NCBI GenBank assembly: GCA_020427695.1
Contig: JAGQOG010000242.1
Span: forward strand, 1-32,658
Length of the DNA: 32,658 nt
Origin: Phycisphaerales bacterium
GTDB taxonomy: Bacteria > Planctomycetota > Phycisphaerae > Phycisphaerales > SM1A02
Direction: 5' to 3'
Part shown: one piece after another, positions 1 through 32,658 of the stretch
How the letters are laid out: every line of letters begins with the position of its first letter
How positions within the stretch are numbered: position 1 is the stretch's first letter
Notes under the pieces: generated by a model
What the model was told of the DNA's origin: nothing
Databases searched by the model: none
What the model saw: only the letters and a program-made list of their open reading frames with translations
Translations under genes and position numbers: made by a program

Positions 1-2
1 AG

Positions 3-167
3 GGCACGGGCCCGGACCTGCGACCGCACGAGCTGCTCTATGTCGCGGACAACCGGACGGAGATGCTGTACATCTACGACATCGAGGACAACACCGCCGG
101 TCGCCGCGTGGTGCTGCGCGGCGGCGGCCCGCTCCCGAGCCTGTTCACGGTCGCCCGCGGTCGCTAG
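3..167 (+). CDS. 3' end of an unknown protein (partial)
   Basis: An open frame enters from the left edge and ends at TAG 165-167, giving 54 residues. It contains LLYVADNRTEMLYIYDIEDN, followed by a Gly/Arg/Leu-rich end. The codons end mostly in G or C like the neighbouring genes, so the frame looks coding. The aromatic/acidic stretch resembles the edge of a beta-rich domain, but I do not recognise the family. It stops 17 bases before deoC on the same strand and may share its transcript. The start lies outside the window. Confidence 0.6.
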   Translation, partial: GTGPDLRPHELLYVADNRTEMLYIYDIEDNTAGRRVVLRGGGPLPSLFTVARGR

Positions 168-184
168 GCGGAAGGTCGGACGGC

Positions 185-1108
185 ATGCCCCCTCATCCTG
201 TCGATGCGGTGATGGCCCACCAACGGGCCGAGTCGTTCACGCGCCGGTCGATCAAGACCGCTCTGAAGGACCGACTGCTGCGGCTTGCCGTATCGATGGT
301 GGACCTGACGACGCTCGAGGGAAAGGACTCCCCCGAGAAGGTGCGGGCACTCTGCCGCAAGGCGATTCACCCGCACGACCGGCCCGCCGATCCCCCCATT
401 CCATCGGTCGCTGCCGTGTGCGTATACCCGTCGCTGGTGCCGGTGGCGAAGTCGGCCCTGGCGGGATCGTCGGTTCGCGTCGCGTCGGTGGCCACGGGAT
501 TCCCCAGCGGCCAGTACCCTCTCGACGTGCGACTGCGCGATGTCTTCGAGGCGGTCGCGGCGGGGGCCGACGAGATCGACATGGTGATCAACCGCGGCGC
601 CTTCCTCGCGGGTCGATACGCCGAAGTGGCGGAGGAGATCCGCCAGGTGCGGGCGGCGTGCGGACCGGCCCACCTCAAGATCATTCTCGAAACGGGAGAG
701 CTCGAAACACTCGACAACGTGCGCCGCGCCAGCGACCTGGCGATCGAGGCCGCGTTCAGCGCGCCAGGCGCACCGCCCCCCGGCGACGGCGATGTGTTCA
801 TCAAGACCTCGACGGGAAAGGTCCAACCGGCCGCGACCATGCCGGTGACGCTGGTGATGCTCGAAGCCATTCGCGAACAATGGTTCGCCACCGGCGTGCG
901 GGTGGGCATGAAGCCCGCGGGCGGCATCCGTTCGGCGAAGAGCGCCCTGCACTATCTGGTCATGGTCCACGAAACGCTGGACGAGTCATGGCTCTCGCCG
1001 CGGCTGTTCCGTTTCGGTGCATCGTCGCTCCTGAACGACCTGTTGCGGCAGATCTTCAAGCGGGCGACGGGCCGCTACCAGTCAGCGGACGACTTCGCGG
1101 AAGCGTAG
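185..1108 (+). CDS. deoC: Deoxyribose-phosphate aldolase
   Basis: This 307-residue TIM-barrel class I aldolase should split 2-deoxyribose 5-phosphate into acetaldehyde and glyceraldehyde 3-phosphate in deoxynucleoside breakdown. The active-site motifs are intact: EIDMVIN (Asp132), FIKTSTGK with the Schiff-base Lys207, and GMKPAGGIR with the proton-relay Lys243. It is longer than the roughly 220-260 residues of short DeoC proteins, with an N-terminal extension of about 35 residues and a C-terminal tail, as in the long eukaryote- and actinobacteria-like subgroup. The ATG at 185 is the first good start; GAAGG at 171-175 is a weak ribosome site. Long DeoC proteins of this kind often sit beside two aldehyde dehydrogenase genes. 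Here those genes begin 4.9 kb away, beyond an apparent insertion. Confidence 0.93.
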   Translation: MPPHPVDAVMAHQRAESFTRRSIKTALKDRLLRLAVSMVDLTTLEGKDSPEKVRALCRKAIHPHDRPADPPIPSVAAVCVYPSLVPVAKSALAGSSVRVASVATGFPSGQYPLDVRLRDVFEAVAAGADEIDMVINRGAFLAGRYAEVAEEIRQVRAACGPAHLKIILETGELETLDNVRRASDLAIEAAFSAPGAPPPGDGDVFIKTSTGKVQPAATMPVTLVMLEAIREQWFATGVRVGMKPAGGIRSAKSALHYLVMVHETLDESWLSPRLFRFGASSLLNDLLRQIFKRATGRYQSADDFAEA

Positions 1109-1233
1109 GCGAGCGAGAAACGCGCCTTGCTTGGGTACCGATCCGGGAAGCAACCGGGCCTCGCGCGTGTCCTTCGCGGCGATCGGGTCCGCCGTCCCCC
1201 ATCGGGGCCGGATCGGCCCGACGGAGGACCAAC

Positions 1234-1758
1234 ATGACTCACGCCCGCCATTCGATCCCGATCCTGGCCGCCGCATTCGCGCTCGTCGCCTCGTCCACCA
1301 CGCGTGGAGGATCGTGCCCGCCGCCGCCCTCGGTGCATGTGTCCGGCACGATCAACACGTGCGACCCGAAGCCGCTTCCGCGGCGTGCGATCGTTCGCGG
1401 CACCGTCGATCTGAACGACCGCTCGGCGTTCCCGCGGCACGCGACGATCATCGTGACCGTGCGCGAACGCGACGCGTGGGGCCGATGCGCCGTGGTCTGC
1501 TCGCAACGGGTGGCGCCGCGCCGCGGCTGCTTGACCGCGCCGTTCGAACTCCAACTGTCGCCGGGCATGTGCCGCGAAGGGTGCACGTACGAAGTCGATG
1601 CGCGGCTGGATGGTCCCGGCATCACCTCGTGGAGCTGCCGCCCGGTCGGACTTCGTCACGGTTGGGGGCGCCACGGCGGCGAACAGCGCGTCGCCTTGAT
1701 GCTCGAACGGAACGTTCGATTCCGGGCGGAATGGTCGTTGCGTTGGTCGTCGCGCTAG
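1234..1758 (+). CDS. Secreted cysteine-rich YbaY/YscW-like protein
   Basis: This 174-residue protein starts at ATG 1234 behind a good ribosome site (GGAGG, 1223-1227). The N-terminus MTHARHSIPILAAAFALVAS looks like a Sec signal peptide. The mature part has the pattern of the YbaY/YscW beta-sandwich family: an opening 'V.GTV' strand, a 'FPRHATIIVTVRERD' strand, a 'PFELQL' strand and a 'YEVDARLDGPG' strand. It carries unusually many cysteines (about nine), which suggests disulfides in the periplasm or outside the cell. YbaY relatives are often lipoproteins; a cysteine follows the signal at 'RGGSC', but the lipobox is poor. Its stop overlaps that of the convergent gene in a shared CTAG at 1755-1758. 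The family call rests on pattern alone. Confidence 0.6.
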   Translation: MTHARHSIPILAAAFALVASSTTRGGSCPPPPSVHVSGTINTCDPKPLPRRAIVRGTVDLNDRSAFPRHATIIVTVRERDAWGRCAVVCSQRVAPRRGCLTAPFELQLSPGMCREGCTYEVDARLDGPGITSWSCRPVGLRHGWGRHGGEQRVALMLERNVRFRAEWSLRWSSR

Positions 1759-2255
1759 AACATCGCCCGCACGGCCGCGAGGATGCCAAGCACCGTGATC
1801 GACGCCACGATCGTGCGTCGGACGGACCAGCGGGCCTCCGGGCCATCGTTGGTCGGCGGCACGCTGGGGGCGGAATCGACGGCCGCGGGCGGCTCGAGGG
1901 TGTTCGAGCCAGGCGAGTCCGCTCTCGCGGACGCGGCACGTGCACCCGGAGGATTCGGCGCGTCCGGCCTCACGCTCAGGATCGTCGGAACGGCCACCAG
2001 TCGGCGCTGCTGCGGTGCCCGTCCACCCAGCAGCCGGTTGATGCGCTCGACCACTTCCGGCGTCAGGAGATCCCGATCGACCTGGTCCGTGGCCGGCTCG
2101 GGCGCCGCTGCGTCTGGTTCGGCCTTCGCCGAAAGCTCGAGCGGTCGAAAGGGAACACCCTTGACCGAGCGGCGAGCGCTTCGAGGAACTTGGGCGTGGT
2201 CACGCGGCATGCACGTCCGATTCGGGGCGAGGGAGACCGCCTCGGCCGGCATCAT
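1755..2255 (-). CDS. Proline/alanine-rich protein with C-terminal membrane anchor
   Basis: This minus-strand frame encodes up to 166 residues. The first two thirds are low complexity (Pro, Ala, Arg, acidic patches) with one plausible helical piece, DLLTPEVVERINRLLGG. The last 25 residues, from RRTIVASITVLGILAAVRAMF, form one hydrophobic span at the extreme C-terminus, as in a tail-anchored protein. The start is uncertain: ATG 2255 or ATG 2210, neither with a convincing ribosome site. It lies 49 bases downstream of the SOUL gene on the same strand, so co-transcription is likely. I do not recognise the family. In such GC-rich DNA a spurious open frame is possible, but the clean terminal membrane helix supports a real gene. 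Confidence 0.45.
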   Translation of the reverse strand: MMPAEAVSLAPNRTCMPRDHAQVPRSARRSVKGVPFRPLELSAKAEPDAAAPEPATDQVDRDLLTPEVVERINRLLGGRAPQQRRLVAVPTILSVRPDAPNPPGARAASARADSPGSNTLEPPAAVDSAPSVPPTNDGPEARWSVRRTIVASITVLGILAAVRAMF

Positions 2256-2304
2256 GCCGGCGAACCCGACGGGTCGTCAACCAAGGCCCGGCCGGTGGAC
2301 AACC

Positions 2305-3069
2305 TTACCGTTGCCGGATCGGCAGATGGGCTTCGGACCACTTGTTCCGATTCGCCACGTACGGGCCGTTGTAGTAGAAGGCACGAGGGTCGCCGGCGAC
2401 CTCCCACTCGGGATGGTCGGCCAGCCAGGCCTGAAGCTGCTCGATGCCGCGACTGACCTGGGCCTCGCCGTAGGGGCCTCTCATGCCGATCGCCAGCACG
2501 GTGACCGGCTCCGTATCCACCACCCGCACGTTGCCGTCGTCGCCCGTCGGACCGAGATCCGGCGACCGGTAGAGGAACGACATGACCCACGGCCCGGACC
2601 TTCCCTCCGCGCCGCCGGCGGCTGGACCTTGGCCGTTGACGCTCCACCCCGGGTAGTCCATCTCGACGGGTGAGGTCATGGCGATGTCACGACTCTTGAT
2701 GTGCTGGAAGAGCGGCCAGAAACCGCCGTTGCGGCCGCGATCGGAGTTGCCGGACCCACGGAACTCGGCCCGCCGCACCGAGGGGTAGTGCTTGATCTCG
2801 ATGGCCCCGGCGGGCGTCGGGGCGGGATAGCCTTCGGGCAGCGGTGCCTCGACCACCATGTCGCCACACACCCAGTTGTCACCCTTCCGCTGGGGCTGGG
2901 TTTCCAGGTCGCCCCCAACCCGCTGTGAGGAGGCCTCGGCGGCCGGGGGGGTCGCCGGCTCGGACGCGGGGGTGCCGTTCGCAGCGCCCCGGTTGGCATC
3001 GGCGCTGCCATCCGGGGCGATCCCGACCAGGCAAGTCGTGAGAACGGCGGCGACAAGGGACAGGGCCAT
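2305..3069 (-). CDS. SOUL-family heme-binding protein, exported
   Basis: This is a 254-residue protein from ATG 3069, chosen because GGAGG lies 5 bases upstream (3075-3079) and the protein then begins with a signal peptide, MALSLVAAVLTTCLVGIA. A Pro/Ala linker of about 60 residues follows, then a SOUL/HBP domain. Family features include 'IEIKHYPSVRRAEF' at the first strands, 'GFWPLFQHIKSRDIAMTSPVEM' (the SOUL hallmark F..L..YI....IAMT.PV), 'VMSFLYRS' and 'VLAIGMRGPYGEAQV'. SOUL proteins bind tetrapyrrole; bacterial roles are poorly known. The ORF upstream of 3069 runs through short tandem repeats and is unlikely to be translated. It is the first gene of a probable two-gene unit with the tail-anchored protein. 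Confidence 0.82.
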   Translation of the reverse strand: MALSLVAAVLTTCLVGIAPDGSADANRGAANGTPASEPATPPAAEASSQRVGGDLETQPQRKGDNWVCGDMVVEAPLPEGYPAPTPAGAIEIKHYPSVRRAEFRGSGNSDRGRNGGFWPLFQHIKSRDIAMTSPVEMDYPGWSVNGQGPAAGGAEGRSGPWVMSFLYRSPDLGPTGDDGNVRVVDTEPVTVLAIGMRGPYGEAQVSRGIEQLQAWLADHPEWEVAGDPRAFYYNGPYVANRNKWSEAHLPIRQR

Positions 3070-3195
3070 GGGAGCCTCCAAGGGGGCCGGCGAGGGTGCG
3101 AGACGAGCGGTCTCCCACGGCTTCGCCTGCATTCGCCGATCGGAGCCAGGAAATCGGCGACTGCCTGAAGACCCGCACCGGCGGGTCGGAGCTTC

Positions 3196-3237
3196 CGCAA
3201 GACGGCCATGCATGCTCGCAAGACGGCCATGCATGCT
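3196..3237. repeat. 21-bp tandem duplication
   Basis: Two perfect head-to-tail copies of a 21-base unit beginning CGCAAGACGGCCATGCATGC lie at 3196-3216 and 3217-3237. They sit in the roughly 300-bp gap (3070-3366) between the SOUL and ankyrin genes. No gene or terminator was found in that gap apart from these repeats and the ribosome site of the SOUL gene. Confidence 0.85.
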
Positions 3238-3256
3238 CGAGGCCGTCCCTTCGCCG

Positions 3257-3288
3257 CGCGCATGACGGCCACGCGCGCATGACGGCCA
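3257..3288. repeat. 17-bp-period tandem repeat related to the 21-bp unit
   Basis: The 15-mer CGCGCATGACGGCCA occurs at 3257-3271 and again at 3274-3288, a period of 17 bases. It shares the ACGGCCA core with the 21-bp repeat just to the left, so the whole patch looks like one decaying family. A third, looser copy (GGCATGTTCGG) follows. Confidence 0.7.
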
Positions 3289-3366
3289 GGCATGTTCGGG
3301 GTCGGTCCCGCACCGGCAGCTGACCGCACGCGGCGTCGGGGTGCCCCGGACAAATCTGGTGCGTCG

Positions 3367-4395
3367 TCAGGACTCTGCCGCCACTTCGTGCTCCGCCCCA
3401 TCCGTGGGTGCGCTCGCTGGCGAAACCCTCTCGAAGAACTCCTTCAGACCGGCTTCGTAGGTCCGACGGCGGCTCGCGGCGATGTCGGCGGCGGTCCTTC
3501 CGGCTCTGTTTCGAAGGTCGAGTCGCGCTCCGCGCTCAACGAGAAGCTCCGCAGCACGAAGCAGGCCCGAGTCGGCCGCGGCCATCAGCGGCGTATCGCC
3601 GGAATCGTCCTGGGCATCGATCTCGGCACCGGCGTCGAGCAATGCCACGATCATCGCTTCGACTTCGCGCGGCGCGGCCCGGGCGTCCCAACCGGCAGCC
3701 GTGTGGAGCGCGGTGTGACCTCCATCGTCGCGGGCAGTCACATCGGCGCCGAGGGCGATCAGACGGCTCACGACGGGCGGATGGAGGTTGCCGACGGCGA
3801 TCATGATCGGCGTGCGGCCGAGCCAGTTGCGAGCCTCGATGTCGGCGCCGAGCTCGACCAGGCGCGAGGTGCACGCCGGGTCGGAGGACAGGTGCAGCGC
3901 CGTCTGGCCCAACTCGCTGGCCTCGTTCGGATCGGCTCCGGCGGCAGCCACATCGCTCACGATCTCGACGTGACCGCCGACGGCCGCCCACATGAGGGCA
4001 GACCGATGGGACTCGTTGTCGCTCGCGAGTGACGCACCGGCCTGGACGAGCGCGGCAGCGCATGCTCGGTGGCCGTAGAGCGCGGCAAGGTGGAGCGGCG
4101 ACTTCCCAACGTCGACGCTTCGATTCGTTGCCGGGAGATCGATCCTCGCCCCCGCGGTCAGAAGCCGCTGAGCGATGCCCAGATGGCCTTCGCGGGCGGC
4201 CAGGTGGAGCGCGGTCCGGCCATCGTCGCTCAGCGCATCGACATCCACGCCGCGTTCGATCTGGTCGGCGACCGCGGCGACATCTCCATCGCGTGCCGCC
4301 TGGCGCAGGGCCTCGGGGTCGGCACCCGAGCATCCGGTGCCAAGGACGACCGCCGGGATCGCCACGATCGCCATGATCACACGGAGAGGCCACAT
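3367..4395 (-). CDS. Ankyrin-repeat protein, exported, possibly a lipoprotein
   Basis: This 342-residue protein has an N-terminal hydrophobic signal, MWPLRVIMAIVAIPAVVLGTGC; the cysteine could be lipidated, although the preceding residues (GTG) are a poor lipobox. About eight ankyrin repeats follow from residue 25 to about 320, seen as recurring 'G.T.LH.AA..GH......L...GA' units such as GRTALHLAAREGH, GKSPLHLAALYGH, GQTALHLSS, GRTPIMIAVGN, GHTALHTAAG and GDTPLMAAADSG. The sixth repeat carries an insertion (AGWDARAAPREVE). Ankyrin arrays bind other proteins; no partner is visible here. The start at 4395 is fixed by the N-terminal signal and by a TAGACT hexamer ending 6 bases before it. Confidence 0.9.
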   Translation of the reverse strand: MWPLRVIMAIVAIPAVVLGTGCSGADPEALRQAARDGDVAAVADQIERGVDVDALSDDGRTALHLAAREGHLGIAQRLLTAGARIDLPATNRSVDVGKSPLHLAALYGHRACAAALVQAGASLASDNESHRSALMWAAVGGHVEIVSDVAAAGADPNEASELGQTALHLSSDPACTSRLVELGADIEARNWLGRTPIMIAVGNLHPPVVSRLIALGADVTARDDGGHTALHTAAGWDARAAPREVEAMIVALLDAGAEIDAQDDSGDTPLMAAADSGLLRAAELLVERGARLDLRNRAGRTAADIAASRRRTYEAGLKEFFERVSPASAPTDGAEHEVAAES

Positions 4396-4401
4396 GTCCG
4401 C

Positions 4402-4407
4402 AGTCTA
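4402..4407 (-). promoter_or_regulatory. Probable -10 element of the ankyrin gene
   Basis: TAGACT on the minus strand, separated by 6 bases from ATG 4395. It fits the TAnnnT-plus-short-gap pattern seen at several genes here and predicts a leaderless or nearly leaderless mRNA. The stretch from 4408 to 4670 holds no gene I can support. Confidence 0.45.
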
Positions 4408-4670
4408 CTACTGACAGTCAACGGTCACGGTGGTCCGATGCGTCGTTCCGAGTGCCGTCCAGGCCCGCTCCCGGCCGTCCCGTTGTTGGGCGACGGGCGT
4501 GCCTATTCCAGCGTGGGCAGTGCGGCATGTTGCGGGATCAGGAGACCGCGTGGTCACGCTCCCGACGGAGCGTCGAACGGGAGCACTGTCGCCGCAGAAC
4601 CGGGGCCTCGGTGCGGCAGTGACGGTCCGAACCCGGAGCACCCGATCGGATCTCCTTCGGCCAATCGTCC

Positions 4671-5849
4671 CTAGCGCGTGAACCCCAGCAGCTCGATGCC
4701 TGCTCTGGCGCGCTTCAACTCGCTCGCTGGCACGGCTTCGATTCCCGCAGCAATCGCATACCTCTTCTCACCGGGATAGAACACGACAATCCGTTCGAGC
4801 CCGAGATCGGCCTGCGCACTCCGAAGCGACGGCGTCATCGTGGGGGCGTCCGATCGCTTGATCTCGACCCCCGCACGCCGACCGTTCTTGACGAGCAGGA
4901 GACCGAGCTCGGCGCCCTGGTGGGTCGCCCAGAAGGAGCACTCGTCAGGCTCGACCCCGTTGATGAGGTCCTCGATGATCCAGCCTTCCCAGGAGGCGCC
5001 CACCTTGGGGTGCCGCAGCAGCGACGCGCGGTTCGTGACCCCAAGCAGCGCGTGGAGAAGTCCGCTGTCGCGAACGTAGACCTTCGGCGACTTCACCTGT
5101 CTCTTGGCGATGTTCGCGAACCACGGTTGAAGTTGGCGCACGAGGAAGAGGTCGCTGAGCAGATCCAGGTACCGTCGCGCCGTAGACTCGCCGACTCCGA
5201 GTGCGCGAGAGAACTGCGCGGCGTTCCAGATCTGACCATGCCAGTGCGCGAGCATGGACCAGAATCGCAGCAGGCCCTGAGCCGGGATCGAGATCCCGAG
5301 CTGCGGCACATCGCGTGCCAGGTAGGTCCGAACGAAATTCCGCCGCCACGCGAGACTGTCCGTAGCCGACCGGGCAAGGTACGAACGTGGGAAGCCGCCT
5401 CGCTCCCAATGACGACTCACAACATTTCCCCGTCCGCGACGGGCGACCTCCTCCAGCGTGAACCCGCCAAGGACAATCGTCTCGATCCGGCCCGCCAGCG
5501 ACTCGCCGGTCTGTCGCAGCAACGATGGCGACGCGCTCCCAAGCACGAGGAACCTCGCCGGCGTTCGCGGCCTGTCCGCCAGCACGCGCAGGATCGGAAA
5601 CAGATCTGGCCGGTGCTGCACCTCGTCGATCACGACGAGGCCCCGCAGAGAACGAAGAGCGACCATCGGCTGCTCAAGTCGTGCGAGGTCCGCTGGATCC
5701 TCCAGGTCGAAGTAGGCGTCGCTGGAGGGATCCACGACCGCTCGCGCGAGGGTGGACTTGCCGCACTGCCGCGCTCCGACCAGGGCGACCACTGGCGCTC
5801 GCTTCAGGGCGGCCTTCAGGCTCGCGGTCGCATGTGATCGAGGGATCAT
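4671..5849 (-). CDS. AAA ATPase with DUF4143 (PD-(D/E)XK-like) domain
   Basis: This 392-residue protein has an N-terminal ATPase domain (AAA_14 type): Walker A GARQCGKST at 25-33, Walker B LVVIDEVQH at 71-79, and a sensor-like LVLGSAS at 101-107. A winged-helix-like segment (about 205-240) follows. A C-terminal DUF4143 domain includes E288 in SWEGWIIEDLI, GAELGLLL and GVEIKRSD (E329, K331), as in restriction-endonuclease-fold proteins. The cellular role of this family is not established. The start at 5849 begins the typical MIPR motif; the upstream in-frame codons run through the inverted repeat at 5862-5904 and are unlikely to be used. Hand-counted lines give 53-60% GC, against about 70% in neighbours, suggesting recent acquisition. 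Confidence 0.9.
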   Translation of the reverse strand: MIPRSHATASLKAALKRAPVVALVGARQCGKSTLARAVVDPSSDAYFDLEDPADLARLEQPMVALRSLRGLVVIDEVQHRPDLFPILRVLADRPRTPARFLVLGSASPSLLRQTGESLAGRIETIVLGGFTLEEVARRGRGNVVSRHWERGGFPRSYLARSATDSLAWRRNFVRTYLARDVPQLGISIPAQGLLRFWSMLAHWHGQIWNAAQFSRALGVGESTARRYLDLLSDLFLVRQLQPWFANIAKRQVKSPKVYVRDSGLLHALLGVTNRASLLRHPKVGASWEGWIIEDLINGVEPDECSFWATHQGAELGLLLVKNGRRAGVEIKRSDAPTMTPSLRSAQADLGLERIVVFYPGEKRYAIAAGIEAVPASELKRARAGIELLGFTR

Positions 5850-5858
5850 GGGTGGCGG

Positions 5859-5864
5859 AGTATA
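5859..5864 (-). promoter_or_regulatory. Probable -10 element of the DUF4143 ATPase gene
   Basis: TATACT on the minus strand, 9 bases before ATG 5849. Its first half overlaps the end of the 43-bp inverted repeat, so anything bound to the repeat would cover the promoter. Confidence 0.5.
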
Positions 5865-5904
5865 CCATGAAAATCCACCATGCGATGGTGGATTTTCATG
5901 GTAT
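5862..5904. repeat. Perfect 20-bp inverted repeat with 3-base centre
   Basis: Bases 5862-5881 are exactly complementary to 5885-5904, with GCG between. The arms contain AAAATCCACCAT, a strikingly AT-rich word in this DNA. The structure could be a palindromic operator, a DNA hairpin, or a hairpin in RNA. Its -10-proximal end overlaps the ATPase promoter. It has no U-tract, so it is not a typical terminator. No second copy was found in the window. Confidence 0.95.
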
Positions 5905-6015
5905 CTCCAGACGGCATCTCGCTTGCACCCACTCCGTCGCAGGCCATCCGTCGTCCGACGACCCATACCACCCAAGACGCGCCCAAGTCGGACACGCACA
6001 CCCGAGGCCGTCCGG

Positions 6016-6021
6016 TATCCT
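6016..6021 (+). promoter_or_regulatory. Probable -10 element of the aldehyde dehydrogenase gene
   Basis: TATCCT ends 9 bases before ATG 6031. The same hexamer occurs at a near-identical distance before yggS and lgt. Confidence 0.45.
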
Positions 6022-6030
6022 CTTCAGGTC

Positions 6031-7608
6031 ATGGGCACCAGTGACGCCAAGGCGACTGCGGCCGGTTCCGTCGGGGCCGCAGGATCGACGCCCGGCTGGG
6101 CGTACAGCCCGGCGCCGGAGACCACCGCCGTCGCCATCGCCGATCGATATGGGCTCTTCATCGACGGGGCCTTCGTGGCCCCGCGCAGCCGGCGGTTCTT
6201 CGAGACCGTGAATCCGGCCACCGAGGCGCCCCTAGCGCGCGTTGGGGATGCCGGCGCGGCCGATGTGGACGCCGCCGTTTCGGCGGCTCGACGTGCCTTG
6301 CCGAGGTGGTCGCGCCTGCGGCCATCCGAGCGGGCCGCCTACCTCTTCCGGATCGCCCGGCGCATCCAGGAGCGGGCCCGCGAGTTGGCCGTGCTCGAGA
6401 CGATGGATGGCGGCAAGCCCATCAAGGAGAGCCGCGACTTCGACATCCCGCTTGCCGCGCAGCACTTCTTCTACCACGCGGGCTGGTGCGACAAGCTGCG
6501 GTACGCGTTCCACGGCGAAACACCTCGGCCCGTCGGGGTCTGCGGCCAGATCATCCCGTGGAATTTCCCTTTGCTGATGGCCGCTTGGAAGCTGGCGCCG
6601 GCCCTCGCCTGCGGCAACACCTGCGTCCTCAAGCCCGCCGAGACCACGCCGCTCACGGCCCTGCGCTTGGCTGAGATCCTCGACGAGGTCGGCTTGCCAC
6701 CCGGGGTGGTCAACATCGTGACCGGCGGCCCGGAGACAGGTCGCCATCTCTCGCTGCACCCAAACGTTGACAAGATCGCCTTCACGGGCTCCACGGAGGT
6801 GGGCAAGGCGATCGCCGCCGCGTGCGCCGGCACGCCCAAGCGGCTCACGCTCGAACTGGGCGGAAAGAGCCCGAACATCGTGTTCGCCGACGCGGCACTC
6901 GACCAGGCGGTCGAGGGCGTGGTGTCGGCGATCTGGTTCAACCAGGGCCACGTCTGCTGCGCGGGATCGCGCCTGATCGTGGAGGAGTCGATCCTGGACG
7001 CGTTCATCCGGCGACTCGAACACCGGATGGCCTCGCTCCGCCTCGGCGATCCCCTCGACAAGAACACCGACGTCGGCGCCATCAACTCCCGAGCCCAACT
7101 CGACCGCATCGAGCACTTCCTGACTTGCGGCGAGCGCGAAGGTGCCCGGCGCCACGAGGTGAACGGCTCCGCCCTCCCGACGCGGGGATACTGGTGCCGC
7201 CCCTGCTTCTTCACCGGCGTGCAGCCGAGCCACGCGATCGCGCGGGAGGAGATCTTCGGACCGGTGCTTGCCGTGATGAGCTTCCGCACGCTCGACGAGG
7301 CCGTGCAGCGGGCGAACAACACGCCATACGGGCTGAGCGCCGGCGTGTGGACCGACAAGGGCTCGAAGGCCTTCGAGGTGGCGCGTCGGCTCGAAGCGGG
7401 GGTGGTCTGGTGCAACACCTTCAACCGCTTCGATCCGTCGAGTCCGTTCGGCGGCTACAAGGAGTCGGGCTTTGGCCGCGAAGGCGGGCTCTCCGGGCTT
7501 CGAGCGTACGTGCGCACCGATCGGAGCCCGGCGCGGAGCCCGGCCGCGCGCACCACGAAGTCGCCCGGCAACAACCCGTCCAAGCGCTCCCGACGCGGGC
7601 GAGCCTGA
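6031..7608 (+). CDS. Aldehyde dehydrogenase (NAD-dependent)
   Basis: This 525-residue ALDH superfamily enzyme oxidises an aldehyde to an acid. The catalytic set is complete: PWNFP with Asn178, LELGGKSP with Glu275, and GHVCCAGSR with nucleophile Cys309 by alignment to ALDH2 (GQCCCAGSR). The NAD-binding FTGSTEVGK (251-259) and the EEIFGPV motif are also present. About 35 residues precede the usual ALDH start and a basic, serine/proline-rich tail of about 30 residues follows, so it is slightly long. ATG 6031 is chosen over further upstream codons because it follows a TATCCT element and excludes the ATPase promoter region. A partner ALDH-like gene starts 36 bases after it. With DeoC in the same neighbourhood, acetaldehyde oxidation is a reasonable substrate guess, but that is inference. 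Confidence 0.93.
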   Translation: MGTSDAKATAAGSVGAAGSTPGWAYSPAPETTAVAIADRYGLFIDGAFVAPRSRRFFETVNPATEAPLARVGDAGAADVDAAVSAARRALPRWSRLRPSERAAYLFRIARRIQERARELAVLETMDGGKPIKESRDFDIPLAAQHFFYHAGWCDKLRYAFHGETPRPVGVCGQIIPWNFPLLMAAWKLAPALACGNTCVLKPAETTPLTALRLAEILDEVGLPPGVVNIVTGGPETGRHLSLHPNVDKIAFTGSTEVGKAIAAACAGTPKRLTLELGGKSPNIVFADAALDQAVEGVVSAIWFNQGHVCCAGSRLIVEESILDAFIRRLEHRMASLRLGDPLDKNTDVGAINSRAQLDRIEHFLTCGEREGARRHEVNGSALPTRGYWCRPCFFTGVQPSHAIAREEIFGPVLAVMSFRTLDEAVQRANNTPYGLSAGVWTDKGSKAFEVARRLEAGVVWCNTFNRFDPSSPFGGYKESGFGREGGLSGLRAYVRTDRSPARSPAARTTKSPGNNPSKRSRRGRA

Positions 7609-7644
7609 GCCCGCGTGATCGAAGGATCACCGAACCCGTCACCG

Positions 7645-8529
7645 ATGCCCCACCTCCCCGTCCTCAAGACCTACAAGCTCTTCGTGAACGGCGGATTCCC
7701 GCGCACGGAATCGGGCCGTTCCATGCCGATCGAAGATGCGCGCGGGCGCCTGGTCGCCCACCTCTGCCGTGCGTCGCGCAAGGACCTGCGTGACGCGGTG
7801 GAAGCGGCGCACGCGGCGCTCCGCAAGTGGAGCCAGGCGACGGCGTACAACCGCGGACAGATTCTCTACCGCATGGCGGAGATGCTCGAAGGACGCGCCG
7901 ACGAGTTCGTCGACGCGATTCGCTGCACGGGCGCCCGCCCGACGGGCCGGAGCCGACTCGCCCCGCGGGCCGAGGTCGAGGCCGCCGTCGAGCGGCTGGT
8001 GAGCTTCGCCGGCTGGGCGGACAAGCACCAGCAGGTGCTGGGCTGCCGAAACCCGGTGGCCGGTCCGTACCACGTCTTCTCGCTTCCGGAGCCGACTGGG
8101 GTGGTCGCCGTGATCGCGCCGGACGACCCGCCGCTCTTGGCCCTCGTCTCCCTTGTGGCGGCGCCTCTGTGCGCCGGGAACACGGTGGTCGCCCTCGCCA
8201 GCGAGCGGAATCCGGTGCCCGCCGCGGTGCTCGGGGAAGTCATGGCGACGAGCGATCTCCCCGCTGGCGCGGTCAACATCCTCACCGGTCTTCGCGCGGA
8301 GCTCCTCGAGCACGTTGCCGGCCATCGCGAGATCCGTGCCGTGTCCGCCGCCGGAGTCGACAAGGCGCAGCAGCGCACGCTCGAGCTCGGCGCGGCCGAG
8401 AACCTGAAGCGGGTGCACGTGCGCGGGGCGCAGCCCTCCGATTCGTGGCTCGACGAGCGCGAGACCGCGCCGGAGACGATCGCGCCCTTCGTGGAGACGA
8501 AGACGATCTGGCATCCGAGCGCCGGATAG
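7645..8529 (+). CDS. Short ALDH-like protein lacking the catalytic domain
   Basis: This 294-residue protein is similar in order to the first half of an ALDH: KTYKLFVNGGFPRTESGRS, VVAVIAPDDPPLLALVSLVAAPLCAGNTVVAL (matching the PWNFP..LACGNT region) and TLELGAAEN (matching LELGGKSP). It then stops, with a WHPSAG end. The catalytic cysteine segment is absent and the PWNFP asparagine is replaced by Asp, so it should not be an active dehydrogenase alone. An incomplete Rossmann-type ALDH copy following a full ALDH is the domain order of two-domain ALDH16 proteins, so this may be a separate subunit of that kind. ATG 7645 is preferred; a GTG at 7615 would add 10 residues. The gene looks intact, not decayed. 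Confidence 0.85.
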   Translation: MPHLPVLKTYKLFVNGGFPRTESGRSMPIEDARGRLVAHLCRASRKDLRDAVEAAHAALRKWSQATAYNRGQILYRMAEMLEGRADEFVDAIRCTGARPTGRSRLAPRAEVEAAVERLVSFAGWADKHQQVLGCRNPVAGPYHVFSLPEPTGVVAVIAPDDPPLLALVSLVAAPLCAGNTVVALASERNPVPAAVLGEVMATSDLPAGAVNILTGLRAELLEHVAGHREIRAVSAAGVDKAQQRTLELGAAENLKRVHVRGAQPSDSWLDERETAPETIAPFVETKTIWHPSAG

Positions 8530-8550
8530 GTCCCGGTTCCCACGCAACGG

Positions 8551-8573
8551 GTGCCACGGCCTTCCAGGCCGTG
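8551..8573. repeat. 23-bp intergenic hairpin repeat, TTCCA variant
   Basis: GTGCCACGGCCTTCCAGGCCGTG. It folds as an 8-bp stem (CACGGCCT/AGGCCGTG) with a three-base loop. It is the first of three copies in the 206-bp gap between the short ALDH-like gene and the convergent GH35-like gene. Confidence 0.85.
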
Positions 8574-8591
8574 TCGAGTGCCACATGTCGG

Positions 8592-8614
8592 GTGCCACGG
8601 CCTTCCAGGCCGTG
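8592..8614. repeat. 23-bp intergenic hairpin repeat, TTCCA variant
   Basis: Exact second copy of the unit at 8551-8573, same orientation, 41 bases downstream. Confidence 0.85.
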
Positions 8615-8647
8615 CCGACGCCGGCGCAACGCTCACTGCACGTTCGT

Positions 8648-8670
8648 CACGGCCAGGATGGCCGTGGCAC
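8648..8670. repeat. 23-bp intergenic hairpin repeat, ATCCT variant, inverted
   Basis: Exact reverse complement of the unit found at 18735-18757 and 22600-22622. It lies opposite in orientation to the two copies just upstream, so the patch as a whole is a larger inverted repeat. Confidence 0.85.
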
Positions 8671-8691
8671 CCCCCGCGTGGCACCCCCCGC
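8664..8691. repeat. 14-bp tandem repeat and related CG-rich words
   Basis: GTGGCACCCCCCGC is repeated head to tail at 8664-8677 and 8678-8691. It is followed by two copies of a CCCCGCGCGATCGCA-like word up to about 8730. It abuts the stop of the GH35-like gene and shows no coding signal. Confidence 0.7.
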
Positions 8692-8735
8692 GTGGTCCCC
8701 CCGCGCGATCGCACCCCGCGCGATCGCACTCCCGA

Positions 8736-11531
8736 CTACGTATACAGCGCCACGCCCTTCGGCGCGAAGCCGTGCTCGTCGAAGACGAGAAGGTCGTTCC
8801 GCCCGTCCTCGCGGAGCCATGACGGTGGGATGTGCAAGGCCGTCTGCGGTCCGACCTTCGCCCCGGTGGCGGAGGCGGTGAAGTACCGCCCCAGCGCGCG
8901 GCCGTTGAGATAGACCTGCCCCTTGCTGAGCGTCGAGACGTCGAGAAGCAGCGGCACCCGCTTCGGGGCCTCGAACGACGTTCTCCACCAGCACGGGCAC
9001 GCCTTCGGAATCTTCAGCGACTTCGGATCACGGAACGCCGTGGGCACCGGCGGCTCGAACCGCGCGAACGCCCAACGCCCGTCGGACCCCAGGTCGCGCA
9101 CGACCTCGGAGAGCGCAATCGACTTGCTCGGATCCTCGTCCACCGGCTCGTTCGTCGGGTCGGGCGAGAAGCGCAGGTGGTTCTGGCCCGACCGCATCGC
9201 CTCGGTGGTCGCCGGATCGAGCACCACCGACAGCAACATGGCCCCCGTCGCCCCGGCGTAATACGCCAGCGGCTTGTCGTTGAGCACCAGCGTTCCCGCC
9301 TGCCGCAGGCCCGAGATCGTGACCAGCACGCGGCTCTTGCGGCGATGCAGGAAGCTCCACTGCACCTGGCGCGTTCCACCCGCCTGGCCGTGCGATCGTC
9401 CGATGATGAACCCGCGAAGCAGGAACGGATCGGCCGGCGCTGCGTCCACGCGGCTGGTCCGCACGCCCTTGAGCGGCTTGATCTCGACCACCGGTCCGGC
9501 GAGACCCTTGTGCTCGCCGGCGTCGTTGCCCTCGGCGAAGCGCCCGAGGTTGTCGGCCAGCAGCACGACGGTCGCCGCGCGCGTGGACTTCACGTCGAAC
9601 GGAAGCCGGGCCGCGCCGGGGCCGGCGCCCAGCACTCCTTGGAACGCACCGTTGAGAAAGTAGAGGAATCGGTCTCCGCCCTCGACGATTTGCACGACGC
9701 GCTTCGCGGGGCTGCCCTTCAGCTCCATCCGGTACCAGCCGTAGCCCGACGGGGCTCCGCACTGCGCGAGGCTGGCCGGACCGTCCAGGGTCGCGTACCG
9801 CGCCGATCGACCGTCAACAAGCTGGTCGGCGGGCGCACAGGTCCACGGCCCCAGCTTGGGGGCCGGCGGCGTCCGCGATGCCGACGCCGGCTTGACCACC
9901 GAGACGGCGCCGCCTCGAGCGATGCGATGCACGCGCCGGAATCCTGCGGCGGTCCTCGGCGCGCCGTCCGGCTCCAGCCCGTCGGTGCCCACATACACCG
10001 CGGTTCCATCGTGAACCGTCGCATCGATCTGCCTTTGGTTGCACACGACGATCGTGATGTCCTTGTGCACGACGACACGCGGCTCGTCGTTCCGCTCGGG
10101 AACCAGGATCTCGAGCGGACCGCCGTTGATCGAGAGATAGCCCGCGGCTCCGGCCGGCCCCTGCAACACCAGGATCGAACGGTCGACGAACGCGAACGGG
10201 CACAGGTTGGCGAAGTCCAAATGCCCCTTGCCCAGGAGATCCACGTCCAGGGCGAACCAGCCCAACGGCTGGTCGCCGAGATGGACCGGAAGCCGAATGC
10301 CGTTCTCAAGCAGCAGCGTCGTGTCGCGCGGCGCGGACTTGCCGGAACCTCCGTTGCCCGAGAACACGAAGACCAGCCGCCCCTGCGGGCCTCGAAGGGG
10401 AACCACCGAGATCGTGGGCTGCCCCGCGGAGTAACGCTCGCGCGGATCGTTCGACCCGTGGAGCATGGTCTCGATGTCCACGGTGACGGGGTGATAGTCG
10501 GGATCGAGCTCGGCGAACACATGGCCGAACGAGACCGCGAAGTTCACGAGTCGCTTGAGCGCCGCATGCTTGGGACCCGGTCGGCCCGCCTCGTCGAGCG
10601 GAGCGTCGACCGCGGGTCGGGTCGTCGAGAATCGACCAGGTCCGCCGGCGAGACGACCAGCCGTGAAGCCGTAGTGCGTCCCGGGGTGATACGGCGTGAC
10701 CACCGCCTGTCCCCCCGCGGCCAGGATCTGTCCCAGCCGCACCAGCATCTCCCCGACCGTGTGGGGTTGAGGCTCGCCTTCGCCCCACACCTCGAAGCCG
10801 CACGGATCGAAGTTGGTCACCAGCCGCGGCGCATGCGACTGCACGTCCCGAAGCTGCCGCAGGTTCACCAGGAGGTCTTCCGAACCGGTCCAGGTCTCGA
10901 TCGTGCCCTCGACGTCCTGCCAGAGGTCGTTGGCGCTGAGCAGGGGCACCGTGATGCCGCACTCGCGAACGTACCGCACCAGCTCCTGAAGGTAGCGGCG
11001 GCCCTGGTCGTCGTTGGCGCAGTGCCACCCGTGCTCCATCTGCACCAGCAGCAGGGGACCGCCTCTCGATCCCAGGGCCGGGATCGTCGTGGGGCGCGTG
11101 GCCTGGAGCTCGACGACCTCGGCGAAAAGCCGCTGGTAGAAGTGCCCCACCCGCTCCAGAAACAGCTCGTTGCCCTGCCGCAGGCGCATGCCGGGCGTTT
11201 CGCTCAGCCATGGCGGCAGGCCGCCGCCGTCGATCCTCCCGCCCACGTAGGGACCGACCCGTAGGAGCACGCGCAGGCCCCGCTCGCCACACATTCCGAC
11301 GAATCGCTGGAGGTCCAGCGGCCCCGAGAAGTCGAACGTCCCCCGTCGCGGCTCGTGCAGCAACCACGGAACGAAGGCGTCCACCAGGTTGAACCCCGCC
11401 TCGGCGATCCGGTTGATCGCGGGTGCCCACTCGTCCGGCGGGACGAAGGCGTAGGGCAGGGAGGCTCCGTACAACCAGATCCGCTGGCCGTTGATCTGGA
11501 AGCTCTGACCGTCGTAGGAGACGCTGGGCAT
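8736..11531 (-). CDS. GH35 beta-galactosidase-like protein lacking catalytic residues
   Basis: This 931-residue protein starts at ATG 11531. The N-terminal TIM barrel follows the GH35 pattern: YGASLPYAFVPPDEW (21-35; family SGSIHYFRVPPEYW), NLVDAFVPWLLHEPRRGTFDFSG (48-70), and GPYVGGRIDGGGLPPWL (93-109; family GPYICAEWDFGGLPAWL). The acid/base motif QVENEYG reads QMEHGWH (164-170), so Gly168 replaces the second Glu. The nucleophile motif TEFYTGW reads TNFDPCG (239-245), so Asn240 replaces Glu. C-terminal jelly-roll domains follow, ending with GQVYLNGRALGRYF. No signal peptide is visible. It is probably a carbohydrate-binding pseudo-enzyme, or uses another mechanism. The frame is long and intact, arguing against a pseudogene. 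No galactose genes are nearby. Confidence 0.85.
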   Translation of the reverse strand: MPSVSYDGQSFQINGQRIWLYGASLPYAFVPPDEWAPAINRIAEAGFNLVDAFVPWLLHEPRRGTFDFSGPLDLQRFVGMCGERGLRVLLRVGPYVGGRIDGGGLPPWLSETPGMRLRQGNELFLERVGHFYQRLFAEVVELQATRPTTIPALGSRGGPLLLVQMEHGWHCANDDQGRRYLQELVRYVRECGITVPLLSANDLWQDVEGTIETWTGSEDLLVNLRQLRDVQSHAPRLVTNFDPCGFEVWGEGEPQPHTVGEMLVRLGQILAAGGQAVVTPYHPGTHYGFTAGRLAGGPGRFSTTRPAVDAPLDEAGRPGPKHAALKRLVNFAVSFGHVFAELDPDYHPVTVDIETMLHGSNDPRERYSAGQPTISVVPLRGPQGRLVFVFSGNGGSGKSAPRDTTLLLENGIRLPVHLGDQPLGWFALDVDLLGKGHLDFANLCPFAFVDRSILVLQGPAGAAGYLSINGGPLEILVPERNDEPRVVVHKDITIVVCNQRQIDATVHDGTAVYVGTDGLEPDGAPRTAAGFRRVHRIARGGAVSVVKPASASRTPPAPKLGPWTCAPADQLVDGRSARYATLDGPASLAQCGAPSGYGWYRMELKGSPAKRVVQIVEGGDRFLYFLNGAFQGVLGAGPGAARLPFDVKSTRAATVVLLADNLGRFAEGNDAGEHKGLAGPVVEIKPLKGVRTSRVDAAPADPFLLRGFIIGRSHGQAGGTRQVQWSFLHRRKSRVLVTISGLRQAGTLVLNDKPLAYYAGATGAMLLSVVLDPATTEAMRSGQNHLRFSPDPTNEPVDEDPSKSIALSEVVRDLGSDGRWAFARFEPPVPTAFRDPKSLKIPKACPCWWRTSFEAPKRVPLLLDVSTLSKGQVYLNGRALGRYFTASATGAKVGPQTALHIPPSWLREDGRNDLLVFDEHGFAPKGVALYT

Positions 11532-11688
11532 GATGCGACCTGTCCCGGAAGGGGACGCATAATCACAGAAATCGGGCCTTTCCGCAAAGGATGAGCCGAC
11601 ACCAGAAGCGTCCAAAGGGGACGAACGAACGAATGGCCGCTATGTTCGCCCTGCGGCACCCTCCCGATCCCGAACTCCCGCCGACCTG

Positions 11689-13440
11689 ATGGCTCCCATG
11701 ATCCCACCACCCCTCCGGACACCTCCCGTCAAGGGACATGTCGCACGCCTGCTCGCGGCAGCGCTCGCCGGCGTGCTGCTCACGGGGTGCGACTCCGGTC
11801 TCAAGGCCATCGACAAGAAGACGATGGCGCTGCTCGAGGAGACCACCCGGCAGATCAACGCGGACGGTGCCCCCACGTACTGGTCGAACGCATTGACCGA
11901 GGGTCGGGCCCTGCCCCCGGTTCATCCCGATCCGGGGCAGGTGTCCACGGTGAACCCCGGCGCCTCGGAACTCTCGTTCACCGCCCGCCCGGAGGCGGAG
12001 GACGTGGCGGCCCGCATTCAAGGATTGGGCGCATCGGACGACGTCATGGAGTTCGATCTCGCCGGGGCGGTTCGGTACGCGATGGAGAACGGCCCGGAGT
12101 ACAAGAACGCCGCCGACAACTACGTGCTGGACGCGATGTCGCTGCTGATCGAAGAGCACCGGTGGGGTCCGCGGTTCTTCGACGATGTTTCTGCGGTCGC
12201 CAGCGCCGTCGGCGACAAGGGCCTGTACCGAAGCTCGCTGTCGCTGGTGAACCAGTTCACAGTGGAGCAGCGGCTTCCCTACGGCGGAACGGTGTCCGCG
12301 TCCCTGCTCGCGGCGGCCACCCAGAACCTGCACAACCTGGTCGCGGCGGAGAACGTGCAGGACGCGACCGCGATCATCTCCGCGGACATTCCCCTCCTTC
12401 GGGGGGCCGGACTCGCCGCCCGCGAGGACCTCATCCAAGCCCAGCGGAACGTGGTGTACGCGGCACGCGACTTCGAGACGTTCCGCCGCCAGTTCTTCTT
12501 CGATATCACGACCGACTATCTCGATCTCGTCGTGCGCAAGCAGAACATCGAGAACGCACGCCGCCAGGTCGAAGGCTTCGAGCGCACGGAGCGGCGCGAG
12601 CTCGCGCTGGTGGAGGCGGGACGACAGCCGTCGTTCCAGGCGGCACTGGCGGCCCAGGACACCCTCTTCGCACGGGACCGGCTGGCCACCCAGCTCGAGC
12701 AGTACCGCCTGGCACTCGATCGCTTCAAGGTCCGCATCGGCATGCCGGTGGAGAATTCGATTGATGTGCTCGAGGAGATGCCGAGCGTTGCCGTCCCCGA
12801 GGTCGAAGCGGGCCGGTCGGTCATGACGGGACTCACGCTCCGGCTCGACGTCCAGACGGCGCGGGACCGCGTGGAGGACCGCAAGCGCCAGATCGATGTG
12901 GCCAAGAACCGAACGCTCCCCGACCTCAACGTGTTCGGCGACATCTCCGTACCCACCAATCCCAACATCCAGCGTTCCGGACTCCAACTCCGCCCCGACT
13001 ACGGCAACTACAGCGGCGGCGTGAGACTGAGCCTGCCGCTCGACCGCGTCATCGAAGAGACGCAGTTGCGCCAGACCCAAGTCCAGTACGAGCAGACGCT
13101 GCGGGACTACGTGCAGTTCCGAGACCAGGTGGCGGTCGAGATCCGAACCGCGGCCCGGGGAATCGATCGTGCGATCTTCAGCATCCAGATCCAGCAGGAG
13201 AACGTGCGGGTTGCCGAGCTGCGCCAGGCGAGCATCGATGCCGCGCCCGATCGGGCCGATGCCCGAGCACGATCGGACGCGGTGCAGGGACTGCTGGAAG
13301 CGCGAGACAGCCTGGACCGCGCCCGCCGCGACTTGCAGGTCGCGGTTCTCGGCTACCTCCTGAGCACCGGCCAACTGCGGGTCACGCCCTCGGGCGAGAT
13401 GGAGATGATCCCCGGCATGCAGAGCGCGAAGGCAAGCTGA
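11689..13440 (+). CDS. TolC-family outer-membrane lipoprotein
   Basis: This 583-residue protein has an N-terminal lipoprotein signal, LLAAALAGVLLTGC, with Cys34 as the lipidation site. The body shows the duplicated helical layout of TolC/OprM efflux ducts: long amphipathic coiled segments (about 255-340 and 475-570) alternating with beta-strand segments such as LVNQFTVEQRLPYGGTVSASL and GGVRLSLPL. TolC proteins trimerise to form a tunnel across the outer membrane for efflux or secretion. No inner-membrane pump or adaptor gene is beside it, so its partner is unknown. ATG 11689 is the first start; ATG 11698 is also possible. A TATGTT hexamer at 11641 could be a -10 element, giving a leader of roughly 35 bases. 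It diverges from the GH35-like gene. Confidence 0.88.
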   Translation: MAPMIPPPLRTPPVKGHVARLLAAALAGVLLTGCDSGLKAIDKKTMALLEETTRQINADGAPTYWSNALTEGRALPPVHPDPGQVSTVNPGASELSFTARPEAEDVAARIQGLGASDDVMEFDLAGAVRYAMENGPEYKNAADNYVLDAMSLLIEEHRWGPRFFDDVSAVASAVGDKGLYRSSLSLVNQFTVEQRLPYGGTVSASLLAAATQNLHNLVAAENVQDATAIISADIPLLRGAGLAAREDLIQAQRNVVYAARDFETFRRQFFFDITTDYLDLVVRKQNIENARRQVEGFERTERRELALVEAGRQPSFQAALAAQDTLFARDRLATQLEQYRLALDRFKVRIGMPVENSIDVLEEMPSVAVPEVEAGRSVMTGLTLRLDVQTARDRVEDRKRQIDVAKNRTLPDLNVFGDISVPTNPNIQRSGLQLRPDYGNYSGGVRLSLPLDRVIEETQLRQTQVQYEQTLRDYVQFRDQVAVEIRTAARGIDRAIFSIQIQQENVRVAELRQASIDAAPDRADARARSDAVQGLLEARDSLDRARRDLQVAVLGYLLSTGQLRVTPSGEMEMIPGMQSAKAS

Positions 13441-13471
13441 TCCGGGGGACGGCGGTGCCGCGGGGGATCAG
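13437..13471. terminator. Possible bidirectional stem between convergent genes
   Basis: CTGATCC at the 3' end of the TolC gene pairs with GGATCAG at the end of the opposing gene. A GC-rich inner hairpin (CGG..CCG) lies between. There is no T-tract on either side, so intrinsic termination is uncertain. Confidence 0.3.
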
Positions 13472-14856
13472 TGGCCTCCGCCGTGCCCGTCCGACTTCTT
13501 CGCCGCACCCGACTTCTTGTCCGTTCCGGCCTTCTTGTTGGCGCCGGACTTCTCCTTGCCGCCATGCGACGCGGACGAGGCCTTCCCATCGCCGTGAGTG
13601 GTGGCGGAACCGGCCGCCGCGGCCGGCGGTTCGTTCTCGGCGGTGAGCGGCGCGGCTGGCGGTTGCAGCGCCATCCACCAGACCAGCGGCGCCCACAGCA
13701 CCAACGACAGCACGGCGATGTCGACCAACGGTCGGATGTGCGACGGAACGCGACGCATCGGCAACGACGCCACGTCGGCGAGGCGATGCACCCAGTGGGT
13801 CGGGGCGCGGGCGGGCGACGAGGCGCCGGCGAGAGCGGTCTCGGCCGGCTCCTCGGCATCCGAAACGGTCGGGACGGCCGTTGCCGATGGTGCGGCAGCA
13901 CCCGCGGGCTCGTCGCCGGCGTCGGTCGAGCACTCGGGCTCGTTCGCCGGCGCCGGTTCCGGCTCGGGCACGGACTCGGTTGCGGATTCGAGTTCGGGAT
14001 CGGCGTCGGAGGATGGCGCTTCGGTCGCCTGCTCGGCGGCCTCCGGAAGGGGGTCGGTGTCTGTCGCCAGCGACGCTTCGAGGATCGCCGCCGTGTCATC
14101 GTCGTCTGTCGTTGTGTTCGCCTCGGCCAACGGTGGCACCGGGTCGGCGGCATCGGCGACGGGATCGGCGACGGGATCGGCGAGATCCGTTTCGACGAAC
14201 GGCTCGCCGGATGGCTCGCCGGACTCCTCGACCACGAGTTCGCCGCGCTCCTCGCGCTCCGCTTCGTCCACGGACTGAAACTCGCGACTGAGCGCCTCCT
14301 GATCGAAGGCTTGGGCCAACACGGACTCGATCGGCTCGAAGGTCCCCAGGAGCTCCTCGTCCGGATCGGCGCGCAGCGTCTGCTCGATGGCACGATCCAC
14401 GGCCTCGGTAGGGTCGAGATCGGTCGGGTCAGTGGATGGATCCTCGACCTGATCCTCGAGCGAATCCTCGAGCAAATCATGAAGATGTCGAGCCGCAGTT
14501 GGGCCCCCGACGGACGCCGTCGGATCGAACGGGCCGTCGGACGCCGCGCCAATCGCGCGGTCGATGTCGTCGGAGATCGCCCGGGCCTCTTCCGCCATCG
14601 TGCGTGCCGCCTCAGGTCCGACGGTTGCCCCGGCTGCACCGTCGACAGCGGCGCAGGACTCGAGGTACTCCGCGGCACCGATCAGTGCGCCCGCCTCGGC
14701 CAGCACGTCGTCAAGCGTCGGTGCATCTGGAAGTCCCGGCGGAAGTCCCGACGGCGGCGTCTGTTCATGCGCTGTGGTCGGCGTGGCGACCGGGGCATCC
14801 TCCGGCTCCGGTGCCGCCAAGTCGCCGGATTCCTCCATCACCTCGGTGTGGCTCAT
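13468..14856 (-). CDS. Acidic, disordered single-pass membrane protein with Lys-rich tail
   Basis: From ATG 14856 (MSHTEV) this encodes 462 residues. Residues 1 to about 330 are rich in Glu, Asp, Ala and Pro, with a possible helical part (TLDDVLAEAGALIGAAEYLESCAAV; AARTMAEEARAISDDIDRAIG). One transmembrane span lies at about 373-400 (PLVDIAVLSLVLWAPLVWWM). The 62-residue tail carries repeated 'KKSG/KKAG' units and ends DGHGGGH. The frame continues upstream to 15147, but those codons overlap the next gene and read like noise. The start is uncertain: another ATG at 14979 exists, and neither has a clear ribosome site. The charge pattern (acidic ahead of the membrane, basic behind it) suggests a link between compartments or to nucleic acid. 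I do not recognise a family. Confidence 0.6.
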   Translation of the reverse strand: MSHTEVMEESGDLAAPEPEDAPVATPTTAHEQTPPSGLPPGLPDAPTLDDVLAEAGALIGAAEYLESCAAVDGAAGATVGPEAARTMAEEARAISDDIDRAIGAASDGPFDPTASVGGPTAARHLHDLLEDSLEDQVEDPSTDPTDLDPTEAVDRAIEQTLRADPDEELLGTFEPIESVLAQAFDQEALSREFQSVDEAEREERGELVVEESGEPSGEPFVETDLADPVADPVADAADPVPPLAEANTTTDDDDTAAILEASLATDTDPLPEAAEQATEAPSSDADPELESATESVPEPEPAPANEPECSTDAGDEPAGAAAPSATAVPTVSDAEEPAETALAGASSPARAPTHWVHRLADVASLPMRRVPSHIRPLVDIAVLSLVLWAPLVWWMALQPPAAPLTAENEPPAAAAGSATTHGDGKASSASHGGKEKSGANKKAGTDKKSGAAKKSDGHGGGH

Positions 14857-15037
14857 GTCGAATCCGCGAAGGACGAAGGGAACGGGGTCGGTCGCCACGG
14901 TGATCGTCTGCCAAAGACGGGGCCCAACGCCCGAACCCGAAGCGCGTAGCGCATCGGCCTCGTCGGGACCGCTCTGCATGGAAACCGGCGTTCGCGGCCC
15001 CCACCGGGCCAGCTTCGTCCGCGCATCCGATCCAAAT

Positions 15038-16231
15038 TCAGGTCCGCAACGTGCTGGTCTGGATCGGCGCGTCTTCCACGCCGGTGGTCCGGAAACGTCC
15101 GATCCCCAGGAACCCGATGGGCAGACGCGTGCGACCGGTGGTGGCAAGGTCCGCCAGTGCTTCGCCGATCACCGGCGCGAACTTGAAGCCATGCCCGCTG
15201 AAACCGCACGCCACCGCCACGAACGGATGCTCCGGCAGCAGGTCCACCACGAAGTGCGCGTCGCGACTGTTGGTGTACATGCACACCTTCATGCCCGTCA
15301 GCGGACCATCGGCATCGGGGAGGTAACGGGCGATCGCCGCCCGGAACGCCGACTCGTCGGCGTCCCGTACGCGCCGATCGATCGACGTTGCCGTCGTGGG
15401 GGGCCCGGGTCGGTGGTGGGCCACCTTGAGCCCCAGCGGACCCGGCAGGCCGTCGATCAACGGGAACCCGTAGTGCAGCGACCCAGCTCCGTCATCGACG
15501 GCCCAGACCGGGAATCGACCCACGCGAAAGGGCTCGGGATTACGGGGCCAGACCCATCCGAGCACCTGTCGCGTGACTTGGAGCGGGACCCCGAGATCGG
15601 GCAGCAAGTCGCTGGTCCAGCTTCCGGCCGCCACCACCAGGCGGTCCGCGGCGTAGGTTGCCTTGGTCGTCTCGACCAGCAGGCCCCGATCGTCCTCTCT
15701 CCAGGCAACCACCGGTTCGTGTGCGTGGATCTCGCCGCCAAAGTCGATCGCCAGGTTCAAGTGCGCCGCGATGGCCGTGGCGGTGGTGACCATTCCCGCG
15801 TTCGGCTCGTACAACGCCTCGTAGCCGTCGGGGACGCGAAACTGCGGGAAGCGCTCCTTGAGCATCCCGTGGCTGAGCATCTCGTGCGAGAGTCCGTGTG
15901 CCTGCGCCGACTGGCGCGATCCCGCCACCGACGGTCCGTTCGGATCGCCGACGTACAGGCCGCCGGTCCGCCGCAGGATGGGCTGGCTGGTGACGGCGCA
16001 GAGTTCGTCCCAGAGCTCGTACGACCGGCGCAGCAACGGAACATAGTCGGGATGCTCGTAGTAGCAGTACCTGATCATCCGCGACTGGCCGCCGGAACTG
16101 CCGTTCTCGTTGGGCGTCGAGTCGGCATCGAGACCCAGCACCCGGACCCCGCGGCGTGCCAGGTGAAAGCACGCGGCCGATCCCATGGCTCCGACGCCGG
16201 CGACGATGACATCGAATCTCTCTCGCGGCAT
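15038..16231 (-). CDS. Monomeric sarcosine oxidase / N-methyl amino acid oxidase family
   Basis: This 397-residue FAD enzyme (DAO fold) oxidises an N-methyl amino acid to the amino acid, formaldehyde and peroxide. Visible features are the dinucleotide-binding GVGAMGS (12-18), an acidic strand end LGLDAD, SSGGQSRMIRYCYYEH (45-60, the MSOX active-site arginine region), and KVCMYTNSRDAHFVVD with Cys317. Cys317 matches the cysteine that binds FAD covalently in MSOX. Basic residues near the flavin (K269, H272/H273) and the final GHGFKFAPVIGEALADL helix are conserved. Its length matches monomeric sarcosine oxidase (about 390). Sarcosine versus N-methyltryptophan (SolA) cannot be separated by eye. 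ATG 16231 is chosen; GGGGA precedes it and a TAGCAT element lies 15 bases upstream. No other sarcosine or betaine genes are adjacent. Confidence 0.88.
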   Translation of the reverse strand: MPRERFDVIVAGVGAMGSAACFHLARRGVRVLGLDADSTPNENGSSGGQSRMIRYCYYEHPDYVPLLRRSYELWDELCAVTSQPILRRTGGLYVGDPNGPSVAGSRQSAQAHGLSHEMLSHGMLKERFPQFRVPDGYEALYEPNAGMVTTATAIAAHLNLAIDFGGEIHAHEPVVAWREDDRGLLVETTKATYAADRLVVAAGSWTSDLLPDLGVPLQVTRQVLGWVWPRNPEPFRVGRFPVWAVDDGAGSLHYGFPLIDGLPGPLGLKVAHHRPGPPTTATSIDRRVRDADESAFRAAIARYLPDADGPLTGMKVCMYTNSRDAHFVVDLLPEHPFVAVACGFSGHGFKFAPVIGEALADLATTGRTRLPIGFLGIGRFRTTGVEDAPIQTSTLRT

Positions 16232-16246
16232 GGCGTTCCCCAACGC

Positions 16247-16252
16247 ATGCTA
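16247..16252 (-). promoter_or_regulatory. Possible -10 element of the sarcosine-oxidase-type gene
   Basis: TAGCAT on the minus strand, 15 bases before ATG 16231. The gap is longer than at the leaderless-like genes and leaves room for the GGGGA ribosome site. Confidence 0.35.
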
Positions 16253-16387
16253 CGGGCCAATGGCCTGCTCGGCGGACCCGGCCGCCCTTTCTCGCCGGAA
16301 CAACCCGCACGGTCGTCACGGTCGAACTGCTTCCGGAGGCCGATTCCGGCAATCCAGTGGCACTGCAAGTCTTGGTTTTGCATGTGT

Positions 16388-16702
16388 ATGGACGTGTTCC
16401 GTCGCATCGAACCAACCCGCCCCAACGCGATCGACCTCGATCCGACTCCAGCGATCGGCTGCGGTGAGATTCTTGTTGCGTGGCACCACTCGCCCGATGC
16501 GCCCGTCCGCTACACGGTCGTGGTCGCCGAGTCGGACGCGGTGCTCGTGGGCAGCCGTCTCCCGCTGCTTCATGGGCTCAGCGGGCGCATTCTGAAGCAG
16601 CTTCCCGGCGGCTTGGGGGTCAACCGATCGTGCCAAGTTCAGTGGTGCCGCCGCCGCGGCGGCTCCGCCGCGACCTACGAGATCCGGCTCCTCATCGACT
16701 GA
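16388..16702 (+). CDS. Small unknown protein
   Basis: This 104-residue frame starts MDVFRRIEPTRPNAIDLDP and ends YEIRLLID. Codon third positions are mostly G/C, like true genes here, and the protein alternates short strand-like hydrophobic pieces (GEILVAWHH, YTVVVAESDAVLVGS, TYEIRLLI), suggesting a small all-beta fold. Residues HGLSGRILKQLPGG form a likely helix. There is no signal or membrane segment. An ATG six bases upstream (16382) is an alternative start. It overlaps the convergent thymidylate kinase gene by 11 bases. I do not recognise the family. Confidence 0.55.
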   Translation: MDVFRRIEPTRPNAIDLDPTPAIGCGEILVAWHHSPDAPVRYTVVVAESDAVLVGSRLPLLHGLSGRILKQLPGGLGVNRSCQVQWCRRRGGSAATYEIRLLID

Positions 16703-17357
16703 CCCGCGCGGACTCGGAGAACCGGCGCCGGATCGTCTCGTGGAGGCGCCGCGCCACCTCCTCGGCGTCCGCGATCGCATCGACGCGAACGTAGCGATCG
16801 GGCCGATCCCGAACCTGCTGCAGGTATCCCTCCCGCACGCGGCGATGGAACTCGGCGCCCTTCCGCTCCATCCGATCGAGCAGCATGCCCATCCGGCGCG
16901 CCGCCGTTCGCTCGTCCACGTCGAACACCACCACCAGATCGGGTTCGAGTCCGCCCACCGCCACGCGGCCCACGGCGAGGATCTCCTCGACCGAGAGCCC
17001 CCCCGCGGTTCCCTGGTAGGCGAGCGTCGAGCTGATGAAGCGGTCGGCAAGGACAATCTCCCCGCGCTCGAGGGCCGGACGAATGCGCTGTTCGACAAGC
17101 TGGGCTCGGCTGGCCATGTAGAGGAGCATCTCGCAGCGCACACTCATGTCCGCGTTCGCCGTGTCCAGCAGGATGTCGCGGATCTGCTCGCCGATCGCTG
17201 TCCCCCCGGGCTCGCGGACGTCGGTGACGGTCTCGCCGTTCGTTCGGCAGAACTCCGCGAACCAGCGGAACTGTGTGGTCTTGCCGGATCCGTCCGGGCC
17301 ATCGAAGACGAGGAATCGGCCGCGCAACGCAGCCAGCCAGGTGGGTGGGGTATCCAT
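16692..17357 (-). CDS. tmk: Thymidylate kinase
   Basis: This 221-residue cytoplasmic enzyme phosphorylates dTMP to dTDP for DNA synthesis. It shows the P-loop FDGPDGSGKTT (18-28), the DVREPGGTAIGEQIRDILL motif typical of Tmk, the dTMP-site helix RCEMLLYMASRAQLVEQ, the DRF motif in LADRFISSTLAYQGTAGG, and a lid region rich in arginine (RTAARRMG). Length matches the family (about 205-220). ATG 17357 begins the protein just before the first strand and is preceded by GAGG. It diverges from the zinc-ribbon membrane protein gene; the two probable promoters lie within about 65 bases. Confidence 0.95.
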   Translation of the reverse strand: MDTPPTWLAALRGRFLVFDGPDGSGKTTQFRWFAEFCRTNGETVTDVREPGGTAIGEQIRDILLDTANADMSVRCEMLLYMASRAQLVEQRIRPALERGEIVLADRFISSTLAYQGTAGGLSVEEILAVGRVAVGGLEPDLVVVFDVDERTAARRMGMLLDRMERKGAEFHRRVREGYLQQVRDRPDRYVRVDAIADAEEVARRLHETIRRRFSESARVSR

Positions 17358-17371
17358 GGGCCTCGTCGCCC

Positions 17372-17377
17372 ATCGTA
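17372..17377 (-). promoter_or_regulatory. Possible -10 element of tmk
   Basis: TACGAT on the minus strand, 14 bases before ATG 17357, giving a leader of only a few bases. Confidence 0.35.
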
Positions 17378-17409
17378 TCGGGAGGTCGAGGCGGCGCAGG
17401 GGCGGGAAG

Positions 17410-17415
17410 TATGAT
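17410..17415 (+). promoter_or_regulatory. Probable -10 element of the zinc-ribbon membrane protein gene
   Basis: TATGAT followed by 8 bases and GTG 17424. The GGAGG at 17417-17421 is only 2 bases from the start, too near for a usual ribosome site, which favours a leaderless reading. Confidence 0.5.
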
Positions 17416-17423
17416 CGGAGGCC

Positions 17424-17984
17424 GTGCGCATCCAGCTTCGCGACCCATCCCGCCGACCGCTCGGGCGCCTGAACGTCGATCCGACGGCACGCCCCACGCG
17501 TGGCACGGTCGAGCCGAGCGGTCGAGAGGTGTACCTCCTTTGGGACTCGGCGGTTGACGACGCCGGGCACCTCCGGCGCTGTGTGGTCTGTGGATGTCCG
17601 GCGATGTTCAGGACCACTTCGTTTCCACAGGTGACCCTGCTGGTGGTCGTCGTCGCGTTTGCCGGTGCGGTGATCGGAGCGTTGGGCTATGCCACCGATC
17701 CGCTGGTCTTGGCCGCACTGTTCGTTGTGCTCGCCCTCGACATCGGGACGCTCATCTTCGCGAAGCGCCAACTCGTCTGCTACCGCTGCCGCAGCACGTA
17801 CACGGACCTGTCGATCGCTCGGTACCACGGACGTTGGGATCGTCGCGAGGACGAACGGCATCCCGCAGCGCCAGCCGAACCGACGCGCACCGCCGCACCG
17901 ACGGCGAACCGATCCGAACCGCCGGTTGCGAGCCCGCTCGCAGCGCCCGTTCCCGCGCCAAAGAGCGCTCAGGAGGCTCCATGA
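17424..17984 (+). CDS. Two-span membrane protein with a split CxxC zinc ribbon
   Basis: This 186-residue protein starts at GTG 17424. A basic soluble start is followed by CVVCGC (about 53-58), two adjacent transmembrane helices (VTLLVVVVAFAGAVIGALGY and PLVLAALFVVLALDIGTLIFA), then LVCYRCRSTYTDL (about 117-129), and a Pro/Ala-rich tail. The two CxxC pairs on either side of the helical hairpin could meet on the same membrane face and bind one zinc ion. The exact role is unknown. The ATG of the next gene overlaps its stop (ATGA at 17981-17984), so the two are translationally coupled, linking it to the acyltransferase. Confidence 0.72.
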   Translation: MRIQLRDPSRRPLGRLNVDPTARPTRGTVEPSGREVYLLWDSAVDDAGHLRRCVVCGCPAMFRTTSFPQVTLLVVVVAFAGAVIGALGYATDPLVLAALFVVLALDIGTLIFAKRQLVCYRCRSTYTDLSIARYHGRWDRREDERHPAAPAEPTRTAAPTANRSEPPVASPLAAPVPAPKSAQEAP

Positions 17985-18694
17985 ACACATGTACCCACCG
18001 GCCACCCATCGAACCCGTGCCGCTGGTCATCATGGGTGGAGGCGGTCACGCCGCTGTGGTCGCGGACTCCGTTGACCGGCGATGGTGGCAGCCGATGGGC
18101 TACCTCGCCGATCAGGCCAGCGAGCATGCGCCGATGGCCTCTGCCGAATCCGGGCCCAAGCCGATCCCGTGGCTCGGCACGCCGCTGGACCTGGGCCGGA
18201 TGCTCGGGACGCGGCTTCCCGCCAGCACCATGGTGCACGCCGCCGTCGGGGATGGACGCCTCCGCCGCGGATGGCTGGAGACGGTGCCCGAGGATCGATG
18301 GGCCACGGTGGTGTCCCCATCGGCCACGGTTTCGGCGTCGGCTGTCATCGAAGCGGGAGCGTTCATCGGTCCGCACGCCGTCGTCAACGCGCGGGCGGTG
18401 GTGGGTCGCGGCACCATCGTCAACTCGGGAGCGATCGTCGAGCACGACTGCCATGTGGGGGCGTTCGTCCACTTGGCACCTCGAGTCGCGTTGGGCGGCG
18501 CCGTGCATGTCGGGGCGGACACGCTGATCGGGATCGGGGCGGCGGTGCTGCCCGGCGTCCGACTTGGCCGGAATGCGGTGCTTGGAGCGGGTGCCGTCGC
18601 CATCGACGACCTCGCCGACGGCCAGACCGCCAGGGGGGTCCCGGCGCGGGCGTTCAGCCGAGACAATGCCTCGTCGATGGGTGGCGGGATCTAG
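17981..18694 (+). CDS. NeuD-like left-handed beta-helix acyltransferase
   Basis: This 237-residue protein of the NeuD/PglD sugar acetyltransferase type has an N-terminal nucleotide-sugar-binding domain starting PLVIMGGGGHAAVVADSV (Rossmann-like GGGGHA) and a C-terminal hexapeptide left-handed beta-helix from about residue 110. Turns such as VIEAGAFIGPHAVVNARAVVGRGTIVNSGAIVEHDCHVGAFVHLAP repeat every six residues. The probable catalytic His is in VEHDCHVG, as in PglD. It should transfer an acyl group from acyl-CoA to an amino sugar or sialic-acid-like sugar, but no sugar-biosynthesis genes are nearby. A strong ribosome site, AGGAGG (17971-17976), precedes ATG 17981. Confidence 0.88.
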   Translation: MNTCTHRPPIEPVPLVIMGGGGHAAVVADSVDRRWWQPMGYLADQASEHAPMASAESGPKPIPWLGTPLDLGRMLGTRLPASTMVHAAVGDGRLRRGWLETVPEDRWATVVSPSATVSASAVIEAGAFIGPHAVVNARAVVGRGTIVNSGAIVEHDCHVGAFVHLAPRVALGGAVHVGADTLIGIGAAVLPGVRLGRNAVLGAGAVAIDDLADGQTARGVPARAFSRDNASSMGGGI

Positions 18695-18702
18695 GACGAG
18701 AC

Positions 18703-18726
18703 GAGGCATCGAGGCATCGAGGCATC
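18703..18726. repeat. Three perfect copies of an 8-bp word
   Basis: GAGGCATC is repeated three times head to tail, just after the acyltransferase stop and ahead of the 23-bp hairpin repeat. Confidence 0.8.
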
Positions 18727-18734
18727 AAGACCGG

Positions 18735-18757
18735 GTGCCACGGCCATCCTGGCCGTG
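18735..18757. repeat. 23-bp intergenic hairpin repeat, ATCCT variant
   Basis: GTGCCACGGCCATCCTGGCCGTG, identical to 22600-22622 and to the reverse complement of 8648-8670. It could form a weak transcript end for the acyltransferase operon, but no T-tract follows. Confidence 0.85.
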
Positions 18758-18848
18758 ACGAAGGTCCCGCACATCACCCCACGCCTGGTCCAGACGCGGC
18801 ACCGCAACGATCCCACCCGATCCCGCACGGCGCGCCCCCAAGAAAAGT

Positions 18849-18978
18849 CCGCGTCAGCTCAGGGATGAGCCAACGCGGATGCGCAGAGTGGACGGATTCA
18901 AACGCTGGCCGTCGAACGGCAGCGACCCAAGTTCTACCAGACAATCGGCCGATTGTTTCATTGGCCAGCGTTTTTTTT
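18849..18978 (+). ncRNA. Candidate structured small RNA with intrinsic terminator
   Basis: The 425-bp gap from 18695 to 19119 has no supported gene, but this part folds convincingly. The 5' domain pairs CCGCGT (18849-18854) with ACGCGG (18873-18878), enclosing GCTCA-GGGA-TGAGC (18857-18870). The 3' domain pairs 18900-18910 with 18963-18973 (11 bp). Inside lie a small stem, GTCG/CGAC (18911-18926), and a perfect 16-bp palindrome at 18941-18956. Eight T residues follow. The D-arm-like GCTCAGGGATGAGC does not belong to a tRNA, because no anticodon or T arm fits. No match to a known RNA family was recognised. The 5' end is a guess, and the same DNA could be an elaborate 3' untranslated region of the acyltransferase operon. 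18979-19119 shows nothing clear. Confidence 0.55.
18900..18978 (+). terminator. Rho-independent terminator, 11-bp stem with structured loop
   Basis: AAACGCTGGCC (18900-18910) pairs with GGCCAGCGTTT (18963-18973) and runs into a T8 tract at 18971-18978, a rare run in this GC-rich DNA. The loop is 52 bases and holds two internal stems. On the minus strand only three T residues would follow the stem, so termination of yggS there would be weaker. Confidence 0.65.
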
Positions 18979-19119
18979 CGTAGGCGAGAGGCCCCAAGGC
19001 CGAACGGAACCCGAACCCGGCCGGTCCGGTGCCGATGGCGTCCGGACGCAGCGCCACCGCCCCATTCGCCGCAAGACGCAAGATACTGCCAATACGCTAG
19101 TTATGACGAAGGTTGGCGA

Positions 19120-19926
19120 TCAGCCCGCGTTCGCATCCGACTCGGGGGTCGCCGTCCCGAAGATGGCAGAGCCGACGCGGACAACGTTGGCACCACACTC
19201 GATGGCGACCTCGAAATCGTTGCTCATCCCCATCGACAGGACATCGAACCGTGCGCCGCCGACTCCCTCGCGACGAAGATCCTCGAAGAGCTCGCGGCAG
19301 CGCTCGAACACCGGGCGAACGGTCTCCGGGTCCTCGGCAATCGGGGCCATGCACATCAGGCCGCGCACCTGGAGATTCACCATGGTCTCCATCTGATCGA
19401 TCAGGTGCCGGACGGCCGGGCCCGTAATGCCGTGCTTGGAGCGCTCCTGGGCGATGTTCACCTGGAGAAGCACCTCCATCGGCTGCTCCCGTCGCACCGC
19501 GGCCGCGTTGATGTCTTCGGCCAACCGCAGTGACTCCACGGAGTGGATCAGCCGACAGACCTCGATGGCCTTCTTGACCTTGTTGCGCTGGAGCGTCCCG
19601 ATCATGTGCCAACGAACGCGGTCGGGCAGGTTGCGGCGCTCAGCGCCGCCAAGCTCGTGCTTGCGGCCGAGGTATTCCTCGATTTGGGCCGCCCGCTGCA
19701 CGAGCTGCTGCACGCGGTTCTCGCCGAAATCGACCTGGCCGAGCCCGATCAGCTCGCGGATCTGTTCGATCGAGGCGTACTTCGTGACCGCCACCAGCAC
19801 CACTCGATCGCCCGTGCGTCCGGAACGCCGGGCGGCGGCGTCGATGCGATCCTTGACCTCGAGATAGCGCTCGCGCAGGGACCGATCGGACTGCATCGTG
19901 GATGGCTGCTCCGAAACGACGGCCAT
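19120..19926 (-). CDS. yggS: YggS/PROSC-family PLP homeostasis protein
   Basis: This 268-residue, single-domain TIM-barrel protein resembles the N-terminal domain of alanine racemase and binds pyridoxal phosphate without known enzymatic activity. It keeps vitamin B6 and amino-acid balance in the cytoplasm. The PLP lysine is Lys49 in VLVAVTKY. Other signatures are DFGENRVQQL, VRWHMIGTLQRNKVK, IHSVESLRLAEDIN, QVNIAQERSKHG, GLMCMAP and LSMGMSNDFEVAIECGANVVRVGSAIFG. The length is slightly above the usual 230 because of an extended start. ATG 19926 follows a TATCCT element by 8 bases; ATG 19896 is an alternative. It is divergent from gpmI and shares a roughly 95-bp promoter region with it. Confidence 0.95.
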   Translation of the reverse strand: MAVVSEQPSTMQSDRSLRERYLEVKDRIDAAARRSGRTGDRVVLVAVTKYASIEQIRELIGLGQVDFGENRVQQLVQRAAQIEEYLGRKHELGGAERRNLPDRVRWHMIGTLQRNKVKKAIEVCRLIHSVESLRLAEDINAAAVRREQPMEVLLQVNIAQERSKHGITGPAVRHLIDQMETMVNLQVRGLMCMAPIAEDPETVRPVFERCRELFEDLRREGVGGARFDVLSMGMSNDFEVAIECGANVVRVGSAIFGTATPESDANAG

Positions 19927-19934
19927 GATGCTGG

Positions 19935-19940
19935 AGGATA
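19935..19940 (-). promoter_or_regulatory. Probable -10 element of yggS
   Basis: TATCCT on the minus strand, 8 bases before ATG 19926. TTGGCC lies 18 bases further upstream as a possible -35. Confidence 0.5.
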
Positions 19941-20005
19941 CGCGTTTCCGCCAAGGGTGGCCAACGCCGGGGATCGGCCGTCGCCTCGACGACCGGCGAG
20001 GCCAC

Positions 20006-20011
20006 TAGCAT
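20006..20011 (+). promoter_or_regulatory. Possible -10 element of gpmI
   Basis: TAGCAT followed by 10 bases and ATG 20022. It overlaps the earlier in-frame ATG at 20010, which would then lie too far upstream to be used. Confidence 0.4.
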
Positions 20012-20021
20012 GCGGTTCTCC

Positions 20022-21647
20022 ATGACCGCACGACCGACCCATCTCCGTCCCACGGTGCTGATCGTCCGCGACGGATGGGGAGAGAACCCCCATCCCGAGC
20101 ATGACGCGTTCAATGCGGTCAAGCTGGCACGCACGCCCGTCGCGGACCAGCTCTCGAGCATCTATCCAACCACGCTGATCCACACCAGCGGAGAGGACGT
20201 AGGCCTGCCGGTCACCGCGGACGGACCGGTGATGGGCAACTCCGAGGTCGGTCACCAGAACATCGGCGCCGGGCGGATCGTCGACCAGGAGCTGATGCGG
20301 ATCACGCGGACCATTCGGGACGGTTCGTTCTTCCGCAATGCCGCTCTCAAGGGCGCGTTCGAGCATGTTCGGCGCACGGGAGGCCGGGTGCACCTGTTCG
20401 GTCTCCTGAGCGATGGGCTGGTGCACAGTGCCCTTGATCACGTGCTCACCCTGGTCGATCTTGCGGCGCGCGAAGGCTTGGGCGGCGATCGACTCCTGAT
20501 CCAGGCCTTCGGCGACGGCCGCGACACGCCACCGGCCAGCATGACGGGATTCGTGGATCGCGTGGAGGCGCACCTGCGCGAGCGCGGGATCGGCCGAATC
20601 GCGTCGGTCGCCGGACGCTTCTACGCCATGGACCGCGACCACCGGTGGGACCGGGTCGAGAAGGCGTACCGCTGCCTGACCGAACCCATCGAGCACCGAG
20701 CGACGACGGCCACCGAGGCGATCGAGCGCTACCACCGCGATCCAGCCGATCCCGACCGTCGCAGCGACGAGTTCATCGAGCCGACGCAGATCGGCGAACC
20801 GGCGTTCGTGCGGGACGGCGACGCCGTCGTCTTCTTCAACTTCCGCGGCGATCGGCCGCGGGAACTCGTCAAGGCCTTCGTGCTCGACGACGACGCATGG
20901 GCCATGCTGCCCTCCCAGCCGTTCGTGCGGCGGACTCGGCCGCAGAACCTGTGGTTCTGCACCCTCACCGCCTACGAGGAAGACCTCCCCGTGCACGTGG
21001 CGTTCCCGAAGCCCCCGAAGATGAAGGACATCCTCGGAGCGGTCATCGCGGAGTCGGGGCTGACGCAGTTCCGGTGTGCGGAGACGGAGAAGTTCCCGCA
21101 CGTGACGTTCTTCTTCAACGACTACCGCGACGATCCGTTCGTCGGGGAGCGGCGGGAACTGATCCCCAGTCCACGCGATGTCGCCACGTACGACCTCAAG
21201 CCCGAGATGTCGGCGGTCGCGGTCTGCGAGGCGGTCCTGCGGCGACTGGCGGCGGAGGACTGCGAACCGCTCATCGTCGTGAACTTCGCGAACGGCGACA
21301 TGGTGGGCCACACCGGCGTGCTCCCGGCCGCGATCCGTGCGGTCGAGACGGTGGACGCCTGCGTCGGCCGCATCGTGGACGCCACGCTCGCCCGCGGCGG
21401 GGCGGCGATCGTGACCGCCGACCACGGGAACGCGGAGCAGATGTGGGATCCGGTGCACGACTGTCCCCACACGGCGCACACGAACTACGATGTGCCCTGC
21501 ATCGTGGTCGCCGAGGCCGTGAAGGGGCGAACGCTGCGGAAGGACGGTCGTCTTGCCGACTTGGCGCCGACCGTGCTGCACCTGATGGGGATCGCGGTGC
21601 CGGACTCGATGACCGGCCGCAGCCTTCTGGAGGTCGATACGCTGTGA
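20022..21647 (+). CDS. gpmI: Cofactor-independent phosphoglycerate mutase
   Basis: This 541-residue, manganese-dependent alkaline-phosphatase-superfamily enzyme interconverts 3- and 2-phosphoglycerate in glycolysis. Metal and catalytic motifs are intact: LIVRDGWGEN (Asp17), VMGNSEVGHQNIGAGR with the phosphoserine Ser74, LIQAFGDGRDTPP, VAGRFYAMDRDHRWDR, FFNFRGDRPREL, NFANGDMVGHTG, TADHGNAEQM and CPHTAHTNYDVP. The length is near the family norm of 510-550. ATG 20022 (MTARPTH) is preferred over ATG 20010 because of the TAGCAT element. Its stop overlaps the sigma factor start (GTGA at 21644-21647), so the two are coupled. Confidence 0.96.
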   Translation: MTARPTHLRPTVLIVRDGWGENPHPEHDAFNAVKLARTPVADQLSSIYPTTLIHTSGEDVGLPVTADGPVMGNSEVGHQNIGAGRIVDQELMRITRTIRDGSFFRNAALKGAFEHVRRTGGRVHLFGLLSDGLVHSALDHVLTLVDLAAREGLGGDRLLIQAFGDGRDTPPASMTGFVDRVEAHLRERGIGRIASVAGRFYAMDRDHRWDRVEKAYRCLTEPIEHRATTATEAIERYHRDPADPDRRSDEFIEPTQIGEPAFVRDGDAVVFFNFRGDRPRELVKAFVLDDDAWAMLPSQPFVRRTRPQNLWFCTLTAYEEDLPVHVAFPKPPKMKDILGAVIAESGLTQFRCAETEKFPHVTFFFNDYRDDPFVGERRELIPSPRDVATYDLKPEMSAVAVCEAVLRRLAAEDCEPLIVVNFANGDMVGHTGVLPAAIRAVETVDACVGRIVDATLARGGAAIVTADHGNAEQMWDPVHDCPHTAHTNYDVPCIVVAEAVKGRTLRKDGRLADLAPTVLHLMGIAVPDSMTGRSLLEVDTL

Positions 21648-22525
21648 GCCCACTGCGGAAGCCCGGACCGAACGCGAGCGGCGCGAGACCTCATCGGCTG
21701 CCGCGGCTGGCCGACCCGGAGAAGGCGGTCGCGCAACTGCTCGACGCCTACGGGCAACGGATCCACGCCGTGGCGTTCCGGATCACCGGCAACGACGAGG
21801 ATGCCGACGACGTCTCGCAGGAGGCGTTTCTCCAGGCCTATCGCAAGTGGGACCAGTTTCGCGGCGAGGCGGACCCCGGAACCTGGCTGTACACCATCGC
21901 GGTTCGCGCGGCGCGGCGGGCCCTGCGGCGGCGCATCTCGCGCCGGCAGCGCTTCGTGAGCCTGGAGCAGATCCTGCCCTTCGGCGACGCCCGCATGCCG
22001 CCGGCACCGATCGACGCGGAGAGCGGCGAGGCGGCGCTGATGCGCTCCGAGACGGTGGCGCAGGTTGACGGGGCGATCGCCGGCCTGCCGGTCATCTACC
22101 GCCTGCCCGTCGTGCTCAAGGACATTGCCGAGCTGTCCGTCGAAGAGGTCGCGTCGGTGCTCGGCATCAAGGGCGCCACGGTGAAGACCCGCGTGCATCG
22201 GGGACGGCTGCTGCTTCGTCGGGCACTCACCAACGGGCACACGGCGGTGCGCATGCCGCCACCGGCGTACGAGCGACAGATGTGCCTCGACCTCCTGCGG
22301 GCCAAGATGGAAGCGCTCGACCGCGGCGTCGAGTTTCCCGTGCAGGACCAGCTCGTCTGCGAGCGTTGCAAGTCGGTCTTCGGATGGCTCGACCTTGCCC
22401 GCGACGCCTGTCAGGAGGTCTCGCGGACCGAGCTTCCGCCGCGGGTGCGGGAACTCGTGATGGCGGAGATTGCGAAGGAAGGCCGACCGCGCGGAGGCCG
22501 CTCGCTGCGCTCGCGCACACGCTGA
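21644..22525 (+). CDS. ECF sigma factor with cysteine-containing C-terminal extension
   Basis: This 293-residue protein starts at GTG 21644, overlapping the gpmI stop and preceded by GGAGG at 21629-21633. Region 2 covers about 28-100 (DAYGQRIHAVAFRITGNDEDADDVSQEAFLQAYRKWDQFRG, then GTWLYTIAVRAARRALRRR). Region 4 covers about 140-195 with the helix-turn-helix LSVEEVASVLGIKGATVKTRVHRGRLLLR. It should direct RNA polymerase to a specific promoter set. The extra 95 residues carry C239 and C242 in VCERC, plus C214 and C256, resembling a zinc-binding anti-sigma (ZAS-like) segment. No separate anti-sigma gene follows; the next stretch is repeats. The extension may regulate the sigma itself. The genetic link to glycolysis is unexpected. 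Confidence 0.88.
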   Translation: MSPLRKPGPNASGARPHRLPRLADPEKAVAQLLDAYGQRIHAVAFRITGNDEDADDVSQEAFLQAYRKWDQFRGEADPGTWLYTIAVRAARRALRRRISRRQRFVSLEQILPFGDARMPPAPIDAESGEAALMRSETVAQVDGAIAGLPVIYRLPVVLKDIAELSVEEVASVLGIKGATVKTRVHRGRLLLRRALTNGHTAVRMPPPAYERQMCLDLLRAKMEALDRGVEFPVQDQLVCERCKSVFGWLDLARDACQEVSRTELPPRVRELVMAEIAKEGRPRGGRSLRSRTR

Positions 22526-22541
22526 AGGCGCCCGCACGGGT

Positions 22542-22602
22542 TCCCCACGGCCGACACGGCCGTGGCACCCTTCGCACCCGCACGCGTTCACGTTCGCGGG
22601 TG
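22542..22602. repeat. 61-bp direct repeat, copy 1, with internal hairpin
   Basis: Identical to 22644-22704 (offset 102). It contains CCACGGCCG-ACA-CGGCCGTGG (22545-22565), a G-C variant of the 23-bp hairpin family. The two copies flank a standard copy of that family and fill the gap between the ECF sigma gene and lgt. Confidence 0.85.
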
Positions 22603-22622
22603 CCACGGCCATCCTGGCCGTG
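22600..22622. repeat. 23-bp intergenic hairpin repeat, ATCCT variant
   Basis: Identical to 18735-18757. It sits between the two 61-bp direct repeats. Confidence 0.85.
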
Positions 22623-22643
22623 CAACCGCGCGCCGGTGCCCGC

Positions 22644-22704
22644 TCCCCACGGCCGACACGGCCGTGGCACCCTTCGCACCCGCACGCGTTCACGTTCGCG
22701 GGTG
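22644..22704. repeat. 61-bp direct repeat, copy 2, with internal hairpin
   Basis: Second exact copy of 22542-22602. Its right end abuts the lgt stop codon, so the hairpins could mark the end of both the sigma-factor and lgt transcripts. Confidence 0.85.
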
Positions 22705-23727
22705 TCACTCCGCGGCGCGCCTCGGCGCCAACCCGCCCACGCGCGACCCCTCCCCGCGCATCGCGAACGCCAGCAACGCGCCGCCCGCGACGATCATGCC
22801 GAGGCTCAACAGCATCGGAAGCGTCAGCCACCCGATGGTGAACACCCCCACGTCGGGCATGCGGAACTGTTCGGTGAGCATGCGCAGAGCGCCGTAGCCC
22901 ATGAGGAACCACGCCGCGACGACGCCGGGACGCCGCGGCCGCCACCAGACGACGATCAGGAGCAGCATGAGGAGCACGCCGTCGGTGACCGCCTGGAACA
23001 CCTGCGACGGGTAGTGTGGCGTCAGGAGCGGTGCCAAGCGCTCCACCACCTCGACGCGCCCCGCGTACGCCGCGTCGTAGAGGCTTCGCGGGAAGGGCTT
23101 CGCGGGATCGACGAGATGCCGCAGCGGTTCGAGCGCTTGGACGGGGTACCCCGGCAGGAGGATCTCCTCCGGGTACTTCATGCTCCACCACGGCGGGTCG
23201 CCGGTCATGGCCAGGGGCAGTGGACGCCCCCACAGCTCGCCGTTGATGAAGTTCGCCACTCGACCAAAGCCGAGGCCGATCGGGGCGATGAACGCGGCGA
23301 GATCGAGCAGATGGAGCGGCGGAAGGCGGAGCCGGTGCGCCGACCAGATGCACGCCACAATCACCCCGATGATGCCGCCATGACTGGCCATGCCGCCGCG
23401 ATGAATCGCCAGGACGCCCCAGAATGGCGGCGACCACTCGAAGGACCAGAGCAGCGCCTGGTCGTAGAAGATGACGTGCCCCAGGCGTCCGCCGACGAGC
23501 ACGCCGATCACCAGCGCCGTCATCACGTCGCCGACGCGATCCGGCGGCACCAGGATCCGCCGGGTCCGCGCCATCCAACCGGCCAGCACCCATGCCGCCA
23601 CGAACCCGCACAGGTATGCGATGCCGTACCAGCGGATGCCGAAGGTGTCCGTGAAGCGCAGGACGAACGGGTCCAGCGTGTGCACGTAGCTCTCGGCCAG
23701 GAGCGTGAAGGGGGATGCGGTCGGCAC
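22705..23727 (-). CDS. lgt: Prolipoprotein diacylglyceryl transferase
   Basis: This 340-residue inner-membrane enzyme transfers diacylglycerol from phosphatidylglycerol to the lipobox cysteine of prolipoproteins. It has about seven hydrophobic spans and the family motifs IRWYGIAYLCGF (31-42), HRGGMASHGGIIG (109-121), the signature GRVANFINGELWGR (155-168), and a C-terminal PSQVFQA. An insertion of about 50 residues lies between the signature and PSQ (LPGYPVQALEPLRHLVDPAKPFPRS and on), making it longer than E. coli Lgt (291). GTG 23727 is chosen: the codons before it read like noise, and a TATCCT element ends 7 bases upstream. It serves the lipoproteins seen elsewhere in this window (TolC-like, lipase-like). 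Confidence 0.94.
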   Translation of the reverse strand: MPTASPFTLLAESYVHTLDPFVLRFTDTFGIRWYGIAYLCGFVAAWVLAGWMARTRRILVPPDRVGDVMTALVIGVLVGGRLGHVIFYDQALLWSFEWSPPFWGVLAIHRGGMASHGGIIGVIVACIWSAHRLRLPPLHLLDLAAFIAPIGLGFGRVANFINGELWGRPLPLAMTGDPPWWSMKYPEEILLPGYPVQALEPLRHLVDPAKPFPRSLYDAAYAGRVEVVERLAPLLTPHYPSQVFQAVTDGVLLMLLLIVVWWRPRRPGVVAAWFLMGYGALRMLTEQFRMPDVGVFTIGWLTLPMLLSLGMIVAGGALLAFAMRGEGSRVGGLAPRRAAE

Positions 23728-23734
23728 GAGAGGG

Positions 23735-23740
23735 AGGATA
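23735..23740 (-). promoter_or_regulatory. Probable -10 element of lgt
   Basis: TATCCT on the minus strand, 7 bases before GTG 23727. It lies in the 62-bp gap after comEC, so lgt probably has its own promoter. Confidence 0.5.
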
Positions 23741-23789
23741 GCCGGTGCGCTGCGGATGCTGCTCGCCGATCGCCGAACGCGATCGAGCG

Positions 23790-26687
23790 TCAGCGTCCCT
23801 CCGCAGAGGCCGTGCTCGCGACCTCGGTGGACGCGGCGTCGCCTCGCTCCCCGCTTCCTTGCCGCCCAAACCACCGCCCGACGTGCAGGTCCCCGTTCCA
23901 TCCGACCTCGACCCAGACGGCGCCGTCACGGGCCGTCACCAGGCGCTCGGTGGCGGCAAGGCAAGCAGCCCACCGATCGGCCGCCAGGCGTGCGGGACCG
24001 GTGCTCTGCAGAACCACCGCCGGACGAACCGCCTCCGCGAGCAACACCGCCGGGGCGCGCCAGCTCCCGTGATGCGGAAGCTCCAGGATGTCCGCCTGCA
24101 TCGACCCTGGCCCCGCCAGCAGCTCCTCGATGGCGTGGTCCTGGATGTCGCCGCAGAGGAGCACCGTTCGACCACCTGCCGCAACTCGAACCACCTGCGA
24201 CGCGTCGTTCACCTGCGCGAAGGACGCACCGTGCGGCGGGTGCAGCCAGTACCAGCACATGGAGCCGAAGTGGCGTTCATCGCCAGCGGCGCCATCGACG
24301 ACGGCGACCCGACGCTGTGACAGTCGCCGGAGCAGCGCCGCCGCCGCGCCGTGCGGAGTGCCGCGGGCTGCATCGCGGAACTGTGTCGTCACGATCACCT
24401 CGCGGACGGGCAAGGCGTCCACGATCTCCAGGACCGCGGCAAAGTGATCGAGGTTGGCGTGACTCACGATCATCGCGTCCACCGACGAGACGCCCAACGC
24501 CCGGAACGCGGGCACCACCACGCGACCGCCGATCGAGAGCGCGGTGCTGCCGGCATCGAAGACCACCGTGGCCCCGCCGCCACGCAGCAGGATGCAGGTT
24601 CCGTCGCCAACCGCGAGCATGTCGATGCGGAGCGCCGGCGACCACGAGTCCGGGCGCATCCGCATCCACACGGCCGGCACCAGCGCCCAGAGCACGAGAC
24701 CGATCGCGCCTCCCGCCAGCACGCGAAGGTGCCTCGGCTCGCGCAGCCGCATCCAGGCCAGGAGCGCCAGAACGCAGAGGACGCCCCATGCGGGGGACGG
24801 TGGGGGCACGTCCACGCCGGCCGCAGGCAGGTGTCCCGCGGCGACGATCATCGCGATGAGCGCGTCGGCGAGCCAGGCGAGCGGTCGCCCGAGCAGCCAT
24901 CCCGCAGGAGGCGCCAACGGCGTGGCCAGCAGCTTGAGGTACCCCGTGCAGAGCAGCGTGGCCGCCACCGGCGCCGTGGCGAGGGAAAGCGGGATCCCCC
25001 ACGGCGAGACGAACCCGAAGTGCACCATCACCACCGGCACGGATGCGAGCCATGCCGCAGTGGCGGCGGCCAACGCGGTCTTCGCGTGCTCGATCAGCAG
25101 GGACCGCACCCGCCACACGGCGCGATCCGGCGCACCGAACCACTGATGGCGCAGGAACGGACCCAGCGTTCCCAAGGCCGCCACGGCCCCGAAGCTCAAC
25201 TGGAATCCGGGCTCGATCGCCTGGACCGGATCCCAGAGCAGGATGCAGGCGGCGCTCAGCACGAGCACTCCCGTCATGCGCCAGCGCCGATCGAAGAGGC
25301 ATCCGAGCGCCGCCACCGCCACCATCACGCCGGCTCGGACCACGGGCGTCTCGGGCTCCACGACCGCCAGGTAGGGGCCGATCGCCAGGAGGGTGGCCGC
25401 CGCTTGCCATCGGCGCCCGCCGCGCCGGAGTCGCACGATCAGGAGCACGGCGCCCGCCAGGACGCCGAGGTTGAACCCGGAGATCGCCACCACGTGCGCC
25501 AGCCCCGTCCGACGGAAGCTCTCCATGACCGGATCGAGCGCCGCCGTCCGCTCGCCCAGGAACATCGCCCGGCAAAGCGCCTCCCGCTCGGGTGCCCCAG
25601 CGGTCGGAACATCCGTCAGGAGCGCCTCCTCGGCGGCCTGCCGCAGCACGGCCCGGATCGACGCGAGGCGAGTGGTCCACGGCCACGGCGAGGCCCGGAT
25701 CACACGGACGTGAGCGGCCGCATCGACAAAGAGCGAGCCCGCCACGCCCCGGCGCCGCGCCCATCGACGCGCGTCGAACGCGCCGGGATTGGCCGGCGGA
25801 CGAAAGGTCGAATGGACGCCCAGCGCCTCGACCGCATCGCCGGCCTGGAGCCGGAGCGCACGGGCCGGAGCCTCGTCCATCACCAGCACGACCCGCCCCT
25901 CGAGCGCCGTCCACCCGCCGGCGTCGGTTGCGACCTCCCGCACCACCATCGCGGCGGCGACCTGCGGCCCGCGCCGATCGAAGGCGGCGAGCGATCCGCG
26001 CCGTTCGCGCGGCCGCGGCGCTTCGACCACGACGCCGCGCACGCACACGAGACGCCGGTCGCCAGGGTCCACGGCTGGCACCCCGGACCGATCGGGAACG
26101 GCGTCCTCCGCATCATCGCTCGCCGCGCCGCCGGCCTCGACCAGCACGCCGGCAAGGCCGACCCCCTGCGCCGGCTGCCGCACCGTCCACCACGCTGCTC
26201 CGAGCAGGGCGGAACCGACCGCCAGCAGGACCAGCGCGATCGTGCCGCCGCCGCCCGGAAACATCCCGGCTCGACTCCGCCAACGCCAGAGCCCGAGCAC
26301 GCCGATCAGCGCGCCGAACGCGAACGCCATGGCGATGCTCCCCGCCACCAGCGTCCACCACCCTCGGGCGGCCGCTTCCGGCACCCGATCGGCGCCGGCG
26401 GGCTCGGCGATCGTCGCCACTCCGATGCCTACGGCAAAGGAAACCACCAGGAGCGTGCCCAACTGCCCGCCCCGGGGGAAGGGCTCGGGACTGGCGGCGG
26501 GCGGCGGTCCGGACGCGCTCGCGGCGAGCGAATGCCAGGCGCGAAGCAGGCCTGTCCCACACCGAACCGCGGCGCCACGCATCTCGCGCAAGAGCAACGC
26601 CCCTCGAGCGACCCGCACCCCCCGCAACCGCCGCGCGAAGCGGCCCCAGCGCCCACCGGCGCCGCCTGTCCCCACCTTCCCCCGCAT
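23790..26687 (-). CDS. comEC: ComEC/Rec2-family DNA-uptake channel
   Basis: This 965-residue protein is the inner-membrane channel through which single-stranded DNA enters during natural transformation. Order: a basic start of about 70 residues, two or three spans (about 75-165), a DUF4131-type OB-like domain (about 190-340), the Competence domain with HVVAISGFNLGVLAGA (about 410) and many membrane spans, and a C-terminal metallo-beta-lactamase-like domain from about residue 690 (MLAVGDGTCILLRGGGATVVFDAG). The metal motif SHxDxDH reads SHANLDH (742-748), so its first Asp is Asn745. CGDIQDHAIEELL and ELPHHGS are typical of the family. ATG 26687 lies 6 bases after TACCGT. No other competence gene is adjacent. 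Confidence 0.92.
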   Translation of the reverse strand: MRGKVGTGGAGGRWGRFARRLRGVRVARGALLLREMRGAAVRCGTGLLRAWHSLAASASGPPPAASPEPFPRGGQLGTLLVVSFAVGIGVATIAEPAGADRVPEAAARGWWTLVAGSIAMAFAFGALIGVLGLWRWRSRAGMFPGGGGTIALVLLAVGSALLGAAWWTVRQPAQGVGLAGVLVEAGGAASDDAEDAVPDRSGVPAVDPGDRRLVCVRGVVVEAPRPRERRGSLAAFDRRGPQVAAAMVVREVATDAGGWTALEGRVVLVMDEAPARALRLQAGDAVEALGVHSTFRPPANPGAFDARRWARRRGVAGSLFVDAAAHVRVIRASPWPWTTRLASIRAVLRQAAEEALLTDVPTAGAPEREALCRAMFLGERTAALDPVMESFRRTGLAHVVAISGFNLGVLAGAVLLIVRLRRGGRRWQAAATLLAIGPYLAVVEPETPVVRAGVMVAVAALGCLFDRRWRMTGVLVLSAACILLWDPVQAIEPGFQLSFGAVAALGTLGPFLRHQWFGAPDRAVWRVRSLLIEHAKTALAAATAAWLASVPVVMVHFGFVSPWGIPLSLATAPVAATLLCTGYLKLLATPLAPPAGWLLGRPLAWLADALIAMIVAAGHLPAAGVDVPPPSPAWGVLCVLALLAWMRLREPRHLRVLAGGAIGLVLWALVPAVWMRMRPDSWSPALRIDMLAVGDGTCILLRGGGATVVFDAGSTALSIGGRVVVPAFRALGVSSVDAMIVSHANLDHFAAVLEIVDALPVREVIVTTQFRDAARGTPHGAAAALLRRLSQRRVAVVDGAAGDERHFGSMCWYWLHPPHGASFAQVNDASQVVRVAAGGRTVLLCGDIQDHAIEELLAGPGSMQADILELPHHGSWRAPAVLLAEAVRPAVVLQSTGPARLAADRWAACLAATERLVTARDGAVWVEVGWNGDLHVGRWFGRQGSGERGDAASTEVASTASAEGR

Positions 26688-26693
26688 GACCGC

Positions 26694-26699
26694 ACGGTA
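26694..26699 (-). promoter_or_regulatory. Possible -10 element of comEC
   Basis: TACCGT on the minus strand, 6 bases before ATG 26687. Confidence 0.35.
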
Positions 26700-26784
26700 C
26701 CACGGGCCGCCGCACCAAACGCCGATCGTGGTGAATCCGCCGCACCGATTCCCGTGCCGCCGGGAACAGTCGAAACGTCGCCCC

Positions 26785-27849
26785 TCATCCCGCGGCGCTG
26801 ATCTCGACGAGTTGCTCCAGCGTCTGCGCCGCGTCGCCGAAGTCGATCGCGTGGGCCGCCACCGTCAGCGCTTCCGGGAACGATGCCGACCGACCGGCGA
26901 CGACCAACGTCGCGGCCGCGTTGACGAGCGTCATGTCCCGCGCCGGGCCGCGTTCGTGCCCCTCGATGATCGCCCGCAGCAGGCGCGCGGCATCGCCCAG
27001 ATCGCGCGCCACCAGCGAGCCGGCCTCGGCACGCTCGAACCCGAGTTGCTCCGGCTCGATCTGCTCCTCCCGCACGACACCGTCCTCGACGTGGGCGACG
27101 AGCGTCGGCGCGCCGAGCGAGATCTCGTCCAGCCCGTCCCCCCCATGCACCACCATGGCCCGCACCGAGCCCAACGTGGCCAAAGCCTCCGCCATCGGGC
27201 GCACGAATCGTGCGTCGTACACGCCCACCAGTTGGCGGGCGGCCCCGGCAGGATTCGTGAGCGGCCCGAGCAGGTTGAAGATCGTCGGGAATCCGAGCGC
27301 CTGGCGCACGGGCATCGCGTGCCGTGCCGCGGGATGGTGATGCACGGCGAAGCAGAAGCAGACCCGGGCCGTTTCGAGGCAGCGGGCCTGCGCGGGCCGA
27401 CCGGCGTCCACGTTGACGCCGAGGGCCTTGAGCACCTCGGCGGAGCCGCGACCCGTGCGCGAACGGTTGCCGTGCTTGGCCACGGTCGCACCCGCCGCCG
27501 CCGCCACGAGTGCCGCGGCGGTCGAGACGTTGAACGTCTTGAGCGCTCCCCCCGTCCCCGCGGTGTCCACGATCCGCTCGGGTGGAACCGACGACTCGAC
27601 GCGTTCGACATGACGGCGCATGACGGTCGCGGCGCCGGTCAACTCGTCCGGCGTGGGAAGCCGCGTGGCCAGAAGCGCAAGCAGCGCGCCCACTTCGGCA
27701 TGGTGCGCAGCGCCGGTCATGATCGCTTCGAACGCGGCCGAGGTCTGCTCCCGGTCGAGCGCCAAGCCGTCGAGCAGCCGCTCGAGATACGGCGTCAAGT
27801 CGCCCGGATGCGCTGGGCGTCGGAACTCGGATGGACCAGTACGTGCCAT
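26785..27849 (-). CDS. trpD: Anthranilate phosphoribosyltransferase
   Basis: This 354-residue enzyme of tryptophan biosynthesis joins anthranilate to PRPP. It shows an N-terminal helical domain (TPYLERLLDGLALDREQTSAAFEAIMTG), the PRPP loop VDTAGTGGALKTFNVSTAAALVAAAAG (94-120), KHGNRSRTGRGSAEVLKALGV with the conserved KHGNR, the IFNLLGPLTNPA motif and HGGDGLDEISLGAPT. Length matches the family (330-350). ATG 27849 is favoured over the upstream ATG at 27903 because homologues start near here and a TACGAT element ends 7 bases before it. No other trp gene is beside it, so the pathway genes are dispersed. Confidence 0.95.
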   Translation of the reverse strand: MARTGPSEFRRPAHPGDLTPYLERLLDGLALDREQTSAAFEAIMTGAAHHAEVGALLALLATRLPTPDELTGAATVMRRHVERVESSVPPERIVDTAGTGGALKTFNVSTAAALVAAAAGATVAKHGNRSRTGRGSAEVLKALGVNVDAGRPAQARCLETARVCFCFAVHHHPAARHAMPVRQALGFPTIFNLLGPLTNPAGAARQLVGVYDARFVRPMAEALATLGSVRAMVVHGGDGLDEISLGAPTLVAHVEDGVVREEQIEPEQLGFERAEAGSLVARDLGDAARLLRAIIEGHERGPARDMTLVNAAATLVVAGRSASFPEALTVAAHAIDFGDAAQTLEQLVEISAAG

Positions 27850-27856
27850 GGCGTCG

Positions 27857-27862
27857 ATCGTA
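27857..27862 (-). promoter_or_regulatory. Probable -10 element of trpD
   Basis: TACGAT on the minus strand, 7 bases before ATG 27849; predicts a leaderless or nearly leaderless mRNA. Confidence 0.42.
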
Positions 27863-27949
27863 GGGACTCGACGGTCCCATCCGGGTGGCGAAACCGTCCA
27901 CACGAAGGCGAACCGACGGCGAACCCGCGCGGGCCGTCGCGCGCCGGCG

Positions 27950-28618
27950 CTATCCGCCCCACTCCACCCGCGCGTCCTCGATCCGGTAGAGCCCCATGAT
28001 GAAGTCCGCCACGAGGAACGGATCCGCCGAAAAGCGACCGGTCACCGTTCCGTAGCGGATCACGTGCTGTCCCGTGAGACGAACGGGCTCGGCAAGTCTC
28101 ACCTCGACGGCGTCGTAGGGTGTCGGCGGCAAGCCCAGGCAGCAGCCGTCCCACTTGTTGAGCATCACGAGCAGTTCGCTCGTGCTCTCCTCGCCGATCG
28201 GCGCGGCGAAATAGCCGGTGATCCGCACCGTGGCGCCGTTGAGCATGGTGATCTGCTTCGGCATCTCGCGCTTCCCCGCCGGCGGGTCATAGGTTTCCTT
28301 GGCGGAGAGCAGCAGGTCCCAGTCCACCCAGAACGGATCCTTGGCCGAGCCTCGGCCCCGAACGACGAACGACGGCGTCGCTTCCGGGGCGGGCGCGGCG
28401 GTGGGGGTTGGCGCGGAGACCGCCGGCGCGGGTTCGGCCGGCGGTGTGGGCGGCACGGGCACGGGTTGCGGTGGGGCAACCCGCGACTCAGACGCTGCGG
28501 CGCCCGTCGTGACGGAGCTCTCCCCACGCTCCTCCCGGACGTTGGCACCGGACTGCCACCACGCGGCCGCCGCTCCGCCCACCACGAGGATCAGGATGAA
28601 GGACCAGAAGAGTCGCAT
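27950..28618 (-). CDS. DUF3299-like membrane-anchored protein
   Basis: This 222-residue protein has an N-terminal anchor (MRLFWSFILILVVGGAAAAWW) and a Pro/Ala linker of about 65 residues, then a small domain. That domain has the DUF3299 pattern: a 'WDLL' start, 'MLNGATVRITGYFAAPIGEE' (family 'G....GFMVPL'), 'ELLVMLNKWDGCCLGLPPTPYDAVEV' (family 'FLLVP....C.H.PPPPPN'), and a final 'GLYRIEDARVEW' (family 'AGYRLEA..VE'). The function of this family is not established; it is common in the periplasm of Gram-negative bacteria. The Cys-Cys pair sits where the family cysteine is expected. ATG 28618 starts the anchor. It diverges from the nucleotidyltransferase gene 56 bases away. Confidence 0.78.
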   Translation of the reverse strand: MRLFWSFILILVVGGAAAAWWQSGANVREERGESSVTTGAAASESRVAPPQPVPVPPTPPAEPAPAVSAPTPTAAPAPEATPSFVVRGRGSAKDPFWVDWDLLLSAKETYDPPAGKREMPKQITMLNGATVRITGYFAAPIGEESTSELLVMLNKWDGCCLGLPPTPYDAVEVRLAEPVRLTGQHVIRYGTVTGRFSADPFLVADFIMGLYRIEDARVEWGG

Positions 28619-28674
28619 CGAAAAAGCGGGCCTTGTCGCCGATCCGCGCTCCGCGCCGCAGGTAGAACGAGGGC

Positions 28675-29481
28675 ATGAACGCCGCATCGTACACCTCGTC
28701 GCCGTCGTCCGGCGCTGTCGTGCGCACCCGACTGATCGAGTGCCTCCACCGTGCGCTCGAGTCCGAAGGCTGGGCCCTGGCGGCCTGGCTGGGCGGGAGC
28801 GATGCCAACGGACGCACGGACCAGTGGTCGGACATCGACCTCGTCGCCATCGTCGAGGACGGCAAGGTCGAGGACGCCTTTGCGGTGTGCGAGCGTGCCG
28901 TCTCAACCGTCGCGCCGATCGCCGAACGCATCCGGTTCCCCATGCCGACCTGGCACGGACACGACCAGGCGTTGTGGCAGCTCGAAGGCGTGCCCGACTG
29001 GTGCATGATCGACCTCGTGATCATGAACCGTTCCAGCGAGGCGGGACGGTTTCTCGAGCCCGAGCGGCACGGCCACGCGCTGGTCCTCTTCGATCGCGCC
29101 GGGCTCGCCCGCCCGGAGCCACTCGACCGTGCGGCCCACGCCGCTCGCGTTCGGGAGCGACTCGAGGCGATCGGGCCGCGGTTCCGCATGACCCAACACC
29201 TCGTGCGCAAGGCGGTCTGGCGCGGCGATGCCCTCGAGGCCGGCGACCGCTACCTCGCGTTCACGCTGCGGCCGCTCGTCGAGCTCCTCCGGATCAAGCA
29301 TTGTCCCGATCGCTTCGACTTCGGATTGCGCTACCTGCGCGACGACCTCCCGACCGACGCCTGGCGCGAGATCGAGCCGCTGGCGCTCCCGGGCGAACTC
29401 GAGGCTGTTCTCACCGCGCAGTCGCGTGCCGAAGCGATCTTCGAACGCGAGCTGGCGACGATCGGCGGTTCCGCGGGCTGA
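28675..29481 (+). CDS. Nucleotidyltransferase-fold protein (ANT/LinA type)
   Basis: This 268-residue protein has the nucleotidyltransferase core AAWLGGSDANGRTDQWSDIDLVAIVED (36-62): GGS at 40-42 and metal-binding Asp53/Asp55 in SDIDL, which is the pol-beta superfamily signature GS..(x)n..DxD. A third acidic position is plausible in 'WCMIDLVIM'. The second half is helical (HAARVRERLEAIGPRFRMTQHLVRKAVWRGD), as in the substrate-binding domain of aminoglycoside and lincosamide nucleotidyltransferases. Nothing in the sequence points to drug resistance, and substrates of most such proteins are unknown. ATG 28675 follows TAGAAC by 6 bases, a weaker version of the local promoter pattern. Confidence 0.82.
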   Translation: MNAASYTSSPSSGAVVRTRLIECLHRALESEGWALAAWLGGSDANGRTDQWSDIDLVAIVEDGKVEDAFAVCERAVSTVAPIAERIRFPMPTWHGHDQALWQLEGVPDWCMIDLVIMNRSSEAGRFLEPERHGHALVLFDRAGLARPEPLDRAAHAARVRERLEAIGPRFRMTQHLVRKAVWRGDALEAGDRYLAFTLRPLVELLRIKHCPDRFDFGLRYLRDDLPTDAWREIEPLALPGELEAVLTAQSRAEAIFERELATIGGSAG

Positions 29482-29637
29482 CCGGCCCGGGACCGGGGCG
29501 CCACGCTCGCCGGCGTCGCCGAAACCATCCGCGGACGAAACCAGCAGGCTCGTCCCCCGAAGGTAGGATGGGCGCCTCCGGTCTGCGGCCCTCGCAGGCC
29601 CGACGGCGATCCAAGACATTCGGGCGAGGAGCGCGAC

Positions 29638-30126
29638 ATGGGCACAAAGGGACGGGACTTCGTCGAATCCGTGGCGCGGATCATTCCGGGCTACAAGGGC
29701 TACAGCGAGCGCGAGAAGCGCCGCGACATGGACAAGCTGGTGCGGGAGACGATGGCCAAGTCCATTGATGCCGCCCGCCACGATCTCGATGCCGTGCTGG
29801 CCGACCTGGGTCGCCGCGGCGCGTTCGAGCATCTCGAGACGATCGAATCGATCCGGCGTCGCGCCGGCACCGAGGCGGAGCGGCTTCGCCGCGCGCCGGC
29901 GGGGTTCAGCGGCTTCTTCGACACGATCCAGGTCGAGACCGAACAGCTCGATCGGATCCACGAGCACGACTCGCGCCTGGGCGAACAGGCCCAGGCGTTC
30001 CAGTCCGCCGTCGATGCCCTGAAGACGCAGCTCGATGCGGAGCACCTGCAGGCCGCGGCCCAGGCCATCGAACGAATCGAGGACCACGTCCGACGTCGAG
30101 AGAACGTCATGAAGGGAGTGGAGTAA
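29638..30126 (+). CDS. Helical coiled-coil protein paired with SPFH gene
   Basis: This 162-residue protein starts MGTKGRDFVESVARIIPGYKGYSEREKRRDMDK. It is nearly all helix with heptad-like charged runs (LDAVLADLGRRGAFEHLETIESIRRRAG; EHLQAAAQAIERIEDHVRRREN). It has no signal and no membrane span, so it is likely cytoplasmic and possibly membrane-peripheral. GAGGA precedes the ATG. The SPFH-SHOCT gene follows after only 3 bases, with its ribosome site inside this gene's end, so the two should be co-translated and probably act together. I do not recognise a family by name. The arrangement recalls the Bacillus ydjFGHI operon (PspA homologue and partners with an SPFH protein). The 156 bases before it hold no other gene. 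Confidence 0.75.
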   Translation: MGTKGRDFVESVARIIPGYKGYSEREKRRDMDKLVRETMAKSIDAARHDLDAVLADLGRRGAFEHLETIESIRRRAGTEAERLRRAPAGFSGFFDTIQVETEQLDRIHEHDSRLGEQAQAFQSAVDALKTQLDAEHLQAAAQAIERIEDHVRRRENVMKGVE

Positions 30127-30129
30127 CAG

Positions 30130-31206
30130 ATGCCGAAGCTTGCCCAGATCATCGAGTACCGCGATCCGTCGGGCGACGTGATGGCCGTGCGCCTGCCTTC
30201 GACCGGCGACGGCGTCATCGAGTGGGGTTCCCAGCTCATCGTGCGCGAAGGCCAGACGGCCCTCTTCTTCCGCGACGGGAAGCCCATGGCCAAGTTCGAT
30301 CCCGGCCGCTACGTGCTCACCACGCAGGAGATCCCGATCCTGACGAAGTTCATCACGGGCCTGGTGTACGGCAAGGGCAACACCCCCTTCCGCGCCGAGG
30401 TCTACTTCGTCGCCACGCAGCTCTTCCGCGACCTGAAGTGGGGCACCCCGGAGCCGGTCTACATTCCGGATCCCGTGCTGATGCAGATCCCGGTGCGGTC
30501 GTTCGGGCGGTTCGCCGTGCAGGTGACCGATCCGGCGATCTTCGTGCCCAAGGTCGTCGGCACGCGACCGGAGTTCCGTTCCGGCGACATCGAGGACTAT
30601 CTGCGCTCGCAGTACCTCGTTTCGGCGCTGACCGACGCGTTCGCGTCGCTCCAGAAGCCGTTCCAGGAGCTTCCCCGCTACCTGCGCGAGTTGGGGATCG
30701 GCGTGCGCGGCCAGCTGGCTCCGGAGTTTGCGAGTCTCGGCCTCGACATCGTCGAGGTGAGCGTCAACAGCGTTTCGACCACGGAGGAGATCCAGGCGAC
30801 GCTGAACCGAAACGCGGCGATCGCCAGCGAGCTGGCGGCCAAGGCGCAGGGTGCTCGGATGCTGGCCCAGGCGGGGACGAGCTACCAGCAGGTCGGGATG
30901 ACCGACGCCATGAAGACGATGGCCGCGAATCCCGGCGCCACCGATGGTGGCGTGGGCGGCGGCGGCGGCAACCCGATGTCCACCGGCGTCAACCTCGGCC
31001 TGGCCATGATGATGCCGCAGATGATGGCCGAGATGATGCGCAACCCGCAGCTCAATCCGGCCGTCAATCCCGCGGGCGTGGCCACCGTGCCGACCGGAAC
31101 CGACGTCGTGGCGAAGCTGAAGCAGCTGAAGGAGCTGCTCGACGCCTCGATCATCTCCCAGGACGAGTTCGACAAGAAGAAGGCCGAGTTGATGGCGATG
31201 CTGTAG
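30130..31206 (+). CDS. SPFH-domain protein with C-terminal SHOCT (YdjI-like)
   Basis: This 358-residue protein begins MPKLAQIIEYRDPSGDVMAVRLP. The SPFH/band-7 region (about 25-225) shows SQLIVREGQTALFFRDGK, FDPGRYVLTTQEIPI, FVATQLFRDLKWGTPEPVYIPDP and LGLDIVEVSVNSVSTTEEIQATL, the pattern of YdjI (virion-core-like) SPFH proteins. A Gly/Met-rich linker (about 275-310) precedes a SHOCT motif: VAKLKQLKELLDASIISQDEFDKKKAELM (325-356). No classical N-terminal membrane anchor is seen. SPFH proteins form oligomeric scaffolds at the membrane, and YdjI works with a PspA-type protein in Bacillus envelope stress. A role in envelope maintenance is inferred. Confidence 0.88.
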   Translation: MPKLAQIIEYRDPSGDVMAVRLPSTGDGVIEWGSQLIVREGQTALFFRDGKPMAKFDPGRYVLTTQEIPILTKFITGLVYGKGNTPFRAEVYFVATQLFRDLKWGTPEPVYIPDPVLMQIPVRSFGRFAVQVTDPAIFVPKVVGTRPEFRSGDIEDYLRSQYLVSALTDAFASLQKPFQELPRYLRELGIGVRGQLAPEFASLGLDIVEVSVNSVSTTEEIQATLNRNAAIASELAAKAQGARMLAQAGTSYQQVGMTDAMKTMAANPGATDGGVGGGGGNPMSTGVNLGLAMMMPQMMAEMMRNPQLNPAVNPAGVATVPTGTDVVAKLKQLKELLDASIISQDEFDKKKAELMAML

Positions 31207-31234
31207 CGCGCGACCCGTCCGGCAGGCTTCCGAC

Positions 31235-32104
31235 ATGCTCCACCGCCCACGACATCTCCGATTGGCTGCCGCTGCCTTGGCCATGCTCGCCACACTCGGC
31301 GGTTGCGCGGGCGGACCGCAAAATCCATCGTTCCCGCTGACCACCAAGCAGGCCGATGCGGATCTCGCCGAGATGCACGAGCATCCCGTGCCTCTCGCCC
31401 GGCCGGTGGTAGTGCTCGGCGGCTACAACGATCCCGGTGTCGCCGCCAGCACGATCCGCGATGTGCTCGAGCGTGCGGTCGGCGACGACAAGTTCGTCCT
31501 GGTGTCGTTCGGCGACGCCAAGACGTTCGCCGAGTGCCGAGCGCGGGTGATCGAAGCCGTGGAGAAGGCATATCCCGACGGCACCACGCTGCCGTCGGGC
31601 CGTCGCGAGACCGTCGAGGTCGATGTGGTCGCGAACTCGCTGGGGGGCCTGGTCGGACGGTACGCGGCGATGTGGCCCGCGGACGCCGTCGATCCCGCCA
31701 CCGACGCCGCGGACCCGACGGCCAACACCCGACTCTACGTCCGCCGCATGTTCACGCTGCTTGCACCGCATCAAGGCGCGGCGATGGCCGATCCCAAGAG
31801 CGACGACGAACTCATGCGCGACATGGCGATCGGATCGGCGTTCATCGCGATGCTCGACACCAACCTGCCCAGCGGCAACTACGAACTCGTCTCGTACGGA
31901 CGGCTCGGCGACCTGATGGTCGGCGTCGAGCACACGGCACCGCCCGGGGTCACGCCCCATTGGGTGCCCGGCCACGCGATCGAGCCAAGCCATCTCAGCG
32001 CCTTCGGCGACCGCCGCATCCTGGCGGACATCGCGCGGCAACTCCGGGGCGAACCGCCGTACACCATCGATCCCCCGTCTCCGATCCCCACCGACGGGCA
32101 CTGA
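31235..32104 (+). CDS. Lipase-like alpha/beta-hydrolase lipoprotein
   Basis: This 289-residue protein has a lipoprotein signal, LAAAALAMLATLGGC (Cys24), so it is probably anchored in a membrane facing the periplasm. The hydrolase fold shows PVVVLGGYNDPG (57-68, oxyanion strand and loop), VDVVANSLGGLVGRYAA with candidate nucleophile Ser135 (A-N-S-L-G, variant of GxSxG), and His253 in EPSHLSAFGD as a likely catalytic His. LAPHQGAAMADP matches the lid/second-strand region of GPI-inositol-deacylase and PGAP1-like lipases. Substrate is unknown; esters or lipids are plausible. It lies 28 bases after the SPFH-SHOCT gene, probably in the same operon. Confidence 0.8.
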   Translation: MLHRPRHLRLAAAALAMLATLGGCAGGPQNPSFPLTTKQADADLAEMHEHPVPLARPVVVLGGYNDPGVAASTIRDVLERAVGDDKFVLVSFGDAKTFAECRARVIEAVEKAYPDGTTLPSGRRETVEVDVVANSLGGLVGRYAAMWPADAVDPATDAADPTANTRLYVRRMFTLLAPHQGAAMADPKSDDELMRDMAIGSAFIAMLDTNLPSGNYELVSYGRLGDLMVGVEHTAPPGVTPHWVPGHAIEPSHLSAFGDRRILADIARQLRGEPPYTIDPPSPIPTDGH

Positions 32105-32125
32105 GCCATCATCCAGGAGCGACCC

Positions 32126-32452
32126 ATGGCCAAGAAGAAGCGAACTGCACGCGCCGCGGCGCGAACGACCAAGAAGACCGCCAAGCGCACGACGGCCAGG
32201 GCCTCGAAGAAGGCCGTCAAGGAGACGTCGAAGAAGACCGCCAAGAAGACCGCGCGGACGGCACCCCCGAAGACCGCCCGGAAGGCGAGCGGCAGGCAGT
32301 CCGCCAGCAAGAAGCCGAGCACCAAGAAGAGTGCGCGGAAGCCGGTTCGGAAGTCGGGCGCGAGGGCGGTTCGATCCGCACCGCCCCCGGCCGCCTCCGC
32401 GCCGCGTCCGCGGCTGTCGAAGAGCGAGCGGGCTCAGAAGGCGTTTGGCTAG
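32126..32452 (+). CDS. Histone-H1-like Lys/Ala-rich N-terminal part of an interrupted protein
   Basis: This 108-residue frame starts at ATG 32126 behind AGGAG. It is made of repeated KKTAKKT/RTARAAARTTKK-type units, like bacterial H1-type DNA-binding tails, and ends PRPRLSKSERAQKAFG before TAG 32450-32452. The downstream frame remains open and coding. Because the end reads as the start of a helical repeat, the natural protein is probably longer. The basic part would bind DNA or RNA non-specifically. It is 21 bases after the lipase-like gene. Confidence 0.7.
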   Translation: MAKKKRTARAAARTTKKTAKRTTARASKKAVKETSKKTAKKTARTAPPKTARKASGRQSASKKPSTKKSARKPVRKSGARAVRSAPPPAASAPRPRLSKSERAQKAFG

Positions 32453-32658
32453 GCCGTCGAGCGGGCGGCACAGGGATTCCTGTTCGACGCGATGACACTG
32501 TTCCGCGACGCGATCGCCGCCGATCCGAAGGGTGATCTTGCCGACGACGCCCTCTTCAACGTCGGTGGGATCGCGCTGCAGATGGGGCTCATGAAGGACG
32601 CGGAGGCGACGTTCACCGAGCTGCTGGAGGCCTATCCGGACGCGCGCATCGCCGCCAC
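32453..32658 (+). pseudogene. TPR-like continuation of the H1-like protein after an amber codon
   Basis: Continuing the same frame after TAG 32450-32452 gives AVERAAQGFLFDAMTLFRDA, then IAADPKGDLADDALFNVGGI, then a third helix pair up to the window edge. This is a TPR/Sel1-like repeat: 'A..LF..AI..DP..... ALFN.G......G..KDAE..F..LL..YP'. It has strong G/C third positions and no other stop. There is no good start just downstream: ATG 32492 is in frame but has no ribosome site and would cut the first helix. One base change (CAG to TAG) would explain the break. The 3' end is outside the window, so it is partial. Confidence 0.6.

What the first reader, a model, noticed from the sequence alone, without database searches (positions are those of the whole stretch)
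5862..5904. Perfect 20-bp palindrome overlapping the promoter of an AAA/DUF4143 ATPase
A 43-bp element with two exact 20-bp arms and a 3-base centre sits just upstream of the ATPase, its end overlapping the TATACT -10 box. It is AT-rich in a GC-rich genome and occurs once in the window. It may be an operator bound by the ATPase's winged-helix segment, a hairpin that feeds its PD-(D/E)XK-like domain, or part of a mobile unit. Perfect arms imply recent gain or continuing selection, not drift.
Basis: partly seen in the sequence, partly recalled or inferred. Interest (0 to 1): 0.7.

Follow-up and report, generated by a model that had tools for sequence, protein, structure and literature searches.

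The report
Self-linked palindromic operator of DUF4143 ATPases
The perfect palindrome in front of this ATPase gene is one case of a 39-base palindromic DNA site that accompanies the same family of putative phage-defence ATPases across a dozen or more bacterial phyla, most likely an on/off switch through which the protein controls its own gene.

Summary
The palindrome (5862-5904, two exact 20-nt arms, 3-nt centre) sits over the -10 region of a minus-strand AAA_14/DUF4143 ATPase (4671-5849). Of 81 elements examined, 77 span exactly 39 nt, and about 50 lie directly 5' of a relative of this ATPase in many phyla. No other gene family recurs beside them. More distant DUF4143 genes carry different palindromes in the same place: 44% of DUF4143 upstream regions versus 3% of other genes. 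In Dyadobacter and Algoriphagus, one genomic site occurs with ATPase plus palindrome, palindrome alone, or neither; palindromes without the gene tend to decay. This favours a cis-site serving its own gene, best read as an autoregulatory operator bound by the ATPase (inferred, not shown), and argues against a freely mobile palindrome. PADLOC files the family as PDC-S01, a very common but untested phage-defence candidate. I found no report of the palindrome. The window's copy has Gly in place of the conserved nuclease Asp (D316), so its nuclease is probably inactive.

The parts
5862..5904 (.). Perfect palindrome, two 20-nt arms, 3-nt centre
   Evidence: 100% complementary; DNA fold
5864..5902 (.). 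Conserved 39-nt core ACCATGNAAAT-N17-ATTTNCATGGT shared with relatives in many phyla
   Evidence: 77 of 81 elements span exactly 39 nt, 4 span 40
5864..5876 (+). Half-site ACCATGAAAATCC (gene-proximal arm, nearest the -10 and the ATPase start)
   Evidence: conserved in relatives
5890..5902 (-). Half-site ACCATGAAAATCC (distal arm relative to the ATPase)
   Evidence: conserved in relatives
5857..5908 (.). Imperfect outward extension of the palindrome (52 nt, 91% identical to its reverse complement)
5859..5864 (-). Probable extended -10 box TGG-TATACT of the ATPase promoter, abutting/overlapping the palindrome
   Evidence: sequence; in relatives a TATAAT-like hexamer (at least 5 of 6) lies at the gene-side edge in 15/47 versus 4/47 at the other edge
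4671..5849 (-). AAA_14/DUF4143 ATPase (392 aa, PADLOC PDC-S01): AAA+ ATPase, winged helix, PD-(D/E)XK-like domain
4902..4904 (-). Codon 316: Gly where 48 of 48 aligned relatives have the catalytic Asp of the PD-(D/E)XK-like domain

Best explanation
The palindrome is an autoregulatory operator-promoter that belongs to the ATPase gene. Two inverted 12-13-bp half-sites at a fixed 39-nt span cover the promoter of a nearly leaderless gene: the -10 abuts the gene-side arm and the -35 region lies at the palindrome's centre. The protein, or an oligomer of it, is proposed to bind its own palindrome and block RNA polymerase, keeping the gene low until a signal (for example invading DNA or a change of ATP state) releases it. 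Shown: the linkage of site and gene across phyla, the fixed span, the position over the promoter, different palindromes in different clades, and a tendency to decay at sites without the gene. Inferred: that the ATPase itself is the binder (the only gene family shared by all sites) and that binding represses. Not shown: which domain reads the site, and the signal.
For: Genome-wide scan: at least 119 stretches versus about 1 by chance. About 50 of 81 elements lie directly 5' of a P0001 relative, usually 12-15 nt from the start codon. Span 39 in 77/81 although 37-41 was allowed. The ATPase is the only protein family found beside all 48 gene-adjacent elements tested. DUF4143 genes overall have strong upstream palindromes in 40/90 versus 7/239 other genes (p = 2e-22; p = 2e-9 for 29 relatives chosen without regard to palindromes). 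Half-site similarity rises with protein identity. Gene-side -10-like boxes. Intact half-sites at 11/12 sites with the gene versus 5/11 without. Thermus thermophilus TT_P0211, a DUF4143 ATPase, has short palindromes over a TTGTCT-N17-TATCAT promoter, and its RNA rises 6.6-fold when a plasmid is present in Ago+ cells (PMC4406477).
Against: No binding or expression data for any member with this palindrome. The winged-helix segment does not predict half-site similarity better than other segments. The window's own -35 is poor. Inner-arm positions 12-16 keep complementarity without fixed sequence, which a simple operator does not require. Four loci have the element on the 3' side, three of them with palindromes on both sides, and about 20 elements have no gene beside them.
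Confidence: 0.57

Rival explanations
1. The palindrome is a docking or substrate site for the ATPase-nuclease as an effector: the protein is parked on, or monitors, its own palindrome (duplex or extruded hairpin), and regulation of the promoter is secondary.
For: Near-perfect arms; complementarity kept at positions 12-16 with several pair types (64-83% paired versus 27-44% in shuffles); strong DNA hairpin; protein has a PD-(D/E)XK-like domain (CARF-nuclease hits); nuclease-segment identity predicts half-site similarity at least as well as the winged helix.
Against: The window protein has Gly at the catalytic Asp but keeps a perfect palindrome. Inner-arm pairing is not kept among Dyadobacter homologues. 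The fixed position over the promoter is unexplained.
Confidence: 0.18
2. The palindrome is an end or target site of a mobile unit that carries the ATPase.
For: Palindrome-gene-palindrome arrangements in L061, L092, L111; tandem palindromes in Algoriphagus; palindrome-only alleles at the same site in two genera; plasmid homologues next to tyrosine recombinases; wide phylogenetic spread.
Against: 1-3 copies per genome; one 38-nt match in viral contigs; most gene loci have no 3' palindrome; in Dyadobacter the gene region diverges together with its flanks, as in vertical descent followed by loss; palindrome-only copies tend to be degraded; no target duplication seen.
Confidence: 0.15
3. A separate host regulator binds the palindrome, or the palindrome acts only as a terminator or RNA hairpin.
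For: Palindrome-only sites between convergent Dyadobacter genes have arms extended and flanked by A/T runs, like bidirectional terminators; the site lies between divergent genes in the window.
Against: No other gene family recurs beside the sites, and one host regulator with this specificity across so many phyla is unlikely. The palindrome lies upstream of the -10, so it should not be transcribed with the ATPase. No Rfam family at gathering score.
Confidence: 0.08

Closest known systems
PDC-S01 phage-defence candidate (PADLOC; AAA_14 + DUF4143, COG1373-type ATPases)
   Same: P0001 matches a PDC-S01 model at 4e-88. PMC12988326 describes the family as ATPase fused to a PD-(D/E)XK-superfamily domain, the fourth most common predicted defence system in prokaryotes, with experimental validation pending for most such candidates.
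   Different: No palindrome or regulation is mentioned in the passages read. The window copy lacks the conserved Asp of the nuclease-like domain.
Autorepressor operators over promoters (repressor/palindrome pairs; for defence genes the WYL-domain/BrxR-type and RptR repressors)
   Same: Inverted half-sites at fixed spacing covering the -35/-10 region; for defence loci, control by a DNA-binding repressor (titles and abstracts of PMC9122601, PMC12255303; the name BrxR is from my own knowledge).
   Different: Here no separate repressor gene exists at the locus, so the candidate regulator is the ATPase-nuclease itself. Half-sites are longer, and the arms can be complementary almost to the centre.
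Archaeal Walker-type/STAND ATPases (PDB 2qen, P. abyssi) and Cdc6/Orc1 on origin DNA (2qby)
   Same: Among the best overall fold matches of the model; Cdc6/Orc1 is also an AAA+ plus winged helix that binds DNA.
   Different: Only 10-13% identity, TM-score 0.50 (2qen) and 0.29 (2qby). Those proteins were not examined here for a PD-(D/E)XK domain or an upstream palindrome.
REP/MITE-like dispersed palindromes
   Same: Intergenic palindromes; some copies stand alone.
   Different: 1-3 copies per genome rather than many; tied to one gene family.

Membership tests
PDC-S01 / AAA_14-DUF4143 ATPases | AAA_14 ATPase domain followed by DUF4143 | tested here: met
   Pfam AAA_14 4e-22, DUF4143 2e-39; PADLOC PDC-S01 4e-88
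PDC-S01 / AAA_14-DUF4143 ATPases | Intact Walker A/B and winged helix | tested here: met
   G30, K31, D75, E76 invariant in 49 sequences; helical segments 190-233 in a model of pLDDT 93.6; HTH Pfam hits in the Thermus homologue
PDC-S01 / AAA_14-DUF4143 ATPases | Intact PD-(D/E)XK-like core (D316, E329, K331) | tested here: not met
   D316 is Gly in the window protein only; Asp in the 48 others. Family membership stands on the whole-protein matches; nuclease activity is doubtful
PDC-S01 / AAA_14-DUF4143 ATPases | Anti-phage activity | not testable with these tools
   literature: validation pending for most PDCs (PMC12988326)
Autoregulatory operator | Inverted half-sites at fixed spacing overlapping the gene's own promoter | tested here: met
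   39-nt span in 77/81; gene-side -10-like boxes; start codon usually 12-15 nt away
Autoregulatory operator | Site conserved only while the gene is present | tested here: inconclusive
   11/12 intact with gene versus 5/11 without, p = 0.024; p = 0.08 when the loci used as search seeds are left out
Autoregulatory operator | Bound by the gene's own product, changing transcription | not testable with these tools
   no expression or binding data; segment test does not single out the winged helix
Mobile element / REP-MITE | Multiple dispersed copies per genome | tested here: not met
   1-3 copies in 33 of 34 genomes
Mobile element / REP-MITE | Defined ends with target-site duplication or an empty site lacking the palindrome | tested here: inconclusive
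   Dyadobacter and Algoriphagus have sites without gene and palindrome, but no duplication was seen

The most novel reading that the evidence does not exclude
Each DUF4143 ATPase carries a private palindrome that is both its off-switch and its recognition code: the defence effector is parked on its own promoter and is released, and its gene derepressed, when foreign DNA or look-alike structures titrate it. Paralogues in one genome avoid cross-talk by having different palindromes.
Probability: 0.15. Interest if true: 0.85.

Novelty: new variant of a known kind. Interest (0 to 1): 0.64.

Why it matters
PDC-S01 ATPases are among the most numerous predicted defence genes in prokaryotes (29,494 in bacteria and 9,986 in archaea, PMC12988326), and I found nothing on what they sense or do. 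A gene-linked DNA site, different in each clade, gives a concrete ligand to test, a way to find promoters and regulons, and a footprint (leftover palindromes) for gene loss. If the effector is its own repressor, it would be a one-gene sensor, switch and effector.

Tried and rejected
Exact 63-nt search in 61 relatives found nothing outside the own genome, because only the half-sites are conserved. Sigma-70 scan found no consensus promoter. Rfam gave no gathering hit; weak microRNA-precursor hits on the palindrome are chance hairpin matches. The mobile-repeat idea was rejected on copy number and the viral scan. Palindromes without a gene as operators of other genes: orientations and neighbours show no common pattern. 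A test of whether winged-helix residues predict the palindrome was negative or uninformative. The -35 signal in the centre is only slightly better on the gene strand than on the other (6/47 versus 3/47 with at least 5 of 6 matches), so I rely on the -10. Recurring neighbours: none except the ATPase; other clusters are read as overlapping or antisense frames of the ATPase, or same-genus synteny. Literature searches for DUF4143, COG1373, PF13635 and palindromes upstream of such ATPases found no report of the element.

Full report
OBSERVATION. The inverted repeat at 5862-5904 is real: two 20-nt arms, 100% complementary, 3 nt apart, with an imperfect extension to 5857-5908. It folds as single-stranded DNA far better than any of 200 shuffles. 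It is present once in the held genome. The ATPase (P0001, 392 aa) is encoded on the minus strand from ATG 5849 and has AAA_14 and DUF4143. TATACT at 5864-5859 (minus strand) overlaps the arm and is preceded by TGG, an extended -10. On the other side of the intergenic stretch is a divergent aldehyde dehydrogenase, 6031-7608.

THE ELEMENT IS SHARED ACROSS PHYLA. Homologues in the window's own taxonomic family carry related palindromes at the same place. Titles include Bacteroidota, Gammaproteobacteria, Burkholderiales, Deltaproteobacteria, Planctomycetota, Verrucomicrobiota, Chloroflexi, Spirochaetales, Omnitrophota, Gemmatimonadetes, Hydrogenedentes, Dadabacteria, Binatia and Luteitalea (Acidobacteria). 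In the 80 loci returned there are 81 elements: 77 span exactly 39 nt and 4 span 40. About 49 lie directly 5' of an ATPase related to P0001 (28-66% identity), typically 12-15 nt before its start; four more lie beside gene fragments or remnants (L069, L083, L098, L104), four lie on the 3' side (L058, L061, L092, L111), three are at contig edges, and about 21 have no such gene nearby (the automatic tally misfiles L050, L051, L086 and L100, which one search shows to be 5'). The reversed pattern gives no match in 34 genomes, and the element has 1-3 copies per genome. Of all proteins encoded within 3 kb of 48 gene-adjacent elements, only the ATPase family recurs in all 48. Whatever reads this site must therefore travel with the gene; the simplest candidate is the ATPase itself (inference).

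THE PRINCIPLE EXTENDS TO OTHER DUF4143 CLADES, WITH OTHER SEQUENCES. In 90 DUF4143 genes the best palindrome in the 90 nt upstream scores at least 10 in 40 cases, versus 7 of 239 other genes from the same kind of loci (Mann-Whitney p = 2e-22). For 29 relatives chosen only by protein similarity p = 2e-9. The palindromes differ by clade, e.g. CTTGCAAATTA...TAATTTGCAAG, ACCTTGAAAATCC...GGATTTTCAAGGT, GATTCAAAG...CTTTGAATC, and also between paralogues in one genome (L258, L259 and L261, all from G212). Half-site similarity rises with protein identity. Thermus thermophilus HB27 pTT27 encodes a DUF4143 ATPase that I take to be TT_P0211 by position and annotation. Upstream lies TTGTCT-17-TATCAT, with TGAATGACTATCATTCA over the -10 and TGCCATCTC...GAGATGGCA upstream of the -35. 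The published RNA rise is 6.6-fold with plasmid in Ago+ cells (PMC4406477). That shows the gene is regulated, not how.

ANATOMY. In 47 aligned elements the half-site ACCATGNAAATY is followed by a variable centre. The search pattern fixed part of this, but not positions 7, 12-28 and 33, nor the span. A TATAAT-like box (at least 5 of 6) abuts the gene-side edge in 15/47 versus 4/47 at the other edge; perfect TTGACA at positions 17-22 occurs in 4/47 on the gene strand and 0/47 on the other. Positions 12-16 are complementary in 64-83% of 36 non-redundant elements versus 27-44% in shuffles, with several pair types. That allows pairing, symmetric reading, or repair templated by the other arm. Among close Dyadobacter homologues the inner pairing is not kept. 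The window's arms (18 of 19 possible pairs in the core) are at the top of the range.

ONE SITE, THREE STATES. In 48 Dyadobacter genomes the region between two convergent genes was recovered by flanking DNA. It holds palindrome plus ATPase (L186, L189, L191, L192, L193, L197, L199, L207), palindrome without ATPase (L187, L188, L190, L194, L195), or neither, with the two genes almost abutting (L196, L198, L200 and others). Algoriphagus shows the same three states at another site. Both half-sites are intact at 11/12 sites with the gene and 5/11 without (p = 0.024; 6/7 versus 4/10, p = 0.08, without search seeds). Elements without a gene are therefore best read as relics, some perhaps reused as terminators (Dyadobacter arms extended and flanked by A/T runs). 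Insertion beside a pre-existing palindrome is not fully excluded. Palindrome-gene-palindrome loci and plasmid homologues beside tyrosine recombinases keep a mobility rival alive, but copy number and the near absence from viral contigs (one 38-nt match) speak against it.

THE PROTEIN. The AlphaFold model is confident (pLDDT 93.6). Structure matches are the Walker-type ATPase 2qen, Apaf-1, Cdc6/Orc1 on DNA, 8bob (titled as the maltose system), and Card1/VC1899-type nucleases. The conserved C-terminal pattern D316...E329-x-K331 is PD-(D/E)XK-like. The window protein alone among 49 has Gly at 316, so its nuclease is probably inactive, unless this is an assembly error. PADLOC classifies the protein as PDC-S01, an abundant defence candidate; validation is pending for most such candidates (PMC12988326).

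MECHANISM AND LIMITS. Best reading: an autoregulatory operator over the promoter, bound by the ATPase. Steps shown: linkage, fixed span, promoter position, clade-specific sequences, tendency to decay without the gene. Steps inferred: binding by the ATPase, repression, release by a signal. A test of whether winged-helix residues predict the palindrome did not single out that domain.

Noticed in passing
window 4902-4904 (codon 316 of the ATPase): Gly replaces the Asp found in all 48 aligned relatives at the catalytic position of the PD-(D/E)XK-like domain; probably a nuclease-dead copy or an assembly error.
   Followed up: partly
L061, L092, L111: ATPase gene flanked on both sides by palindromes of the same kind, about 1.2 kb apart.
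   Followed up: partly
L216, L217, L218 (plasmids): Plasmid-borne DUF4143 ATPases lie next to tyrosine recombinase genes, one of them also beside repC.
   Followed up: no
L047:7508-7965: Three different long palindromes within about 460 bp and no ATPase nearby; two resemble palindromes of different DUF4143 clades.
   Followed up: no
window 8535-8695 and 22545-22672: Repeated GGGTGCCACGGCC...GGCCGTG inverted repeats at two separate places in the window.
   Followed up: no
L043:3789-3823: A stretch of about 35 bp next to the Algoriphagus element matches elsewhere in several Algoriphagus genomes; a separate small repeat.
   Followed up: no
L309:21074-21170: Thermus thermophilus DUF4143 ATPase (taken to be TT_P0211): palindromes over its probable promoter; gene reported 6.6-fold up with plasmid in Ago+ cells.
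   Followed up: partly

Follow-up and report, generated by a model that had tools for sequence, protein, structure and literature searches.

The window analyzed here is the whole of contig C111 (32,658 bases), so its edge is also the contig edge, and it comes from a draft genome, a MAG of 531 contigs that is 82.6% complete and 2.5% contaminated. Toward that edge, on the forward strand, lies a gene for an SPFH (Band_7_1) protein with a C-terminal SHOCT domain (30130 to 31206; Pfam Band_7_1, 2.3e-50; SHOCT, 2e-7), which ends in TAG and is directly preceded by a 162-amino-acid gene (29638 to 30126) with no Pfam match at an E value of 0.001 or below. A lipase/esterase-like gene follows on the same strand at 31235 to 32104, with weak matches to DUF7379 and DUF676 that fall under the cut-off. 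The frame after it (32126 to 32658, forward strand) opens with an ATG 6 bases downstream of AGGAG (32115 to 32119), which reads like a ribosome-binding site and may act as one. This frame encodes 108 amino acids, meets an in-frame TAG at 32450 to 32452, and then stays open for 68 codons up to the window edge.

The stretch upstream of the TAG (32126 to 32449) is rich in lysine, arginine, and alanine: its 108 residues include 24 Ala, 23 Lys, and 15 Arg (38 Lys plus Arg) and 2 Asp plus Glu. This is the Lys/Ala-rich, low-complexity composition typical of bacterial histone H1-like proteins, and a Pfam search of the stretch gave no match at an E value of 1 or below. The final ~14 residues, which align with the beginning of tail-less TPR homologues (described below), therefore probably belong to helix 1 of the TPR domain and not to the tail. 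Downstream of the TAG, positions 32453 to 32658 encode the first half of a TPR domain, assigned by Pfam and homology and cut by the contig end; these 68 residues match TPR_19 at 26.6 bits (cut-off, 25) and are 69% identical, across their full length, to a homologue at locus L008. The first-pass annotation had proposed that the TAG lies in frame between a basic stretch and a TPR-like domain, and the reading frame, the TPR_19 match, and the L008 homology all confirm this.

By itself, an open frame beyond a stop is weak evidence of coding in a GC-rich genome. Among coding-like ORFs within 449,878 bases of the same genome, at least 30 open codons also follow 72% of the 47 that end in TAG and 84% of the 130 that end in TGA. 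Within that comparison set, the mean codon score beyond the stop was -0.142 for TAG ends and -0.154 for TGA ends, while the score after the target TAG was +0.34 over 40 codons and +0.42 over 68. The 40 codons 5' of the TAG scored -0.04, codon use in the tail being unusual. It is the homology, rather than the open frame, that we take as the decisive evidence for a predicted coding sequence beyond the TAG.

Continuation of the frame on a second contig

When the TPR domain of the closest homologue was used to search the same genome, it matched C111, with one TAG inside the match, and the start of contig C34. The two contig ends have 9 bases in common (window 32650 to 32658 and G000:C34:1-9), and the frame is maintained across them, with the remainder of the TPR domain at G000:C34:1-205 and the joined frame stopping at a TGA (C34:203-205). 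The overlap by itself is too short to prove the join, and this 9-mer is present 7 times in the window when both strands are counted. At the junction, the length differs from that of the homologue by one residue only. Judging from homology and frame continuity, C111 and C34 appear to be neighbors in the genome. Besides the TAG, the joined frame is intact through the 108 codons that precede it and the 133 that follow.

Homologues of the interrupted gene

We searched overlapping genome sets at the level of family (181 genomes), class (397), order (400), and phylum (392); the species- and genus-level comparison consisted of one genome, the window's own. A genome_contigs search returned a single locus, L008 (CALMPF010000060.1), from a planctomycete MAG and on the same contig as G041:C60. 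This closest homologue, referred to here as G041, encodes a basic tail and a TPR domain in a single frame of 288 amino acids with no stop, after an SPFH gene. The family, class, order, and phylum searches yielded four further clear homologues (G096, G097, G212, and G861), and all homologue counts below are limited to these five. Matches in 10 other family genomes (E values of 5e-5 to 1e-3) were dropped as weak, those in 27 phylum genomes (6.8e-12 to 9.6e-9) were dropped as general TPR proteins on the basis of frame length, and the weak matches in G020 and G011 were dropped before the homologue count. Fourteen stretches of viral contigs matched a search pattern, none of them encoding a relative.

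Basic tail and TPR domain form one uninterrupted ORF in two of the five homologues: G041, and G861 from elsewhere in the phylum. In G041, 152 residues precede the aligned site, and the tail contains more Arg and Ser than Lys; G861 has 42 residues before the site. Both are like the window tail in composition, which is the sole basis of this comparison. The remaining three (G096, G097, and G212) are TPR genes that lack the tail and begin at a start of their own, 15 to 18 residues before the aligned site, as judged from surrounding ORFs of at least 80 or at least 100 amino acids, sizes at which a very short separate tail gene may escape. TPR_6 scores above its cut-off in G041, G861, and G212.

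At the aligned site, all five homologues are free of stops. The TAG is aligned with Glu in G041 and G212, Gln in G861, Leu in G097, and Phe in G096; the alignment just before the site is gapped, which makes the residue assigned to G096 and to G097 less secure than that of G041. An earlier suggestion that the TAG replaces a Gln codon held for G861, but not for the closest homologue or the other three. The further notion that the basic and TPR parts might always be separate genes did not survive the comparison, and the two fused homologues favor reading the halves as one protein. Over the 133 codons downstream of the TAG, 82 of 133 residues are identical to those of G041, and the TPR part has a pS of 0.54 and a pN of 0.27. 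The pS and pN values show constraint on a family that has been functional over the long term, and they do not date the stop.

The SPFH gene adjoins the TPR gene in G041, G096, G097, and G861 and is separated from it by one gene in the window and in G212; it was identified by Pfam in the window and G212, by similarity in G041, G096, and G097, and by reading the translation in G861. The SPFH-SHOCT gene of the window is 78% identical to its G041 counterpart. A second lipase/esterase-like gene of similar layout lies beyond the TPR gene of the window genome (L035 [G000:C34], 139 to 1062), and the flanking pair is apparently a tandem duplication; no such duplication was seen among the ORFs listed around the G041 homologue. 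In relatives that lack the TPR gene, a CxxC-rich, zinc-ribbon-like gene comes after the SPFH gene (L026, 2604 to 3773; L027, 2614 to 3753; L032, 2590 to 3741), the zinc-ribbon match in L026 being weak and under the cut-off. A CxxC-rich-like gene in G861 follows the TPR gene.

Error or mutation as the probable source of the stop

We consider it very probable that the locus holds one gene, for a protein in which a basic N-terminal tail precedes a TPR domain of about 145 amino acids, and that an isolated nonsense mutation or a base or assembly error, foreign to the design of the family, interrupts it. Under this reading, the stop either arose recently as a nonsense mutation, and may be a variant of the strain, or is a base that the MAG has wrong, close to where a contig of low contiguity ends.

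A wrong base call, or a chimeric or strain-mixed consensus, would mean that the gene is unbroken in the living cell. Consistent with this, the MAG is fragmented, 206 bases separate the TAG from the end of its contig, the contig break falls inside the same gene, and the rest of the frame is intact. To set against this is the quality of the assembly elsewhere. We aligned 657 predicted G041 proteins (1,165,797 bases) with 449,878 bases of the window genome, taken by convenience as 62 stretches (about 11% of the genome) that include the window. This gave 104 best alignments with 35,488 columns and 6 stops inside alignments, the target among them. As judged by eye, the 104 alignments contain no protein-interrupting stop other than the target: those at C10:13310 and C10:13325 (columns 906 and 911 of 944), C19:2602 (column 309 of 322), and C119:18557 (column 76 of 78) fall at alignment ends, and that at C10:10408 is in an antisense frame. 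The same output held no split, frameshift-like pairs within 150 bases and above 35% identity, thresholds that miss weaker cases. The MAG is thus not full of such errors, and we put a local error at this site at slightly less than even odds. A codon-model survey of stops with coding signal on both sides proved too noisy for ranking cases, and the homology survey was used in its place; the target fell outside the top 30 of the codon-model survey because codon use in the tail is unusual.

We give the same weight to a true nonsense mutation, arisen recently in the sampled population, for which one substitution is enough. The 133 undamaged codons downstream would suggest a recent event if the mutation is real, but their intactness fits an error equally well. 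The case is isolated in the survey and therefore looks as either a chance mutation or an error would. Were the TAG real, termination by RF1 would be expected to leave a 108-residue basic fragment with no folded TPR domain, amounting to loss of function.

Position of the stop within the TPR domain

A different reading is that the locus encodes an H1-like basic protein and a TPR protein as two natural, independent products, the second translated from its own start. That the TPR part can stand alone is evident from the three tail-less homologues. These genes begin upstream of the aligned site, however, which places the TAG inside the TPR part, and the predicted structure points the same way. We modeled the TPR domain of G041 (mean pLDDT, 84.7, from an alignment of 2 rows), and the model is alpha-helical, with antiparallel helix pairs, and has TPR domains as its best PDB matches. 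Its first helix spans residues 6 to 21 of the modeled segment, and the TAG site is residue 15. Since the site is within the first helix and the tail-less homologues start before it, the TAG is predicted to cut the TPR domain and not to sit at a domain boundary. Past the TAG, the frame offers its earliest start codon 14 codons later, an ATG (window 32492) that lies within the conserved N-terminal helices. With the stop inside helix 1, the next start so far downstream, and the two parts fused in two of five homologues, a pair of natural genes is improbable, and this option from the first-pass annotation lacks support.

TAG as an ordinary stop codon

Several genes indicate that TAG is an ordinary stop in this genome, as the first-pass annotation had argued. 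Two genes of the window, DeoC and a short Aldedh gene, are TAG-terminated, and the SPFH gene two genes upstream of the target stops at TAG, as does its G041 homologue. The Aldedh-family gene (7615 to 8529) encodes 304 amino acids, covers the first half of the Pfam profile only, and comes after a full-length ALDH gene; we considered it as a second amber case and set it aside, as its post-TAG frame does not look like ALDH by eye and the full-length ALDH lies just upstream.

The genome also encodes a full-length RF1-like protein (G000:C156), which scores 368.9 bits, under the TIGR00019 cut-off of 423.25, and contains GGQ and PAT motifs, which we take to be marks of RF1. None of 32 typed tRNA matches has a CTA anticodon, an absence that is not proof in a genome 82.6% complete. 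On average, no coding signal was found beyond the TAG of the 47 other TAG-ended ORFs. Because an RF1-like protein is present, no CTA tRNA was found, other TAG codons on average lack coding signal beyond them, and no other stop in the 104 alignments was judged to interrupt a protein, general recoding of TAG is unlikely.

Programmed or leaky read-through of the amber codon, yielding a tail-only and a tail-TPR form, would account for a frame unbroken to either side of the stop and conserved downstream, but it is disfavored by the RF1-like protein, the tRNA set, the TAG-ended genes, and the absence of the stop from all five homologues, and we regard it as highly improbable. We give equally little credence to the arrangement that a real leaky TAG in this lineage would produce, namely, an H1-like peptide, free and able to bind polyanions, together with tail-TPR protein in lesser amount, beside the SPFH membrane protein.

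Discussion

As a stop-codon finding, this case is minor, there being nothing out of the ordinary in one broken gene within a single draft genome; a literature search on premature stops in MAGs found nothing. The interrupted gene itself belongs to an arrangement in which an SPFH-SHOCT gene has a TPR gene close by, the latter with a long basic N-terminal tail in some lineages; this arrangement is apparently an uncharacterized feature of planctomycetes and relatives. A literature search combining H1-like, TPR, and Planctomycetes likewise found nothing. We infer that the TPR and SPFH proteins may work together and that in some lineages the basic tail may add polyanion binding. More specifically, and only tentatively, the TPR domain of intact relatives might dock a partner, perhaps the SPFH protein, while the tail would anchor that complex to a polyanion, for example, DNA, polyphosphate, or acidic lipid. 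The gene pair would matter if the tail does connect a membrane scaffold with DNA or polyphosphate, a link for which no test was found in the literature on H1-like proteins.

The best fold match of the G041 model is the YbgF/CpoB TPR domain (PDB 2xev; NCBIfam TIGR02795), with an E value of 1.5e-4 and a TM score of 0.67 by query. The TIGR02795 profile itself matches partially, at 31.2 bits, far under the family cut-off of 90.1, and, unlike for YbgF/CpoB, no Tol-Pal gene adjoins among the genes examined; what is present here is a generic TPR fold. The SPFH neighbor can be likened, by domain only, to YdjI of Bacillus subtilis, an SPFH protein of the pspA-ydjGHI operon (PMC8581546); a difference is that the term "TPR" is absent from the text of that paper. 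For the tail, PMC9239181 describes AlgP of Pseudomonas aeruginosa as histone H1-like, with a Lys/Ala-rich, low-complexity C-terminal domain of KPAA repeats. Compared by composition only, AlgP and the window protein are alike in having a long Lys/Ala-rich, low-complexity extension, but the extension of AlgP, as described there, is C-terminal, whereas that of the window protein is located at the N terminus, joined to a TPR domain.
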